Positions 1 to 64,000 of a stretch of DNA of 64,000 nt are shown piece by piece (within the stretch, counting starts at the first letter, position 1; each line of letters starts with the position of its first letter). The stretch spans positions 1,499,001 through 1,563,000 of the forward strand of contig NZ_CP020921.1 of assembly GCF_003057965.1 (NCBI RefSeq). Direction: 5' to 3'. The stretch is from Thermodesulfobium acidiphilum. Its GTDB lineage: Bacteria; Thermodesulfobiota; Thermodesulfobiia; Thermodesulfobiales; Thermodesulfobiaceae. The notes below the pieces were generated by a model. The model worked only from the letters and a program-made list of their open reading frames with translations, was not told the DNA's origin and ran no database searches. The translations under genes and the position numbers were made by a program.

Positions 1-2
1 AT

Positions 3-590
3 GAAAAATTATACAAAGAGGATGCTATTCCAGCTTCAAGCTTTGACAATATTAAAAGCATTTATCTTTCTTCCAAAGAGGCATTAAAAGCAAGTGAACA
101 AAGACTTAAAGAATTGCAATCAGGCTATAGACAAGAAGAAGTTGAATCTTCTAAAGAAGCATACAAAGAAAGCGTCGCTAAAGTAGAGCAAGCAAAAACA
201 ATCTTAGGATATACCAGGATTTACTCACCTATTGACGGCGTTGTGTATTCTAAAGATTCAGAAGTAGGAGAATTCGTTTCATCAGGTACTCCTGTGTTAA
301 CTCTTTACGATTTGAATAGCACATATGTAAAGGTGTACGTAAGTGAAAAGGATATTGGCTTTGTTAAATTAAACGCACCATGTACTATAAAGGTTGACTC
401 TTTCCCGGATAAAAATTTTAGCGGATATGTAGAAGCAATATCAGACAAAGCAGAATATACTCCTAAATTTATTCAGACTAAAGAGGAAAGAGTCAAATAT
501 ATGTTCTGGGTTAAGGTAAAAATCAATAACCCTGAAGGTATTTTAAAACCTGGAATGCCAGCAGATGTTTATATAGAAAAAGCCCAATGA
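3..590 (+). CDS. HlyD/YbhG-type membrane fusion protein (5' partial)
   Basis: The reading frame is open from the first bases of the window, so the N-terminus, including any signal anchor, is missing; 195 residues are visible. A coiled-coil-like stretch rich in E, K and A is followed by a lipoyl/barrel-sandwich half motif (IYSPIDGVVYS) and a beta-barrel region ending in LKPGMPADVYIE, the usual C-terminus of periplasmic adaptor proteins of ABC-2 exporters. The stop overlaps the next ATPase start (ATGA), showing translational coupling. By analogy with YbhG it would link an inner-membrane exporter to the outer envelope. Substrate unknown. Confidence 0.85.
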   Translation, partial: EKLYKEDAIPASSFDNIKSIYLSSKEALKASEQRLKELQSGYRQEEVESSKEAYKESVAKVEQAKTILGYTRIYSPIDGVVYSKDSEVGEFVSSGTPVLTLYDLNSTYVKVYVSEKDIGFVKLNAPCTIKVDSFPDKNFSGYVEAISDKAEYTPKFIQTKEERVKYMFWVKVKINNPEGILKPGMPADVYIEKAQ

Positions 591-1483
591 TCTCAATCGT
601 TAACATAAGTAAAACCTTTTACAAAAAGAAGGTATTAGATAATATAAATCTTGAGCTAGACAAGGGAGAGATTTTAACTATCCTAGGACCTGATGGATCA
701 GGGAAAACTACCTTAATAAAAATTATTATCGGATTGTTTCGCCCAGATTCAGGAGAAATATTTATAAATAACATAAACATTACGAAAGATATATCTTCAA
801 CAAGGGAATTAATAGGATATAAGGCACAAGAATTTTCATTATATCAAGATCTTACTGTCAGTGAAAATATTAGATTTTTCGGAAATCTTTACTCTTTATC
901 TGGGAAAGAGCTCGATGAAAGAGAAAATTTTATACTTGAATTTATAGGCTTGAAAAGTTTTAAAAACAGGTTTGCTGAAACACTTTCTGGAGGAATGAAA
1001 ACTAGACTTGCCATTGGTTGTGCTTTAATACACAATCCATCAGTACTTCTATTAGACGAACCAAACGTAGGCGTGGATCCTGCCTCAAGAAAAAGTGTTT
1101 GGAAACTCTTAAGAGAACTTACCAATTCAGGTAAAACAATTATAGTAACTACGCCTTATTTCCTTGAAGGAGAACTGTCAGACAAAGTAGTATTTATTAA
1201 AGAAGGTAAAACAGTTTTATTTGGGAAGCCAAAAGAACTTATTGAAAATCTTGATTTTATAGTATACAAAGTAGAAGGAGAAAATTTACAAAACGTTTAT
1301 TTCGATTTAAAGAAAAAAGAACTTGAATTTAAATACTGGTTAAAAAATGAGCACATAAGGGTATTGCTACCCAAAACTGAAAAATTAAGTAAAATTTTTG
1401 ACAAAATTCATATTAATAATAATAAAACAGTAAGAGTAGATAAACCTGACCTGGAGGATATATATTTATGGCATTCGACGTAG
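587..1483 (+). CDS. ABC-2 exporter ATPase, first of two
   Basis: Cytoplasmic ATP-binding subunit, 298 aa. Walker A GPDGSGKTT lies at about residues 34-42, the Q-loop is near YKAQEFSLY, the signature LSGGMKTR is intact, and Walker B is VLLLDEP followed by NVGVDP. The histidine of the usual switch loop is replaced (VTTPYF rather than VTTHYM), which may lower ATPase activity. It overlaps the upstream adaptor by 4 bases and the next ATPase by 16 bases. In YbhF-type systems two ATPase domains are fused in one chain; here they are separate genes. Each probably supplies one half of a heterodimer. Confidence 0.9.
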   Translation: MISIVNISKTFYKKKVLDNINLELDKGEILTILGPDGSGKTTLIKIIIGLFRPDSGEIFINNINITKDISSTRELIGYKAQEFSLYQDLTVSENIRFFGNLYSLSGKELDERENFILEFIGLKSFKNRFAETLSGGMKTRLAIGCALIHNPSVLLLDEPNVGVDPASRKSVWKLLRELTNSGKTIIVTTPYFLEGELSDKVVFIKEGKTVLFGKPKELIENLDFIVYKVEGENLQNVYFDLKKKELEFKYWLKNEHIRVLLPKTEKLSKIFDKIHINNNKTVRVDKPDLEDIYLWHST

Positions 1484-2205
1484 AAAACGTAATTGAGGTT
1501 GAAAATTTAACAAAAAAATTTGGAAATTTCATCGCAGTTGATAATATCAGTTTTTCTATAAAAAAAGGCACAGTATTTGGTTTCTTGGGTCCAAATGGAG
1601 CTGGCAAAACCACGACTATAAAGCTTATCCTTGGGTTAATAAACAAGACAAGTGGGAAAATAAAAATTTTCGGAGAAGATATAGAAAAATTTTCAAAAGA
1701 AAGATTGGGCTATATGTCCCAAAAATTCTCTTTATACCACGATCTAAAGGTTTTTGAAAACATGATTTTTTACGGTTCTATTTATGGCTATTCTCGAAAA
1801 GATTTAGAGAAAAGAATAGATTTTTTGCTAGAACAATATCATCTTAAAGAAGTAAAAAATACTATGGTAAGGGATATTGGTGGGCTAAGACAAAGGGTTG
1901 CATTTTGTACAGCTATTTTACATAACCCAGATATTTTAGTTCTTGATGAACCAACAAGCGGCGTTGATCCTGATGCCAGAATAAACTTTTGGGACGCTAT
2001 TTATAGCTATGCGAGAGAGGGAAAAACTGTACTCGTTACAACACATTATATGGATGAAGCTGAATTTTGTAATCAAATAGGTTTTATTATCTCAGGAAAA
2101 TTAAAATTTGTTGGAACTCCAAACTCTGCAAAAAAAATCTATTTTGAAAATTCCAATAAAGTTGGAAATCTTGAGGATGCATTTTTATGGTTTATGGAAA
2201 ATTAG
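1468..2205 (+). CDS. ABC-2 exporter ATPase, second of two
   Basis: ATP-binding subunit of 245 aa with Walker A GPNGAGKTT at about residues 41-49, Walker B ILVLDEPTSGVDP and a normal switch histidine (VTTHYMDEAE). The signature motif is degenerate: IGGLRQR instead of LSGGxxQR. The start has a good GGAGG site inside the end of the preceding gene. The two ATPases are complementary, one with an intact signature and the other with an intact switch histidine. That is the pattern expected of an asymmetric heterodimer with one working catalytic site. The membrane partner is probably the permease at 3997-5133. Confidence 0.9.
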   Translation: MAFDVENVIEVENLTKKFGNFIAVDNISFSIKKGTVFGFLGPNGAGKTTTIKLILGLINKTSGKIKIFGEDIEKFSKERLGYMSQKFSLYHDLKVFENMIFYGSIYGYSRKDLEKRIDFLLEQYHLKEVKNTMVRDIGGLRQRVAFCTAILHNPDILVLDEPTSGVDPDARINFWDAIYSYAREGKTVLVTTHYMDEAEFCNQIGFIISGKLKFVGTPNSAKKIYFENSNKVGNLEDAFLWFMEN

Positions 2206-2781
2206 TTAGATAAAAAAGTATCTTTTAACCCTTTTCTTATAAGATTCATATTTATAACCAAATCTTTTTGTAAGCTCTCTCTCTTCAAAAGGAATTATCA
2301 AAAAATTATTTATTAAAAAATCAAATATGCTCACAACAAGAGACATTGTTCCCCCACTAATAAGAAATACTCCAAAAAATAACAAGGAGTGCGAAAGATA
2401 TGTTGGATGCCTCATATATTTATATATAAATCTCGTTTCTAAGTCGCCGGGATCCTCTAATACGAATTCATTTAAACCAAGAATTCTGCCCTTTAAGATT
2501 GACAAAGTTAAGAGTTGAAGAAAGGCTCCAGCAACAAATATAAAAAAACCAAATAGTTTTAAAGTAAATGAAGTCTGAATATACATATTTAATAAGCTTT
2601 GATTGTTGATCAAAAAATATAGATATGGAATATATAATGTATATATTAATATAAAAGTTAAAAATTTAATTTTTTTTGCAAAGCTGGTAAAAAAATGTAC
2701 AAATAGCCAATACATAGGAATTAGAGGCCAAACAAAAACCAAAAGATAGTTTAAAATGTTTAGATAAGGAAAACTAAACAT
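2206..2781 (-). CDS. Isoprenylcysteine/phospholipid methyltransferase-like membrane protein
   Basis: 191 aa with four to five hydrophobic segments. The C-terminal signature RHPTYLSHSLLFFG, followed by PFEERELTKRFGYKYESYKKRVKRY, is characteristic of the ICMT/PEMT membrane methyltransferase family, where the RHP and EE residues bind S-adenosylmethionine. It is convergent with the upstream ATPase, its stop directly abutting that gene, and it separates that operon from selD. Bacterial members rarely have known substrates (small lipids or isoprenoids), so only the family is assigned. Confidence 0.7.
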   Translation of the reverse strand: MFSFPYLNILNYLLVFVWPLIPMYWLFVHFFTSFAKKIKFLTFILIYTLYIPYLYFLINNQSLLNMYIQTSFTLKLFGFFIFVAGAFLQLLTLSILKGRILGLNEFVLEDPGDLETRFIYKYMRHPTYLSHSLLFFGVFLISGGTMSLVVSIFDFLINNFLIIPFEERELTKRFGYKYESYKKRVKRYFFI

Positions 2782-2893
2782 ATTTGAATTTAATAAAAGA
2801 TATATAATGTAAGTTCTGCATTAATTATATTATATATTAATATATATTAAAAGGGTTTCTATAATGAATTTTAAAATTATTATTTTTTCTCTG

Positions 2894-2935
2894 TATAATT
2901 AATTAATAAATATTACTATCAGAGGAGGTGAAAAA
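2894..2935 (+). promoter_or_regulatory. selD promoter -10 and ribosome binding site
   Basis: TATAAT at 2894-2899 and a very strong GAGGAGGTG at 2922-2930 precede the GTG start at 2936. The -35 region is weak. This gives selD its own transcript rather than dependence on the exporter operon. Confidence 0.5.
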
Positions 2936-3997
2936 GTGGACAACTTTCCAAAACTTACTTCTTTAGTACGCTGTGCTGGCTGAGCAGCAAAACTCAATCC
3001 AAAGGACCTAGGTGAGGTTCTAAAAGATTTACCGAAATTTGAACATCCGGGCCTTATTTTTAACTCCGATGGCCTTGATGACGCGGGAGCTTTAGTTATA
3101 AAAGACGATATAGCCATCGTTCAATCTGTCGACTTTTTCCCTCCTGTGGTAAATAGCCCTGATTTATACGGCAAAATTGCAGCAGCCAATTCTCTTTCTG
3201 ATTTATATGCAGTTGGTGCAAAACCCATTACTGCTCTAAATATTTTAGGATTTCCAAGATATGATATTGAACTAAACGTCATAAATGAAATACTCAGGGG
3301 TTCCCATGAAAAAGTAAAGGAAGCAGGAGCATTGATACTGGGGGGGCATAGCATGGACGATATAGAACTTAAATATGGTCTTAGTGTTACTGGAATTGCA
3401 AAAAAAGAAGAGCTAATAACTCACAACAACGCCCAACCTGGAGATATAATAATCCTTACAAAACCTCTAGGCACAGGAATACTTACTTCTGCTCTAAAAA
3501 TCGAACTTATTGACGAAATAGATATGCAAGATGCTCTAAATTCTATGCAAGAATTAAATTATTTTGCAGGTGAAGCACAAAAAAGATTTAAAGCGAGTTC
3601 TGGTACAGATGTTACAGGTTTTGGGCTGATCGGTCATGCAATAAACATAGCAAAATCTAGTAATGTTATATTTGAAATATTTTCAAATTCTTTACCTATT
3701 TTCGAAAGAGTACTAGAGCTCGCAGATGAAGGAGTACTACCTGCAGGAATTTTTGCAAACATTGATTTCTACAAAGAAAATGTAGTTGAAATAGGAAAAA
3801 TTCAAGAAAGTTATAGATATGTTATCTACGATCCGCAAACCTCTGGGGGTTTGCTTTCCACTTATAAACCAGATGTCGTAGATGATGCTTTAAGATTTCT
3901 AATTAATAATGGAGTAAACGCACGCATTATAGGCGTTGTTAAAAACAATACGGTCTTTAATCCTGGCACGATTGTTATTAAAGAAGGGTCTATTTAA
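2936..3997 (+). CDS. selD: Selenide, water dikinase, itself a selenoprotein
   Basis: Makes selenophosphate from selenide and ATP for selenocysteine and selenouridine synthesis. The frame from GTG 2936 reads through an in-frame TGA at 2981-2983 (residue 16) and continues to TAA 3995-3997, giving 353 residues. The N-terminus reads VRCAG-Sec-AAKLNP, aligning with the catalytic Cys/Sec and Lys of SelD, followed by the conserved DDAG, VQSVDFFPP and GGHSMDD motifs. An ORF caller starting at GTG 3146 would lose the active site. A SECIS-like hairpin follows the TGA. The stop overlaps the ATG of the exporter permease by one base. Confidence 0.95.
3003..3021 (+). promoter_or_regulatory. Bacterial SECIS-like hairpin in selD
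   Basis: A 7-bp stem (3003-3009 with 3015-3021, one G-U pair) closes a 5-base loop AGGUG. The loop begins 27 bases after the TGA, inside the usual bacterial window, and has G in its second position as bacterial SECIS loops need for SelB. The same bases encode SelD residues. Confidence 0.75.
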
Positions 3998-5133
3998 TGA
4001 AGGCTTCTCTCCAAAGGATATGGGCTGTATTTATCAAGGAATTTATTCAATTTTTTAGAGATAAAGTTACTTTTATCACTGCTATTTCAATTCCTTTGAT
4101 ACAACTTATTTTATACGGCTATGCTATAAATACTGATGTAAAGCATCAATCTACAGTTGTATACGATCAATCAAGATCTGTAATGTCAAGAGATATATTA
4201 TATAAATTTCAAAATTCACAATATTTTGATATAAAGAAATTTGTAAATAGCTCTGATGCAGTTGGAAGGGCAATAGACAACGGACAAGCAAAGGTAGGTA
4301 TCATCATCCCCCCTAAACTTGAGTCAAACATATTGGGCAATAAATCAAGTCAAATTTTAGTAATAATTGATGCGTCTGATCCTATGTCCTCAAGCTCTGC
4401 CCTTTCTGCGTCTCAAATGATAGGTTTGCTGGAAAATCAAGAAATATTAACAAAAAAACTTCAGCAAAATGGTATAATATTACCAAGCAAAACTCCTTTC
4501 GAAGTTGATGTCAGAGCCTGGTATAACCCGGATCTTTTATCTACTTATTTTTTGGTACCCGGTTTAATAGCTGTTTTAATCAGTTTATCAACTCTGGTTC
4601 TAACTGCTATGGCAATTGTAAGAGAAAAGGAGAGGGGAACATACGAACAATTAATAATTACCCCTCTTAGGCCAATTGAGCTAACTATTGGAAAGGTAAC
4701 TCCGTATGCCATTATAGGATACGCACAAATGACTCTCGTAATAATAGCTGCTGTAGTACTTTTTAAACTTAACATAAAGGGAAACTTACTTTTGTTATAT
4801 ATCTTTGCATTACCTTTTATATTAGCCAATTTAAGCCTAGGATATATAATATCTACCCTTGCAAAAAACCAGCAACAAGCTCTTCAAATGTCCTTTTTTC
4901 TTATGGTGCCTATATTTTTATTGAGCGGTTTTATGTTCCCTAGAGAAGCCATGCCAGGAATAGTATATTACTTAAGTTATATTGCTCCAGCTACATTCTT
5001 CTTAGTTATAGTAAGGGGTATCATTTTAAAGGGTTTAGGCTTTTACGAATTAGTAAAATGGGAAATTGGCTTAATAATATATATCATAATTGCTTTAAAC
5101 ATATCGAGGTTTTTACTTAAAAGAAAATCATAG
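3997..5133 (+). CDS. ABC-2 type exporter permease (YbhS/YbhR-like)
   Basis: 378 aa. An N-terminal membrane segment (ITAISIPLIQLILYGYAI) is followed by a large extracytoplasmic domain of about 140 residues, then five membrane segments containing the ABC-2 signature region EKERGTYEQLIITPLRPIELTIGK. This is the architecture of YbhS/YbhR-type exporters. Two permeases usually form the pore; only one is present, so a homodimer is likely. It overlaps the selD stop by one base but is probably the membrane partner of the ATPases at 587-2205. Confidence 0.88.
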   Translation: MKASLQRIWAVFIKEFIQFFRDKVTFITAISIPLIQLILYGYAINTDVKHQSTVVYDQSRSVMSRDILYKFQNSQYFDIKKFVNSSDAVGRAIDNGQAKVGIIIPPKLESNILGNKSSQILVIIDASDPMSSSSALSASQMIGLLENQEILTKKLQQNGIILPSKTPFEVDVRAWYNPDLLSTYFLVPGLIAVLISLSTLVLTAMAIVREKERGTYEQLIITPLRPIELTIGKVTPYAIIGYAQMTLVIIAAVVLFKLNIKGNLLLLYIFALPFILANLSLGYIISTLAKNQQQALQMSFFLMVPIFLLSGFMFPREAMPGIVYYLSYIAPATFFLVIVRGIILKGLGFYELVKWEIGLIIYIIIALNISRFLLKRKS

Positions 5134-5544
5134 CTAAACTATTAGTACTGGCACCTTTGCCCTTTCAATTAAAAACCTAGCTATAGAGTGATGCATAATT
5201 GATGCCTCAAAGCCAGATTTTCTCCCAATTACTATTAGATCAGCGTTAAATCTTTTTGCAATGTTATAAATTTCCATCGAAGGATTTTCTCCTTCTTGAA
5301 GCACAACTTCATCAATAACGTCTTTATCCTTTATCTCATTCTTAAGTTCTTCTAACAACCCTTTGGCCTTTTCAAACCTCAACTCTTCTGCTTCAGGATT
5401 TAAATCGGCAACCTGTGTGGGCATTTCAATAACATGTAAGAGTATAATCTTAGAGCCACTTAACTCTGCTAATTCATAACCAATTTTTAATACATCATAT
5501 CTCTTTGATGTCGAATCAACCGCCAATAATATTTTTCTAAACAT
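5134..5544 (-). CDS. Universal stress protein (UspA family)
   Basis: 136 aa with the standard alpha/beta fold: start MFRKILLAVDSTSKRYDVL, core DLIVIGRKSG, end VPVLIV. The ATP-binding loop G-x2-G-x9-G(S/T) is only partly kept (GRKSG present, second glycine replaced by histidine in HHSIARF), so nucleotide binding is uncertain. It is the last gene of the leftward TSUP operon, 22 bases after the permease, which suggests a regulatory or protective role tied to the transporter. Confidence 0.88.
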   Translation of the reverse strand: MFRKILLAVDSTSKRYDVLKIGYELAELSGSKIILLHVIEMPTQVADLNPEAEELRFEKAKGLLEELKNEIKDKDVIDEVVLQEGENPSMEIYNIAKRFNADLIVIGRKSGFEASIMHHSIARFLIERAKVPVLIV

Positions 5545-5566
5545 TACTCCTCCCAGTCAATCAGTC

Positions 5567-6535
5567 TTATATTACTGAAAAGCCTTTTAAAATACTCATC
5601 AAACCAGAAAGAGAAAGTAAAATAATTACTAACCACCTTACAATTCTAGGCTTAGTACGAGCAAGCAGTCTCACACCAACCTGAGAACCTAACATCATAC
5701 CTACTACTGAAGGAATCGCAATAATGGGTAACACTGCTCCATTGTTTAAGTATATCCATGCAGCAGATGTATCTGTAATAGACAATAAAAAATTACTCGA
5801 AGCTACTGATATCTTTAATGGGGCACCTAAAACTAAGTTAAAAACAGCTACATTAGCCCAACCAGCGCCTAACCCAAACATTCCTGCAATAAAACCAACC
5901 AGAAAAAATAGAAAAATGCCGATGTGAGAATTCTGAATCTGCCAATTGATATTTCTCCTTTGGGTTATTTCATAGTAAACACCATGTATCCCAAGAATTT
6001 GAGCAATTTTATCGCGCTTTGTTATTTCTGGAAACTCAGATCTTTTTGAAGTGAGAAGAACAAAGCAGATGGCAAGAATAACTAAACCGAGAGCAATTCT
6101 AACTATATTTTGAGGCAAAGCAAGCCCTACCATGGCACCCATAACTGAAGAAATCGACGCAATTAGAGCCATTGGCATACAAAGTCTAAGAGAAGCAAGA
6201 TTTCTCATCAAAAGTCCGGGACCAGCAGAAAGAGATCCAGCTAAAGCCACCATTAAACCTGCACCTCTTACGAAATCCATATGAAAAGGGAAAAACGTTC
6301 CAAGTATAGGAACAAAAAGTACACCCCCTCCAACACCTGCCAAAACAGCTATAATTCCTAAACCAAAACAAAACACAAATAATGACAGAGGCCATATCCA
6401 CCATGGAATTTTTAAAGAGGTTTCTTCAGCAAGTATGATATCTTTTGCAGCAAAGGCGTGAGGTGATAAAAAAAATAAAGAAAAGAATAAAATAAGAAAA
6501 AAACCAAAAAAGATCGATTTTTTCGAAAAGGTCAC
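5567..6535 (-). CDS. TSUP (TauE/SafE) family permease with signal-like N-terminus
   Basis: 322 aa. A hydrophobic leader ending in HAFA-AKD is followed by two homologous halves with the glycine-rich TSUP motifs: GVGGGVLFVPIL in the first, GLGAGWANVAVFNLVLG in the second. About eight membrane segments in all. The family moves sulfite, sulfoacetate, taurine and similar anions. In a sulfate reducer, sulfite or another sulfur anion is a reasonable inference. It is the middle gene of the operon 149-aa-class protein, TSUP, UspA. Confidence 0.88.
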   Translation of the reverse strand: MTFSKKSIFFGFFLILFFSLFFLSPHAFAAKDIILAEETSLKIPWWIWPLSLFVFCFGLGIIAVLAGVGGGVLFVPILGTFFPFHMDFVRGAGLMVALAGSLSAGPGLLMRNLASLRLCMPMALIASISSVMGAMVGLALPQNIVRIALGLVILAICFVLLTSKRSEFPEITKRDKIAQILGIHGVYYEITQRRNINWQIQNSHIGIFLFFLVGFIAGMFGLGAGWANVAVFNLVLGAPLKISVASSNFLLSITDTSAAWIYLNNGAVLPIIAIPSVVGMMLGSQVGVRLLARTKPRIVRWLVIILLSLSGLMSILKGFSVI

Positions 6536-6545
6536 AATATTCCTC

Positions 6546-6977
6546 CTATTCTACTTTAAGTAGTCCGCTAGCAGCCAAAATAAGAATGGATATCTCCATT
6601 AAAACTATAAAAACCATTACAATTTCTTTCTTCTTAACATAAATTGGTAAAACAGATAAATAACACAAAATTGGCACGCATGCCAAAAAGGTGAGTGCTG
6701 CCTTTGCCATCATATCTGACTTAGATATCAAACTCATCCATCCCCAACCAGTAGCTATTCCAAAACTTTCATTAAGAAACATAGAATTTCTCACCCACAA
6801 GTGTGGTAACCTCTCAAGAGGTATTACTGGCGAAATAAGCCCAGAAATGTAAATAAAAAAGGTAAATAAAATAGAAAAAAGACCAATTCTTGCAGACCAT
6901 TTAAGAACTAAAGCATATCTTTTTTGATCGATTGGCGTTTCAATATTTTTCTCTGAGCTCTTGATAGTTTTGTCCAT
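6546..6977 (-). CDS. Small membrane protein, partner of TSUP permease
   Basis: 143 aa with three to four membrane segments and no family I recognise. The ATG at 6977 is chosen because GGGAGA sits at the right distance before it; the upstream TTG at 6995 is part of that ribosome site. The charged N-terminus (MDKTIKSSEKNIETPIDQ) is followed by a long extracytoplasmic loop containing FLNESFGIATGWGWMSLI. It lies 10 bases before the TSUP gene and is surely cotranscribed. Confidence 0.75.
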   Translation of the reverse strand: MDKTIKSSEKNIETPIDQKRYALVLKWSARIGLFSILFTFFIYISGLISPVIPLERLPHLWVRNSMFLNESFGIATGWGWMSLISKSDMMAKAALTFLACVPILCYLSVLPIYVKKKEIVMVFIVLMEISILILAASGLLKVE

Positions 6978-7353
6978 TCTTACATCTCCCTTCAATTTTG
7001 ATGTTCCCCCGTTACAGGTAATGATATAACTAAAATTTGTACAGTAAAAACACTTACAAAATGTAATTCTTCTTTGCGATAATTATAACATATTTTTATT
7101 AAATTTATATATTTTAGTTATAACTTATCAAAAAAAATATAAATTTATGACATAAGGGATTTTACTTACTTCAGTACAATAATTTCCCCCATAAAAAATC
7201 CAACTTTCCCTAACTATTTTTTTATATAAGTAGATTTTATCATTAATTAAAACAAAATTTATAAATAAGTGAGGGAGGTGAAAAAAATTAAAGAATTTTA
7301 TTTAAAACTCTTGTTTAGTAAAAGCTATAAAAATTTTAAGGGAGGGAAATAAA
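6978..7353. other. Divergent control region between the two TSUP operons
   Basis: 376 bases, very AT-rich, separating operons that run in opposite directions. I see no tRNA, known riboswitch or strong inverted repeat. The only coding candidate is the small frame at 7278-7352. It must contain both promoters. Confidence 0.5.
7278..7352 (+). CDS. Possible 24-aa leader peptide upstream of TSUP gene
   Basis: GTG 7278 opens a 25-codon frame (reading VKKIKEFYLKLLFSKSYKNF and five more codons) whose TAA ends two bases before the ATG at 7354. A GGGAGGTG site overlaps the GTG, so the spacing for this start is poor; an ATT three codons later has better spacing. The peptide is basic and may simply be chance. 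Confidence 0.25.
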   Translation: MKKIKEFYLKLLFSKSYKNFKGGK

Positions 7354-8655
7354 ATGTTAAAAGGATTTTTTGGAAAGCTTTATAGGACGGGAGAACTTAT
7401 TACTGAAGCAGCCAAAGCACAGGGGAAATGGCAACTTGAAACCAGCAATACAATCTTAATGAAGAGGAAGAAATTTTTATTCTTATTGTTTCTTCCTGTG
7501 ATTGCAGGAGCAGCCATGCAATATGCATTTGCAGCAGGACCAGCTTATATTGGAGGTGGGCATGCCTACATGCCTGCTGTAGCCACTACTCAGATGCTTC
7601 TTGGGATACTCGTAATAGGTTTGTTATCCGGACTAATTACCGGCGTTATAGGGGCTGGTGGAGGATATGTACTAACCCCTGCGCTTATGACACTTGGAGT
7701 AAAGGGAATTATGGCGGTTGGAACAGATCAATTTGCAATTTTTGCAAATGCAATACTTGGAACAACTTTACACAAGAAATTAGGAAATGTAAATCTCTGG
7801 CTTGCAGTCTGGTTTGTAGTGGGATCTTTTGTAGGAGTAACAACAGGCGCAGCTATTAATAGGAGCATCTATGCACTAAGCCCAGCATTAAGCGATGCAT
7901 TTATTTCTACAGTATACGTAATACTATTAGGAATACTCGGATTTTATTCAACTATGGACTATATAAAGTTAAGAAGAGGACAGAAAGATACGTCAAAAAA
8001 GGCAATTTTAGATGTCAGAACTAGTTTTTCACGCTGGCTTCAAAGCATACCTTTAAAGCCTAGAATAAAGTTTGACGATCATATATTTGAAGGTGGATTA
8101 AGCATATCTGTATATCCTGTTATCATATGTGGCTTTACAGTTGGTTTTGTAGCAGCAATAATGGGAGTCGGCGGCGGATTCTTGACATTTCCTCTTTTTG
8201 TATATGGTTTAGGAGTTTCAACATTCACAACGGTAGGTACAGACATACTTCAAATAATTTTCACAACAGCATATTCTTCAATCTTTAATTATGCAATATA
8301 TGGTTATATTTTCTACAGTATAGCCATAACAATGCTTCTAGGATCTCTCATAGGTGTCCAAATAGGCGCTATGGTTACAACATTTGTAAAGGGTGCAACA
8401 ATTAAGCTATTTTATGCTCTTACTATTCTCGCAGGCTTTGTAAACAGACTTGCAGCTCTTCCACCAAGACTTTCAGACGCCAACATCATATCTATTAGCA
8501 AGGAAACATCAAATATATTAACAATAGTTGGAACAGTTGTGTTCTTTGGTCTGGTAGCAGTATTTGGATTCTTTGTTTTATATACGTTCTTCACTAATGT
8601 CATAATTTCAAGAAAGTTGGCTAGAGAAGCTATTGAATCAAAGAAGATTTCTTAA
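7354..8655 (+). CDS. TSUP (TauE/SafE) family permease, long form
   Basis: 433 aa, longer than the usual 250-300. A cytoplasmic N-terminal extension of about 45 residues (MLKGFFGKLYRTGELITEAA) precedes the membrane core. Duplicated motifs are GVIGAGGGYVLTPALMTLGV with VGTDQFAIF in the first half, and MGVGGGFLTFPLFVYGLGV with VGTDILQI in the second. This VGTD-containing subclass is common in sulfate reducers, from general knowledge. Good site GGGAGGG before ATG. It heads the rightward operon with the 261-aa protein and is followed by a UspA gene. Confidence 0.9.
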   Translation: MLKGFFGKLYRTGELITEAAKAQGKWQLETSNTILMKRKKFLFLLFLPVIAGAAMQYAFAAGPAYIGGGHAYMPAVATTQMLLGILVIGLLSGLITGVIGAGGGYVLTPALMTLGVKGIMAVGTDQFAIFANAILGTTLHKKLGNVNLWLAVWFVVGSFVGVTTGAAINRSIYALSPALSDAFISTVYVILLGILGFYSTMDYIKLRRGQKDTSKKAILDVRTSFSRWLQSIPLKPRIKFDDHIFEGGLSISVYPVIICGFTVGFVAAIMGVGGGFLTFPLFVYGLGVSTFTTVGTDILQIIFTTAYSSIFNYAIYGYIFYSIAITMLLGSLIGVQIGAMVTTFVKGATIKLFYALTILAGFVNRLAALPPRLSDANIISISKETSNILTIVGTVVFFGLVAVFGFFVLYTFFTNVIISRKLAREAIESKKIS

Positions 8656-8685
8656 GAATTAAAAATTAAGAAAGGAGTGAAAAAG

Positions 8686-9471
8686 ATGTTATCTAATAGA
8701 AGAAAGTTTCAATTAGGACTTTTAGGAATAATAAGTTTTATGGCAATGTTAATAGTTTGGCTTAGTCCAGTTGCACCAGGGCACCTAACAGGACTTCAGT
8801 GGGCAGACCAATTTTTCAATGGACTCACAAAGGCATCAGCTTATCAGTTTCCAAAGGTCTTTAAGGAAAGCGAAAATTTTGTAGGTAAGCCATTCGTGCT
8901 TAATTATAAGGCAGCCAATGAAAGTGATGCAAAGATGCTTGAAAGGTTATATACATCATTTGGAGCAAAAGTTGACGCTCAAGGAACATCTTTAACAATT
9001 AGCGGAGATCTGGGAAAGGTTTCACAGGGGATACTTTCATACAGCGAAGACTTCTTTAATAACAGAAGAAAGGATATGACAAATGTACTAGGTTTTGATA
9101 GCAAAGACGGCTTGTATGCAATATATTTATCACAAAAAGCTCTCGAAAAGTATTATTTAAGAAATAACCAGGCTGCAGAATTGAAGTTTGTAAGAGAAAT
9201 TTTGGAAAGAGCAATAGAACCAGCTTATAACTTTGACGGAATAGTGGCTGCTGGATCCCCAAAGCCTGTGGAAGGTGAATATGCGATTGGTGCACTTAGG
9301 CACTATCCAAGTATAGAACAAAGCCCTATCGGAGTTAGAGAAATGATAATTCTTACTGGACTAATAATATTCTATCTCCTATATACATGTTGGTATGGTT
9401 TTTCTCTAATGTACTTATTAGAAGGTGCTGGAATATCAAAGTTAAGCAAAAAGGCCAGAAAAGAAGCATAG
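8686..9471 (+). CDS. Membrane-anchored protein paired with TSUP permease
   Basis: 261 aa. One membrane helix near residues 10-30, an extracytoplasmic domain of about 190 residues, and a second helix near the C-terminus (REMIILTGLIIFYLLYTCWYGF), then a basic tail. I do not recognise the family. The GTG at 8677 is part of the AAGGAGTG ribosome site, so ATG 8686 is preferred. Start lies 30 bases after the TSUP stop. Two helices flanking a periplasmic domain suggest an accessory or sensor subunit of the permease. Confidence 0.75.
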   Translation: MLSNRRKFQLGLLGIISFMAMLIVWLSPVAPGHLTGLQWADQFFNGLTKASAYQFPKVFKESENFVGKPFVLNYKAANESDAKMLERLYTSFGAKVDAQGTSLTISGDLGKVSQGILSYSEDFFNNRRKDMTNVLGFDSKDGLYAIYLSQKALEKYYLRNNQAAELKFVREILERAIEPAYNFDGIVAAGSPKPVEGEYAIGALRHYPSIEQSPIGVREMIILTGLIIFYLLYTCWYGFSLMYLLEGAGISKLSKKARKEA

Positions 9472-9485
9472 GCAATGCATATACA

Positions 9486-9510
9486 GAGGGCACATAAAAT
9501 ATGTGCCCTC
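9486..9510 (+). terminator. Perfect 11-bp hairpin ending the TSUP operon
   Basis: Arms 9486-9496 and 9500-9510 pair perfectly around a 3-base loop, followed by TTAAAAAT. It sits 15 bases after the 261-aa gene. The run of T is short, so it may be a weak terminator or an RNA processing site. Confidence 0.6.
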
Positions 9511-9539
9511 TTAAAAATCTCATAAACGAGGTGATAAAA

Positions 9540-9959
9540 GTGAATCCAATCTTAATAATAATAAAAGATCTAAAAAACGATAAAAAAGTATTAAAGGGTG
9601 GACTTGAAAGAGCAATTGAAGAAGGAAGGCCAGCAGTTATAGCCAAGATAATAGAAAGACCAGAACATCTTGGAGTATATAATCCAGAAGCTGAAGAATA
9701 TCTAGTTCAAAAAGCATGGCAAGAAGTCGATAAAGCAATTGAAGAAGGTGAGAAATTAGGAATTAACGTTTACGGAGTGATCAAAATAGGTCCATTAGAA
9801 GAGAAGATCAATGAAGTAGCAAAAGAAGTAAAAGCAAAGTTAATAGTAATTGGCCAGAAGAAAATAAGTGGCTTTAAAAAGTTGGTATTCGGGCATAGCA
9901 ACAAAGAAGAAAATAATTTCGAAGATACATGTCCAGTGTTACTCATTGGAAAAAAATAA
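9540..9959 (+). CDS. UspA-like nucleotide-binding fold protein
   Basis: 139 aa beginning MNPILIIIKDLKNDKKVL at GTG 9540, chosen because GAGGTGA lies just before it and the upstream ATG 9501 is inside the hairpin. Universal-stress fold: an alternating beta/alpha pattern ending KLIVIGQKKISGFKKLVFGHSN and CPVLLIGKK. The ATP loop is present in altered form (GQKKISGFKKLVFGHSN). It matches the position of the UspA gene in the leftward TSUP operon. Confidence 0.8.
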   Translation: MNPILIIIKDLKNDKKVLKGGLERAIEEGRPAVIAKIIERPEHLGVYNPEAEEYLVQKAWQEVDKAIEEGEKLGINVYGVIKIGPLEEKINEVAKEVKAKLIVIGQKKISGFKKLVFGHSNKEENNFEDTCPVLLIGKK

Positions 9960-10081
9960 ATACTCACTTTCTTTTATGTTAAAATTACTAAAAAAGTGGG
10001 GGTATTGTTGCCTTTAAAAATTATAAGATTTTAATTTTAAAATATTTAGTAAAAAATCCATACGCTATATTAATAATTAGC

Positions 10082-10972
10082 TTGATATTAGTATTTTTAG
10101 TTTTTTTATTGATCGTTATAAAAATAGATTTTAGCCTTCAGCCAACTTCATATATAAATTTTAGCGAAAAACTTCCAAACAATTATCTTGAACAGAATAA
10201 AACCAATCTTTTAAGGGTGGTGGTTTCATCCACCCTTGACCCTAAGGAAACGATACATATCTATCAGCCACTGCTTCAGTATATTTCAAAAAAAACTGGA
10301 CTTCAATCGGTACTAATTCAAAAAAGAACTAACTTTGAAATAAAAGACTTGTTCAATTCTAAAACAGTTGATATCGGGATAATAACCGCAAGCGCCTATG
10401 TGCTTGATCAGGATCAAATGGACATTTTAGCAATACCAGTAATTAACAATGATATAACCTTTTCATCTGTTATTGTTTCAAACAAAAATAATATAAGAAC
10501 TTTTGAAGACTTAAAAGGAAAATCAATAGCTTTCACCGATATTGCATCGTTTTCAGGATACCTTATCCCTTTATTTTATTTAAAAGAAAACAATCTCGAT
10601 ATAAACTACTTTTCAGATCACATTTTTACATTCAATAGCTCTGATTCTATTCGAGCTCTTTTGGACGATATGGTTGATGCTGCAGCTTTAAATAGCAAAT
10701 TTTTTAAAACATATATAAGAGAAAATCCTGAAAAAACAAAAAATTTACACATTGTCTGGCAGTCTCCAATAAGAATTGGCAATCCCCCAATAGTAGCCAG
10801 AAAAAACATAGATCCAGTAATTGAAAAAAAAGTTAAAGATGCCCTGATAAACATGTCAAATGATCCCGAAGGGCAAAAGATTCTTAAAACTCTAGGATAT
10901 GACAGATTCTCAAAACCTCAGCCAAATCTATATTTACCTATAAAAATAATTATCAAAAAACTTGAACAATGA
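10082..10972 (+). CDS. PhnD-like periplasmic binding protein, sensor-associated
   Basis: About 296 aa. An N-terminal membrane anchor is followed by a type-2 periplasmic-binding fold with PhnD/TtrS-like motifs: STLDPKETIHIYQPLLQYISKKTG, GIITASAYVL, DLKGKSIAFTD, SGYLIPLFYL, DPEGQKILKTLGYDRF. The frame is open upstream to 9992 with no ATG, GTG or TTG other than the TTG at 10082, which has no ribosome site; a GTGGGGG at 9996-10002 hints at a start with a non-standard codon near 10004-10007. Its stop overlaps the kinase start by 4 bases (ATGA). Confidence 0.82.
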   Translation: MILVFLVFLLIVIKIDFSLQPTSYINFSEKLPNNYLEQNKTNLLRVVVSSTLDPKETIHIYQPLLQYISKKTGLQSVLIQKRTNFEIKDLFNSKTVDIGIITASAYVLDQDQMDILAIPVINNDITFSSVIVSNKNNIRTFEDLKGKSIAFTDIASFSGYLIPLFYLKENNLDINYFSDHIFTFNSSDSIRALLDDMVDAAALNSKFFKTYIRENPEKTKNLHIVWQSPIRIGNPPIVARKNIDPVIEKKVKDALINMSNDPEGQKILKTLGYDRFSKPQPNLYLPIKIIIKKLEQ

Positions 10973-12369
10973 GCTTAAAAACAAAAATTTTAATCATTAA
11001 TATCTTTTCAATATTTATAATAACTTTAGGAATAGTTCTTGAAATAAAGTTTGTTCTGACTCAAAATCTTGAAGACAGATTAATTTTAAGAACTACCAAT
11101 ATGGCATCAATTCTTTCAGATAGTATTATAGAACCGCTATTATCTAATAATATTTATTTAACCCATCAAATTCTTACTCAATACAAAGAAAATAACTCAG
11201 AAATAAGTTATATAAGCATACTAAATAGCCAGAACGAAATACTCAGCAGCACTTTCACCAACGGCTTTCCAAAAGAACTTTATCATTTACAAACTAGTAA
11301 AACGGAAAACAATGTAGCAGTATTTTCTTGTGAAATGGGTAAATTTCTCGACGTTAAGTATCCAATTGCCGATGGATCTCTAGGGTATATTCACATTGGC
11401 GTTACAGAAAAAGAGGTAGAACAAAGAATACAAGAAATTTTAGAAAAAATTCTTTTTCTAAGTTTTTTTATTAATTTATTGGCATCACTTTTACTTTACA
11501 AACTTACCAACTCAATAACTGATAACTTAAAAAAATTAACACTATACGCAAAAAACATAGCACTTGGAAATAAGGTTTTAGAACCTGTTATTAAAACCAA
11601 TGACGAAGTAAGAGATTTGTTCATATCATTTAAACACATGCTTAAAGCATTAGAAAGGTCTTCTAAAGAAGAAATACAACTAATTACAAAGTTAAAAGAC
11701 GAAGAGCTCAAAAGAGAACTCTTGAAAAGGACTATGGAAACTCTTGAAAAGGAAAGAAAAAGACTTTCAATGGAAATTCACGATTCTGTTATGCAAAATC
11801 TTGCATCTATAAATATAATGTTAAAAATATTTCAATCAAAGCTAGATCAAAAAGAAAAATTAGACCTGGATAATATACAAAAGCTAATAGAAACGACTAT
11901 AGAAGAACTCAGAAATATTGCGAATAATCTCAGACCTCCCCAGTTAGAAAAGTTGGGTCTAAAATCAAGCTTAGAATCGTTTTTTAATGAAACTGAAAAA
12001 AGACATAATTTAAAAGTAAACTTTGATTTCTCAATAAACGAAAAAGTGTTAGACTGGACTTGGTCGATCAATATCTATAGAATAATACAGGAAGCAATAT
12101 CAAATATTGTTAAGCACTCAGGCGCAAATAATGTTTTCGTTTCAATAAAAGAGGTAAACGATAAAATTGAGCTTGAAATAAAAGACGATGGGAAAGGATT
12201 TGATGTCGATGAAACCCTAAGCAAAAAGTCAAATCATTTAGGAATAATAGATATGAAAGAGAGGACAAAGACTTATAAAGGAGAATTTTCTATAAACTCT
12301 ATAAAAGGAGGTGGTACAATTGTCAAAATCTTTTTCCCAATACCCAAAAACAATGATATTGGTCGATGA
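10969..12369 (+). CDS. NarX-type sensor histidine kinase
   Basis: 466 aa. Membrane helix near 6-28, extracytoplasmic domain to about 155, second helix near 158-178, HAMP linker, a coiled coil, then a HisKA_3 dimerisation helix (ERKRLSMEIHDSVMQNL) with phospho-accepting H271. The ATPase domain contains DWTWSINIYRIIQEAISNIVKHSG and DDGKGFD. Coupled to the binding protein before and the regulator after it. In TtrS the PhnD-like domain and kinase are one chain; here they are separate, so the binding protein probably presents the signal to this kinase. Confidence 0.93.
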   Translation: MSLKTKILIINIFSIFIITLGIVLEIKFVLTQNLEDRLILRTTNMASILSDSIIEPLLSNNIYLTHQILTQYKENNSEISYISILNSQNEILSSTFTNGFPKELYHLQTSKTENNVAVFSCEMGKFLDVKYPIADGSLGYIHIGVTEKEVEQRIQEILEKILFLSFFINLLASLLLYKLTNSITDNLKKLTLYAKNIALGNKVLEPVIKTNDEVRDLFISFKHMLKALERSSKEEIQLITKLKDEELKRELLKRTMETLEKERKRLSMEIHDSVMQNLASINIMLKIFQSKLDQKEKLDLDNIQKLIETTIEELRNIANNLRPPQLEKLGLKSSLESFFNETEKRHNLKVNFDFSINEKVLDWTWSINIYRIIQEAISNIVKHSGANNVFVSIKEVNDKIELEIKDDGKGFDVDETLSKKSNHLGIIDMKERTKTYKGEFSINSIKGGGTIVKIFFPIPKNNDIGR

Positions 12370-13018
12370 TCACGCTATATTAAGGGCAGGTTTAAAAGCC
12401 CTAATTCAGGAACATCAAGAAGAATTTAAGGTAATAGAAGAAGCATCAAATGGAACTGAAGCTATAGATAAAATAAAAAAAATAAAACCAGATATTGTTC
12501 TATTGGATATATCCTTACCAGATATAAGTGGATTAGATCTAATAGATTCAATAAAAAAATATTCTATAAATACTAAAATTCTTATATTAAGTATGTTTGA
12601 AGATGAAACTATGATTGTTAAAGCCCTAAAAATGGGAGCAAATGGATTTATACCAAAAAGATTAGCATACGAAGAACTAATTGAAGCACTTAAAACAATA
12701 TCAAAAGCAGAAGACGTATATGTCCCATCATGCCTTGCCAAAACAGTTCTTAGAGGGATGCTAAATAAAGACAAGAAGACAAAGTTAAGCACGAGAGAAA
12801 GCCAGGTTTTAAGATATACTGCGCTAGGTTATGGAAACAAGGAAATGGCAAAAAAACTCAACCTTTCTGTCAAAACCATAGAAACATATAAACTTAGAAT
12901 TTCAGAAAAAATAAACGCTCAAAAAAAATCCGATCTTGTAAAATACGCTATCAAAGAAGGGCTTTTAAAAGAAGAAGAAGGAACAGGTATCTCAGATCAA
13001 GAAGAAACTTCAAATTAA
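12320..13018 (+). CDS. NarL/LuxR-type response regulator
   Basis: 232 aa from TTG 12320, which has GGAGG 8 bases upstream; the GTG at 12311 overlaps that site. The receiver domain has the acidic pair DD16-17, phospho-acceptor D63 (IVLLDISLPD) and a conserved Lys near PKRLAYEE. The C-terminal LuxR helix-turn-helix is STRESQVLRYTALGYGNKEM followed by LNLSVKTIETYKLRI. It overlaps the kinase gene by about 50 bases. It probably controls this operon or the neighbouring TSUP genes. Confidence 0.92.
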   Translation: MSKSFSQYPKTMILVDDHAILRAGLKALIQEHQEEFKVIEEASNGTEAIDKIKKIKPDIVLLDISLPDISGLDLIDSIKKYSINTKILILSMFEDETMIVKALKMGANGFIPKRLAYEELIEALKTISKAEDVYVPSCLAKTVLRGMLNKDKKTKLSTRESQVLRYTALGYGNKEMAKKLNLSVKTIETYKLRISEKINAQKKSDLVKYAIKEGLLKEEEGTGISDQEETSN

Positions 13019-14257
13019 ATGCATTCAATAGAACAAGTAAATTTTATCAACGCTAAAATCGTTGTCTCTTTGTTGATTCTTTTATTTCTATTATTTGTCC
13101 TTTCAGTAGGAAAATCCCCATATTTCAAAATAGACAGGGCTTCAAGCGCAATTATTGGTTCTTGTTTTGTCATAATTTTTAGAATTTTAAACTTTGATCA
13201 AGCAGTAAGTTCGGTAGACATACGAACAATAGTACTGTTATTTAATATGATGATTCTATCAGGAAGCTTAAAATTAGCGGGCTTTTTTCCAATGGCAGGT
13301 TTATTTCTTATTTCAAATGCAAAAAATAGGATTATTCTTTTATATCTAACTATCTTTATCACCGGATTTCTTTCTATGATTATAATTAACGATATCGTCT
13401 GTTTGTTATTCACTCCTATAATTATCTCAATATGTATTAGAACCAAAACATATCCTATACCATTTTTATTAGGAATAGCACTTGCATCTAATATAGGCAG
13501 CGCATGTTCTTTGATCGGAAATCCTCAGAATATAATGATTGCAAATCTCTCAAAAATTTCATTCCTTCAATATTTTTCTAAAACTTTTTTATTAAGCATA
13601 ATAGGTCTTTTTTTAATATCGATATTACTGCACTTTCTCTATAAAGATAAACTACCAAAAGAATCTTTATCCATAAGGTATAAAAAGTTTGTTTTTCACA
13701 GGTATTTAGTTTACAAAAGTATTTCAGTCTTACTTTTCGTAATAATAGGCTTCCTGTTAAATATTAATCAGGTTGTAATTTCTAGTCTTGGGGTTGCTTT
13801 TTTAATGTTAACGAAAAGAATAAAATCAGAAAAACTTATTAAAGAAGTGGATTATAGTCTTCTTCTTACCTTTATCGGGCTCTTTATAGTAATCGGTGCA
13901 GTAGAAAAAAGTGGAATCATAAATATAGTTATAAACAATTTAGGCTTTAAAATATTTGATAACATCTATCTTTTTGCTTTTCTAACAGCAATTTTATCAA
14001 ATATCATTGGAAATGTGCCATCAGTAATGATACTACATTACTTTATACCAAGTGAAAATATCAATTATGGTTGGACAATTTTAGCTATGATTTCAACACT
14101 AGCTGGAAATTTAACTTTTACAGGTTCAATAGCCAACATAATAGTAGCTGAAATCGCAAAAAAAAATAAAATTGAAATAAAATTTCTAGACTATCTAAAG
14201 ATAGGCTTCCCTACCACACTCTTATTAATTATTTTAAGCCTACTCACCTTAAAATAA
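13019..14257 (+). CDS. Ion transporter superfamily permease (ArsB/CitMHS/NhaD-like)
   Basis: 412 aa, about ten to eleven membrane segments. The re-entrant loop motif GSACSLIGNPQNIMIA and the repeat GNVPSVMI...AGNLTFTGSIANIIV mark the ArsB/CitM/DASS fold. The ATG follows the regulator stop with no gap, so it belongs to the sensor operon and is likely its output. Substrate unknown: an anion such as a carboxylate, arsenite or sulfate would fit the family. Confidence 0.85.
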   Translation: MHSIEQVNFINAKIVVSLLILLFLLFVLSVGKSPYFKIDRASSAIIGSCFVIIFRILNFDQAVSSVDIRTIVLLFNMMILSGSLKLAGFFPMAGLFLISNAKNRIILLYLTIFITGFLSMIIINDIVCLLFTPIIISICIRTKTYPIPFLLGIALASNIGSACSLIGNPQNIMIANLSKISFLQYFSKTFLLSIIGLFLISILLHFLYKDKLPKESLSIRYKKFVFHRYLVYKSISVLLFVIIGFLLNINQVVISSLGVAFLMLTKRIKSEKLIKEVDYSLLLTFIGLFIVIGAVEKSGIINIVINNLGFKIFDNIYLFAFLTAILSNIIGNVPSVMILHYFIPSENINYGWTILAMISTLAGNLTFTGSIANIIVAEIAKKNKIEIKFLDYLKIGFPTTLLLIILSLLTLK

Positions 14258-14704
14258 TTAAGTAAATAGCCTAAAGATGTCCAAAATTTTTCCAAACAGC
14301 AAAACGAATAAAATTGTGATAATTAATCTTCCAAAAAAAATAATTTCAAAGTTTGCCCCAATAGCAACAAATATAGCTGTATCCTCAATCATTGCATGAG
14401 ACAAAACCAAAAAAATATTTATTAAGACTATTTCTTTTGGACTTATAAGTCCTTTCTTTACTTCATCAAACATAGTTCCTGCACCATATATGAGACCAAA
14501 GATTATTCCAGCTGCCAAAGGAATTGCAGAATTTTTAGAAAAACCAAGATATTTAATAATTTTTGAAACACTATTACAAAACTTACCCCAAAACGAGCTT
14601 CTTTTAAAAATTTCAATAAAAATCATGAGAGGTATAACTATCGTTGCTATGGTAAAAATAGTTCCAATCGATCCGAAAGCTGCTTCTTCTAGTATTTGTA
14701 TCAT
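14258..14704 (-). CDS. Gate (nucleoside-recognition) domain membrane protein B
   Basis: 148 aa, four to five hydrophobic segments. It carries gate-domain features: PLMIFIEIFKRSSFWGKFCN, AIPLAAGIIFGLIYGAGTMF and LSHAMIEDTAIF. Its ATG overlaps the stop of the next upstream gene, so the pair is coupled. Paired small gate proteins resemble the SpmA/SpmB arrangement and may form a heteromeric transporter. Substrate unknown. Confidence 0.75.
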   Translation of the reverse strand: MIQILEEAAFGSIGTIFTIATIVIPLMIFIEIFKRSSFWGKFCNSVSKIIKYLGFSKNSAIPLAAGIIFGLIYGAGTMFDEVKKGLISPKEIVLINIFLVLSHAMIEDTAIFVAIGANFEIIFFGRLIITILFVLLFGKILDIFRLFT

Positions 14705-15132
14705 CTTAGCATTATATTAAGGCAAAAACCCGCAATAAAAGAAGTTAAAATTCTAAAAATAGTTATGAAAAAAGGGTTTATACCTATCTTTGAACAAATA
14801 ACTCCTTCAAGAATAAGACTGTGAGCAATCAAGACCATTGTTGCAAGTATGGTGATCTCTCTAGGATTAAAAGTTAAACCCATTATTACTCCAACTGCAG
14901 AATATATGTTCAAAATATAACCTGTAATCAGAACAAGTGAAGCCTCTCCTGGAAGACCGAAATATTTCATAAACGGAGAAAATAAGATATTTAAATAATA
15001 TATAAAGGGAGTAGCCTTAAGAATTGTTACCACAAAAAAAACAGGAACAACTATTTTAACAAGATTAAAGGTCGTAATTAATCCTCTATTAAAACCAACC
15101 TTTACACCTTCTAGAAGATAACTTTTATCCAT
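14701..15132 (-). CDS. Gate (nucleoside-recognition) domain membrane protein A
   Basis: 143 aa from ATG 15132 (MDKSYLLEGVKVGF); an upstream TTG at 15153 is possible but has no better ribosome site. Membrane segments around LVKIVVPVFFVVTILKATPF, ASLVLITGYILNIYSAVGV and ATMVLIAHSLILEG, with the family's PREI and HSLILE motifs. It is the first gene of a coupled pair with the gene at 14258-14704. Confidence 0.75.
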   Translation of the reverse strand: MDKSYLLEGVKVGFNRGLITTFNLVKIVVPVFFVVTILKATPFIYYLNILFSPFMKYFGLPGEASLVLITGYILNIYSAVGVIMGLTFNPREITILATMVLIAHSLILEGVICSKIGINPFFITIFRILTSFIAGFCLNIMLR

Positions 15133-15230
15133 GTATATAATTATATCAAACAAAACTCTTAAAACTCTTTACAGATTTTTTAAAATATATAATATTTTTA
15201 TATATATTCATTAGAGTTTAAGGAGAAAAA

Positions 15231-15881
15231 ATGAACATAGTACATATTTTTTCAGGAGGATTAGATTCCACCACTCTTTTATACTATCTGCTAAATGAAG
15301 GTCACAAAGTCAAAACAATAAGTTTTTTCTATGGGCAGAAACATAATAAGGAACTTGAATGCTCAAAAAATATTGCCAAAAAACTAAATATAGAAAATAA
15401 ATTAATTGATCTAAGCGCTCTAAAAAATGTTTTTGGAAAAAGTTCTTTAACAAGTGAAATAGATGTGCCTGAAGGTCATTATAACGATATAAATATGAAA
15501 TCTACAGTAGTCCCAAACAGAAATATGATTTTTTTATCAATTGCAATCTCTTATGCAATATCCTCAAACTTTGATGCAGTGTCTATAGGAGTTCATGCAG
15601 GAGATCATGCAATATATCCAGACTGCCGCCCTGTTTTTATAAACAGGATGAAAGAAGTTGCAAAAGTCTCAGACTACAACGAAATAGACATACTCACACC
15701 CTTTTTAGATTTCAAAAAATGCGAGATTGTAAAAATAGGTCTGGAACTAAAAGTTCCTTATGAAATGACATGGACATGTTATAGGGGAGAAGAAAAACCC
15801 TGTCTAAAATGCGGCGCATGTACAGAAAGGCTTGAAGCATTTAAACTAAATAATGTAAAAGATCCTCTACTTCTTATTTAA
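15231..15881 (+). CDS. queC: 7-cyano-7-deazaguanine synthase
   Basis: Converts 7-carboxy-7-deazaguanine to preQ0 with ATP and ammonia in queuosine biosynthesis. 216 aa. The PP-loop SGGLDSTT is at residues 8-15, the C-terminal zinc site is CYRGEEKPCLKCGACTERLE, and VPNRNMIFLSIA and HAGDHAIYPDCRP are typical. Ribosome site AAGGAG. No other queuosine gene is adjacent. Its last 15 bases overlap the end of the convergent selenoprotein gene. Confidence 0.96.
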   Translation: MNIVHIFSGGLDSTTLLYYLLNEGHKVKTISFFYGQKHNKELECSKNIAKKLNIENKLIDLSALKNVFGKSSLTSEIDVPEGHYNDINMKSTVVPNRNMIFLSIAISYAISSNFDAVSIGVHAGDHAIYPDCRPVFINRMKEVAKVSDYNEIDILTPFLDFKKCEIVKIGLELKVPYEMTWTCYRGEEKPCLKCGACTERLEAFKLNNVKDPLLLI

Positions 15882-16085
15882 TTCCTTTCTTGATTCCTCC
15901 ACTACACGGTGGACGTCAGCCAAACATCAAGTACCCCTGGGATTGTTCAAATGACATGCACACTTACCTTCCTTCTTTTTGTTTACTATAAACTGCTCTA
16001 TTCTAGAGATACCGTTGTTCTTTATCACGTCTTCTTTAATTTCATTATCAGTAAAACCAAAACAATAACAAATAGTTTGATTCAT
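15867..16085 (-). CDS. Bfd/CopZ-like iron-sulfur protein with predicted selenocysteine
   Basis: 72 residues if the in-frame TGA (plus-strand 15927-15929) is read as Sec53; without readthrough it is 52. The N-terminus has ICYCFGFTDNEIKEDVIKN, the C-terminus KCACHLNNPRGT-Sec-CLADVHRVV. Four cysteines (6, 8, 42, 44) plus Sec53 and Cys54 match the pattern of small [2Fe-2S] proteins in which that place is normally a Cys-Cys pair followed by LG(N/D)V. Coding quality is the same on both sides of the TGA, and a SECIS-like hairpin follows. Role: probably electron transfer or metal handling; partner unknown. Confidence 0.8.
15898..15913 (-). promoter_or_regulatory. SECIS-like hairpin of the small selenoprotein
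   Basis: On the minus strand a perfect 5-bp stem UCCAC/GUGGA closes the loop CGUGUA. The loop starts 19 bases after the TGA, within the bacterial window, with G at its second position. The stem is short, so support is moderate. Confidence 0.6.
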
Positions 16086-16165
16086 AGTTCACCACTTTTC
16101 TAAAATATTACTATTTTTATTATAATATAAATATAATTATAAATAAATAGAAGGAGGTGTTGTCC

Positions 16166-16180
16166 ATGTTAATTAGATGA
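16166..16180 (+). other. Four-codon mini-ORF ending in TGA, or start of a second Sec ORF
   Basis: AAGGAGGTG at 16151-16159 is placed ideally before ATG 16166, but the frame reads MLIR then TGA. If TGA were selenocysteine the frame would run to TAG 16289-16291 (41 codons in all), overlapping the next gene. A hairpin follows at 16203-16221. Either a translated leader controlling the dehydratase-like operon or a Sec-dependent product. Confidence 0.35.
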
Positions 16181-16202
16181 TTTACAAGAGAAACTTTAAA
16201 TA

Positions 16203-16221
16203 GATACGTAGTTTACGTATC
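16203..16221 (+). repeat. Perfect 8-bp inverted repeat upstream of dehydratase-like operon
   Basis: GATACGTA and TACGTATC separated by GTT. It lies between the mini-ORF and the ribosome site of the gene at 16255. It may act as an operator in DNA or as an RNA hairpin; the loop starts 31 bases after the mini-ORF TGA. Confidence 0.55.
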
Positions 16222-16254
16222 ACAATATACAAAATCAAGAAAAGGAGAGATATC

Positions 16255-17517
16255 ATGGACAACACCAAAATGCACAAATCGCTTGGTATAGATTTAAAGG
16301 CTCATGATACCCTAATTAGAGCACTTCCAGAATTATTTAAGGAATGTTTTTTAAATAAAGAACAGGATCTAAAAAGTCTTTCATACTTTTATTCAGTAGT
16401 TGCTGATATACACGGGACAAGAGTAAAAGAACTAATAGAACACAAAAATAAAGGACCCGTTATTGGTTCGTTTTGTATTTACGTACCCGAAGAAATAATT
16501 TTAGCTATAGGTGGACAACTGGTAGGCCTTTGTGCAGGAGCTGATTTTTGGGTCCCATACGGAGAACAAATAGTACCAAAAAATCTGTGCCCATTAATAA
16601 AAGCAGGTATCGGAGCAAAATTTTCAAAAACCTGCCCATACTTTCAGGTAATAGACCTGTTAATAGGAGAAAATACATGTGATGGCAAAAAAAAGGCATG
16701 GGAAATACTTTCTGATATGGTCGAGATGTATATAATGGATATGCCAAACAAAAAAAGCAATAGTGGGTTAAAGCTTTGGCAGGAAGAAGTAAAGAGTTTA
16801 TGCAATTTCCTGGAGAAAAAATTCAGCAAACCTATAAGTTTTGATTCTCTTTTAAAAGCAGTACAGAAAGTAAATGCAAAAAGAAGTGCACTAAATAGAC
16901 TTTATGAAACTAGAAAAAATTCTCCGACTCCAATATCAGGAATAGATACTCTATTAGTTACGCAAATAGGCTTTTATGATGACACAGAAAGATATACAAA
17001 AATGGTAGAAACTCTTGCCAAAGAATGTGAAGAAAAAGCATTATCAAATTCTAAAAGCAATGACAAAAAAAGAATTTTGGTTACAGGCTCTCCAATGGTT
17101 GTGCCTAATTGGAAGGTTCACCATGTGATAGAAACAAGTGGTGCCGATGTAGTGGTCGAAGAAAATTGCACCGGCACAAGATATTTTAAGGACAACGTTT
17201 CAATAGAAAATTCTTTAGCTAAAGAAGATCTTTTAAAGAATATATCAGATAGGTATATAAGGAACATAAATTGTGCATGTTTTTCTCCAAACACAGATAG
17301 AGAAGAAGAGATATTAAAAATTTGTAAAGATTATAAAGTTGATGGCATTGTATATGCATCGCTTAGCTTTTGTACTACTTATATGATAGAAGCAGAAAAA
17401 ATAAGAAAAGTAGCGAAAAAAAATAATATACCTATGATTACAGTAGAATCAGATTACTCGTTTTCGGATCTTGGCCAACTCAGGACAAGAATAGAAGCCT
17501 TTATAGAAAACCTATGA
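16255..17517 (+). CDS. 2-hydroxyacyl-CoA dehydratase-like protein, possible double-cubane ATPase partner
   Basis: 420 aa, HgdB/FldB/C superfamily. Conserved cysteine motifs include KNLCPLIKAG, SKTCPYFQVIDLLIGENTCD, EENCTGTRYF, NCACFSPNTDRE and ASLSFCTTYMIE. True dehydratases need two different large subunits; only one is encoded, next to its activator. A lone subunit with an activator is the arrangement of the double-cubane cluster proteins, which reduce small molecules in an ATP-driven way. Own ribosome site AAAAGGAGAG. Assignment to that subgroup is inference. Confidence 0.8.
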   Translation: MDNTKMHKSLGIDLKAHDTLIRALPELFKECFLNKEQDLKSLSYFYSVVADIHGTRVKELIEHKNKGPVIGSFCIYVPEEIILAIGGQLVGLCAGADFWVPYGEQIVPKNLCPLIKAGIGAKFSKTCPYFQVIDLLIGENTCDGKKKAWEILSDMVEMYIMDMPNKKSNSGLKLWQEEVKSLCNFLEKKFSKPISFDSLLKAVQKVNAKRSALNRLYETRKNSPTPISGIDTLLVTQIGFYDDTERYTKMVETLAKECEEKALSNSKSNDKKRILVTGSPMVVPNWKVHHVIETSGADVVVEENCTGTRYFKDNVSIENSLAKEDLLKNISDRYIRNINCACFSPNTDREEEILKICKDYKVDGIVYASLSFCTTYMIEAEKIRKVAKKNNIPMITVESDYSFSDLGQLRTRIEAFIENL

Positions 17518-18263
17518 AGATACTTGGTTTGGATATAGGCTCAAGGAGTATAAAATGGGTTCTTTATGAAACAAGTTTTAGTTGTATCTTAGAAAAAGGT
17601 ATATTAGACAGTACCCCACACAGTCTTGAAAGAATAGAAGAAATTATCCCCTCCTTTGACAAAATTGGTCTTACCGGTTATGGCAGACATAATTTAAACA
17701 ACGTACTAAGAACAAAATCTCCAAAGATAGTTTCAGAGATAACCTGTCACGCTAAGGGAGCAAAATTTATAGAGCCAGGACACCATTATTTATTAGATAT
17801 TGGAGGTCAGGATACAAAGTTTATAACTCTCGATGCATCAGGAAAAATTATAGATTTTAAACTTAATGATAGATGCTCAGCCGGAACGGGTAGATATATT
17901 GAAAATATGGCTAAAATTTTAGATTTAGAGATTCAAGATTTTATAAACATGGCAATTAAATCCGAAAAACCTTCTAACATAAATTCAATGTGTACCGTAT
18001 TTGCAGAAAGTGAAATAATAAGTCTAATTCATTCGAGAGAAAGAATAGAAGACATATCTGCAGGAATAATAAAATCGTTAATATTTAGAACAAAAGCCTT
18101 AATTGGAACAAATAAAATAGATGAAAAAATATTACTATTGGGTGGTCTTTCAGAATTAGAAAACATAGAGATTTTGTTCGAAAGGTTTGATTTAGAAGTC
18201 AAAAAAAATGAACTATCAAGGTATACAGGTGCATTGGGAGCAGCACTAGTTTTAGTTGATTAA
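17514..18263 (+). CDS. BadF/HgdC-type ATP-dependent activator
   Basis: 249 aa ASKHA-fold ATPase. It has LGLDIGSRSIKW (phosphate 1), LLDIGGQDTKFI, the cluster cysteines in DRCSAGTGRYIE and MCTVFAESEII, and LGGLSE. Dimers hold one [4Fe-4S] cluster between subunits and drive one-electron transfer at very low potential by ATP hydrolysis. It overlaps the upstream gene by 4 bases (ATGA), so the two are produced together. Confidence 0.92.
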   Translation: MKILGLDIGSRSIKWVLYETSFSCILEKGILDSTPHSLERIEEIIPSFDKIGLTGYGRHNLNNVLRTKSPKIVSEITCHAKGAKFIEPGHHYLLDIGGQDTKFITLDASGKIIDFKLNDRCSAGTGRYIENMAKILDLEIQDFINMAIKSEKPSNINSMCTVFAESEIISLIHSRERIEDISAGIIKSLIFRTKALIGTNKIDEKILLLGGLSELENIEILFERFDLEVKKNELSRYTGALGAALVLVD

Positions 18264-18267
18264 AAAA

Positions 18268-18336
18268 TTTTCACCCCTATTGACATTTTATCATAAAAAA
18301 TTTATTATTATGAAAAATAAACAATAGGGGTGAAAA
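18268..18336 (+). promoter_or_regulatory. umuDC promoter inside a 15-bp inverted repeat
   Basis: TTGACA at 18280-18285 and TATTAT at 18303-18308 with 17-base spacing form a near-consensus promoter. Two perfect 15-bp inverted arms (18268-18282, TTTTCACCCCTATTG, and 18322-18336) flank it: the left overlaps the -35 box and the right covers the ribosome site. The arms are 39 bases apart. This looks like a pair of repressor sites, unlike known LexA boxes. Confidence 0.75.
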
Positions 18337-18337
18337 A

Positions 18338-18634
18338 ATGCAAAGAACTGGATTCCCATCGCCTGCAAAAAATTACGAAAAGCTTGATATAGATCTTAAC
18401 AAATTGCTAATAGATAGTCCTTCTTCAACATTTTTCTTTAGAACAAAGAGGGATTATAAAGAATTAGGTCTAAAAAATGGGGATATCATAATAGTAGACA
18501 GGTCAAAACATCTGAGAAAATCTATCCTATTAGTCGTTTTACTGGACGGACGCCTTACAATAAAGAATATCTGTGATATAAAGCCAGAAACAGAAATATT
18601 TGGCAAAATTACCTATGTCATTAGAAAATTGTGA
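18338..18634 (+). CDS. umuD: UmuD'-like protein, pre-shortened and lacking the catalytic serine
   Basis: 98 aa. QRTGFPSPAKNYEKLDIDLN matches UmuD starting right at its cleavage site (E. coli QCGFPSPAADY), so the N-terminal arm removed during SOS activation is not encoded. The self-cleavage serine (normally GDSM) is replaced (TKRDYKELGLKNGD), while the lysine region survives in RLTIKNI. The end GKITYVIRKL is normal. It should therefore act as ready-made UmuD' for the polymerase encoded next. Confidence 0.88.
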   Translation: MQRTGFPSPAKNYEKLDIDLNKLLIDSPSSTFFFRTKRDYKELGLKNGDIIIVDRSKHLRKSILLVVLLDGRLTIKNICDIKPETEIFGKITYVIRKL

Positions 18635-19871
18635 AAGTCTTTTTGCCTTGATAGATTGCAATAATTTTTACGTATCGTGTGAAAGGCTATATAATCCAGC
18701 CCTATTATACAAACCTGTTGTCGTATTATCAAATAACGATGGGTGTATAATTGCAAGATCCAACGAGGCAAAAAAATTAGGGATAAAAATGGGTGTTTCG
18801 TATTTTCAAATAAGAGATTTCCTTAAAAAAAACAAAGTTGCGGTTATCTCATCAAATTATGAAATATATGAAGATATATCAAAGAGATTTATAAATATAA
18901 TAAAGTCCAAAATATGCTTTGTAGAAGCATATTCAATAGACGAAGCTTTCATAGAGTTAAAAGGAATTTTTAAAAAGAGGAGTTTTGAATTTTGTAAAGG
19001 GTTAAAGGAAGATATATATCGGCTTATAGGAATACCAGTTTCTATAGGTATAGGCAGAACAAAAACTCTGGCAAAGGTTGCAAACAAAATAGCCAAAAAA
19101 AATAAAGACCTCAACGGAATATTTGATATAACAGGAAGGGAAGAAGAAATCCTCAAAACCTTTGATGTGGAAGATATATGGAGAATTGGCAAGAGCAAAG
19201 CCAATTGTCTGAAGGGTATGGGAATAACAAATGCCCTAAATCTATCAAAAATAGATAATTCACTTGCTCAAAAAACTCTTGGCATAAATGGCTTAACTAC
19301 AGTATTCGAGTTAAGAGGAATAAAATGCATAAATTTACAAGAAAAAAAGCCTATCCAAAAGGAGATAATAGTATCAAGGTCTTTTGGACATGATATCGGC
19401 AACTATAAAGAATTGAAAGAAGGCGTTTCACATTTTTCTGCAATTGCTGCTAAAAATATGAGAAACCTAAACTTATATACAAAAACGTTATCTGTTTTTA
19501 TAACTTCTAATCCATTTAAAGATGGGTTTTATACTAATCAGGCAGAAATTAATTTTGACTTTTATACCAGAGATACATTTCTTATATTACAAGCTGCTGA
19601 AAAATGTCTAAATAAAATATTCAAAGAAAATATAAAATACAAAAAAGCCGGTGTAATCCTAAGGAATTTAACAAATTGCGTTTGTTTAGGAAATTTATTT
19701 ACAAATTTAGAAATTGAAAACAAACACAATCTGATGAAAGCCATAGATTTATTAAACAAAAAAATAAAAAAAGACGCTGTATTCTTCGCTGCTGAAGGAG
19801 TAAATAAGCTCTGGCAAGCAAAAAAAGAATATACATCAAATTACAACGCAAGCGAAATAATTCTTATTTAA
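18615..19871 (+). CDS. umuC: Y-family DNA polymerase V catalytic subunit
   Basis: 418 aa from ATG 18615, overlapping umuD by 20 bases. Catalytic motifs: ALIDCNNFYVSCERLYNP with D14, VVLSNNDGCIIARS, and YSIDEAFIEL; then the HhH region and C-terminal little-finger domain ending with KKDAVFFAAEG, as in UmuC. Does translesion synthesis with UmuD' on RecA filaments. The TTG at 18600 is less likely than the ATG. Confidence 0.93.
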   Translation: MSLENCESLFALIDCNNFYVSCERLYNPALLYKPVVVLSNNDGCIIARSNEAKKLGIKMGVSYFQIRDFLKKNKVAVISSNYEIYEDISKRFINIIKSKICFVEAYSIDEAFIELKGIFKKRSFEFCKGLKEDIYRLIGIPVSIGIGRTKTLAKVANKIAKKNKDLNGIFDITGREEEILKTFDVEDIWRIGKSKANCLKGMGITNALNLSKIDNSLAQKTLGINGLTTVFELRGIKCINLQEKKPIQKEIIVSRSFGHDIGNYKELKEGVSHFSAIAAKNMRNLNLYTKTLSVFITSNPFKDGFYTNQAEINFDFYTRDTFLILQAAEKCLNKIFKENIKYKKAGVILRNLTNCVCLGNLFTNLEIENKHNLMKAIDLLNKKIKKDAVFFAAEGVNKLWQAKKEYTSNYNASEIILI

Positions 19872-19966
19872 ACTTTCTAGTTAATTTAAAGATATAAATA
19901 TCTTTTTGGTATGCTACAATATACAAGCTTATGTCAAGATCTATAGATGAGAGAGGAGAGGGATGA

Positions 19967-21571
19967 ATGAACTTTTTGCTCGCTATTAGCCCGATTGTGC
20001 TTATTCTTTTAGGAATGACAATTTTTTCAAGATCAGGATTTCTAATGTCAGTATTAGCATGGATTTTTACGTTCTTTTTAGCACTTATTTTTTTTAAAAC
20101 TCCATTTGATGTTTGCTTAAACGCAACAATATTTGGTATTCTAAAATCTCTAAGTATTTCGTTAGCAGTATTTTTCACTATGTTATTAATTTTTATAATG
20201 AAAGTGACAAAAGCACTCGATTCAATTGCCTACAAGCTCAAGAACTTATGTAAAACAAAAGAAGAACAGGTAATGTTTTTAGGACTCGGTTTCGGCTCTC
20301 TTGCAACCTCTTTAGGAGTAGTAACCCCAGCTCTCTTCCCACCGCTTCTTCTTACACTAGGATTTAGTCCTGTATCATCCATTGCTATATCAGTGCTTTG
20401 TTATGATCCCTTAACATCATTTGCACTATTATCAATCCCAATAACAGTACCTTCAGAGGTTGCATGGCAAGCATTCAAAATACAGCCACAAGGGATAACA
20501 AACCTTGAACACTTCATAAATACATTTACTATAAACATTTCAATTTTTTTACCATTTATTTCTATTGGATTCGCATATATAATGCTCTATTTTATAGATG
20601 GCACAAATTCTCTTAAAAAGGGTTTTACCGGTGCGTTTTTGAGTGGGTTAGTTCTTGGTCTTAGTTGTCTAATTTTTTCTATTACAAAAATATTTCCAGT
20701 ACAAATAATAGGAACGCTTTCTGGTCTTTTAACTATGATTTTCGTACTTATATATCAAAAAATTACAAACGCTCAAAAGGAAACAGCCGAAGAAGAGAAA
20801 AAGCCAGAGATGTCACTATTAAGGGCAATTTCTCCCTGGATATTACTTTTCTTGCTTGCCCTGACAACCAATCTTCCAGGTATCAACAAATTTTTATCAG
20901 ATTTGCCTGGAAAATATGAAGTAATCACTCTTTATAAAAATCAATCTGTAGACCTTAACATATTATCCTCTATCTGGTTTTGGATAATGATAACAACGAT
21001 AATATCAATTTTTTTACTAAAGCCTACCAAAGAACAACTTTCTTCAGTCATGAAACTCTGGATAAAGAGATCACTTTCTCCCTTCGTAGCTTATTCTATA
21101 TGTTTTTCGATTGCCATGATAATGGCCTGGTCAGCTATGTCAAATAGTTCTGGAGTTTTAGTACCAAGCACTTATTATTCATCTTTTAATATGGACAGGA
21201 TCATAGCCATAAAGATAGCAATGCTCTCAGGAGCAGTATTCACCACGCTAATACCATATCTTGGGCTAATAGGCTCGTTTATAGGTGGTTCAGAAACAGC
21301 GTCAAACGTGTTCTTTGCAAAAATATTGTATGAATCTGTAAAAAGCGTCGGTTATGAAAATTATTTTATGATAATTTTTGGCGCACATGCTGTAGCAGGT
21401 GGAATCGCTTCAGCCATAACCCCAGCTAAGATTACTAATGCAGCTATGACAATAGGGTGTAGTGGAAAAGAAGAATCAGAATTTATGAAGAAAGCTATCT
21501 TGCCAGTTATAATTCTCACATTTCTAACAGGAATTATTTTAACTGTATTTATAAGTTTTGGCGTACAATAA
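19967..21571 (+). CDS. Divergent lactate permease (LctP) family transporter
   Basis: 534 aa, about 13 membrane segments. Family-like motifs include SLATSLGVVTPALFPPLLLTLGF, VLCYDPLTSFALLSIPITV and SLGLIGSFIGG-type GGSETASNVFFA near the C-terminus, the counterpart of TGSDTSSNALF in typical LctP. It differs from the neighbour at 21619-23313, so it is an ancient paralog rather than a recent copy. Substrate may be lactate, glycolate or another short acid. ATG 19967 follows GAGAGGAGAG. Confidence 0.75.
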   Translation: MNFLLAISPIVLILLGMTIFSRSGFLMSVLAWIFTFFLALIFFKTPFDVCLNATIFGILKSLSISLAVFFTMLLIFIMKVTKALDSIAYKLKNLCKTKEEQVMFLGLGFGSLATSLGVVTPALFPPLLLTLGFSPVSSIAISVLCYDPLTSFALLSIPITVPSEVAWQAFKIQPQGITNLEHFINTFTINISIFLPFISIGFAYIMLYFIDGTNSLKKGFTGAFLSGLVLGLSCLIFSITKIFPVQIIGTLSGLLTMIFVLIYQKITNAQKETAEEEKKPEMSLLRAISPWILLFLLALTTNLPGINKFLSDLPGKYEVITLYKNQSVDLNILSSIWFWIMITTIISIFLLKPTKEQLSSVMKLWIKRSLSPFVAYSICFSIAMIMAWSAMSNSSGVLVPSTYYSSFNMDRIIAIKIAMLSGAVFTTLIPYLGLIGSFIGGSETASNVFFAKILYESVKSVGYENYFMIIFGAHAVAGGIASAITPAKITNAAMTIGCSGKEESEFMKKAILPVIILTFLTGIILTVFISFGVQ

Positions 21572-21577
21572 AAGTCT

Positions 21578-21610
21578 GCTACCTCCATTTAGAATCCAAA
21601 TGGAGGTAGC
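21578..21610. terminator. Shared terminator between convergent permease genes
   Basis: A 13-bp perfect stem (21578-21590 with 21598-21610) around a 7-base loop, followed on the plus strand by ATTATTATTT. It lies between two convergent genes and can serve both. Confidence 0.85.
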
Positions 21611-21618
21611 ATTATTAT

Positions 21619-23313
21619 TTACTTTCCTACAACAGGTATTAGATTAGGAAATACATAAGCATAAATCAATCCAATTATTCCTACTAAAATTGCAAGCAAA
21701 AAGCTATGAATAAGTGCTGATCTAAACAGTGGTGCAAAGGATTCTTCTGCAACCTTTCTATCAGAAAAAGTAGCAGCTAAAGCCACCACAATAGACTGTG
21801 GACTTATCATCTTGCCCATTACGCCACCAGCGCTATTAAGAGCAGTTGACAAAATTGGATTTATATGTAACTGTTCAGCAGTAATCTTTTGAAGATTTCC
21901 AAATAGCGCATTTGAAGACGTATCTGAACCTGTCAAGAATACTCCTAAATATCCTAACATAGCCGAGAAAAACGGAAAAGCCGAACCCGTAGACGCAAAA
22001 GCCAACGCAAGCTGAACATCCATGCCTGCATACTTATAAAGAAATGCTATCCCAACAATCGAAGGTACAACTATAAAAGGTGCCTTCATCCTATTAAAGG
22101 TAGTATTAAAAGCATTACCCCACTGTGCTCCAGACAACCTCAACCACAAACCTGAAAGAATTGCTGCAATCAATATACCCGTTCCTGTAGCACTAAGTAG
22201 TGGTAATACAAAAACTGCATCTTTTAAAACTGTAGGCTTAGGAACCACAGGTGGCATCTTTGTAACCAAACCGTTCAAACCTTCTATTGGAAATTTAAAA
22301 ACTAGTATTGAACTAAGTACTTTTGATATAGAAGGAGTTCCCCACATGATTATAACAATAACCAGAATCAACCATGGCACCCACGCATAGAATGTTTCTC
22401 CCGCAGAATATTCTCTGTTAACCTCTTTTGCCCAGTCGGCCACCCAAACTTTTTTTGGAGACCAAAAACGAAGAAATATTGCAAGAGATATAATAGACAC
22501 GATACCCGCAAGAATGTCTATTAATTGAGGACCAAGATGCTGAGCTAAAAAGTATTGTGTTAAAGCAAAGGATATGCCCGAAACAAATGCAGCAGGAATA
22601 ACCTCAGAAAACTCCGACATGCTTTTCTTCTCAAGTAAAATTACGTATGTAAACATAATCCAGAATGGAACCAAAAAAGAAAAGAATGGCAAAATTCTTC
22701 CTACCATTGCTGTGATATCGTTCACTGGCAAGCCTGTTACTTGACCCATCATAATCATAGGAATACCTACACCACCAAATGCAACTGGAGCAGTGTCTCC
22801 CAACAGACACAAAAGAGCTGCTTCAAGAGGGGCTATTCCCATTCCTACCAATATTGCCGCACATACTGCGACAGGAGTTCCAAAACCTGCAGCACCTTCA
22901 AGGAATGCTCCAAAACCGAAGGCAACGATCAGGACCTGAACTCTCTTATCCTGAGTAATTTTCATAATACTATGGCGCATAACATCAAAAGAACCAGATA
23001 TTACAGTCATTTCATAAAGAAATAAAACTGTTATTACTATCCAGCAGATAGGATATAACCCAATCAAAGCACCCAAAAACCATGAAAGAAATGCCTGAGT
23101 AGCTGGCATTTTATAAATACCTATAGCAATTAGAAGAGCAACTACCGCAGCAGTCACAGTGGCAAAACGCGCATCTACTCCAAGCTTCTTTCTTCCTTGA
23201 GAATCTTTCCCTGGATGCAGTGCCAGTAAGTAAAGTAAAATAATCAACGGCAATGAGGCACAAAAAACTGATAACGCAAAATTGTTTAGCGGATCATAGT
23301 TCTGTACAAACAT
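21619..23313 (-). CDS. lctP: L-lactate permease
   Basis: 564 aa, about 14 membrane segments. Typical LctP sequence: LSWFLGALIGLYPICWIVITVLFLYEMTVISGSFD, GFGAFLEGAAGFGTPVAV, LLGDTAPVAFGGVGIP and LTGSDTSSNALFGNLQ. Imports L-lactate with protons. No lactate dehydrogenase is adjacent. It is convergent with the other LctP-family gene. Confidence 0.93.
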   Translation of the reverse strand: MFVQNYDPLNNFALSVFCASLPLIILLYLLALHPGKDSQGRKKLGVDARFATVTAAVVALLIAIGIYKMPATQAFLSWFLGALIGLYPICWIVITVLFLYEMTVISGSFDVMRHSIMKITQDKRVQVLIVAFGFGAFLEGAAGFGTPVAVCAAILVGMGIAPLEAALLCLLGDTAPVAFGGVGIPMIMMGQVTGLPVNDITAMVGRILPFFSFLVPFWIMFTYVILLEKKSMSEFSEVIPAAFVSGISFALTQYFLAQHLGPQLIDILAGIVSIISLAIFLRFWSPKKVWVADWAKEVNREYSAGETFYAWVPWLILVIVIIMWGTPSISKVLSSILVFKFPIEGLNGLVTKMPPVVPKPTVLKDAVFVLPLLSATGTGILIAAILSGLWLRLSGAQWGNAFNTTFNRMKAPFIVVPSIVGIAFLYKYAGMDVQLALAFASTGSAFPFFSAMLGYLGVFLTGSDTSSNALFGNLQKITAEQLHINPILSTALNSAGGVMGKMISPQSIVVALAATFSDRKVAEESFAPLFRSALIHSFLLAILVGIIGLIYAYVFPNLIPVVGK

Positions 23314-23589
23314 AGACTAACCCCCTTATATTTTTTATTGAAACCATAAGAATTGCTAATACATATCACCATCCTTTCTTTTATCTAAGCCATTTATTTA
23401 CCTTTGGTATTTTATTATATTTGGTATACAAGAGAAAATCAAGAAAAAATCAATATTAAGAATTGAATGACAATTCAAATAATTATAAAAAATCTATATC
23501 ATCTTAATATTATGTTAAATTATTTATATATTTTTGAAATTTTATAAATTGTGTTATATTTAGGTTTACTTAATATAAGGAGGATAGAA
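23314..23589. other. Divergent region with 8-bp direct repeat
   Basis: 276 bases between lctP and the chemoreceptor. TTTGGTAT occurs at 23403-23410 and 23420-23427, a 17-base period, on the lctP side. TTGGTAT resembles one half of GntR-family (LldR-like) sites but no full palindrome is seen. AAGGAGGAT precedes the chemoreceptor ATG. Confidence 0.35.
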
Positions 23590-25791
23590 ATGAAAAACGA
23601 TAATAATAAAAAATTATCCAAATTTAATTATGCTAAATTATGGCATACCATAAGTTTAAGATTAACACTATCGGCAATTCTAATTATCGTAATTTTTGGT
23701 ACATCTATTATGCTAGTTTCATATTTCGTAATCAAGGAAAGCGTAAAAGACCAAACAATTGCTGCAATGCAAGAAACCGCAAAGGATTCAGTTGCAGGGA
23801 TAAACAATTACATAACAAATAGAATTGAAGCTCTTCAAAATCTTGCAAAAAATCCATCATTTCAAACTAATGATGAAAAAACCATATTAAACACGTTAAG
23901 CTCAGTCTTTCCAATGTTTCCAGAAGCTGAGCTTATATTCTTTGTAAAAACTGATGGCAGTTATATTACAAACACAGGGCCAGCCAATGCGAATTTATCG
24001 GATAGAGACTATTTCAAAGAGGTCATGTCCACAGGAAAAACTACAACATCATCTCTGCTAATATCCAAAAGCACAGGGAAAAAGATATTTGTAATTGCTG
24101 TACCTGTATTAAATCAGTCAGGAAAGATAATAGGCATTGTAGCAGATGCTGTAAAAGCTGATGCAATAGACGAGATGATATCAAATATAAAATTTGGAAA
24201 GTCAGGATATGGCTTTTTGCTTGACAAAAGTGGCCTCTTTGTAGTACATCCTCTTAAAGAAATGGTTATGAAAGAAAATATTACAAATGTTAGCAAACTA
24301 ATAACTCCATCACTTGCTGAACTTGGCAAGAGAGTAGTAAGCGAGTCCACAGGATATGGCACCTATAGTTTTCTTGGACAGGACAAGATACTTGTTTGGG
24401 ATAGAATTCCCTCTACTGGGTGGATATTAGCAATCCCTGTTTTATTGTCTGATTTCTACTCAGGACTTTACAACCTTCTCATAATTATACTTATAGCCAT
24501 AATAGTAATATCTATAATATCTCTCATAATATTTAAGTTCATATCAAAAAGCATTACAAAGCCTCTTTCAGAGATAGTGGAAGTAAACAAGAAGATTTCA
24601 GAAGGAGACTTAAATGTAGATATAAATACCAATTACTTTGGTGAACTAGGACTTCTTTCACAGAGCACCAAGAAGATGGCAGAAAATACAAAGTCTGTAA
24701 TACAGAGTCTAAAAAACCTTGTGTCAGACTTACAGAGCGCATCTGAAAGGGTAAAAGAAAACGCAACTATATTGTCTCGTTCATCAGGAGAAGTTTCTCA
24801 GGCAGCTTCGAATACAGCACATGGAGCAGAGGAGATATCAAAGATAGCTCAGACGCTCTCTAATAAAGTAAACACCTTCTCAAGCACTACTCAGGCAATT
24901 GCAAAGGGAGCAGAAGAACAGGCAAACAATACAGAGCAGATTGCCCAGATGATAGATCAGATAAACTCAATTATGGAAGAGACAAAGAAGAGCAACAAAG
25001 AACTCACAGATCTGTCTGTGTCAATGAAGGACAAGGCTCAGGACGGCAACATCCTTATGACAAAGACAAATGAGAGCTCTCACAAGAGCCTTGAATCTGT
25101 CAAGAAGTTGGCAGAGGTAATACAATCTCTTAGCAGGAAATCTGAGGATATTGGAAAAATTGTAGATCTGATATCAAACATCTCAGACCAGACAAATCTC
25201 TTAGCTCTAAATGCTGCAATAGAAGCTGCAAGAGCAGGAGATGCGGGCAGAGGCTTTGCAGTGGTTGCAGATGAAGTAAGAAAGTTAGCAGAGGAATCTC
25301 AAAAGGCTGCAAATGAAATAGCTTTAATAATAAGCGAAACCAACAAGGAAACGAGAAATGCAATGGACTCTATGCAAGATACCTTAAACGACGTAACCAC
25401 AGGATTAGAAGCCTCAGAGTCTACGTCAAAGACTTTCCAGGCAATACTCACATCTATAGACAAGATAGGATCTCTCTTAGAACAAAGAGAAAAGATAGGA
25501 GCACAACTAATTGCTAACCTATCAACGGTAAACCTAAACGTTAGCAACCTTGCTGCCCTATCAGAAGAATACACTGCCTCAGCACAGGAAATGGCAGCTT
25601 CATCAAAAGAAATATCTAATGAAATAGAAAGCCTTGCTGCGATCTCGGAAGAATCATCAGCTTCAGCACAGGAGCTCGCATCTACAACAGAAGAAAGTGA
25701 TAAAATAGTAAAAGAGTTCGAGGAAATCTCGAAAAATCTTATGGAAAATACAGAAAAGATATCTGAAGAGGTAAAGAAGTTTAAAGTTTAA
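23590..25791 (+). CDS. Methyl-accepting chemotaxis protein with dCache-type sensor
   Basis: 733 aa from ATG 23590, chosen for AAGGAGGATAG ahead of it. Membrane helix near residues 25-50, extracytoplasmic double-Cache-like domain ([38 protein letters not shown]), second helix near 295-320, HAMP, then the signalling hairpin with tip [20 protein letters not shown]. No C-terminal tethering pentapeptide. A Cache sensor suggests small organic acids or amino acids as ligand. Confidence 0.95.
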
Positions 25792-25816
25792 TAATAATTA
25801 ATATTAATAAAATTTC

Positions 25817-25847
25817 AAATAACCCGGGGTCTATCCTCTGGTTATTT
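25817..25847 (+). terminator. Terminator after chemoreceptor gene
   Basis: AAATAACC (25817-25824) pairs with GGTTATTT (25840-25847), with further C-G pairs inside and CTTT after it. Confidence 0.65.
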
Positions 25848-25862
25848 CTTTAAGGGGTAACT

Positions 25863-26363
25863 ATGACTAAAACAGAAAGACTAAAAAGCTACGGATGGAA
25901 TTTTGAAGGTAGTATTGCTCACAAAGAATGGAAATTAAATATTGGAGTATCTGACGAACCATACATAGTAGACATGCAAATTGATTTTGAAAACGAGAGA
26001 GCTTACTTTAACGTCAAACATAAAAACATCGAAAAAAAACACGAAGTAGATTTCAAAGAGGCCATCCTTCACGCTACAGAGGGCAATCTTTTTAAAGACT
26101 TGCAAAATCCATTTAAAGAAGAAATAATCCTATCGTATAAAGATGGTAAAGATATCGAAATCCAGATTACAAAGGTACTTAGTCCAAAATTCAAATCAAT
26201 AATGTTTGATGAAGGAGGAGAAGAATATTTCATTAGAAAGATAAAGAAATTAGGACAATCATTTATAGAATCCTATGAGAAAATAGACAAAGGCGATGTC
26301 GAGAACATATTAAGTAAAGGCCAAAACGAAAGGGAAAGTTTAATATCAAAATTTTTAGAATAA
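25863..26363 (+). CDS. Conserved-looking hypothetical protein, 166 aa
   Basis: Soluble, charged protein (TERLKSYGWNFEGSIAHKEW at the start). No membrane segment, signal peptide or motif that I recognise. Predicted beta strands in the first half, helices in the last third. It precedes the CLC channel by 14 bases and is probably cotranscribed with it. Ribosome site AAGGGG partly lies after the terminator above. Confidence 0.7.
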   Translation: MTKTERLKSYGWNFEGSIAHKEWKLNIGVSDEPYIVDMQIDFENERAYFNVKHKNIEKKHEVDFKEAILHATEGNLFKDLQNPFKEEIILSYKDGKDIEIQITKVLSPKFKSIMFDEGGEEYFIRKIKKLGQSFIESYEKIDKGDVENILSKGQNERESLISKFLE

Positions 26364-26377
26364 CTTAGGAGGCACTT

Positions 26378-28132
26378 TTGAACAGACTGATTGATATGGA
26401 CGAAGAACAAGTCCAATATATAAAGAAGTGGGGATTCTTAAGCGTCATAATAGGAATTGCTGGCGGACTGGGCGCAATATTTTTCTACAGCGCTATACAA
26501 TTTTGTACGTATTTATTTCTGGGTCTCAGTGCAGGATGCTATCCTCCTTCTCCTGCAGGAGAAGGAGTTACAAAGATAGTCCCCATATTAAGGTATTGGA
26601 TGATTCCAGTATCTACTACAATTGGTGGTCTTTTAAGTGGCTTCTTGGTTTATAAGTTCGCACCAGAAGCAGAGGGACATGGCACAGACGCAGCAATTGA
26701 CGCATTTCACAACAAAAAGGGGATAATACGAAAACGCATCCCCCTTATAAAAACAATTGCATCGGCAATAACAATTGGAAGCGGAGGGAGCGCAGGAAGA
26801 GAGGGTCCCACAGCACAAATAGCAGCAGGAATAGGCTCAATAGTAGCACAAAGCTTAAATTTGAGCGTTAAGGACAGACGACTTGCGGTAGTAGTTGGGA
26901 TAGGAGCAGGAATAGGTTCAATTTTCAAAGCCCCACTTGGCGGAGCGCTTCTGAGCACTGAAATACTTTATTTAGATGGCTTCGAGATAGACGCACTTAT
27001 ACCATCTTTCGTTGCATCCTTGATAGGGTATGTAATATTTGCTTCTTATAAAGGATACACTCCAATATTTGGCAAATTCCCTACTAATTACTCTTTTTCC
27101 CCTCAAAGCCTTGTATATTTTGCTATTCTCGGTTTATTATGCGGCCTTATCGGAATTCTATATACAAAAACTTTTTATGGAACAACAGCTTTATTTAAAA
27201 AAATAAAGATTCCTAACACCTTCAAACCTGCAATAGGAGGTCTAATTGTTGGGCTAATCGGCATGTTATATCCGCAAATTCTTAGCATGGGCTATGGTTG
27301 GATTCAAATAGGAATGAATAACTCAATTCCATTAGAAATTGTAATAGCTATAATTTTTCTAAAAATAATCGCGACGTCTCTAACAATAGGCTCAGGGGGA
27401 AGCGGCGGCGTTTTTGCGCCAGGGCTATTTATTGGCAGTATGGTTGGACTTGCCTTATGGAAGATCATTAGCTTGTCACCTCTTCACATTTCATATATAC
27501 CAGAGGTTTTTATGGTTATAGGCATGATGGCACTGTTCGGAGGAGTAGCAAGATGCCCTCTTGCAGTAATGTTTATGGTTAGCGAAATGACAGGCGGATA
27601 TGTACTAACGATTCCTGCGATGATAGCAGTTGCCATATCGTACGTCATAGTTGGTAAAAATACTATATATAAGAGCCAGGTAAAATCACCATCCGAATCT
27701 CCAGCCCACAAATTTGACTACTATAAGCCTATTCTTGACAAGATAAAAACAAAAGAAATATTAATAAAAGATGTCCCTATTGTAACTGAGGAAGACAGTA
27801 TAAAAGCTGCCGCAGAAACTTTAAAAAAACACAAGATATCAGGAATGCCTGTTTGCTCGGCTCAAAACAATTCATTAGTTGGTGTTGTTTGTAATCAGGA
27901 TCTATTAAACAACTGCGAAGGAGGAAAGGATAAAAAAGTTGCAGATATAATGAATTCACCTGCAATAATAATATCCCCAGAGGATAGCCTTTACAATGCC
28001 CTATCTTTAATGTATAAAAACGACATATCTTTTTTGCCAGTTGTAGATAAAAACGTACTATTGGGCATGATTACGAGAGAAAAAGTATTAGAAACTTACT
28101 TTAATAATATCGGCAAAGAAAGTTCAGAATAA
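26378..28132 (+). CDS. CLC-type chloride channel/exchanger with CBS pair
   Basis: 584 aa from TTG 26378 (AGGAGG 5 bases upstream). CLC anion-path motifs: GSGGSAGREGPTAQI, including the gating glutamate of GREGP; GAGIGSIFKAPLGGALLSTE; GSGGSGGVFAPGLFIG. The glutamate gate suggests an H+/Cl- exchanger or gated channel. Two C-terminal CBS domains start near residue 455 (IKDVPIVTEEDSIKAAAETL) and near 525 (IMNSPAIIISPEDSLYNALS), which usually sense adenine nucleotides. Confidence 0.94.
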   Translation: MNRLIDMDEEQVQYIKKWGFLSVIIGIAGGLGAIFFYSAIQFCTYLFLGLSAGCYPPSPAGEGVTKIVPILRYWMIPVSTTIGGLLSGFLVYKFAPEAEGHGTDAAIDAFHNKKGIIRKRIPLIKTIASAITIGSGGSAGREGPTAQIAAGIGSIVAQSLNLSVKDRRLAVVVGIGAGIGSIFKAPLGGALLSTEILYLDGFEIDALIPSFVASLIGYVIFASYKGYTPIFGKFPTNYSFSPQSLVYFAILGLLCGLIGILYTKTFYGTTALFKKIKIPNTFKPAIGGLIVGLIGMLYPQILSMGYGWIQIGMNNSIPLEIVIAIIFLKIIATSLTIGSGGSGGVFAPGLFIGSMVGLALWKIISLSPLHISYIPEVFMVIGMMALFGGVARCPLAVMFMVSEMTGGYVLTIPAMIAVAISYVIVGKNTIYKSQVKSPSESPAHKFDYYKPILDKIKTKEILIKDVPIVTEEDSIKAAAETLKKHKISGMPVCSAQNNSLVGVVCNQDLLNNCEGGKDKKVADIMNSPAIIISPEDSLYNALSLMYKNDISFLPVVDKNVLLGMITREKVLETYFNNIGKESSE

Positions 28133-28135
28133 AGT

Positions 28136-28163
28136 TTGCAAATGTTAAATTATTTGATATAAT
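28136..28163 (+). promoter_or_regulatory. Promoter of the tRNA cluster
   Basis: TTGCAA at 28136-28141 and TATAAT at 28158-28163, 16 bases apart, with the first tRNA starting 24 bases later. Confidence 0.7.
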
Positions 28164-28186
28164 TCAAATACATAAAATGTTTATTA

Positions 28187-28261
28187 GCGGGCGTAGTTCA
28201 ATGGTAGAGCATCGGCTTCCCAAGCCGAGGGTTGAGGGTTCGAGCCCCTTCGCCCGCTCCA
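28187..28261 (+). tRNA. tRNA-Gly(CCC)
   Basis: Acceptor stem GCGGGCG/CGCCCGC, anticodon loop TTCCCAA giving CCC, T-arm with GGTTCGAGCC, and encoded CCA at the end. First of three clustered tRNAs. Confidence 0.95.
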
Positions 28262-28269
28262 GTTAATAT

Positions 28270-28344
28270 GGCGACGTGGCCAAGCGGTAAGGCAAGGGCC
28301 TGCAAAGCCCTCATTCCCCAGTTCGAATCTGGGCGTCGCCTCCA
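28270..28344 (+). tRNA. tRNA-Cys(GCA)
   Basis: Acceptor GGCGACG/CGTCGCC, anticodon loop CTGCAAA giving GCA, T-loop GTTCGAATC, encoded CCA. Confidence 0.95.
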
Positions 28345-28353
28345 AAATCAAAT

Positions 28354-28438
28354 GCCGGGGTGGCGAAATGGCAGACGCAACGGACTTAAAATCCGTCGGG
28401 CATCCCCCGTGTGGGTTCGAGTCCCACCCCCGGCACCA
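28354..28438 (+). tRNA. tRNA-Leu(TAA)
   Basis: Acceptor GCCGGGG/CCCCGGC, anticodon loop CTTAAAA giving TAA, long variable arm as expected for leucine, encoded CCA. Confidence 0.95.
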
Positions 28439-28490
28439 TTTTATCTTGTAGAATAAAGATTTAAAAAAATAAAATTTTAGGGAAGTAAAA

Positions 28491-28937
28491 ATGAGCGACA
28501 AAGTAAAAGTTGGGATAATTATTTGCGATCGCTACAGGTCGTGTGCAGGGGGCAAGTGTTTTAGGTCTTTGCAAGATCGAGAAGGTGCCTTCTCGATCTA
28601 CAAGGACAAGGAAGTTGAGATTGCTGGATATACCTCATGCGGCGGTTGTCCGGGCGGAAATATTGAATATGCACCTGAAGAGATGATAAAAAATGGCGTC
28701 AATGCGATTCACCTTGCAACTGGACTAATTGTAGGCTATCCTCCATGCCCGTACATCAATTACTTCAAATCTTTTATAGAAGAAAAATATAAGATCCCGG
28801 CAGTAATAGGTACACATCCTATTCCAGAAAAATACCTTAAAACACACTCAAAATTGGGGACATACGATAACCAAGAATGGCGTGAAATAATTAAGCTAAC
28901 CTTAACCAATGAAAAAGTTCGCCTATCTTACGACTAA
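28491..28937 (+). CDS. CGGC domain protein
   Basis: 148 aa. The name-giving motif is present (YTSCGGCPGGNIEYAPEEM), with further cysteines in CDRYRSCAGGKCF and YPPCPY. The family is cysteine-rich, predicted to bind a metal or cluster, and is typical of strict anaerobes. ATG 28491 follows AGGGAAG. It stands alone after the tRNAs. Function unknown. Confidence 0.85.
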   Translation: MSDKVKVGIIICDRYRSCAGGKCFRSLQDREGAFSIYKDKEVEIAGYTSCGGCPGGNIEYAPEEMIKNGVNAIHLATGLIVGYPPCPYINYFKSFIEEKYKIPAVIGTHPIPEKYLKTHSKLGTYDNQEWREIIKLTLTNEKVRLSYD

Positions 28938-28968
28938 AAATTTTTAATAAACAATCCACTTTGTCAAG

Positions 28969-29019
28969 CGAATACTTTTTATGGATATTTATGCCAAGAA
29001 ACGCTATAAAAAGTATTCG
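28969..29019 (+). repeat. Long inverted repeat before ABC exporter operon
   Basis: Perfect 14-bp arms (28969-28982 CGAATACTTTTTAT and 29006-29019) with 23 bases between, ending 7 bases before the exporter ATG, where no ribosome site is seen. As RNA it would hide the start region; as DNA it could be an operator; it may also end the CGGC transcript. Confidence 0.6.
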
Positions 29020-29026
29020 AAGTTAG

Positions 29027-29902
29027 ATGAGCGTTATTCAAGTTGAATCATTAACAAAATATTATAAAAAGCTAAAAGTCCTTGAAGGGATTAGCTTCTC
29101 GTTGGAAGAAGGGCAGATATTCTCTCTCATTGGACCAAACGGTTCAGGAAAGACCACGCTTACAAAAATAATATCTGGTTTTTCAAAAGCTAACTCTGGA
29201 AAGATAAAAATCTTTGGAAGAAGCACAGATGAGTTTAAAAAAATAAAAAATAAAATTGGTTTGGTTCCTCAAGAAAACAATTTAGACCAAGACATCAATG
29301 TACTTGAAAACCTTATAGTACACTCAGAACTATGTGGCTTAAACATAAAAATTGCTAAAGAGAGATCTTTAAATCTGCTGCAGAAATTCGGACTTGATAA
29401 ATATAAACACGAAGATATAAGAAATCTCTCTGGCGGCACAAAAAGAAAGATTATGCTTTTAAGGGCACTTTTAACCGATCCCAAGCTATTAATCCTGGAT
29501 GAACCTACTGTTGGACTTGATCCATCTATCAGAAGACAATTTTGGGATATAATAATCGGTTTAAAATCCCAAAACGTATCAACAATATTTACTACACACT
29601 ATATGGAAGAAGCAAGTTTTTTGGCAGATACAATTGCCTTTCTAAATAAGGGTAAGTTGATTTTAAGCGGAAATCCGCAGGATCTTATAAAAAATATCCT
29701 TGAAAATTTTGTATTTGAAATAAAAAAAAGGATATCAATTGAAAGCTACAAAAGTTATATATATGAAGACAAAACCTTTATTTTCACGTCAAACAAAGAA
29801 GGTTTGCTTTCAAAGCTAAAATTATTTGGGATAGAACCATGTACAATAAGAGAAACTACTCTTGACGATCTCTTTTTGTATCTTACTGGAGAAAAAGTTT
29901 GA
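29027..29902 (+). CDS. ABC-2 exporter ATPase (NodI/DrrA-like)
   Basis: 291 aa. Walker A GPNGSGKTT, Q-loop VPQENNLD, signature LSGGTKRK, Walker B LLILDEPTVGLDPS, switch TTHYMEEAS, and a DrrA-like C-terminal extension. Overlaps the permease start by 4 bases. Exports a lipid, drug or polysaccharide; substrate not deducible. Confidence 0.92.
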   Translation: MSVIQVESLTKYYKKLKVLEGISFSLEEGQIFSLIGPNGSGKTTLTKIISGFSKANSGKIKIFGRSTDEFKKIKNKIGLVPQENNLDQDINVLENLIVHSELCGLNIKIAKERSLNLLQKFGLDKYKHEDIRNLSGGTKRKIMLLRALLTDPKLLILDEPTVGLDPSIRRQFWDIIIGLKSQNVSTIFTTHYMEEASFLADTIAFLNKGKLILSGNPQDLIKNILENFVFEIKKRISIESYKSYIYEDKTFIFTSNKEGLLSKLKLFGIEPCTIRETTLDDLFLYLTGEKV

Positions 29903-30645
29903 TACCATTTTTAATAATATTCAAAAGAAATATTATCTCATTTAAAAAGCGAGCCTGGGGCACATTGATAAGTGGGATAGATCCTTTACTTTTTCTTTTA
30001 GCCTTTGGCTTTGGTATAGGAAAATTTATTCCCAGTGTTGAGGGTTTATCTTATGTTGAATTTATAGCGCCTGCAATGGTTGTTATAAGCGTTTTATACG
30101 GTTCATTTTTTGAAACAACTTACAATGCCTTTGTAAGGATGTATTACGAAAACATATATACAGCCTGGCTATCTACAAACGCTACAGTAAAAGACATTGT
30201 TTTGGGGGAAATGCTTTGGGGGGCTTTTAGAGGAACGCTATATGCAATAATAGTAATTTTTGTCTTGTCTTGTTTTGGATTAATAAAAAATTTAAGCTTT
30301 TTAATAATAATTTTAGTTTTGCCACTTCTTGGGTTAACGTTTGCATCAATTGGCATGTTTTTTACTTCAGTAGTGCCTAATATAATGTTTTTTGATTATC
30401 TTTATTTTGTATACATAAATCCAATGATATTGTTCTCTGGAACATATTTCCCTATTAATATATTACCAATATTTCTAAAAATAATTCTAAAAACTCTTTT
30501 TCCTTTATATTATGCAGTGAAGATTTCAAGAGAATTTTATCTTGGTCAATCACTAGACATAATAAATATAATAATATTGTTGATAATAACAGTAATCTTC
30601 ACAATTTTGGGAATCAAGTTTTTAAAAATTAGGTTGATAAATTAG
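29899..30645 (+). CDS. ABC-2 exporter permease (NodJ/DrrB-like)
   Basis: 248 aa, six membrane segments, TTG start overlapping the ATPase stop. The family pattern SFFETTYNAFVRMYYENIYTAWLSTNATVKDIVLGEMLWGA and the late FSGTYFPINILP are typical of NodJ/DrrB permeases. Its last 4 bases overlap the end of the convergent DUF202 gene. Confidence 0.9.
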   Translation: MIPFLIIFKRNIISFKKRAWGTLISGIDPLLFLLAFGFGIGKFIPSVEGLSYVEFIAPAMVVISVLYGSFFETTYNAFVRMYYENIYTAWLSTNATVKDIVLGEMLWGAFRGTLYAIIVIFVLSCFGLIKNLSFLIIILVLPLLGLTFASIGMFFTSVVPNIMFFDYLYFVYINPMILFSGTYFPINILPIFLKIILKTLFPLYYAVKISREFYLGQSLDIINIIILLIITVIFTILGIKFLKIRLIN

Positions 30646-31028
30646 CGATGAATAAATACACTATACCCCAAAATACTCAAAACAAAGATTACTATAAGCG
30701 TATAAAAAATATAAATAAAAGCATTCGATCTATACTCTCCCAATTCAATTCTTCTTTTCACAACGATATAATCTATGAGCCCGACAATAACAGTTAAAAA
30801 AGAAAGCCCCGCAAAAACAACAGCCACCCAATAAAGATATAGACTCTTCTCTTCAGGGATGCCAAATGTGGGACCAAGATAGTGGATAAAGAGATCGAAT
30901 CTATCAAGGAGAACGCTAAACGCCATCAATCCAAGTGATGTCCTAATCCAGGAAAGAAGCGTTCTGACAGCAGCCATACTTTCTTTGGCATCTTCTTCTT
31001 TTATATTATTTTTTCTTCCAAGAAACAA
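30642..31028 (-). CDS. DUF202 (YidH-like) membrane protein
   Basis: 128 aa, three membrane segments. N-terminal AAVRTLLSWIRTSLGLMAFS is the DUF202 signature (R-T-x-L-x-W-I-R-T). Function unknown. Second of two tandem DUF202 genes that are different in sequence. Confidence 0.85.
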   Translation of the reverse strand: MFLGRKNNIKEEDAKESMAAVRTLLSWIRTSLGLMAFSVLLDRFDLFIHYLGPTFGIPEEKSLYLYWVAVVFAGLSFLTVIVGLIDYIVVKRRIELGEYRSNAFIYIFYTLIVIFVLSILGYSVFIHR

Positions 31029-31051
31029 GTTATTAACCTCTTTTTAATGAA

Positions 31052-31459
31052 CTATGCCCTTATAAGAACAAATAAAACCAAAACCAATAAAACAGCTACA
31101 ACGAAAGACATATATCCTATATGGTATTCTGGAGAACATTGAAAATATCCTGCTCTTATCTTTCTTACATTTTGGACATAGTCTATTGCACCAGCAAGTA
31201 TTGTGCAAACTGACATCAAGAGAAGTAAGATAACAATTATATGTATTGAACCTACCGTCCCCCTTATGTATGAAGAAATACCTGGTTGAGTTTGAAGCCA
31301 AACATCTACTTTATCAAGAGCAATACCAAAACCCAACATATTAAAAGCTGTCCTGACCCATGCCAAAAATGTCCTGACAGCAGCCATCGCAAATCTTGGA
31401 TCCACATAAGTCATCCTATCTTCTTCAAGACGAAGAATTTTTCTAAGAAGATTCATCAA
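31052..31459 (-). CDS. DUF202 (YidH-like) membrane protein
   Basis: 135 aa, three membrane segments, signature AAVRTFLAWVRTAFNMLGFG. 23 bases separate it from the second DUF202 gene, so they are an operon and may form a heteromer. Confidence 0.85.
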   Translation of the reverse strand: MMNLLRKILRLEEDRMTYVDPRFAMAAVRTFLAWVRTAFNMLGFGIALDKVDVWLQTQPGISSYIRGTVGSIHIIVILLLLMSVCTILAGAIDYVQNVRKIRAGYFQCSPEYHIGYMSFVVAVLLVLVLFVLIRA

Positions 31460-31613
31460 CTTTACTTCACCCCATACTATATAAATTTAATTAATTATAA
31501 AACAAAAATTATTTTATATGAAATAAAGTTTATCAAATAATAAATATTAACAAAATTTAACTTTTGCATATATAATATGCACTAATATACTGCAGAAAAG
31601 GGTGTGTATAACG

Positions 31614-33071
31614 ATGGAAAGAAAAATAAAAAAGGTACTTATTGCAAATCGAGGAGTTAGTGCAGTAAGGGTGATGCACACATGCAGAGATAAAAAGATC
31701 CCAACTACAGCTGTATATAGTACTCCTGATAGATTGGGATTACACGTGCTCTCATCTGATTCTGCAGTACATATCGGAGAAGCTCCACCAATAAAATCCT
31801 ATCTAAATATGGATGCAATAATTGAGGCAGCTTTAAAAACTGGATGCAATGCTGTGCACCCAGGATGGGGATTTCTCTCAGAAAATCACATATTTGCTCA
31901 AAGAGTTATAGATGCAGGACTTATATGGATCGGGCCAAAGCCAAAAGTTATAAAATCTATGGGAGATAAGATAGAGGCAAAAAAATGGGCAAAACGTGCA
32001 AATGTTCCTGTAATACCCGGCATAGACAATGCCAAAAGTTATGAAGAAATTATAAATTGGATGAAGGAAGAAGATGTATCTTTCCCAATTTTAGTTAAAG
32101 CCTCAGCTGGCGGCGGAGGCAAGGGCATGCTAAAGGTTGAAAAGACAGAGGACATCCAAAGCGCATTTACCCAGGTAAAATCTGAAGCACTTAAGTCCTT
32201 TGGTGATGATAAAGTTCTTGTAGAAAAATACATAGAAAGAGGAAGGCATATAGAAGTCCAAATTATAGCCGATGAATATGGCTCTATATGTCATCTTTTC
32301 GAAAGAGAATGCACAATTCAAAGGAGAAATCAAAAAATCATTGAAGAAACACCATCTCCAAGCCTTGACGACACTCTCAGACAAGAAATATGTTTTACAG
32401 CAGTAAGGTTTATGAGAGAGATTGGTTATACATCTGCTGGAACAGTAGAATTTTTATACGACTCAAACACAAAAAAATTCTATTTTCTCGAAGTAAATAC
32501 AAGGCTTCAGGTGGAACATGGTATTACAGAACTCTCAACTGGACTTGATATTGTGAGCTTAATGATAGACATAGCGGAAGGTAAAAAATTACCTTTCAAC
32601 CAATCAGACATACATCAAAATAGGTGGTCAATAGAGTGTAGGTTAAACGCTGAAGACCCTAAAAACTTCTCTCCATCTTTCGGAAGAATCACAAGACTTC
32701 AGGTTCCACATGGACCAGGTATAAGAATTTCTCCTGGCGCATATGAGGGTGCATCCATACCTCCCTTTTATGATTCAATGTTTATGCTCTTAATTAGTGC
32801 TGGAGCAGATAGAACAGATGCAATAAGAACAATGGACAGGGCCTTATCTAGAGGATTAAGAGTTGAAGGAGTTAAGACAATTGCTCCACTTCTTCTTAGT
32901 ATACTAAGGCACCCAAAATTTATTTCGGGAGAGTTTTCAACTAGATTCATCGAAGAACATATGGACGAATTGGTATCATCTTTCAAAGAAAGAGACCCGG
33001 AAGATGAAGTCTTAAAGATTGCCCGTTACGTTGCAGAAATAAGCGCACTTGGCCAACAAAAGTGGATGTGA
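31614..33071 (+). CDS. pycA: Biotin carboxylase subunit (pyruvate carboxylase A type)
   Basis: 485 aa from ATG 31614 (AAGGGTG upstream). ATP-grasp carboxylase: KVLIANRGVSAVRVMHTC, HPGWGFLSEN, VKASAGGGGKGM, FERECTIQRRNQKIIEETPSP and EVNTRLQVEHG, with the catalytic residues of the family. Carboxylates biotin on the partner protein using ATP and bicarbonate. 9 bases precede the carboxyltransferase gene. The usual E-x-P is varied in places, as in its partner. Confidence 0.88.
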   Translation: MERKIKKVLIANRGVSAVRVMHTCRDKKIPTTAVYSTPDRLGLHVLSSDSAVHIGEAPPIKSYLNMDAIIEAALKTGCNAVHPGWGFLSENHIFAQRVIDAGLIWIGPKPKVIKSMGDKIEAKKWAKRANVPVIPGIDNAKSYEEIINWMKEEDVSFPILVKASAGGGGKGMLKVEKTEDIQSAFTQVKSEALKSFGDDKVLVEKYIERGRHIEVQIIADEYGSICHLFERECTIQRRNQKIIEETPSPSLDDTLRQEICFTAVRFMREIGYTSAGTVEFLYDSNTKKFYFLEVNTRLQVEHGITELSTGLDIVSLMIDIAEGKKLPFNQSDIHQNRWSIECRLNAEDPKNFSPSFGRITRLQVPHGPGIRISPGAYEGASIPPFYDSMFMLLISAGADRTDAIRTMDRALSRGLRVEGVKTIAPLLLSILRHPKFISGEFSTRFIEEHMDELVSSFKERDPEDEVLKIARYVAEISALGQQKWM

Positions 33072-33080
33072 GGTGAGGTT

Positions 33081-35099
33081 ATGTCTGAATATATTTTTGT
33101 CAAACCTGGAATGAGTCCTTCAGAAGTAGTAAAGAGCGTCAGAAATCTAAATGGGGTTTGTTTTACTTCCACAGGCATGAGAGATGCAGGTCAATCAGAT
33201 TTTAAGAATAGACACAGAATCTATGATCTTAAAACACTTGCGCCACTTTATAACAAAATGGGTCTTTTCAGTTCAGAATGTCATGGGGGCGCAAGATGGC
33301 ATGTGGGGGTAATGAACAGAAAAGAATCGCCCTTTGAAGAAATAGAGATATACAGAGAATTAATGCCTAATGTATTACTTCAAACCCTAGTAAGAGAAAC
33401 CAATCTTTGGGGATACAGACCGTATCCAAAAAACGTAATCGAATATGTTGTTTCTAAAGTTGATATTGACGTTTGGAGATGCTTTTCCTTTTTAAATGAC
33501 ATAAGAAACATGAAAACAGTTGCAGAGGTAGTAATGAGTAGAGGAAAGCTTTTCGAACCTGCAATCTCGTTTACCGAGGTAGAATGGGCTACAAACGAAT
33601 ATTATCTAAAAACAGTCGATGAAATTGTTTCTCTTTGTTCTGGAATAAATGAAATAATACTATGCATAAAGGATATGGCAGGAGTTGGTAGCCCAAAAAG
33701 AATATATAGCTTAATAGATTCTATAAAACAAAAATATCCAGACCTGGTAATTCACTACCACAGACATACTACAGATGGACTTGCTCTTCCGGCATACCTT
33801 GCAGCAGCCCAAGCAGGTGCAAAAATAATAGACGTAGAGGAAGACTCATTAGTTAGGTTTTACGGACAACCTCCAATTATGAGCACCTATGCATACCTTA
33901 CAGAATCTGGAATAAACGTTCACCTAAACACCAAGGCAGCTTTTGAGGCAATTCAAACAGTAAGAGAATGGATAAAGCATTACGAATGGGCTGAGTCCCC
34001 CTTTAAAGGGTTTGACTATTTTGTAACTAAACACAAAATGCCTGGTGGAGCTTTTCCTAGTTCTTTTGAACAAGCTCAAAAAGGCGGTTTTTTAAACCTA
34101 ATGCCACATATATTAAAATTAATGTCTCTTTACAATAGAATAGTTAAATATTTTGATGTAACTCCTGGATCGCAAATAACCTGGGTTACGTGTAGCGGAA
34201 TAATTAATAGATATTCAAAAGAGAGAGGTGAAGCTGGAGTAACTCATATCATAAGACTTTTAGAAAAATTCGTTGAAGAAAAGAATTGTAAATTTGAAGA
34301 AATGAACGATGAAGAAAAAAATGAATTGTTAGAACTTTTTAAAAATGCGCCAGGCGATTTTAAGAATTTGCTTCTCGGACTTTATGGAAAACTTCCTGTA
34401 GGATGGCCTGATGATTGGGTTTATCAAAGCACTTTTTCAGATGAATGGGAAGAAAAAATAAAATCAAGAGTTGACGTGTCGCCATTAGAACATATTGAAG
34501 AAGAGGATCTAGAAAGAACAAGAGAAGAGTTGAAAGAAAAAATTTCAAGATTACCTTCAGAAGAAGAGTTTATTCTTTATCTAATGCACCCAAAGGATGC
34601 TATAGAAATGATTAATTTTAGAGAAAAATATGGAGATGCTCCAATAGTACTTCCAACAAACGTTTTTATCAACGGATTGAAGAATCCAGGAGATAAAGTA
34701 GAATTTACTTTCTCTGAAAAGCCTTATACCCTTGAATTAGTTTCTATAGGGAAAGAACATGAAGGCATTATTCACGTAGTTATGGAGGTAAACAACAAAA
34801 CTAGAGTATATAAAGTCGAAACGCCAAGAGCAAAGAAAAAGGAAATTAGATTTGCAAAAGGTTCTAATGAGCTTGGTTCTCCCATCAATGGTAATATCTG
34901 GAGACTTGGTAATCCAAAAAGAGACCCTATAAAAGTAGGAGACATATACCACAAAGGTGAAGAAATAGCAAATCTCGAAGCTATGAAAATGGAAACCCCC
35001 CTTCTTGCGCCATTTGACTGCATGATAAAAGAAATATGTGTAAATCTTAACGAAAGTGTGGTAGAAAACCAGCTTCTATTTGTACTAAAACAAATTTAA
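33081..35099 (+). CDS. pycB: Carboxyltransferase plus biotinyl subunit (PycB/OadA type, divergent)
   Basis: 672 aa. An HMGL-like TIM barrel starts with TGMRDAGQSDFKNRHRIYDL, has metal ligands in IHYHRHTTDG and the carbamate lysine in CIKDMAGVGSPKR; then a conserved carboxylase domain and a C-terminal biotin domain with K636 in EAMKMETP. Most enzymes have RDAHQSLLATR and EVWGGATFD; here RDAGQSDF and ECHGGARWH. The substrate could be pyruvate, giving oxaloacetate for CO2 fixation, but the changes near the active site leave this open. Confidence 0.85.
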   Translation: MSEYIFVKPGMSPSEVVKSVRNLNGVCFTSTGMRDAGQSDFKNRHRIYDLKTLAPLYNKMGLFSSECHGGARWHVGVMNRKESPFEEIEIYRELMPNVLLQTLVRETNLWGYRPYPKNVIEYVVSKVDIDVWRCFSFLNDIRNMKTVAEVVMSRGKLFEPAISFTEVEWATNEYYLKTVDEIVSLCSGINEIILCIKDMAGVGSPKRIYSLIDSIKQKYPDLVIHYHRHTTDGLALPAYLAAAQAGAKIIDVEEDSLVRFYGQPPIMSTYAYLTESGINVHLNTKAAFEAIQTVREWIKHYEWAESPFKGFDYFVTKHKMPGGAFPSSFEQAQKGGFLNLMPHILKLMSLYNRIVKYFDVTPGSQITWVTCSGIINRYSKERGEAGVTHIIRLLEKFVEEKNCKFEEMNDEEKNELLELFKNAPGDFKNLLLGLYGKLPVGWPDDWVYQSTFSDEWEEKIKSRVDVSPLEHIEEEDLERTREELKEKISRLPSEEEFILYLMHPKDAIEMINFREKYGDAPIVLPTNVFINGLKNPGDKVEFTFSEKPYTLELVSIGKEHEGIIHVVMEVNNKTRVYKVETPRAKKKEIRFAKGSNELGSPINGNIWRLGNPKRDPIKVGDIYHKGEEIANLEAMKMETPLLAPFDCMIKEICVNLNESVVENQLLFVLKQI

Positions 35100-35111
35100 A
35101 AATTTAATAAT

Positions 35112-35160
35112 AAAGAAAGAAGAGCCGCGCCTGTTATTACAGTACTCACGGCTCTTTCTT
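35112..35160. terminator. Terminator shared by pycB and hcp
   Basis: AAGAGCCG-type arm at 35112-35127 pairs with 35149-35160 (CGGCTCTTTCTT), giving T-rich tails on both strands between convergent genes. Confidence 0.8.
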
Positions 35161-35166
35161 AAACGG

Positions 35167-36795
35167 CTATCCTAAAATTGCTTTGAGATCTTCATCAGGA
35201 GTTTTGATTGGAGCAATATTAAAGTTTTTCACCAACACATCAAGGACGTTTGGTGTTATAAAAGCAGGCAAAGATGGCCCTAGTTTTATATTTTTTATCC
35301 CAAGGTACAATAGACTCAGTAAAATTGCCACTGCTTTTTGCTCATACCATGAGAGTATCAAAGAAAGCGGCAAATCGTTAACCCCTACATTAAACGCTTT
35401 TGCCAAAGCATCAGCAAGTACTACTGCTGAATATGCATCATTACATTGCCCAACATCTATAAGTCTGGGAAGCCCATCAATTTCACCCAACTTTTTATCA
35501 AAAAATCTAAATTTCCCACAGGCAAGAGTCAATACAATGCAGTCTTCAGGTACTTTTTCTACAAATTCAGAATAATAAGATCTTCCTGGTTTTGCACCAT
35601 CACATCCTCCTACAAGGAAAAAGTGTCTTATTTTTTTGTTCTTCACAAGATCTACGACCTTTGAGGCTGCCAAAAGAAGCGTTTTCCTACCAAAACCAAC
35701 CATTACAGAACCATTATCGAGATCCTCTTCAAATCCTTCCATTTCAAGAGCTTTCTGAATAACTAAAGAATAGTCATAATTTGTGATGTGTTTAACGCCT
35801 GGCCAGGCTACCACACCTGTTGTAAAAATATTGTTAAAATAACTTTTTTGTGGCCTTTGAATACAGTTTGTAGTCATAACTATTGGGCCGGGGAAGTGAG
35901 GAAATTCTTTTATTTGATTTTGCCATGCAGTTCCAAAGTGCCCATAAAAATGAGGATATTTTTCTTTTAACAACGGATAACCATGAGTAGGAAGCATCTC
36001 GCCATGGGTATAAACATAAATGCCTTTGTCCTGACTTTGTTTCAAAATTTCTTCTAAATCTTTCAAATCGTGTCCTGAAACCAATATTGCCTTTCCTTTC
36101 TTGTGACCGAGAGGAACTGTTGTTGGGACAGGATCGCCATAAGTTTTTGTATTTGCTCTATCAAGAAGTTCCATAGCAAGAAGATTGTATTTCCCTACTT
36201 CGAGAGTTCTAGTCACCCAATCCTCTAAAGATATATCATTTCTCGTAAGATCAAAAAGGGTTCTAAACATATATTCATAGAGATCCTTGCTAGATTCTCC
36301 CAAAATCGCTGCGTGATCGGCATAAGCTGCTATGCCCTTTAAACCAAAAAGTATAGTATGTTTCAAGGCTCTCTTATCTGGATCTGTTTCTGGATCATTT
36401 TTTAATCCAAACTTTTTTCCTTGAGCTTCTAATTCTGGAATGTTGTTTGCAAACTTAAAGTTAGCAATATCAGGAAATTCAATTTCATGATTTTCGGTTA
36501 CAGCCTTTTTTAAATCATCTCTTTTCTTCTGCGCTAATTTGATCCACTCTTTCAATCTTTCTGGATCAAAATCTACATTTGTTAGTGTTGAAAATAATGC
36601 CTGACAAACAAAGTGTCCTAGCTTCTCATCTACATCTATTCCTACTTCTTTTGCACTTTGAATTACAGATGAAAGGCTTTCCAAAGAAAATATCAATAGA
36701 TCTTGCAAGCTGCTCGTAGTTTCATCTTTACCACAAACTCCCTGAATTTCACATCCTACCCCCTTTGCTGCTTGTTCACATTGATAACAAAACAT
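35167..36795 (-). CDS. hcp: Hybrid cluster protein (hydroxylamine/NO reductase)
   Basis: 542 aa. N-terminal cluster cysteines MFCYQCEQAAKGVGCEIQGVCGK (C3, C6, C15, C21). Hybrid-cluster ligands are seen around GHDLKDLEEIL, VMTTNCIQRP, GGCDGAKPGRSYY, LTLACGKFRF and DVGQCNDAYSAV. Reduces NO or hydroxylamine and mediates protein S-nitrosylation in other bacteria. Faces a Crp/Fnr gene with an FNR-type box between; no hcr reductase is adjacent. Confidence 0.96.
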   Translation of the reverse strand: MFCYQCEQAAKGVGCEIQGVCGKDETTSSLQDLLIFSLESLSSVIQSAKEVGIDVDEKLGHFVCQALFSTLTNVDFDPERLKEWIKLAQKKRDDLKKAVTENHEIEFPDIANFKFANNIPELEAQGKKFGLKNDPETDPDKRALKHTILFGLKGIAAYADHAAILGESSKDLYEYMFRTLFDLTRNDISLEDWVTRTLEVGKYNLLAMELLDRANTKTYGDPVPTTVPLGHKKGKAILVSGHDLKDLEEILKQSQDKGIYVYTHGEMLPTHGYPLLKEKYPHFYGHFGTAWQNQIKEFPHFPGPIVMTTNCIQRPQKSYFNNIFTTGVVAWPGVKHITNYDYSLVIQKALEMEGFEEDLDNGSVMVGFGRKTLLLAASKVVDLVKNKKIRHFFLVGGCDGAKPGRSYYSEFVEKVPEDCIVLTLACGKFRFFDKKLGEIDGLPRLIDVGQCNDAYSAVVLADALAKAFNVGVNDLPLSLILSWYEQKAVAILLSLLYLGIKNIKLGPSLPAFITPNVLDVLVKNFNIAPIKTPDEDLKAILG

Positions 36796-36870
36796 TATAA
36801 GTCACTCTCCTTCATTTATTTTTTTATCTTTTATCAAGAAATTAGGATAAAACTTTAAAGATAACAAATC

Positions 36871-36886
36871 ATTGATTTAGATCAAT
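36871..36886. promoter_or_regulatory. FNR-type binding site between hcp and Crp/Fnr gene
   Basis: ATTGAT-TTAG-ATCAAT includes a perfect TTGAT-N4-ATCAA dyad. The recognition helix of the adjacent regulator has ETLSR, close to FNR's E-x-x-S-R, which reads TTGAT. Confidence 0.8.
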
Positions 36887-36934
36887 ATAGTAAAATTATA
36901 TAGAAAACAATTATTTAAGGAGAACGTATAATTA

Positions 36935-37600
36935 ATGGATAAAATTCTTAGATCCAACGTTTTTTTTAAAAACTTAAGCAACGAAGACATAGCAAAAATT
37001 TTAAATATCTCTCATAAAATAGAACTAGATAATAACCAAATACTTTTTACTGAGGGAAGTCTGGCGTTAAACCTATTTATAGTTTTAAGTGGCAAAATGA
37101 AGGTTTTTAAAATTTCTCCATCCGGAAAAGAACAAATACTTCACATAATGACTTCTGGAGATTTGATTGCTGAAGCACCAATGTTTGCAGGACTTGATTA
37201 TCCTGCAAACGCCCAATGTATTGAGAAGTGCACTCTTTTAGCAATTGACAGAGAGGGCTTCAAAAATCTTATAATAAACAATCCAAATCTCACAATGAAC
37301 ATATTATCAGCTGTATCCTTTAGACTTAGAAATTTTACCTCTCTTATTGAAGCTTTGTCCTTAAAAGAAGTTTCTGGTAGATTAGCATCTTATCTTTTGT
37401 ACCAAAAAGAAGCTCAAAAAAGCTCAAAGATAGAATTGCCACTTACCAGAGCTGAACTCTCAAAATATTTTGGCACGATGCCCGAAACACTTTCAAGGAT
37501 ATTTACAAAATTTCAAAATCTAAATATTATCTCCACAAATAACAAGATTGTCACAATATTAGACGAAGAAGGTTTAAAAAAACAGGCATGGGGAATATAA
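36935..37600 (+). CDS. Crp/Fnr family regulator, HcpR-like by context
   Basis: 221 aa. Cyclic-nucleotide-binding fold (SLALNLFIVLSGKMKVFKIS, GDLIAEAPMF), long dimer helix, and a winged helix with LTRAELSKYFGTMPETLSRIF. It lacks an N-terminal FNR cysteine cluster. Divergent from hcp with an FNR box in the 139-base gap. In sulfate reducers a Crp/Fnr protein (HcpR) controls hcp and sulfate-reduction genes, so this is a likely counterpart; binding at the box is inferred. Confidence 0.88.
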   Translation: MDKILRSNVFFKNLSNEDIAKILNISHKIELDNNQILFTEGSLALNLFIVLSGKMKVFKISPSGKEQILHIMTSGDLIAEAPMFAGLDYPANAQCIEKCTLLAIDREGFKNLIINNPNLTMNILSAVSFRLRNFTSLIEALSLKEVSGRLASYLLYQKEAQKSSKIELPLTRAELSKYFGTMPETLSRIFTKFQNLNIISTNNKIVTILDEEGLKKQAWGI

Positions 37601-37612
37601 CTATTAGGTGCT

Positions 37613-38986
37613 CTATTTAAAGTTAATAATGCCTATAGAATTTAAAAATATTATAATAAGCAATATTGGCGTTATAGTTTTTAGAACAAAGAGATATATC
37701 TCAGTAGCAAATTTAAGTTTTAGAAAATTATTTGAAAATTCATCCAAAACTGCTTTACGGTTCATAATATATCCAACAAATATTGCAATAAAAAATCCAC
37801 CTATGGGTAATAAAATATTTGAAGAAATATAGTCATACCAATCAAAAAATCCCTTCCCAAAAAACTTTATAGAACCCAAAAGAGAATTGGCGTCAACTGA
37901 AAGAGCAGCAGTTGAACCTATTATTACGATTATTGTTGAGTTTACAATACTTGCAGCTTTTCTTGATATACCAAACTCTTCAGTATAGTATGCCACTAAC
38001 ACCTCTACAAGAGAGAGCATTGCAGTGGTAGCTGCAATTGAAGAGAGGAAGAAAAAAGCAATAAGCAAATAATTCCCCATGGGTATTTTTGAAAAAACAA
38101 GTGGAATTGTCATAAACAAGAGCCCAGGACCAGCTCCTGGCTGCATTCCAAAAGCAAAAACCGTAGGAAAGATAGCAAGTCCTGCCAAAATAGACACAAG
38201 AGTATCAGAAAAGGCAACTGAAAATGCTGTTCTAAAAAGATTGTTATCTTTTGTAAAATAGCTGCTATAAGTAACCATTGTGCCCATACCAAGAGAGAGT
38301 TTAAAGAACGAAAGCCCAAGTGCTGTCAAAATTGCAACGGCAGTTAGTTTTGAAAAATCAACGTTGAAAAGAAACTTAACCCCATCAAAAGCTCCCGGAA
38401 GAGTAAGTGCTCTAATATCACAAATTATGATCAACAAAAACAAAACTGGCATAAGCGTTTTGGTAACTCTTTCAATCCCTTTCTGAACGCCCATAATAAG
38501 AATCGATCCAACAGCTACCATAACAATTGACTGCCAGAGAATTGGCGTAAGAGGTCCTATTATAGTTTGAGTAAATTGAACCTTTGCGCTCTCCAAGGTA
38601 ATACCAACAAAATCCCCTCTTATAGATTTAAATAGGTAACAATAAACCCATCCAGCTACACAGCTATAAAAAAACATAATTAAATATGCAGCTATCACTC
38701 CCATAGTACCTACATGCTTCCACATTGTACCCGGAGCCAATTTCTTAAAAGCCCCAATTACGTTAGAACGGGTGTTTCTCCCAATGAAAAATTCGGCAAG
38801 CATTACAGGTATGCCGACAAATATAACGCAAAGAATATAAACTAATAAAAATGCTCCGCCTCCAAAAATGCCAGTCAAATAGGGAAATTTCCAAATGTTG
38901 CCTAATCCTACAGCAGATCCAAGTGCAGCAAAGAAAACAGCAATCCCAGAAGAAAACGTTTCTCTTTTTTTTGAACCTGAAGACAA
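37613..38986 (-). CDS. Sodium-dependent transporter, NSS (SNF) family
   Basis: 457 aa, about 11-12 membrane segments, TTG start after GGAAGGAG. Typical bacterial NSS opening: FFAALGSAVGLGNIWKFPYL, then GAFLLVYILCVIFVGIPVMLAEFFIGR. Imports an amino acid or amine with sodium; the ligand is not deducible. Confidence 0.93.
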   Translation of the reverse strand: MSSGSKKRETFSSGIAVFFAALGSAVGLGNIWKFPYLTGIFGGGAFLLVYILCVIFVGIPVMLAEFFIGRNTRSNVIGAFKKLAPGTMWKHVGTMGVIAAYLIMFFYSCVAGWVYCYLFKSIRGDFVGITLESAKVQFTQTIIGPLTPILWQSIVMVAVGSILIMGVQKGIERVTKTLMPVLFLLIIICDIRALTLPGAFDGVKFLFNVDFSKLTAVAILTALGLSFFKLSLGMGTMVTYSSYFTKDNNLFRTAFSVAFSDTLVSILAGLAIFPTVFAFGMQPGAGPGLLFMTIPLVFSKIPMGNYLLIAFFFLSSIAATTAMLSLVEVLVAYYTEEFGISRKAASIVNSTIIVIIGSTAALSVDANSLLGSIKFFGKGFFDWYDYISSNILLPIGGFFIAIFVGYIMNRKAVLDEFSNNFLKLKFATEIYLFVLKTITPILLIIIFLNSIGIINFK

Positions 38987-39023
38987 AACCTTTGCTCCTT
39001 CCTGTTTTAAAAAGTTGTTTTAA

Positions 39024-40013
39024 TTAGTTGTTAATCCTATCAAAATTTGGATTAAAGAGAATTAACAACAAGCCTAATATTATAGATGATATTAAACAGT
39101 AAACGCAAGCAGCTTTTACTATAAATATTTCAAGAATTGTCAGATAAATAGCAACAATAACAGCCAAAAAGGTAATCCAAAAAACTATTTTATTTAAATC
39201 AAAGTAAAATATTTTGTCTCTTTTTAAGATAAAAGAATTTATCCAGAAACCAAATAAACTAATAAATAACAATATCTCCAGTAATGCTAACGGAATTATG
39301 CCAAAAATATGAGAGAATGAACTTCTTTGCACCGTATTACAACCTGAAAATAATATACACACTCCAGAAGAATTGGTTGTTTCCAGATGAAATAAATAAA
39401 TAGAAATTAAGAGACCTATTAATATAAATACTAATGTTAAGAATTTTTTGATATATTTGAGAAAAATTGCATATTTCGTTAAATTCTTAAATTTAAACGT
39501 CAAAATTGAATATGAAGAGACTATTACCAAAAAGAAAAATGTAAAAATTGCAAAAGGCTTTCCTTCAGAATTTTCATTTTCAATTATATTAATATCTACA
39601 TATTTAGAAAACTCAGAGTGAAGTACTCTTTCAGGAAAAGGTATGCCGCCATGATTAATACCATCCTGAATTAAATCTGGCAAATCTTTTTTTATTTCAT
39701 CGGTTCCTATTAATACCCTGTTACCTATAATCATAAAGGGAACTCCAACATCGCTTTTCTTAATACCATATTCAGCTGCTAAATTATAAAAAGGTTTCAC
39801 CTGACTCTCTTTGTAAAGCATTATATAAGTAATCAACAATCTATCTTTAAATTTTTCCTGAATTGGAGGAAGTACATTTTCTATTACGTCATGACAGTGA
39901 GGGCATGTTGGACTCCAAAAAAGAACTACATTGACTTTGTTTGAGGCATAAGCATACCCTGTTTTAAAACATAAAGAAAATAATACAATTAGAAATAATA
40001 TCCTCGATTTAAT
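39024..40013 (-). CDS. Thioredoxin-VKOR fusion (periplasmic disulfide system)
   Basis: 329 aa if started at the ATT on the minus strand at 40013, which has GGAGG 7 bases before it; no ATG, GTG or TTG occurs in frame until 39839, which would remove the signal peptide and active site. The leader ILFLIVLFSLCFKTGYAYA is followed by a thioredoxin-like VLFWSPTCPHCHDVI (C37, C40), then a VKOR core with SSGVCILFSGCNTVQ and the redox pair in AACVYCLISS. It should form or reoxidise disulfides outside the membrane. Confidence 0.85.
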   Translation of the reverse strand: MKSRILFLIVLFSLCFKTGYAYASNKVNVVLFWSPTCPHCHDVIENVLPPIQEKFKDRLLITYIMLYKESQVKPFYNLAAEYGIKKSDVGVPFMIIGNRVLIGTDEIKKDLPDLIQDGINHGGIPFPERVLHSEFSKYVDINIIENENSEGKPFAIFTFFFLVIVSSYSILTFKFKNLTKYAIFLKYIKKFLTLVFILIGLLISIYLFHLETTNSSGVCILFSGCNTVQRSSFSHIFGIIPLALLEILLFISLFGFWINSFILKRDKIFYFDLNKIVFWITFLAVIVAIYLTILEIFIVKAACVYCLISSIILGLLLILFNPNFDRINN

Positions 40014-40075
40014 AAAGCTTCCTCCAACAAAGAATTAAGTAAATATAACACATTTTTATAAAAAAGTATAAAAAC

Positions 40076-40101
40076 GGCAGGAGAAAAATACTTCTCCTGC
40101 C
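40076..40101 (-). terminator. Terminator of cstA
   Basis: 10-bp perfect stem (40076-40085 with 40092-40101) followed on the minus strand by GTTTTTATACTTTTTTAT. Confidence 0.85.
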
Positions 40102-40112
40102 AAAAATAACTA

Positions 40113-41993
40113 TTAATCGCTTGTAGATTTTACAGCGTCAGATCCCGAAAGTATCTTTAACCAAACTCTTATTGAATCGAAAAGTACCCATATTCCCATA
40201 GCAAGGAGTAATATTGACAAAAATGCGTTAATTACTCCTGCTACATTCCCCTTCTGTGCCATCGGCAAGAATATATTGGCAAAATTCATCCATGCTGCAG
40301 TAAATGTGATCGTTACCATAAAGGCACCAGGGATCATTGTGACCAAAGAATAAGATATCTTTCTTGTTCTTCTTAAAATTTCAGTAGTAGCAATCAAGAG
40401 CGCAAGACAGGCCAAAAGCTGGTTTGATGCACCAAACATAGGCCATATGGTGGAAACATTGCCAGAGTAAAGAAGGTAGCCCCAGAAAAACGAAACCAAA
40501 AAACCAGTTAACACAATACCGAAATTCCAGTGTATATCTTTGAATTTTGGAACAAATATACCCAAAAATTCTTGTAAAAGATATCTTCCAACCCTTGTAC
40601 CCGCATCTACTGCAGATAATATAAACATTGCCTCAAACATAATTATAAAGTGATACCAATAACCCATCATACCAGTAAGAAACGGAACATTATCGAAAAT
40701 ATAAGCTATACCTGCTGCAAGAGAAACAGCACCACCCGGTCTACCTACAAGATTTTCTCCTACCAATTGAGAAATATAAGCAACTTGCTGGGTATGCATA
40801 CCAAGTTTCTGAAAAACAGCAGGTGCAGTATTTATAGCAAAATAGTCTCCTACAGGCAACACACAAGCAGCAATTAAAGCAAGGGCAGCAACAAAGCTTT
40901 CCATTATCATTGCGCCATACCCAATAAATCTTGCATCAGTTTCACAACTCAGCATTTTCGGTGTAGTACCAGTTCCAACCATACAGTGAAAACCAGATAT
41001 AGCGCCACAAGCTATTGTTATAAATAAATATGGGAATAGTGGACCCGGAATGATTGGACCTCCTCCACTTATAAATTTAGTGAATGGCGGCATTTGTAGC
41101 ATTGGATGAGCTATTAATACTCCCAGAGCAATCGCCACTGCTACACCTATCTTCATATAACTGGACAAATAGTCTCTTGGCAAAAGAAGCATCCAAACTG
41201 GAAGTACAGATGCAAAAAAAGCGTAAGTTGGAAGCAAAATTTTCATTGTTTGTTCGCTATAAGTAAAGTATTTCGCAAACTCTGTACCAGGCACAATACT
41301 CCCAAGCCATGTTGCAACAAACAATAATATAACTCCAATTAAAGAGGCTTCACCTATTTTTCCAGGTCTAAAATGAAACATCCAAAACCCCATCAGAAAT
41401 GCAATTGGAATTGTTAGACCTACAGTAACTGTCCCCCAGGGAGAACCCTTGAGAGCATTTACTACCGCAATGCTTAAACCAGCAAGAGTGAGAACCATTA
41501 TAAGAAATATTGCAAGTGACATTACTCTACCAGTAGGAGTAGAGATTTCTTTTCTAGCAATTTCTGCAATAGACAAACCGCCCTGTCTTACAGATAAGAC
41601 TAAAACAACAAAATCATGTGTAGCACCAGCTATCACAGCACCTAAAACGATCCAAAGAAGTCCAGGCATAAAGCCCCACTGCGCAGCAAGAACCGGTCCA
41701 ATCAATGGCCCTGCTCCTGCAATAGCCGCAAATTGATGCCCAAATAAAACATATTTATTTGTGGGCACATAATCTCTTCCGTCATTAATTTTACAGGCAG
41801 GCGTCTCTCTACCCGCATCTAAGCACATTACTTTGGCAGCGAGCCAGGCACTGTAATATCTATATCCAACCGCCCATAAACAGAATCCAAAAACCAGAAG
41901 TAAAATTGCGCTTGGAACACTCATAAGAAAAGAAAGAGCAAATAAAGCAAGTGCACAAAGTAAAACAACAGGCAAAACTACACTCATTTTCAT
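40113..41993 (-). CDS. cstA: CstA family peptide/pyruvate transporter
   Basis: 626 aa, about 16-18 membrane segments. Strong CstA motifs: DGRDYVPTNKYVLFGHQFAAIAGAGPLIGPVLAAQWG, SGFHCMVGTGTTPKML and FGASNQLLACLALL. CstA/YjiY/BtsT relatives import pyruvate or peptides. Ends at its own terminator. Confidence 0.95.
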   Translation of the reverse strand: MKMSVVLPVVLLCALALFALSFLMSVPSAILLLVFGFCLWAVGYRYYSAWLAAKVMCLDAGRETPACKINDGRDYVPTNKYVLFGHQFAAIAGAGPLIGPVLAAQWGFMPGLLWIVLGAVIAGATHDFVVLVLSVRQGGLSIAEIARKEISTPTGRVMSLAIFLIMVLTLAGLSIAVVNALKGSPWGTVTVGLTIPIAFLMGFWMFHFRPGKIGEASLIGVILLFVATWLGSIVPGTEFAKYFTYSEQTMKILLPTYAFFASVLPVWMLLLPRDYLSSYMKIGVAVAIALGVLIAHPMLQMPPFTKFISGGGPIIPGPLFPYLFITIACGAISGFHCMVGTGTTPKMLSCETDARFIGYGAMIMESFVAALALIAACVLPVGDYFAINTAPAVFQKLGMHTQQVAYISQLVGENLVGRPGGAVSLAAGIAYIFDNVPFLTGMMGYWYHFIIMFEAMFILSAVDAGTRVGRYLLQEFLGIFVPKFKDIHWNFGIVLTGFLVSFFWGYLLYSGNVSTIWPMFGASNQLLACLALLIATTEILRRTRKISYSLVTMIPGAFMVTITFTAAWMNFANIFLPMAQKGNVAGVINAFLSILLLAMGIWVLFDSIRVWLKILSGSDAVKSTSD

Positions 41994-42167
41994 ATTCTAT
42001 TACCCCCATCTTTTTTATAAAACTAATATCAAAAAAATTTTGTGAGCATTTTCCACCCTCTTTCTATAAAATTCTCTATTTAACATTATACAAAGTATTT
42101 TCTAAAATAATAAATTGATAAGAATATTCTGAATTATCTTATATATCTTTTCTAATAATAATAAAAA

Positions 42168-42191
42168 AAGAGGAAGATTTCTCTTCCTCTT
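42168..42191 (-). terminator. Terminator of the 67-aa gene
   Basis: 9-bp stem (42168-42176 with 42183-42191), then TTTTTTATTATTATT on the minus strand. Confidence 0.75.
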
Positions 42192-42212
42192 AAGAGAAAA
42201 ACTTTAAACTAT

Positions 42213-42416
42213 TTAGACTAAATTACTATTTTGCACAGTATTTGTTTTTGAGCGTAAGTTTGAAGTATTACTGCTTTCTTTTAACGGTTTAGAGTTTTGC
42301 GTTAGTTTGGATACCTGTTGGTTTACCATTGTTTCAAAAAGACTCGCCTTTTTATTGGGTGCTGTATTTTGTGTAATATTCGGTAGAGATCCAGAATCAA
42401 TTTTGTTAAGGGCCAT
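42213..42416 (-). CDS. Small polar protein, 67 aa, unknown
   Basis: From ATG 42416 with GGGAGTGAG ahead (the GTG at 42425 is part of that site). Rich in Asn, Ser, Thr, Gln and Lys, no hydrophobic stretch, probably disordered (VSKLTQNSKPLKESSNTSNL). Own terminator makes it a credible single-gene unit. Not recognised; an anti-sigma FlgM-like or flagellar-type small protein is only a guess. Confidence 0.6.
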   Translation of the reverse strand: MALNKIDSGSLPNITQNTAPNKKASLFETMVNQQVSKLTQNSKPLKESSNTSNLRSKTNTVQNSNLV

Positions 42417-42481
42417 TTCTCTCACTCCCTTTTAGTTTAATATTATTATTTATATTATACTACAAAGAGTATCAAAGCCTT

Positions 42482-43513
42482 TTATACTCCTGGGAGATTT
42501 ATTGCGAAAAAGCCCTTTAATATATATCCAAATCCTACATATACTGCAAGAACTCCAAAAAGAATATAAAGAAAATTCATTGGCAAATACTTCTGTGTCT
42601 TAGGACCAATATATGCTCCAATTAGTATTCCTGCCATGCCTATAAGAATTGGTGGAGCTATCTTTATGCCAAACATTAACCAACCTACTATTGTTGAAAG
42701 CATGCCAAGGGTTACTGCCATTACAGATGCGCCTGGAACAATATAGAAGGGAAGTCCAAGAACTATTGAGAGGAATGGAACATAAAGAAATCCTCCTCCT
42801 ACACCAGCAACAGCAGATATAAATCCTACCACTACGCCAAACAAAAAAGGTCCGAAGTTTTTTACTTTGAAGTGTTCTCCAAAGAAGTCAAATTCTACTG
42901 CTGCTAATCCAAGCTTTAGGTTTTCAATACCTTTTAATTCACTAAGACGTCCTTCAGCTTTTAACTTCTTTACTTCCTCCTGGAATCTTTTTGCGGCATC
43001 TTTACCTTTGCTCTTTGTCTTTGCTGCAAAGGGGGTTACCTGATAAAACATAAATATAGACACAAGAAGCGTAAGACAACCAAATATGCCTATAACGCTT
43101 GACATGTTTAGCTTTCCACCTGTAAGCCATACCCCCGCTTGAGCTCCTAATACGCTGCCAATACCCATAGCAAGACCAGCAGTCCAGATCAGTCTCTTGT
43201 TCAAAAACCACTGTATGGTACCCATAGTAGTGTTTACGCTTGTAATAAGTGAGTTAGATAACCTTATATTATCTGACAAATACTTACCTGAATCTATTTC
43301 TTTACCACCAACTGAAGCCTTTATGCCTTTTAAAGAACTAGCCTTTGCACCAAGACCCAATACAGAAATATGGCCAAAACCTGCCATAATACCCCCAAAA
43401 GCACCTACAGTTGCCATAATCCAACCGTTCCAAATTGACCAAAGAAAATATACTACTGCATCAATCTGAACCTTTTGATCACCAATTTGAAGCCAATCTA
43501 CTGGAAAGATCAT
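42482..43513 (-). CDS. TSUP (TauE/SafE) family permease, third copy
   Basis: 343 aa. Two TSUP halves: MAGFGHISVLGLGAKAS near the start, then AVAGVGGGFLYVPFLSIVLGLP and GWLMFGIKIAPPILIGMAGILIGAYIGPK. A large soluble loop (KSKGKDAAKRFQEEVKKLKA) separates them. It stands alone, without the small membrane partner or UspA found with the other two copies. Confidence 0.88.
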   Translation of the reverse strand: MIFPVDWLQIGDQKVQIDAVVYFLWSIWNGWIMATVGAFGGIMAGFGHISVLGLGAKASSLKGIKASVGGKEIDSGKYLSDNIRLSNSLITSVNTTMGTIQWFLNKRLIWTAGLAMGIGSVLGAQAGVWLTGGKLNMSSVIGIFGCLTLLVSIFMFYQVTPFAAKTKSKGKDAAKRFQEEVKKLKAEGRLSELKGIENLKLGLAAVEFDFFGEHFKVKNFGPFLFGVVVGFISAVAGVGGGFLYVPFLSIVLGLPFYIVPGASVMAVTLGMLSTIVGWLMFGIKIAPPILIGMAGILIGAYIGPKTQKYLPMNFLYILFGVLAVYVGFGYILKGFFAINLPGV

Positions 43514-43553
43514 ATTGCCTCCTTTCTAAGATATTATAAATTTTGATAAAGAA

Positions 43554-44342
43554 CTAATTAGCAACTTCTCCCTTTCTAAATACTATTAATGGACAATTTT
43601 TACAAACATCTGAACCAGGAAATTCATCTCCAGGTCTTACTATAGATACGCTCCCATACTTTTCAATTCTCTCATTGAACCAGGAAACCAAATCTTTTAT
43701 ATCTTCGCCAGGAATTACTACGTTAGTCTCGCCTCTCTCAGTCTTACCAGCGTTATAACTACCACTGCAAGCGGGATGTGTTGAAGCAAGTTTCGTATTA
43801 TAAACATAAACATTACCAGCACAAGCTGCAGAGTTCATCGTAACATTCGGTTTCATTGGATGAATATCTCTTAGTGCCATCCAACCCACGCTAAGTTGAT
43901 AAGCTTGCATATTATCACAATAGAAATGAACGACATCTGGGTCAAAATAGGTTTTTCCAAGAGGAGAAACTACAATCGCCTTTAATTTTCCTTCTTCTAA
44001 TCGTGGCTTAGAAAGAAGAAATTTTTCAGCCTGTTTCATATCTCTTACATACTTTAAATGACTCTTTACCTCTGCCTCATCAAAACCCTTCCACCCAAAT
44101 ACATACGCTGCATTAGAACAACCCAAAGCTTCTTTTTCCTGCAGAACTGTAATCCCTTTCATTCTTGGCCCAATTTCTGCCTGACAAAAGGTAAGAGGCT
44201 TATTTGGCACGTAATAATCCTTTACATTTTTTTTAAAATCCTGTAATTCTTCATCTTTAAAAATAAATTTCACAGCTACAGGAAAATGCATAAACCTAAA
44301 TTCTTTCATAAGAAAGTCTTGAATCTCAGAATAGTTTTTCAT
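43554..44342 (-). CDS. DUF169 family protein
   Basis: 262 aa from ATG 44342, preceded by AGGAGGG; the longer frame to 44411 has no ribosome site. Typical features: HFPVAVKFIF, KPLTFCQAEIGPRMKG, CSNAAYVFGW, NSAACAGNVYVYNTKLASTHPACSGSY and a final CKNCPLIVF. Conserved cysteines suggest metal or cluster binding. Common in anaerobes and of unknown function. Divergent from a Crp/Fnr regulator. Confidence 0.85.
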   Translation of the reverse strand: MKNYSEIQDFLMKEFRFMHFPVAVKFIFKDEELQDFKKNVKDYYVPNKPLTFCQAEIGPRMKGITVLQEKEALGCSNAAYVFGWKGFDEAEVKSHLKYVRDMKQAEKFLLSKPRLEEGKLKAIVVSPLGKTYFDPDVVHFYCDNMQAYQLSVGWMALRDIHPMKPNVTMNSAACAGNVYVYNTKLASTHPACSGSYNAGKTERGETNVVIPGEDIKDLVSWFNERIEKYGSVSIVRPGDEFPGSDVCKNCPLIVFRKGEVAN

Positions 44343-44442
44343 AATCCCTCCTAATTTATTAATATGCTTAATATATAAATTATTATTTTTTATAAAAAAT
44401 TTTTCAGTCATATCTATTGCTAAAAAATGTCATCTATATTAC

Positions 44443-44458
44443 ACTATAATTGTATAGT
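44443..44458. promoter_or_regulatory. ACTATA-ATTG-TATAGT dyad in divergent region
   Basis: 6-bp inverted arms with a 4-base spacer, overlapping a TATAAT-like box, between the DUF169 and Crp/Fnr genes. A possible site for that regulator; it differs from the TTGAT type near hcp. Confidence 0.45.
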
Positions 44459-44495
44459 AAAATATATTTATAGACTTAATTAAGAGGGAGATAAT

Positions 44496-45170
44496 TTGGA
44501 TAATATTTTGTTCTTAGATAAAGAACTTAAAGAATTTACAGAACAAGAGTGGTCTAAACTTTTAGAAAAAGCAATCGTTATGAAACTTCCTAAGGGTTCT
44601 ACTGTTTTTTCTACATCAGAGAAATCTCAAGGAGTTTTTATAATCAAATCTGGATGGGTAAAGATATCAAGAATTTCAAAAGATGGCAAAGAATCTGTTG
44701 TCGGTTGTATAAGAAATCCAAAAGAAATTATAGGATTAGCTGAAGTTTTATTAAATAAAAATAGAACTTGCAATGCAGTTGCTATTACGGATATAGAAAT
44801 AGGTTTCGTAAAAACAGAAGATTTTTACAATCTAATAAAAGAAAATTTTGATATTTCTCTTAAAGTAATGAAACTTTTAGCTGAACGCATGAGAGAAGCA
44901 GAAGAGAATGTACACAATCTAAGCTCCAAATATGTTTCAAAGAGGCTTGCTTCCTTTTTGTACAAAGCTTCTTTCAAATGGGGGATAGACGATAAAGATG
45001 GTATAAAAATTCCTCTAAATTTAACACATGAAGAAATTGCTCAGGTAGTAGGAACAAGTAGACAGACAACTACAAAAGCTCTTAATATATTACAAAAAAA
45101 CGGCATTATAAAATTGGAAAAAAAACAAATAAAAATACTTGATGTAAAAAAACTTTTAAGTTATAGATAA
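44496..45170 (+). CDS. Crp/Fnr family regulator
   Basis: 224 aa from TTG 44496 (AGAGGGAG upstream). Effector fold with KGSTVFSTSEKSQGVFIIKSGWVKIS, dimer helix, and a winged helix with LTHEEIAQVVGTSRQTTTKAL. The recognition helix TSRQTTTKAL differs from the first Crp/Fnr protein, so a different DNA motif is expected. No FNR cysteines. Probably controls the divergent DUF169 gene. Confidence 0.88.
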   Translation: MDNILFLDKELKEFTEQEWSKLLEKAIVMKLPKGSTVFSTSEKSQGVFIIKSGWVKISRISKDGKESVVGCIRNPKEIIGLAEVLLNKNRTCNAVAITDIEIGFVKTEDFYNLIKENFDISLKVMKLLAERMREAEENVHNLSSKYVSKRLASFLYKASFKWGIDDKDGIKIPLNLTHEEIAQVVGTSRQTTTKALNILQKNGIIKLEKKQIKILDVKKLLSYR

Positions 45171-45172
45171 GT

Positions 45173-45198
45173 AAAGATCCGGGACTTCCCGGATCTTT
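45173..45198. terminator. Shared terminator of Crp/Fnr gene and the sulfate cluster
   Basis: 11-bp perfect stem (45173-45183 with 45188-45198), loop ACTT, between convergent genes. Confidence 0.85.
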
Positions 45199-45206
45199 AT
45201 AAAAGG

Positions 45207-45968
45207 CTATGTTTTTTTAGGTTCAAGAGTTTTTTTAATCCTGAACATAAAAAACAAGTAATCCATACCAAACTTCAAAAGTTCTTCATCATTTTTCTTC
45301 ATCGTTTCAATTCGTACCTTGCTTATTTCGAAAATATCCAGAAATTTAGTATCAAAGACAAATTTTCTAAATTTGTCCAGATCATAAATTGCCATAAAAT
45401 ACAACGAAGCTTCCTTCTCGTTAAATGGTTCTACTCCCATCACATTTCTTCTAAGAACAAATTCAAGCCAATCTTTGTTCTTCTCTAATAAATAATCTGC
45501 TTTTTGATCTTGTAACCAATCCCCTACTGTAAATTCTTTGCCTTGAGAAAAACCTTTACAGAATTTTTCTCTAATAAAAAAGAAAAATTCATCTTCAGGA
45601 TTTGGATCATCCTTTTTTCTTAAGGCAGCTATTCCGATAGGATAGGTCCTACAAAGAAGTGGCCTGTTTTGATAAATGCCACAACCTTCCTCTTTACTAA
45701 AAACACAAACTCTCTCGTTAGGTTTTAGCATAATTTGAACCATTGGGATCTTAGTTTTCGGATCAATAATTACTTTAGTGTTATTTTGTAAGAATTCTCC
45801 TGAGGACTGCCCAAGAGCAGTCCTCATTTCCAACACGTCGTAGGGAGTTAAAAGTATATCAACATCTCTGCAACATAAATTCCAACAACTTAAATCTTTA
45901 TTACAACTAAACGTGAACTTAGAAGACCTATCCAGTGCTACCCTTTCAACAACATCCATATTAGGCAT
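45207..45968 (-). CDS. YkgJ-type cysteine cluster protein
   Basis: 253 aa. Metal-binding cysteines: CNKDLSCWNLCCRDVDILLTPYDVLEMR and CVFSKEEGCGIYQNRPLLCRTYPIG. The family chelates zinc or iron and includes proteins called flagellin N-methylases. It is the last gene of the qmo-apr-sat run, 20 bases after qmoC, so it may help assemble or regulate that pathway; this is inference. Confidence 0.82.
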   Translation of the reverse strand: MPNMDVVERVALDRSSKFTFSCNKDLSCWNLCCRDVDILLTPYDVLEMRTALGQSSGEFLQNNTKVIIDPKTKIPMVQIMLKPNERVCVFSKEEGCGIYQNRPLLCRTYPIGIAALRKKDDPNPEDEFFFFIREKFCKGFSQGKEFTVGDWLQDQKADYLLEKNKDWLEFVLRRNVMGVEPFNEKEASLYFMAIYDLDKFRKFVFDTKFLDIFEISKVRIETMKKNDEELLKFGMDYLFFMFRIKKTLEPKKT

Positions 45969-45988
45969 AAAGAGACCCCTTTTCTAAG

Positions 45989-47170
45989 CTATTCCTTAAG
46001 ACCATCTGGTTCTCCACGATTGGCTAAATTAGAATATGCAAGAGCTAAAGTTCTATAAGCAAGGTGTGCAATTTTAAAGAAAGGCGCATATATAAACAAA
46101 AACATAACAAATGTAAGATGAATAAAATATGTCCAATATGCAATGCTTGCAAGGTTCATAAGTCTAAAGATCTCCGCCCCCATTCCGGTAAGCCCAAGCC
46201 CTGCTACAACGATCAACAAAAGCCAATCAAAACTTGAATTCGCACCAACTTTAAGGGTTGATCTTGTATTTATCATCCAGATTGCCCCTATAATTAGTGC
46301 TATTCCAGAAACGTTACCAAGTATTTTTACAGGATCATATAAGGGATATGGGGAAGGATACCTCAAAACCCACTCATATACCGATGCAGTAGCAGTTGTA
46401 AGGAATAGACCCACAAAAGACCAAAAAACAAGTAAATGAGTAGTAGATCTGACCTTCATAGTATCACAAAGTTTAAACCTTACAGAAGTAAGCGCTTCCC
46501 AAATAATACTAGCAAATAACCCTATAATACTACCTTGAAACATAACAGGATAAGGTCTTTCAGAATTTAAAGCCTTCCAATAGTTAGATAAACCTATCCA
46601 AAAACAAATTACAGCAAACAAGGCAGCTGGCAAAAAGAAGATATCTATTCCAGTTACAGTTGGAAACAATTTTGCAAAAACAATTTTACCTGCAGTTGAA
46701 TGCTCGCCCTCAATTGATAGATTTACTAGAGCCTGTGGATTTACAAGATATTGTAATTTCCCATTGAGCATAAGATCTATCAAGAGTATAACCACTGGCA
46801 AAAAAAAGGCAAACGGCCACATTGCAGGTTTGCTTACAAGTTTAGCCAAAAATTTTACAGGCGCATACTCTTCTATTGTAATTTTTCTTAAAGCACCCAA
46901 AACATCACCAGGCTTTGCACCTCTTGGACAGTACGCTGTACAATCTGCACACTGATGACATAGCCAGATATCAGCGTCTTTAAGAAGTGCATCTTTCATT
47001 CCCCACTGTGCCATAACCATTTCTTTTCTTGGAAATGGTGAATTATTAGGAGCAAGATTACAAACAACAGAACACGTAGCGCATTGATAACACTTTTTAA
47101 CGCTATCGCCTCCGTTAGCAATAATTTCCTTTATGAAATCTAAATCAGTCTTTACAATTTTTTTCGCCAT
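45989..47170 (-). CDS. qmoC: Quinone-interacting oxidoreductase subunit C
   Basis: 393 aa from ATG 47170, which has GGGGAGG at 6 bases; the ATG at 47176 touches that site. Two [4Fe-4S] motifs (CYQCATCSVVCNLAPNNSPF; CHQCADCTAYCPRGAKPG) resemble HdrC; the rest is a membrane cytochrome-b-like domain with about six helices and conserved histidines. Takes electrons from menaquinol for APS reductase. Last of the qmoABC set. Confidence 0.94.
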   Translation of the reverse strand: MAKKIVKTDLDFIKEIIANGGDSVKKCYQCATCSVVCNLAPNNSPFPRKEMVMAQWGMKDALLKDADIWLCHQCADCTAYCPRGAKPGDVLGALRKITIEEYAPVKFLAKLVSKPAMWPFAFFLPVVILLIDLMLNGKLQYLVNPQALVNLSIEGEHSTAGKIVFAKLFPTVTGIDIFFLPAALFAVICFWIGLSNYWKALNSERPYPVMFQGSIIGLFASIIWEALTSVRFKLCDTMKVRSTTHLLVFWSFVGLFLTTATASVYEWVLRYPSPYPLYDPVKILGNVSGIALIIGAIWMINTRSTLKVGANSSFDWLLLIVVAGLGLTGMGAEIFRLMNLASIAYWTYFIHLTFVMFLFIYAPFFKIAHLAYRTLALAYSNLANRGEPDGLKE

Positions 47171-47182
47171 TTTCATCCTCCC

Positions 47183-49330
47183 CTAAAAGCCCTTGAATGG
47201 GTTAGGACCAATTTCTTTAACCCTTTCAACATAACCTTTTAGAATATCAGCTATATTCACGTAATCAGAGATCTGAACCTGCATCATCTCTACCCTTTCA
47301 GATTCAAGACCAAGCCTATCAAGAGTCTCTCCTACTTTTCCAAACCTATAGTTACAAAGTTCTGATCCCTTGATGTAGTGACATTGATAATTTTCACCAA
47401 ACTTACAGCCTAAAACTAATGCGCCATCCAAGCCATTCCCAAGCCCATCAGCAATCCAGACAAGGTTCATATTTCCTGCACATCTAAGAGAAATAAACCT
47501 AATACCAGGTGGAAACCTATGCCTCAAGAAAGCCGCAGCATCAAGAGCAGGATAAGCATCGTTTTCACAGACAAAGGCTAGATAACGGAGTTTTTCCTCG
47601 TCATCTTCTGGAACTTCAATCTCTTTTATCATTGAATTAACCATATCAATCGAAAAGTCGTGGAAAGAAACGATCCTTTCAGGACATGCGCCCATACAGG
47701 TTCCGCATCTTCTACAACGGTTAAATTTGTAGAATGGGGTTCCTTTTTCATCTTCATCTATTGCGCCAAATGGACACTCTTCGGTACAACGTTTACAGGA
47801 AGTACACCTTTGCATAAATACCTGTGGATAAGACTTCTCCCATCCTCTTGGATGAACAGCTATACCTCTCTCATAGTGCCACATACATTGAATTGCTTTT
47901 AGCGCCGCTCCTATGGAGTCCTGTATACATCCATACGTTTCCATCGGAGCCCTTATTGTTCCACATGGGTATATCCCAGTTCTTCTACTCTCATATGGAA
48001 AACATACATAATTTGAGTCAGGATAATAACCAGTATCAAGTAAAGGAAGTTCAAGCCCTTGTCTATATTGTAAATTCAAAATATCAGGTTTCTCTTGATT
48101 TGCATTAGAAACCATACCTACCACAAGAACAACTAAATCTGCTTCAATAGAGAGTTCATCTCCAAGCAAGGTGTCAGTTACGTCAACGTTTAAGGAAGAA
48201 TCCTCTCCTAAAGAAATCTCTTTAATTTCACATTTTGTAAGTAGTATTCCTGGATCATTTTGAAGTTCTTTATAGAATAATTCGAATTGAGATGGCGTTC
48301 TTATATCTTTATAAAGCACATAGGCGATTCCATCGTTGATATCTCTTACATATTTTGCTTGTTTTAGAGATGCAGCACAACAATATCCAGAACAATATGG
48401 GAGATGCTCTGGGTCCCTTGAACCAGCACACAGCACGAAGGCGACTCTTTTAGCAGTTTTACCGTCAGATGGCCTCGTAATCTTTCCAGTTTCTCTCACC
48501 ATTCTTTCAAAATCTACATTAGAGATAACATCAGGCGAAACTCCAAATCCTAATTTACCAAGTTTTGAAGCATCATAAGGAGTGAAACCAGCTGCGGCTA
48601 TTATAGTCCCAAATCTTTTTACCCTTTCTTCACCAGCTACATTTAAAGTAACGTCAAAAAGTCCAGGCATTCCTTCAGTTTTAACGATCTTAGTGTTTAG
48701 TAAAACAGTTATATTAGGGTCAGATTCTACATCTTTAATCATCTTAAATACCGCAGGCTCTTCAAGTGAGGTAAATGGATATTTTGTTGGAGTAGTCTTA
48801 TACCATTTTGCAGCCCAACCTCCAAGTTTGTCTTCCTTCTCAATTACTGTAACTTTAAAACCAGCCTTTGAAGATTCGATAGCAGCTGAAAGACCAGACG
48901 TACCTCCACCCACAACCAGGATCTCTTCTGATAGGTCTTCACCAATCCATGGTTCAGGCAAATTAGTCTTCTCTGCTTTAACAATGCCCATACGAAGGTA
49001 GTCTTGTGCTGCCATCTGTGCATCATCGCTCTTTGGTTCCATAACCCAGGCAACAAATTCTCTAATGTTTACGCGCTCGACAATACATCCAGGAAAATTA
49101 AATATATCAGTTTTCACTCTCGGACTGCAAGCAGCAATAACTACTGTATTTATACCCTCATTAGCAATATCATTTTTTATTTCTTCTACAAAGGTAGGGC
49201 CGCAAACATTTGCACTTGTTTTAACTACAGATACGCCTTTTTCTTTAGCAATTTCTACCAGTTTTTCAATATCAACTGCATCGCCAATCTCGCATCCAGA
49301 ACAAATATAAACACCTATTTTCTTATCCAT
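47183..49330 (-). CDS. qmoB: Quinone-interacting oxidoreductase subunit B
   Basis: 715 aa HdrA/MvhD-type flavoprotein. N-terminal Cys region (GVYICSGCEIGDAVD), Rossmann FAD motif VVGGGTSGLSAAIE, two ferredoxin clusters (CTSCKRCTEECPFGAID; CRRCGTCMGACPERI), and a C-terminal MvhD-like domain (SLRCAGNMNLVWIADGL, LVLGCKFGENYQC). Possible site of electron bifurcation or confurcation between quinol and a low-potential donor. Confidence 0.95.
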   Translation of the reverse strand: MDKKIGVYICSGCEIGDAVDIEKLVEIAKEKGVSVVKTSANVCGPTFVEEIKNDIANEGINTVVIAACSPRVKTDIFNFPGCIVERVNIREFVAWVMEPKSDDAQMAAQDYLRMGIVKAEKTNLPEPWIGEDLSEEILVVGGGTSGLSAAIESSKAGFKVTVIEKEDKLGGWAAKWYKTTPTKYPFTSLEEPAVFKMIKDVESDPNITVLLNTKIVKTEGMPGLFDVTLNVAGEERVKRFGTIIAAAGFTPYDASKLGKLGFGVSPDVISNVDFERMVRETGKITRPSDGKTAKRVAFVLCAGSRDPEHLPYCSGYCCAASLKQAKYVRDINDGIAYVLYKDIRTPSQFELFYKELQNDPGILLTKCEIKEISLGEDSSLNVDVTDTLLGDELSIEADLVVLVVGMVSNANQEKPDILNLQYRQGLELPLLDTGYYPDSNYVCFPYESRRTGIYPCGTIRAPMETYGCIQDSIGAALKAIQCMWHYERGIAVHPRGWEKSYPQVFMQRCTSCKRCTEECPFGAIDEDEKGTPFYKFNRCRRCGTCMGACPERIVSFHDFSIDMVNSMIKEIEVPEDDEEKLRYLAFVCENDAYPALDAAAFLRHRFPPGIRFISLRCAGNMNLVWIADGLGNGLDGALVLGCKFGENYQCHYIKGSELCNYRFGKVGETLDRLGLESERVEMMQVQISDYVNIADILKGYVERVKEIGPNPFKGF

Positions 49331-49332
49331 TA

Positions 49333-50595
49333 TTAATTCCCCCTTCCTGATATACTTTGAAGGGCTTTAAGCACTGAGCCTGTTGCTGAGTGCAAAGAGC
49401 GTATTACATCGAAGGGCATTACTGCTGAACCAGCAAGGTATATACCATCTGGTAAACTTTCTGGTTCTATGAAACCATCAGGAGTCTTTTTGGCATTAAA
49501 AGGTAAATTCCAGTCTGCAGTTGTTGGTTGCATACCTGTAGCCAAAACAACCATATCAAATCTTTCTTTATTTTTTGAACCTGCTAATATATCTTCTGCC
49601 TCTACCCATACATCGCCAGAAGGATCTGCTTCAATATTTGCAACTTTACCCTTTACAAAGGTTATATTCGGATTTTCCTTGACATTCCAGTAAAATTGTT
49701 CGTATCTACCAGGAGTTCTTATGTCAATATAGTAAATTGTAGCCTTTACTTCTGGATCCTGATCTAACAAATAGGTGCACTGTTTAAGAGATGCCATACA
49801 ACATATATATGAGCAGTAAGGAAGGTGATTTTCATCTCTTGAACCAGCACACTGAACAAATGCAACGTTTTTAACAGGCTTTCCATCAGATGGTCTCAAT
49901 ATCTTTCCGCCTGTAGGTCCTGACGGTGATGCAAGCCTCTCCATCATCATATTTGTAATAACATTTGGGACTATCCCGAATTTCAAATTGTCAATTTTCC
50001 CAGCATCATAAGGCTGCCATCCAGTAGTTACAATTATTGAATCAACAGTTACATCTATAATTTCCTCTTTCATTTTTAAATCAATTGCATTATACTTACA
50101 CACGTCAATACACTTTGAACACTTTTCGCCCAGGCAAACATTTGGATCGATAATTGCATATGGAGGATTGGCAAACTCAAATGGACTATATATGGCCTTT
50201 GACTTATTCATATTGAAATTGAATTCATTATCCTTTTCAACAGGGCAAACGTTAAAACATTCCCCACATAGAGTACAATTATCATTTACAAAACGAGGCA
50301 TCCTTTTAAGAGTAACTTTAAAGTTACCTTTTGAACCTTCAACTTTTAAAACTTCTGTTTGTGTCAAAATTTCAACACCCTTATTTTCCCTCATACGCCT
50401 GAAATTAAGTTCCAGACCACATGTTGGAGGACAAAGTTTTGGAAAATATTTAGTCAACTGAGCTACTCTACCGCCTAAATAAGGATTTTTTTCAACAAGG
50501 TAAACCCCTACACCCGTTTCAGCGGCCTCAATCGCTGCAGTAATACCACTAATGCCGCCGCCGATAACCAGTACCTTTCCTTGAAATTCTATCAT
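49333..50595 (-). CDS. qmoA: Quinone-interacting oxidoreductase subunit A
   Basis: 420 aa HdrA-like flavoprotein with FAD motif VIGGGISGITAAIEAAE, PPTCGLELNFRRMREN, a ferredoxin motif CTLCGECFNVCPVEKD plus CLGEKCSKCIDVCKYNAI, and a C-terminal FAD region LAGSAVMPFDVIRSLHSATG. First gene of qmoABC, placed after aprA with a partial terminator in between. Contacts APS reductase in known systems. Confidence 0.95.
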   Translation of the reverse strand: MIEFQGKVLVIGGGISGITAAIEAAETGVGVYLVEKNPYLGGRVAQLTKYFPKLCPPTCGLELNFRRMRENKGVEILTQTEVLKVEGSKGNFKVTLKRMPRFVNDNCTLCGECFNVCPVEKDNEFNFNMNKSKAIYSPFEFANPPYAIIDPNVCLGEKCSKCIDVCKYNAIDLKMKEEIIDVTVDSIIVTTGWQPYDAGKIDNLKFGIVPNVITNMMMERLASPSGPTGGKILRPSDGKPVKNVAFVQCAGSRDENHLPYCSYICCMASLKQCTYLLDQDPEVKATIYYIDIRTPGRYEQFYWNVKENPNITFVKGKVANIEADPSGDVWVEAEDILAGSKNKERFDMVVLATGMQPTTADWNLPFNAKKTPDGFIEPESLPDGIYLAGSAVMPFDVIRSLHSATGSVLKALQSISGRGN

Positions 50596-50623
50596 CTACC
50601 CTACCTCCAAATAATTTAAAAAA

Positions 50624-50657
50624 TAAGTGCTGTGAGGTATTACCCCCACAGCACTTA
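50624..50657 (-). terminator. Intercistronic hairpin between aprA and qmoA
   Basis: 11-bp perfect stem (50624-50634 with 50647-50657) followed on the minus strand by TTTTTTAAATTATTT. A terminator inside a functional gene cluster; readthrough would set the Apr to Qmo ratio. Confidence 0.75.
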
Positions 50658-50684
50658 GTATTGTAATGCTTAATCTTATTTCAA

Positions 50685-52640
50685 TTAGTCTGGAATAAGC
50701 TGAACGTAATCTCTCTTGAATTCCTTAATTTCTCCGGTCTTCGGATCCATCTTAGAGTTAACAAAACATCTCCAATTTGCATCATCTATGAAATTGAAGT
50801 CTTCACGATAGTAGTATCCTGGATAACGAGTTTCCTGGCGGAACAATATGTGCCTGAGGTGCATACGGGCCGTCAAGAACCTGTGATAGTTCTCCCATAC
50901 TCTCATGAGTTGATGTAGATCCCATGCAGCCATCCTGTAGCTATCTTCTTCCAATAATTGCATATAGTAGAGTGCCTTAGTAAGAAGCGTTTCTGATGTA
51001 GAATACCAACCTATAGTGCCTGCAACATACTCATCCATTATCTTATTCAAACGGAAGAGGAACTGTTTTGGAGTAATATACTGTGGATTAACGGTGTATG
51101 GAGTGGTTGAAACTGTTTTATATTTCTCAAAGAGTTCCATGGGTGCATAAATTTCAGCTGCCAATTCTTCTGCCGTCTTGTCCACTGATGGGGTGTAATC
51201 TCTGTTGTTCAGAATAAATCTTACTGCTTGCTTAGCTGCTATACGTCCTTCCGCATGTGAACCAGAAGAGAACTTGTGTCCTGAAGCTCCAACTCCATCT
51301 CCACAAGTAAACAAACCGTTCACAGTTGTCATACGATTGTAAATTTTACCTTTATATTCCCAAACATATCCTGCTTTTTTCGTTGCATCGTTTTGCAGAT
51401 CTTCTGGACCACAAACCCAAAGTCCACAGCAACCAGCGTGTGATCCGAGAAGATACGGTTCGGCTGGCATAATTTCTGAAGGCATCTTGTCAGGTTCTAT
51501 ATTATTTCCAAGCCATACACCAACCTGCCCAACTGTCATGTCAAGGAAGTCTTCCCAAGCTTCTGACTCAAGTTCTTTAGCGTGCTTTGCGTCAATTGTC
51601 TTTGCAAGTTCAGCAAGAGCCTTGTCTGTATTCATATACATAGGGCCAAGGCCTCTCTTGAAATCTTCGATCATCATATGGTTTCTAATACAAGTACCAA
51701 GGTTCTTATTATATGGCGCATATTTTTCAATATATTCCGTCTTTGCGCAGTAATCCTCACCTCTTGCATTTGTAGCAGTAGCCTTGAAGAGCAAAAACCA
51801 CGTTCCTACAGGTCCGTAACCATCTTTGAATCTGGCAGGTACAAACCTATTCTCCATCATTGTAGCCTCTGCACCAATTTGGAAAGGCATAGCATATGTA
51901 GAACCAGCATTCCATACTGGATACCATGCGCGGCCCATTCCTTCAAGGACAGAACGTGGACGATATATGTGAACTGCTCCACCACAAGCGATAATCATTG
52001 CCTTTGCCTTTATGAAGTAAACTTTATTCTCACGAACGCTAAAACCTGCTGCCGCTGCAACTCTATTCTCTTCCTTTGAATCGAGTAAAAGTTTGACAAT
52101 GAATACTCTCTCGAGATACTCTGCTTTGTCATAAGATGCCATTGCCGACTTTGCAGCTTCTGCGACGATACACTTATACGATTCACCCGAAATAGCAACC
52201 TGCCAACGACCAGTTCTACGAGGCACGCCACCCTCTTCTAATTTCAAGTTCTTATCAGTACCTATAGCTTTCCATATTGGAAGCCCCCACTTCTCAAAAA
52301 GGTGTACTGAATCATCAACATGACGACCAAGATCGAATACCAGATCCTCACGGATGATACCCATAAGGTCTGTACGGACCATTCTTACATAATCTTCAGG
52401 TTTGTTATCTCTTCCAATATATGTATTAATTGCAGAAAGACCTTGTGCTACAGCACCAGATCTTTCAAGAGCAGCCTTATCTACTAAAAGTATAGACACG
52501 CCATTTGGCTTTGCCCATTTAACAGCTTCGTATGCTGCGCCACATGCAGCCATTCCACCGCCAATGATTAGAAGGTCTACTTCCTTCTCTACAATGGCTG
52601 GTTTCTCACAATACGAGAATGTACAAGCTTCTCTTTCCAT
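50685..52640 (-). CDS. aprA: Adenylylsulfate reductase alpha subunit
   Basis: 651 aa FAD subunit that reduces APS to sulfite and AMP. FAD motif LLIIGGGMAACGAAYEAVKW, then the family's RSGAVAQGLSAINTYIG, PRRTGRWQVAISGESYK, ENRFVPARFKDGYGPVG and the late CGDGVGASGHKFSSGSHAEG. 31 bases after aprB. Normal length; no sign of decay. Confidence 0.97.
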   Translation of the reverse strand: MEREACTFSYCEKPAIVEKEVDLLIIGGGMAACGAAYEAVKWAKPNGVSILLVDKAALERSGAVAQGLSAINTYIGRDNKPEDYVRMVRTDLMGIIREDLVFDLGRHVDDSVHLFEKWGLPIWKAIGTDKNLKLEEGGVPRRTGRWQVAISGESYKCIVAEAAKSAMASYDKAEYLERVFIVKLLLDSKEENRVAAAAGFSVRENKVYFIKAKAMIIACGGAVHIYRPRSVLEGMGRAWYPVWNAGSTYAMPFQIGAEATMMENRFVPARFKDGYGPVGTWFLLFKATATNARGEDYCAKTEYIEKYAPYNKNLGTCIRNHMMIEDFKRGLGPMYMNTDKALAELAKTIDAKHAKELESEAWEDFLDMTVGQVGVWLGNNIEPDKMPSEIMPAEPYLLGSHAGCCGLWVCGPEDLQNDATKKAGYVWEYKGKIYNRMTTVNGLFTCGDGVGASGHKFSSGSHAEGRIAAKQAVRFILNNRDYTPSVDKTAEELAAEIYAPMELFEKYKTVSTTPYTVNPQYITPKQFLFRLNKIMDEYVAGTIGWYSTSETLLTKALYYMQLLEEDSYRMAAWDLHQLMRVWENYHRFLTARMHLRHILFRQETRYPGYYYREDFNFIDDANWRCFVNSKMDPKTGEIKEFKRDYVQLIPD

Positions 52641-52671
52641 TACTTAACCTCCTGAAAAAATTTTTAAGTTA

Positions 52672-53109
52672 CTAAATTGTTGGTAAAGTGTCCCCACGCA
52701 TATTATGCGTAAAGAAACCTGGCTTATCGAGATCAGCCATATTTGGATCGGCCTCAAACCCCTCATAAGGCTTAATTGAGCCTTCCGGAACAGTACGGAT
52801 TGGGAATTTAAATCTCTTTACTTTGCCATTACGATACTTACATGTCCACATAATGTTATCAGATCCACGAAGTGGTATAGCATTTCCGCCAAGAGGCACA
52901 AAGTCTGCATATCCTCTTACCTCAATTGCCTGCTGGGGACAAATTTTCACACAGCTATAACATTCCCAACAATATTCTGGCTCCTGGTTATAGGCTTTCA
53001 TAATTTCTCTGTTCAATGTCATAAGATCGTTCGGACAAATATACTGACAGGCAGTCTTATCCTGTGCTTTACAACCATCACACTTTTCGGGATTTACCCA
53101 ACTTGGCAT
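52672..53109 (-). CDS. aprB: Adenylylsulfate reductase beta subunit
   Basis: 145 aa iron-sulfur subunit. CDGCKAQDKTACQYICPNDL and CWECYSCVKICPQQAIEV bind two [4Fe-4S] clusters; the tail wraps around AprA in known structures. ATG 53109 follows AAGGAGGAAAAG. It passes electrons from Qmo to AprA. Confidence 0.97.
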   Translation of the reverse strand: MPSWVNPEKCDGCKAQDKTACQYICPNDLMTLNREIMKAYNQEPEYCWECYSCVKICPQQAIEVRGYADFVPLGGNAIPLRGSDNIMWTCKYRNGKVKRFKFPIRTVPEGSIKPYEGFEADPNMADLDKPGFFTHNMRGDTLPTI

Positions 53110-53215
53110 ACTCTTTTCCTCCTTGTTAAATTTCTTAAATTATTGAAAATTTTATTACAAAGAAAACTTTTAAGGCATCTCACCTCCTCGAGAAGTTCAA
53201 AAATTTATTTTTATT

Positions 53216-53533
53216 TTACTTCCCTAAAGATTTTAAAAGATCTGGTATCACGTTTACATTCTTTTTTTCGATTACCATTGCAAAAATCTTATCAAGACAC
53301 TCTCTTGGCAACAACTCTACCGTTTGGGTAGAGGAGGTGTCTATTTTTGCTGAAGGATAAACCTCTTTAAGCTTTTGAGCTTGTTCGTATGTAATAGGAA
53401 CTCTTAATCTCTTTAATCCTGCAAAAGCCTCCTGAAGTTCAGGAATTTCAAGCATATTTGCTTTTTTTAAAGCTTCTTCTCTCTCAGGTCCAACCCAAAG
53501 TGATATTGTAAGTTTTATATCAGCGTTACTCAT
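53216..53533 (-). CDS. Small protein between aprB and sat (ORF2-like)
   Basis: 105 aa, soluble, no cysteines and no recognised motif (LTISLWVGPEREEALKKANM, VPITYEQAQKLKEVYPSAKI). It lies 5 bases after sat and before aprB. An unknown ORF sits in the same place (sat-ORF2-aprBA) in Archaeoglobus; whether the two are related needs alignment. The place suggests a chaperone or regulator of the sulfate enzymes. Confidence 0.75.
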   Translation of the reverse strand: MSNADIKLTISLWVGPEREEALKKANMLEIPELQEAFAGLKRLRVPITYEQAQKLKEVYPSAKIDTSSTQTVELLPRECLDKIFAMVIEKKNVNVIPDLLKSLGK

Positions 53534-53538
53534 TGTGA

Positions 53539-54798
53539 TTACACCTCCATTGGAGGAATCGTAAAGACTGGATTACGATTCTCAAGATAGTTATCATTTA
53601 CGAAAGGTGAACCAAAACCATATTTATCTGCGCACATCATAACAGTATCAAATACCTCAGGTCTGAATATGAGCCTTGTTGGTTTAACGCCTTGTTGAAT
53701 GATAGAACGAATTACTGTGCCAGAAAACTTTTGTTTTTGTTTTTTGTGCCCATCAAATCCTTCATAAACGATCCCAGCGCAAACTGGACAATAATACCAT
53801 TCTTTAGTTAGAACAGACTTAATGCCCAGATCTGGTAGACCTTTGAAGATCTCATGAGCACCATAGGTTGGATAATAATCACCAACGCCGGCGTGATCGC
53901 GGCCAAACATATGATGAGTACATCCAAGGTTTTTACGAACTATTGCGTGAAATACTGCTTCTCTAGGCCCTGCATACCTCATATCCCAGAGAATCATTGA
54001 CGTCATATGAACGTCTTCTCTAAAGTATCCATACTCTCTGAGAGCTGCTTGGCCAAGAACTATGCATTCGTCTATATAATCGCCCTTTCTCTTCTCTCCA
54101 ACCACGCAAGAAACTAACACTGCATCTGCATTAGCAGCAAACCATGCACCCTTCATTAGCCACTCGTGACCTGTGTGGGGAACGTTTCTGGTTTGATGGG
54201 CTACTACTTTCGTCCAACCATTTTTCATAAATTGCATTCTTGATTCAGCCGGTGGGAACCAGAAGCGATCAAAGGGTGGATTGAAAACTGGAGGATTGAT
54301 AAGGGTAATTTTGCCTCCCAAAAACTTAGCTTTGTAATCGTAAGTTCTCTTTACGCCAGGATGCTTTTCATCATCTGTTCCATAAACATGTTTAGCCATA
54401 GCAATCTTGTCATAAACAAACATCTCTTCAACATCAAAAATTGCTAAAGGCTGTTCTTTATAGGTGAAAAGTACGCTATCACCCTTGGATATTCCATACT
54501 TCTCTATTTCTTCTTCTGACATGTCAAAAACAATTGGTATAGACCAAACGTATCCATTAGCTAATGTCATGTTATGAACTACGCTGTCTACATCTTTTGC
54601 ACCCATAAAGCCTTCAAGCGGAGAAAAGAACCCATAAGCTATGCTTATGCACTCCCTAGCAATTTGCCCTCTAACCGGAATTCTTGCCTTTGCATTTTTT
54701 GCAAGTTCTTTCGCCTTTTCCTTATCCTCGACAACCCTATAAACAAGCTTGCCGCCATGAGGAGAAAGCGTGTTGTCTACTGCCACATGTTGACTCAA
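53539..54798 (-). CDS. sat: Sulfate adenylyltransferase
   Basis: 419 aa, homo-oligomeric ATP sulfurylase that makes APS and pyrophosphate. Signature VVAHQTRNVPHTGHEWLMKG (the substrate-binding Q-T-R-N and H-x-G-H), GRDHAGVGDYY, and a zinc-like CPVCAG. TTG start at 54798 with AAAGGGGGT upstream. First committed step of sulfate respiration. Confidence 0.97.
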   Translation of the reverse strand: MSQHVAVDNTLSPHGGKLVYRVVEDKEKAKELAKNAKARIPVRGQIARECISIAYGFFSPLEGFMGAKDVDSVVHNMTLANGYVWSIPIVFDMSEEEIEKYGISKGDSVLFTYKEQPLAIFDVEEMFVYDKIAMAKHVYGTDDEKHPGVKRTYDYKAKFLGGKITLINPPVFNPPFDRFWFPPAESRMQFMKNGWTKVVAHQTRNVPHTGHEWLMKGAWFAANADAVLVSCVVGEKRKGDYIDECIVLGQAALREYGYFREDVHMTSMILWDMRYAGPREAVFHAIVRKNLGCTHHMFGRDHAGVGDYYPTYGAHEIFKGLPDLGIKSVLTKEWYYCPVCAGIVYEGFDGHKKQKQKFSGTVIRSIIQQGVKPTRLIFRPEVFDTVMMCADKYGFGSPFVNDNYLENRNPVFTIPPMEV

Positions 54799-54837
54799 TG
54801 CCTTTTACCCCCTTTAGAGTAATTTATATAGTATTTT

Positions 54838-55488
54838 TTAAACGACTGGATTAAGCTGAACAAGAATCTTTCTATATATTGCATTAATATCACCCGTACC
54901 CTGAACTACCCTTAATATGCCTTTATTTTTATAGTATTCTATTAAAGGTTCCGTAGATTTCTGGTATACCTCAAGTCTTTTCTTAATGGTTTCTTCGTTA
55001 TCATCTGCACGTTGATATAGTTCTCCCCCACAAACGTCACATTTTCCCTCAACTTTTGGAGGAGAAAAATAGATGTTATACATTTGACCACATGATTTAC
55101 ACGTTCTTCTCCCTGTTAATCGCTTCATGAGATCTTCAAATGGGACATCTAATACGAGCGCCACGTCTAGAGGTTTGCCCAAATCACCAAGAAGAGAATC
55201 TAACTCTTTAGCCTGTGAAACATTTCTTGGAAAACCGTCTAAAATAAAGCCGTTTTCTGTATCAGCTTCTTGAAGCCTTTCCTTTATAAGGCCTATTACT
55301 ACGCTATCTGGAACAAGTTCACCCTTATCCATATAGCTTTTAGCTTCCTTGCCCAGAGGTGTACCATCCGCCACTGCTTTTCTTAACATATCCCCTGTTG
55401 AAATCTGTGGTATCTTTAACTGCTCCACTAACATCTTCGCCTGCGTTCCTTTTCCAGCCCCTGGTGCACCTAAAAATACTAATCTCAT
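54838..55488 (-). CDS. adk: Adenylate kinase with zinc-type LID
   Basis: 216 aa. P-loop [23 protein letters not shown] cysteines [12 protein letters not shown]...CDVCGG binding zinc, [13 protein letters not shown]. Converts the AMP from APS reduction and ATP to ADP, so its place at the head of the sulfate operon makes sense: activation of sulfate consumes two phosphate bonds. ATG after AAAGGAGTGG. Confidence 0.96.
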
Positions 55489-55871
55489 TAAATTGCCCCA
55501 CTCCTTTCATATACTCTTTATCCCTAAGTATTCTCTAAACCCTATTCCTTGAAAATATATCTATAGATTTTTCTAATAGATTCATACACATCATTTATAT
55601 CTTACTTTATAAAACTATTTTTTACAATAGCATTAATAATTTTTTTATATAAGTTTTACTTATGCGAATATAAGAGATATTTATTTCTATTCTTTCTTCA
55701 ACCACCCTTTTTACCCTGCACAATTAAATTATATATTCAAAATAATAAAAAGGTTCAAAATTGCCAGATAATACTTTAAAAATATAAAATCAGTTTGATT
55801 TATCTATTTAAACAAGTTTTAGAAGCATTTGAAAAATTTATTAATTACATTTGAATTTTTTTATAAATTAG
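55489..55871 (-). promoter_or_regulatory. Leader and promoter region of the adk-sat-apr-qmo operon
   Basis: 383 bases without a gene. On the minus strand TTGAAC (55758-55753) and TATATA (55735-55730) with 17-base spacing give a fair promoter, leaving an untranslated leader of about 230 bases before adk. No known riboswitch recognised. Such a long leader could hold regulatory RNA. Confidence 0.55.
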
Positions 55872-57134
55872 CTAAATTTCTTCTCTTAAGTCAAAAACTC
55901 TCTTAGTTTTCTTCTCGCTTCTTGGCAAACCCCCAAATGCCAATAGTTCAACATCAAAAGTGACACCTGCTCTATCCTTTATCCTTCTTGATATCTTTTT
56001 CGATAAGTTTATGTTATCTGGTTCTTTACACTCAACCTTCAAAATAGCTCTATCTTTACCCTCAAATCTATCCAAAATTATCTGGTATTCAGAAAACAAT
56101 TCTTCAAATTCTCTTAAAACTACTTCTATTTGCGCAGGAAAGCAGTTTACACCCTTTATCTTAAACATATCATCAGACCTTCCAGTTAACCTTTCTATTC
56201 TTGGATATTTCAAGCCGCATTCACACAATTCATGATTTATTGAAGTGATGTCTCTAGTCCTAAATCTAAGAAGCGGAGCACCTTCTTTTTTGAAAGTAGT
56301 GATTACCAGTTCACCCCTTACCCCATCAGGCAACACTTCTAAAGTATCAGGATCTATTACTTCGAAATACATAAAGTCATCAAATACATGAATTCCGTTA
56401 TGATATTTACAATCAAGGCCAATACCAGGCCCGTAAATTTCAGTAAGACCATATATATCAAATGATTCAATATTCAAAAGTTCTTCAATTCTCTTTCTCA
56501 TACGATCCCCCCATCTTTCCGAACCTATTATTCCAATTTTTAAGGATATTTTCTCTCTTAACCCTCTTCTTTCTATCTCTTCTCCTAATAATAGAGCATA
56601 AGAAGAAGTTGAAGTAAGAACTGTAGATTTTAAGTTTAGCATCATTTCTATCTGTCTATCAGTATTTCCTGGACCAGTTGGTATTGTCATAGCACCTAAT
56701 AATTCAGCTCCCAGTTGAAATCCTATACCAGCAGTCCATAAACCATATCCTGGTGTAATCTGAACTCTGTCATTTGGCTTTACCCCCGCTATTTCATAGC
56801 ACCTCTTCATCATAATTTTCCAATCATCAATGTCTTTCTGAGTATATGGTATTATGACTGGTTTGCCAGTAGTTCCGGACGAAGAGTGTATCCTAACTAT
56901 TTTCTCTTCAGGGCAGGCAAGCATCCCCAAAGGATATGCATCTCTTAAATCCTCTTTTGTTGTAAACGGCAATTTAGAAAAGTCATTCATCGATTTAAAA
57001 TCATTCACGTCAAATCCTATTTCTCTAAACTTCTTTTTGTAAAAAGGGCTATTTTCTGCAATATTTTTCAAAAAACTTTTAATTTTTGCAAAGCTTGGAT
57101 TCTCAACGCTCAACTCCCTTTCTTCTACTCTCAT
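55872..57134 (-). CDS. Phenylacetate-CoA ligase-like enzyme (PaaK family)
   Basis: 420 aa from ATG 57134 after GAGGAGG; longer start at 57158 has none. Adenylation motifs: IHSSSGTTGKPVIIPYT, FDIYGLTEIYGPGIGLDCK, GELVITTFKKEGAPLLRFRTRDIT, LTGRSDDMFKIKGVNCFP. Forms aryl- or acyl-CoA through an adenylate. Anaerobes often hold such genes next to indolepyruvate oxidoreductases, not seen here. Substrate uncertain. Confidence 0.9.
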   Translation of the reverse strand: MRVEERELSVENPSFAKIKSFLKNIAENSPFYKKKFREIGFDVNDFKSMNDFSKLPFTTKEDLRDAYPLGMLACPEEKIVRIHSSSGTTGKPVIIPYTQKDIDDWKIMMKRCYEIAGVKPNDRVQITPGYGLWTAGIGFQLGAELLGAMTIPTGPGNTDRQIEMMLNLKSTVLTSTSSYALLLGEEIERRGLREKISLKIGIIGSERWGDRMRKRIEELLNIESFDIYGLTEIYGPGIGLDCKYHNGIHVFDDFMYFEVIDPDTLEVLPDGVRGELVITTFKKEGAPLLRFRTRDITSINHELCECGLKYPRIERLTGRSDDMFKIKGVNCFPAQIEVVLREFEELFSEYQIILDRFEGKDRAILKVECKEPDNINLSKKISRRIKDRAGVTFDVELLAFGGLPRSEKKTKRVFDLREEI

Positions 57135-57227
57135 ATTTCCTCCTCTTTCTTCTCTCAAGGTTAATGATAGAATTTAAAGATATTTAGTCAGATATGTCAA
57201 TAGATAAAATTTTAAGGAGGTACAAAC

Positions 57228-59009
57228 TTGGAAAACAATAAAATCGAAATTCCCAAAAGAACTAAAATTGACAACAATTATAAATGGTCAATAGAAGATC
57301 TATATATATCTAGAGAAGCATTTGATTCTGATTTTAAAAAGGTAAAGAAATTTATTCAAGAAATTAAGAATTACCAAAATGGTTTAAAGAATAAAGAAAA
57401 AATTTTAGAATGTTTAAAATTTAGAGATGAAATTTCAAAAACTTTAGATAGATTATATACTTATGCACATATGAAATTCGATGAGGATTCATCTGTAGAA
57501 GAATCTCAAATAATGCTCTCCAACGTCCAATGGCTTTCGCAAAGCTTTGAGGAATCGATTGCTTTTATAGAACCTGAATTAATATCCTTAGGTAAAGAAT
57601 TTTTAAATGAAATTTCTTTAGATCCTGTTTTTGAAGATTATAATTTTGAAATAATTAATCTAATCAGACAAATCCCGCACACTTTAAGTCAAAATGAAGA
57701 AAAGTTACTAGCAAAAACTTCTCTTCTTGCATTTTCCCCTTCCAATATCTATCATCACCTAACTATCAGCGATTTTGAATTTCCTGAAGCATTCGATTCA
57801 AACAACAAATTATATCCAGTAACACAGGGAACATACTCTTTATATGTACATAGCAAAGATAGAATTTTAAGGGGAAGCGCATATAAATCACTTTTTGGAA
57901 CTTATAAAAAACATCAAAATATGCTTGCTTCCAATTTAGATATGTCATTTAAATTCTTAAATTTTTACTCATCAGTAAGAAGGTATGAGTCCTCAATAGA
58001 CTATTCATTGTTTTCAGATAACGTAAGCAAAGATTTTTATAAAAATCTAATAAATATTGTGAAATCAAATCTACAACCTCTTCATTCATATATAAAATTA
58101 AAATCAAAAATTTTAGGTTTGGAAAGGGTCAGACTTTTTGATCTTAACGTTTCATTGTTTCATTTCGAAAAGGATATTAGCTTCCTAGATTCAAAAGAAA
58201 TTATAATAAACTCTCTCATGCCTCTTGGCAAAGAGTATATTGATTTAGTCCAAAAAGCTTTCATTGAAAGATGGATAGATGTTTATGAAAACAAAAATAA
58301 AACCTCAGGTGCATATTCCACCTCCTGTTATGATGTGCATCCGTACATACTCCTTAATTATCACGGAAAGTTAGAAGATGTTTTTACTCTTGTACACGAA
58401 CTAGGTCACGCGATTCACAGCGCCCTGTCAAACAAAAATCAACCATACTCAAAATCTTCCTATAGTATTATCTCTGCAGAAATTGCATCTATTACAAATG
58501 AAATGTTACTTCTGGAATATCTATTAAAAAATGCTTTAGATGAAACTGAGAAAAAATTTTTCTTAAATAAATTTTTAGAAAATACCAGGACCACTTTATA
58601 TAGACAAATACAGTTTGCAGAGTTTGAAATGAAATTATCTGAACTAGTAGATAATTCTCAACCTTTAACCGCACAAAGTCTTAATAGTATATATGACAAT
58701 TTAAATAGAGAATATTATGGCGAATTGTTTGAAACTGATGAATACTCTGGAGTTGAATGGTCAAGAATACCTCATTTTTATAGTCCATTTTATGTATATA
58801 AATATGCAACAGGCTTTTCTTGCGCAAATTATTTTGCACAAAGGATTTTAAATAAAGATATAACAAGTTATATAAAGTTTTTAAAATCTGGCGGATCAAA
58901 TTTTCCTTTAGAATTATTAAAATCTACAGGATTAGAACTTGAAAGCCTTGAATCGGTAGAATTTACAATAAAGAAATTTAAAGAGAGGCTTAAAGAAATT
59001 TATATTTAA
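57228..59009 (+). CDS. pepF: Oligoendopeptidase F (M3 family)
   Basis: 593 aa, TTG start after AAGGAGG. Zinc site HELGH with H390, E391 and H394 in FTLVHELGHAIHSALSNKNQP, and the downstream glutamate region SAEIASITNEMLLLEYLL. Cytosolic hydrolysis of 7-17 residue peptides. Single-gene unit, divergent from paaK-like. Confidence 0.95.
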   Translation: MENNKIEIPKRTKIDNNYKWSIEDLYISREAFDSDFKKVKKFIQEIKNYQNGLKNKEKILECLKFRDEISKTLDRLYTYAHMKFDEDSSVEESQIMLSNVQWLSQSFEESIAFIEPELISLGKEFLNEISLDPVFEDYNFEIINLIRQIPHTLSQNEEKLLAKTSLLAFSPSNIYHHLTISDFEFPEAFDSNNKLYPVTQGTYSLYVHSKDRILRGSAYKSLFGTYKKHQNMLASNLDMSFKFLNFYSSVRRYESSIDYSLFSDNVSKDFYKNLINIVKSNLQPLHSYIKLKSKILGLERVRLFDLNVSLFHFEKDISFLDSKEIIINSLMPLGKEYIDLVQKAFIERWIDVYENKNKTSGAYSTSCYDVHPYILLNYHGKLEDVFTLVHELGHAIHSALSNKNQPYSKSSYSIISAEIASITNEMLLLEYLLKNALDETEKKFFLNKFLENTRTTLYRQIQFAEFEMKLSELVDNSQPLTAQSLNSIYDNLNREYYGELFETDEYSGVEWSRIPHFYSPFYVYKYATGFSCANYFAQRILNKDITSYIKFLKSGGSNFPLELLKSTGLELESLESVEFTIKKFKERLKEIYI

Positions 59010-59130
59010 TTAATTAAATAATATAAGTATGTAATATATTAGGTAATATAAAATAAAAATATTGTTCAGAACCAAACAAACAACTTTTCTCGTGCTATTT
59101 ATTTATTAATTAAAAAACTAAATTGATTTT

Positions 59131-59682
59131 TTAAGCAATTCTATACTTTTTTATCCCTTCTTCATAGAGATTTTTACCCTTTGTATCTATTACGACAATC
59201 ACCGGAAAATTTTTTACCTCAAGTCTTCTTATAGCCTCAGGACCAAGATCCTCAAAAGCAATAATTTCAGATTTAACAATACATTTAGAAATAAGGGCAC
59301 CAACGCCGCCAGTTGCAGCAAAATATATTGCTTTATTTTTAATAATAGATTGTATGACCTCGTTAGATCTATTCCCCTTGCCTATCATCCCCTTTAAACC
59401 TAAATCAAGTAAACGAGGAGTATACTTGTCCATCCTATAACTTGTAGTAGGACCTGCAGATCCTATCACATAACCAGGCCTTGCAGGAGTAGGTCCAACA
59501 TAATATATGAAGCTGCCATTAATTTCAAAGGGCAAATCTTTCCCACTATCAAGCGCTTCTATCATTCTTTTATGTGCTGAATCCCTTGCTGTATATATAA
59601 TACCGTTTAGATACACCCTATCACCAATGTTTAAACTTTCTAAAATATTATCCTTTACTGGAACATTTAAATTAAATTCCAT
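59131..59682 (-). CDS. Fumarate hydratase class I beta (C-terminal) subunit
   Basis: 183 aa. Family pattern: LNIGDRVYLNGIIYTARDSAHKRM, YYVGPTPARPGYVIGSAGPTTSYRMDKY, MIGKGNRS, YFAATGGVGALISKCI. Half of a two-subunit Fe-S fumarase or tartrate dehydratase; the alpha subunit is not in this window. 2 bases after hemerythrin, so cotranscribed. Confidence 0.9.
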   Translation of the reverse strand: MEFNLNVPVKDNILESLNIGDRVYLNGIIYTARDSAHKRMIEALDSGKDLPFEINGSFIYYVGPTPARPGYVIGSAGPTTSYRMDKYTPRLLDLGLKGMIGKGNRSNEVIQSIIKNKAIYFAATGGVGALISKCIVKSEIIAFEDLGPEAIRRLEVKNFPVIVVIDTKGKNLYEEGIKKYRIA

Positions 59683-59683
59683 A

Positions 59684-60094
59684 CTAACGCACCTTCTCTT
59701 TCAAAAAAGCTCCAGCTTTTTTGTCAACTTTCATTATATGATTAACCAACCAATCTACTAGGTTTTTACTTAATTTCATCGTAAGAGAAATTGATGGGCC
59801 ATTTTGCTCAAAATCTTTTTTTAACTCTCCTACATAACTAACAAAATATTTGTGTTGTTCAATTTGCTCATTTAAACCCGGATAATTATATTGTTTCATA
59901 TATTTTTCCTCAGAATTAAAGTGTTCTACAACGTAATCTGACAAAAAGTTTAATGTCTCACCTATTTCTTGTTTCCCTTTACCAGGATTACAAGCATCTA
60001 AAAGCTTATTTACTCTGTTTATAAGTTCTTTGTGTTGATCGCCAATTTCTTTAAATCCAGAACTTAAATCATCGCTCCACTGAACTAATGGCAT
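59684..60094 (-). CDS. Bacteriohemerythrin
   Basis: 136 aa four-helix protein. Iron ligands: GDQHKEL, EHFNSEEKYM, EQHKYF and VNHIMKVDKK, i.e. the H...HxxxE...HxxxH...HxxxxD pattern. Binds O2 (or NO) at a di-iron centre, useful in an anaerobe under oxygen stress. First gene of a two-gene unit with fumarase beta, an enzyme with an oxygen-sensitive cluster. Confidence 0.92.
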   Translation of the reverse strand: MPLVQWSDDLSSGFKEIGDQHKELINRVNKLLDACNPGKGKQEIGETLNFLSDYVVEHFNSEEKYMKQYNYPGLNEQIEQHKYFVSYVGELKKDFEQNGPSISLTMKLSKNLVDWLVNHIMKVDKKAGAFLKEKVR

Positions 60095-60168
60095 AATGTC
60101 ACCTCTTAATATTAATAATCAAAATTATATTTTATATTCCTAAAATTAAAAAAATCAAACAAGTAAAA

Positions 60169-60200
60169 GGAGCTTATGGTTATTTTAAATCATAAGCTCC
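60169..60200 (-). terminator. Terminator of the Mrp-NifX operon
   Basis: 10-bp stem (60169-60178 with 60191-60200), then TTTT on the minus strand. Confidence 0.8.
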
Positions 60201-60224
60201 CATATGCACAATATAATATTTGCT

Positions 60225-60581
60225 CTAACCCATTCCAAACTGATTTGGATCTTTTAGTTCTTGTAACTTGCCTTCTAAAAATAACTTTAGAGCTAATTTA
60301 ACGTCTTTTTCATCGGTAGAATAAATTTTTATATTTTGTGATCTTAATAGGTCAAACGCCTTAGGCCCAATATTCTTTGAGATTATAATATCTACGTTTG
60401 CATTTACAACTGTTTGTGCTGCCTGTAAACCTGCACCTTGAGGAGCTTTTAGGTTTTGAACGTTTTCGTATTGTTCCCACGTTTCTCTTTCAGTATCATA
60501 AACAAAGAAAAACTTTGATCTTCCAAAGCTCTCGTCCATAATCATCTTCTCATTATCAAAAACCGCAAACGCTATTCTCAT
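60225..60581 (-). CDS. NifX/NifB-C-terminal-like cofactor-binding protein
   Basis: 118 aa. Dinitrogenase iron-molybdenum cofactor-domain features: RIAFAVFDNEKMIMDESFGRSKFFFVYD, QGAGLQAAQTVV and IISKNIGPKAFDLL. In organisms without nitrogenase such proteins bind Fe-S or molybdenum-type cofactors. 7 bases after the Mrp fusion. No nif genes are seen. Confidence 0.88.
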   Translation of the reverse strand: MRIAFAVFDNEKMIMDESFGRSKFFFVYDTERETWEQYENVQNLKAPQGAGLQAAQTVVNANVDIIISKNIGPKAFDLLRSQNIKIYSTDEKDVKLALKLFLEGKLQELKDPNQFGMG

Positions 60582-60588
60582 TTTTCAA

Positions 60589-61788
60589 CTAATGCTTGCA
60601 CTCATGGCCTTTGCCATGCTCATGATCACAAGAGTTTTTACCTATAACCAATCTATTATTTAAATAAGCATCTACCACTTCTCTTAAAGTTCCACCAGAT
60701 ACACCCGTAATTACCTCGATACCATTTTGTCTCATTAAATTTTGAGCCATAGGGCCCATCCCGCCTGTCAAAACTACGTTAACTTTTTGTTGAGCAAGCC
60801 AATTGGGTATCACACCTGGAGCATGCGGGGGTGGTGTAAGATATTCTTCCTTTACAATTTTCCCATCTTCCACATCCACTACTCCAAAAACTTCACAATG
60901 ACCAAAATGAGCGCATAACTCTCCTTGTGCCATAGGTATAGCAATCCTCATAAAACTTTCTCCTCCTTTATTTCGTTCATTTATAGATAATTTATTAATA
61001 ATTTTGTCAACTATATCATCCATAATATTCTTTATATTCCCATCATATTTATCTAAAAGATTCCCTTCATCGCTTTCCTCAACAACCTTTGGGTCGATAG
61101 GAATTTTACCCAAAAAGTCTATTTTATATTGTTTGGAAAGCTCATCTCCGCCGCCTGACTTAAATATATTATGAACAGCCCCACAATTTGGGCATACAAA
61201 ACCGCTCATATTTTCAATAACTCCAAGAACGTCAATGCCCACTTGTTTACAAAAAGTTAAAGATTTTCTCACATCTGCAAGAGAAACTTTTTGGGGTGTA
61301 GTTACAATTAAAGCTTTACAATCTGGAATTGTTTGTGCAATAGTTAAAGGCTCGTCGCCAGTTCCCGGCGGACTGTCGATTATAAGATAATCTAAATCTC
61401 CCCAATCAACATCAGACAAGAACTGTTTTATAATGCCTATTTTTATAGGACCTCTCCATATTATTGCATCGTCTGGATTTTCAAGTAAAAACTGAACAGA
61501 AACTACTTTAAGATTTTTACTCCAAAGAACTGGCTTCAACATTTCACCAGATGGATAAATCCTTTGCCAAACTATGCCCATTATTGTGCCTATACTTGGT
61601 CCGTGTACATCTACATCCAAAAGGCCAACTTTATATCCTCTATTAGAAAGAAAAACTGCCAAATTAGCAGCAACTGTGCTCTTTCCTACTCCACCTTTGC
61701 CGCTCATAACCATAATTTTATTAGGAACTTTTTTTAAAAAATCCTCCATCTTTTTAAGCTTTTCTTCGTTTTTATCCTTATCTACCAA
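60589..61788 (-). CDS. Mrp/NBP35-type ATPase fused to a NifX-like domain
   Basis: 399 aa. N-terminal P-loop MSGKGGVGKSTVAANLA with DVDVHGPS, IDSPPGTGDEP and the cluster-binding CPNC. From about residue 280 a NifX-like domain (MRIAIPMAQGELCAHFGHCE) follows, ending with a His-rich tail CDHEHGKGHECKH. A strong ribosome site AGGAGGA at 60961-60967 precedes ATG 60951 inside the gene, so the C-terminal domain may also be made alone. Likely Fe-S cluster carrier. Confidence 0.93.
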   Translation of the reverse strand: MVDKDKNEEKLKKMEDFLKKVPNKIMVMSGKGGVGKSTVAANLAVFLSNRGYKVGLLDVDVHGPSIGTIMGIVWQRIYPSGEMLKPVLWSKNLKVVSVQFLLENPDDAIIWRGPIKIGIIKQFLSDVDWGDLDYLIIDSPPGTGDEPLTIAQTIPDCKALIVTTPQKVSLADVRKSLTFCKQVGIDVLGVIENMSGFVCPNCGAVHNIFKSGGGDELSKQYKIDFLGKIPIDPKVVEESDEGNLLDKYDGNIKNIMDDIVDKIINKLSINERNKGGESFMRIAIPMAQGELCAHFGHCEVFGVVDVEDGKIVKEEYLTPPPHAPGVIPNWLAQQKVNVVLTGGMGPMAQNLMRQNGIEVITGVSGGTLREVVDAYLNNRLVIGKNSCDHEHGKGHECKH

Positions 61789-61791
61789 AAT

Positions 61792-62181
61792 CTAATCCTC
61801 CATTACGTTATTTTTAAATCTAATACATTTTTTTATTTCTTTTTTCCAACACATTTTACATCCTCTTCTACAAGCTTTATCCGGATCTAAAATCTTATAA
61901 TTGCCGCCAGATATTACAAAAGGCCTTCCAAACCATATAGACTGAGCAACTTTAACTCTTGCTGATTTTAATATTCTGCAAAAAGTCGGTGCCGATACCT
62001 GCATACTTCTTGCTGCTTCCTGAAAATCATAGTTTTCCAGATCTACCAACCTTAAAGCCTCAACTTCTTCATAAGTCAAAACGTTTGCCATCTCAAGGCA
62101 AGAAGATTGGCAATCTACAGGCTTGAAGCATTTTATAGCAGGCACACAAAATAGCCTTCTTTCTTTCGGTGGTCTTGCTAC
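61792..62181 (-). CDS. DUF134 family putative regulator
   Basis: 129 aa if begun at GTA 62181. The GTG at 62145 would cut off ARPPKERRLFC, which matches the family opening M(A/P)RPxKxRxVC. AGGAGG lies 7 bases before the GTA (an ATA occurs at 62187). No ATG, GTG or TTG is available there. Core: a helix-turn-helix LTYEEVEALRLVDLENYDFQ and VSAPTFCRILKSARVKV, then CRRGCKMCW. Usually found with Mrp and NifX-like genes, as here. Confidence 0.85.
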   Translation of the reverse strand, partial: VARPPKERRLFCVPAIKCFKPVDCQSSCLEMANVLTYEEVEALRLVDLENYDFQEAARSMQVSAPTFCRILKSARVKVAQSIWFGRPFVISGGNYKILDPDKACRRGCKMCWKKEIKKCIRFKNNVMED

Positions 62182-62197
62182 TTTTATTCCTCCTAAT

Positions 62198-62223
62198 TTA
62201 TTATGAAATATATTTCATAATAA
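62198..62223. promoter_or_regulatory. 26-bp perfect palindrome upstream of the DUF134-Mrp operon
   Basis: Each half reads TTATTATGAAATA; centre between 62210 and 62211. It sits 10-11 bases before the putative DUF134 start, overlapping the likely promoter, and could be an operator for DUF134 itself. Confidence 0.75.
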
Positions 62224-62272
62224 TACAAAAAAAAATTATGTCAAGTATCAATCAAATCAGTTAAGGAAACTC

Positions 62273-62535
62273 TCAAAGTATTGTTAGCTGGGATGACCAT
62301 TTGATAGCCTCCATATATGCCATTATCACATCATCAAAATTTAATTTCAATTGCTCCGATAATTTTAAGAATTTATCTACTTCTGTTTTTTCATAAGAGA
62401 TAACGAGTTCTAAAACTTGAAAATAGATATTTTTTCCCATCAAAGCATCCTTATACAAGAGTATTAATGAAGTTTGTATGCTTTAACTTTCATATTTTTA
62501 TTGAATATTGGATGTCTCGCTACAACAACATCCAC
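62273..62535 (-). pseudogene. Remnant of an EAL-HDOD (YuxH-like) gene
   Basis: GTG 62535, with GGAGGG before it, opens MDVVVARHPIFNKNMKVKAY, the classic N-terminus of EAL-HDOD proteins, then stops at 62464 after 23 codons. In another frame, 62458-62273 reads DALMGKNIYFQVLELVISYE...AYMEAIKWSSQ, the classic C-terminus. The roughly 300 residues between are gone, so an internal deletion with frameshift has destroyed the gene. The intact version would be a c-di-GMP-related signalling protein. Confidence 0.75.
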
Positions 62536-62652
62536 TTTTTCCCTCCAAAATAAATGGCATTTTCTACTTAAAAAATATTCTAAATTTAATATTTAAAAGT
62601 ATATAAGGAATAAATAAAAAAAATCAAGTGATAAATTAAAAAAGAAAACAAA

Positions 62653-63843
62653 TTAATATAAATGAAGAATTCCAAACAAAATAAAGGAACCTAAAATAGC
62701 AACTGAAATAAGTAACACTATATTTACTTTTTTATACAACCCCACAAGAAAAATTATTAAAAAGATAAAAGAAAGTGGATCTTTTACAGCCATTGGAAAG
62801 TAAATAATTGACATTGAAGCTAATAACCCAGTCAACGCAATCAAGAGGCCAAAAATTCCACTCCTAATCCAAGAAAGATGTGATATCCTCTCATAAAATG
62901 GAGAAACTATTATCGTAAATACTATTGAGGGCATGAATGTAAACAAAAAAGAAAATAGTGCCGCAGAAAATGACCCGATAAAAAATCCAATAAATGATGT
63001 AACACACAGTATTGGCCCAGGTGTTATCTGACTAAGGACTATTGCATCAAGAAAGTTTTCCTGACTTATTATCTTCATAGAGTCTACAAAAGTCTTTTGA
63101 TATAAAGGCAAAGCAACTTGAGCTCCACCAAAAGCCAAAAAACTTATCTGAGTAATTTTACAATAAAAAGGGATAAGATTAGGCGTTATAATATATGCAG
63201 AAATCACGAGCAAAGAAAGAGCAATAATACCTATTATAAATTCAATTTTTGGGATATATAGTTTTTTTTTAGAAATAACGTCACTGAAAATGTTTCTCTC
63301 TGGAAGAAAATTTCTGAAAAGTATAGAAATAGAAAAAGAAAGCAAAAAAACTAAAAAGATATTTATTCCTACCATATAACTTATAATACTTAGTAATAGT
63401 AATATTCTTCCAAAATTTATATCTATATATTTTTTATAAAAGTTTAGGAAAGCTGAAATGAAAAATGCTACTACAAATGGTTTTAAACCATGGAATAAGA
63501 GATCAATAGTAGATATATTAATGGATTTATAAAAATATGCAAGAATAGATATTAAAATTACAGAGGGGAAAACAAGGGCAAGAGCGCCTATTAAACCTGT
63601 CAAAAACCCAAACCTTCTATACCCAACATAACCAACCAAATTTATCATAATTGGACCGGGCAAAAGTTGAGTTAGAGCAATACCTTTAAGAAAATCATCT
63701 TCTGCAACATATCCCTTTTTTAATACAAATTCTTCTTTTAGATAAGAAATCATAGCAAGCCCCCCAAACACAGTTGAGCCTATAACTAAACAACGAATAA
63801 TAAATTCAAAATTTAGAGTAATATTTTTAGACAGATTTTGCAT
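62653..63843 (-). CDS. chrA: Chromate transporter (CHR family, two-domain)
   Basis: 396 aa with two homologous halves of about six membrane segments. Motifs: VFGGLAMISYLKEEFVLKKGYVAEDDFLKGIALTQLLPGP in the first and LAFGGAQVALPLYQ...FLDAIVLSQITPGPILCV in the second. Exports chromate or takes up sulfate-like oxyanions; the latter could matter in a sulfate reducer. Confidence 0.9.
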   Translation of the reverse strand: MQNLSKNITLNFEFIIRCLVIGSTVFGGLAMISYLKEEFVLKKGYVAEDDFLKGIALTQLLPGPIMINLVGYVGYRRFGFLTGLIGALALVFPSVILISILAYFYKSINISTIDLLFHGLKPFVVAFFISAFLNFYKKYIDINFGRILLLLSIISYMVGINIFLVFLLSFSISILFRNFLPERNIFSDVISKKKLYIPKIEFIIGIIALSLLVISAYIITPNLIPFYCKITQISFLAFGGAQVALPLYQKTFVDSMKIISQENFLDAIVLSQITPGPILCVTSFIGFFIGSFSAALFSFLFTFMPSIVFTIIVSPFYERISHLSWIRSGIFGLLIALTGLLASMSIIYFPMAVKDPLSFIFLIIFLVGLYKKVNIVLLISVAILGSFILFGILHLY

Positions 63844-63855
63844 CTATGCTTTCTG

Positions 63856-64000
63856 CTAGACTAATTGTTTAGATGTGTTCAAAAATTCTACAGCTTTTGG
63901 ATAAAGAAATTTAACATCTTCTAAGGTTGGATTCGATCTCAAATTACAGATCGAATCGTTGTCACACTTATGTCTAAAAGTTTTGGCAAATTTTAGGGCA
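63856..64000 (-). CDS. C-terminal end of an unidentified gene (cut by window)
   Basis: The minus-strand frame is open from the window edge to TAG at 63856-63858, 47 codons, with normal coding character (LRSNPTLEDVKFLYPKAVEF). It ends 12 bases before chrA. Too short to identify; cysteines in HKCDNDSICN are the only feature. Confidence 0.5.
   Translation of the reverse strand, partial: ALKFAKTFRHKCDNDSICNLRSNPTLEDVKFLYPKAVEFLNTSKQLV

Follow-up and report, generated by a model that had tools for sequence, protein, structure and literature searches.

A stand-alone CopZ-type protein of Thermodesulfobium acidiphilum with a predicted selenocysteine beside a putative [2Fe-2S] site

Introduction

The window analysed here, a stretch of 64,000 nucleotides (GC 34%) from the 1.77 Mb genome of Thermodesulfobium acidiphilum, holds on its minus strand (16085..15867) a 72-codon frame that runs from ATG to TAG and contains a single in-frame TGA, codon 53. 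Does translation end at this codon, or is it read as selenocysteine (Sec), and what kind of protein would then be made? The original prediction had taken the frame to read cleanly on either side of the one TGA, as we also find, and had proposed a small Bfd/CopZ-like iron-sulfur selenoprotein outside the described selenoprotein families.

The copper chaperone CopZ family does include described (2Fe-2S)-binding selenoproteins, in a form 1 (GxUC) and a form 2 (CU), with Sec in the first or the second place of the pair (PMC9312934, 2022; PMC13188914, 2026). Form 1 is represented by WP_245779778.1, its motif GxUC being given in Table 1 of PMC13188914, and the parts of the two papers cited here give no function for it. 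The source named for form 1 in the 2026 review is Zhang and Gladyshev 2008 (PMC2398784), the main text of which is without CopZ; the first report may stand in a supplement or elsewhere.

Results

The 72-residue product is MNQTICYCFGFTDNEIKEDVIKNNGISRIEQFIVNKKKEGKCACHLNNPRGTUCLADVHRVVEESRKELNKK, with GTUC around the TGA codon. The start of the gene lies 170 bases from the divergent gene, and its end overlaps by 15 bases the end of queC, which we do not regard as belonging to the Sec-protein system (Table 1). An open run of 19 codons after a TGA is expected by chance in about 40% of cases and is no evidence by itself; the run being uninformative, we used homology as the test.

Table 1. Features of the window and associated loci (window positions, except in the last row).
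Feature	Position	Strand	Basis
selD, with Sec at residue 16 (RCAGU)	2936..3970	+	in-frame TGA at 2981-2983
queC, convergent neighbour	15231..15881	+	TIGR00364, 221.4 bits
Predicted CopZ-type BFD-like [2Fe-2S] selenoprotein gene, stand-alone, form 1 GxUC	15867..16085	-	profile matches, congeners, fold, TGA conservation
Apical hairpin, SECIS-like, TCCAC-CGTGTA-GTGGA	15898..15913	-	comparison of 59 distinct sequences
TGA predicted to be read as selenocysteine, residue 53, then TGT (Cys54)	15927..15929	-	TGA in 60/60 Sec-clade loci; TGC/TGT in other relatives
CxC pair of the predicted cluster site, codons 6-8	16062..16070	-	C6 and C8 invariant; align with C75/C77 of 2HU9
Divergent neighbour, double-cubane-cluster-containing anaerobic reductase	16255..17517	+	NF040772, 470.6 bits (cut-off 350)
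Activase, 2-hydroxyacyl-CoA dehydratase / benzoyl-CoA reductase type	17514..18263	+	TIGR00241, 190.2 bits (cut-off 125.4)
Ten permease-adjacent loci (other genomes)	L174, L176, L183, L186, L191, L192, L195, L216, L219, L225		

All three congeners carry the same single TGA at 77-86% identity, with the last 19 residues nearly unchanged; a related strain with a genuine stop and an unrelated tail would have counted against the original prediction, and what the congeners show is the TGA and the downstream residues retained. Among the four congeneric species, the stretch of 12 codons that opens with the TGA differs synonymously only, and codons 58-62, which lie under the hairpin described below, are invariant, whereas most of the remaining gene varies at synonymous sites. 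The host phylum is represented among the genomes sampled by this single genus. A search of 395 genomes of a second phylum (that of genome G026) gave 59 matches, 56 of which contain a single TGA within the matched region, and the Sec gene occurs in 56 of these 395 genomes. In each of the 60 Sec loci examined the codon is TGA followed by TGC or TGT, and it is never TAA or TAG. Distant homologs have TGC or TGT at the Sec column and then Cys in 102 matches (a few loci being counted twice), and a profile search of 386 genomes across the domain revealed that Cys relatives extend beyond this column; one scan for Cys relatives had pre-selected the CC pattern, whereas the domain-wide profile search made no such demand. 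The claim that the TGA replaces a cysteine of a CC pair after NPxG is thus borne out, as is the expectation that column 53 is Cys elsewhere. Two Cys-form copies depart from the pattern: one near a contig end (L074 9056) has Phe at the Sec column, and another (L051 327) has Cys there followed by Arg.

Because of this conservation, and not because of its length, we take the frame after the TGA to be real protein. If the TGA were a true stop, a 52-residue peptide would result that has neither the final helix nor the C-C pair, and a reader could point out that the readthrough is seen by comparison alone and that open runs of this length are common by chance; however, such a stop does not explain protein conservation past the TGA in two phyla, changes confined to synonymous sites in the first downstream codons of four congeners, covariation in the hairpin or cysteine codons at the same column in other relatives, and we consider it very improbable. 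We found no point in favour of a TGA produced by pseudogenization or sequencing error in a Cys gene, a negligible possibility in view of the identical TGA in 60 loci and of a start codon and frame intact in all congeners, and one already refuted in effect by the second-phylum and 60-locus TGA counts.

The machinery for Sec insertion is encoded by the host: selD, selB, selA and the gene for tRNA-Sec were all detected above cut-offs, with selB adjoining tRNA-Sec, and selD lies in the window, as the original prediction had pointed out, and itself reads through a TGA. We found tRNA-Sec in the congeners and in G026, and a search for it in a Cys-form genome (G032) gave none. As a discriminator within the second phylum the presence of tRNA-Sec fails, being near-universal there with or without the gene. 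According to PMC12013277, the known selenoprotein genes of a Thermodesulfobium genome number four.

Just 3' of the TGA lies a hairpin with an early loop G, as looked for in bacterial selenoproteins, at exactly the coordinates and with the G at loop position 2 that had been predicted. It extends from +16 to +31 (the T of TGA being 0), and its five pairs join +16 to +20 with +27 to +31; stem and loop are identical in the four congeners. When 59 distinct sequences were placed in a gapless alignment anchored on the TGA, 99.3% of cells were paired, falling to 28-65% when the partner was slid by 1-3 columns, and eight cells carried compensatory changes on both sides of the stem. The loop G occupies position 2 in 41 of the 59 sequences and position 2, 3 or 4 in all of them. 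Since the protein (VxRVV) causes part of this conservation, stronger support for the hairpin comes from the compensatory pairs and the silent third positions. Folding the RNA of this region from single sequences gave no significant result (z -0.2 to -1.8), the fold of lowest energy for the window sequence is not the consensus hairpin, and an Rfam search of the window at the gathering threshold found no SECIS; the putative element is visible by comparison only. We conclude that UGA 53 is almost certainly decoded as selenocysteine by SelB and tRNA-Sec, aided by this SECIS-type hairpin within the coding sequence.

To which family does the protein belong? Its best profile match is NF047645 (CopZ_Nterm_CC, putative iron-sulfur cluster-binding metallochaperone; 60.8 bits, E 1.6e-16, cut-off 100), over the last 53 of 138 model positions, and it also matches NF045877 (the Csac_0668 family; 24.7 bits, E 1.9e-5, cut-off 190). 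Both cut-offs are missed because the N-terminal part is absent, and three Sec proteins from the second phylum likewise score below both. The match to Pfam PF04324 (Fer2_BFD; 18.1 bits, E 0.0036) misses the gathering score of 26. A profile match to AfCopZ (2HU9, the N-terminal domain of Archaeoglobus fulgidus CopZ; E 6e-5) places C75, C77, C109, C118 and C119 of 2HU9 opposite C6, C8, C44, U53 and C54. Judged through the NF047645 and 2HU9 profile matches, the product has a CopZ-like BFD domain of the cd10141 type, in agreement with its original description as a small Bfd/CopZ-like iron-sulfur protein, the cluster being predicted. The residues past the TGA form the last helix of an AlphaFold2 model with a pLDDT of 93. 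Neither a single-sequence phmmer search of the PDB nor a Foldseek search with the model returned a useful match, and a single-sequence scan of the genome contigs gave none.

C42 is not conserved among family members. There are five conserved thiol or selenol positions for four ligands, and either U53 or C54 may be the fourth. Very probably, C6, C8, C44, U53 and C54 make up the predicted cluster site together with one spare vicinal selenol or thiol. A role in iron storage like that of Bfd (bacterioferritin-associated ferredoxin) would fit the weak Fer2_BFD match, but this match stays below the gathering score while the CopZ N-terminal models and 2HU9 match better, the ligands towards the C terminus are spaced C-x8-[CU]-C and the recurring neighbours are ars or mer genes, so that we give this role hardly any credence.

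As predicted, Sec takes the first place in the C-C pair that follows NPxG, within a GTUC motif. By its cd10141-type family and this form 1 Sec motif, GxUC with an in-frame TGA for Sec, the 72-residue protein is to be classed as a form 1 member and not as a new family; the assertion that the family is undescribed did not hold, form 1 appearing in the cited parts of PMC9312934 and PMC13188914 and the name of NF045877 including the word (seleno)protein. Csac_0668 (NF045877; form 2, CU) has a homologous C-terminal domain but differs in having Sec second in the pair, in a model of 161 positions, whereas here Sec is first. NF047645 includes an N-terminal stretch of about 85 positions with no counterpart here, and has Cys in place of Sec. 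The solved 2HU9 domain, of 130 residues, shares the five aligned Cys/Sec positions, yet it too has an N-terminal part missing here and Cys at the Sec column.

In a tree of 151 domain sequences, all 56 Sec rows fall on one side of a single branch (support 100/97), which is present in 200 of 200 bootstrap trees; the domain offers few columns, and the deeper order is uncertain. The host genus clusters with three sequences whose genomes, 1.8 Mb in size, belong to one family (f285; support 99/98), which suggests gene transfer between phyla. At most 40 codons of open frame precede the CxC pair in 44 of 60 Sec genes compared to 0 of 82 Cys matches (Cys median 104), a Cys sample pre-selected by the CC pattern and drawn from other taxa, and Sec and the short form therefore go together in this sample. 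Judged by the tree and these lengths, the Sec proteins make up a single clade with good support, whose members are short and for the most part have one domain.

An ArsP_1-family permease is encoded within 3 kb of 15 of 57 Sec loci compared to 3 of 80 Cys loci (Fisher 0.0002), and ArsC within 3 kb of 11 of 57 compared to 1 of 80 (Fisher 0.0003); since the loci share ancestry and were drawn from different taxa, the P values overstate independence. ArsP_1 permeases, ArsR, ArsC-like LMWP, ACR3-like SBF exporters and a Thioredoxin_3 protein recur at the second-phylum Sec loci. At ten loci (Table 1) the permease gene ends some 2-40 nt upstream of the Sec gene on the same strand, and about a third of the non-congener Sec loci (21/56) have at least one ars-type gene within ~6 kb. 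The Cys loci feature MerT (34/80), MerR (30/80) and MerP/HMA (26/80), along with MerA (by eye) and some MerB. The setting common to Sec and Cys loci is resistance to soft metals and metalloids. No ars gene was found beside the Sec gene in the window or the congeners; on the host contig an ArsP_1 gene lies at 99 kb and the Sec gene at 1515 kb. At L176, L183, L191, L213, L223 and L225, a TauE/SafE-like permease gene (by eye) lies just 3' of the Sec gene on the same strand.

In the 2026 review (PMC13188914), resistance to Hg or As is the setting given for most selenoproteins of a transport group, but ArsP goes unmentioned. A full-text literature search for a selenoprotein with ArsP, which had Haft and Tolstoy 2025 outside its scope, retrieved only an unrelated review. 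The link to ars genes may be new.

Discussion

As a whole, the observations are probably best explained by a Sec-decoded CopZ-type BFD-like [2Fe-2S] protein that acts in the handling of soft metals or metalloids, a role we favour because part of the Sec loci lie near ars genes and many Cys loci near mer genes. We infer, with about even confidence for and against, that it is a small cytoplasmic redox or binding partner for these ions. Reading of UGA 53 by SelB and tRNA-Sec, aided by the SECIS-type hairpin 16-31 nt downstream, would yield a protein in which C6, C8, C44 and either U53 or C54 hold the predicted [2Fe-2S] cluster and one selenol or thiol is spare. Placed on or next to the cluster, the Sec-Cys pair could then reduce or hold a soft ion, for example As(III), Hg(II) or Cu(I), or could pass electrons to a partner. 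In the host genome the protein might have the same general role or might, as its position faintly hints, deliver electrons to the divergent double-cubane reductase.

This family belongs to the predicted selenoproteins in which Sec lies at or next to an iron-sulfur site, and a single short, widespread clade enriched beside ArsP, ArsC and ArsR makes an arsenic or soft-metal role testable. Because the stand-alone form scores under both curated cut-offs, automatic annotation likely ends the protein at residue 52 or misses the gene. More tentatively, the short Sec clade may be a distinct functional branch that moved from mercury or copper to arsenic (ArsP-type export, or reduction of arsenate or organoarsenicals), with Sec as a metalloid-binding or cluster-adjacent redox residue and the host-genus copy transferred from a second-phylum thermophile.

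An electron donor to the divergent double-cubane reductase and activase, in place of a metal-handling protein, would account for the head-to-head arrangement (16085, 16255) kept in the window and in 3/3 congeners, and small [2Fe-2S] proteins can carry electrons. This adjacency cannot be weighed, however, because the entire 14 kb around the Sec gene is syntenic throughout the genus, and the reductase did not recur beside the Sec gene at the 56 other loci; we regard such a donor as unlikely, and retain the soft-metal or metalloid role. Elsewhere in the window, two small membrane proteins with 'Gate' (nucleoside recognition) domains are encoded on the minus strand with a 4-base overlap (14258-14704 and 14701-15153), UmuD- and UmuC-type genes stand side by side (18338-19871, plus strand; by eye), and genes for a PhnD-like periplasmic binding protein, a histidine kinase and a LuxR-type response regulator follow one another (10082-13018, plus strand; by eye).
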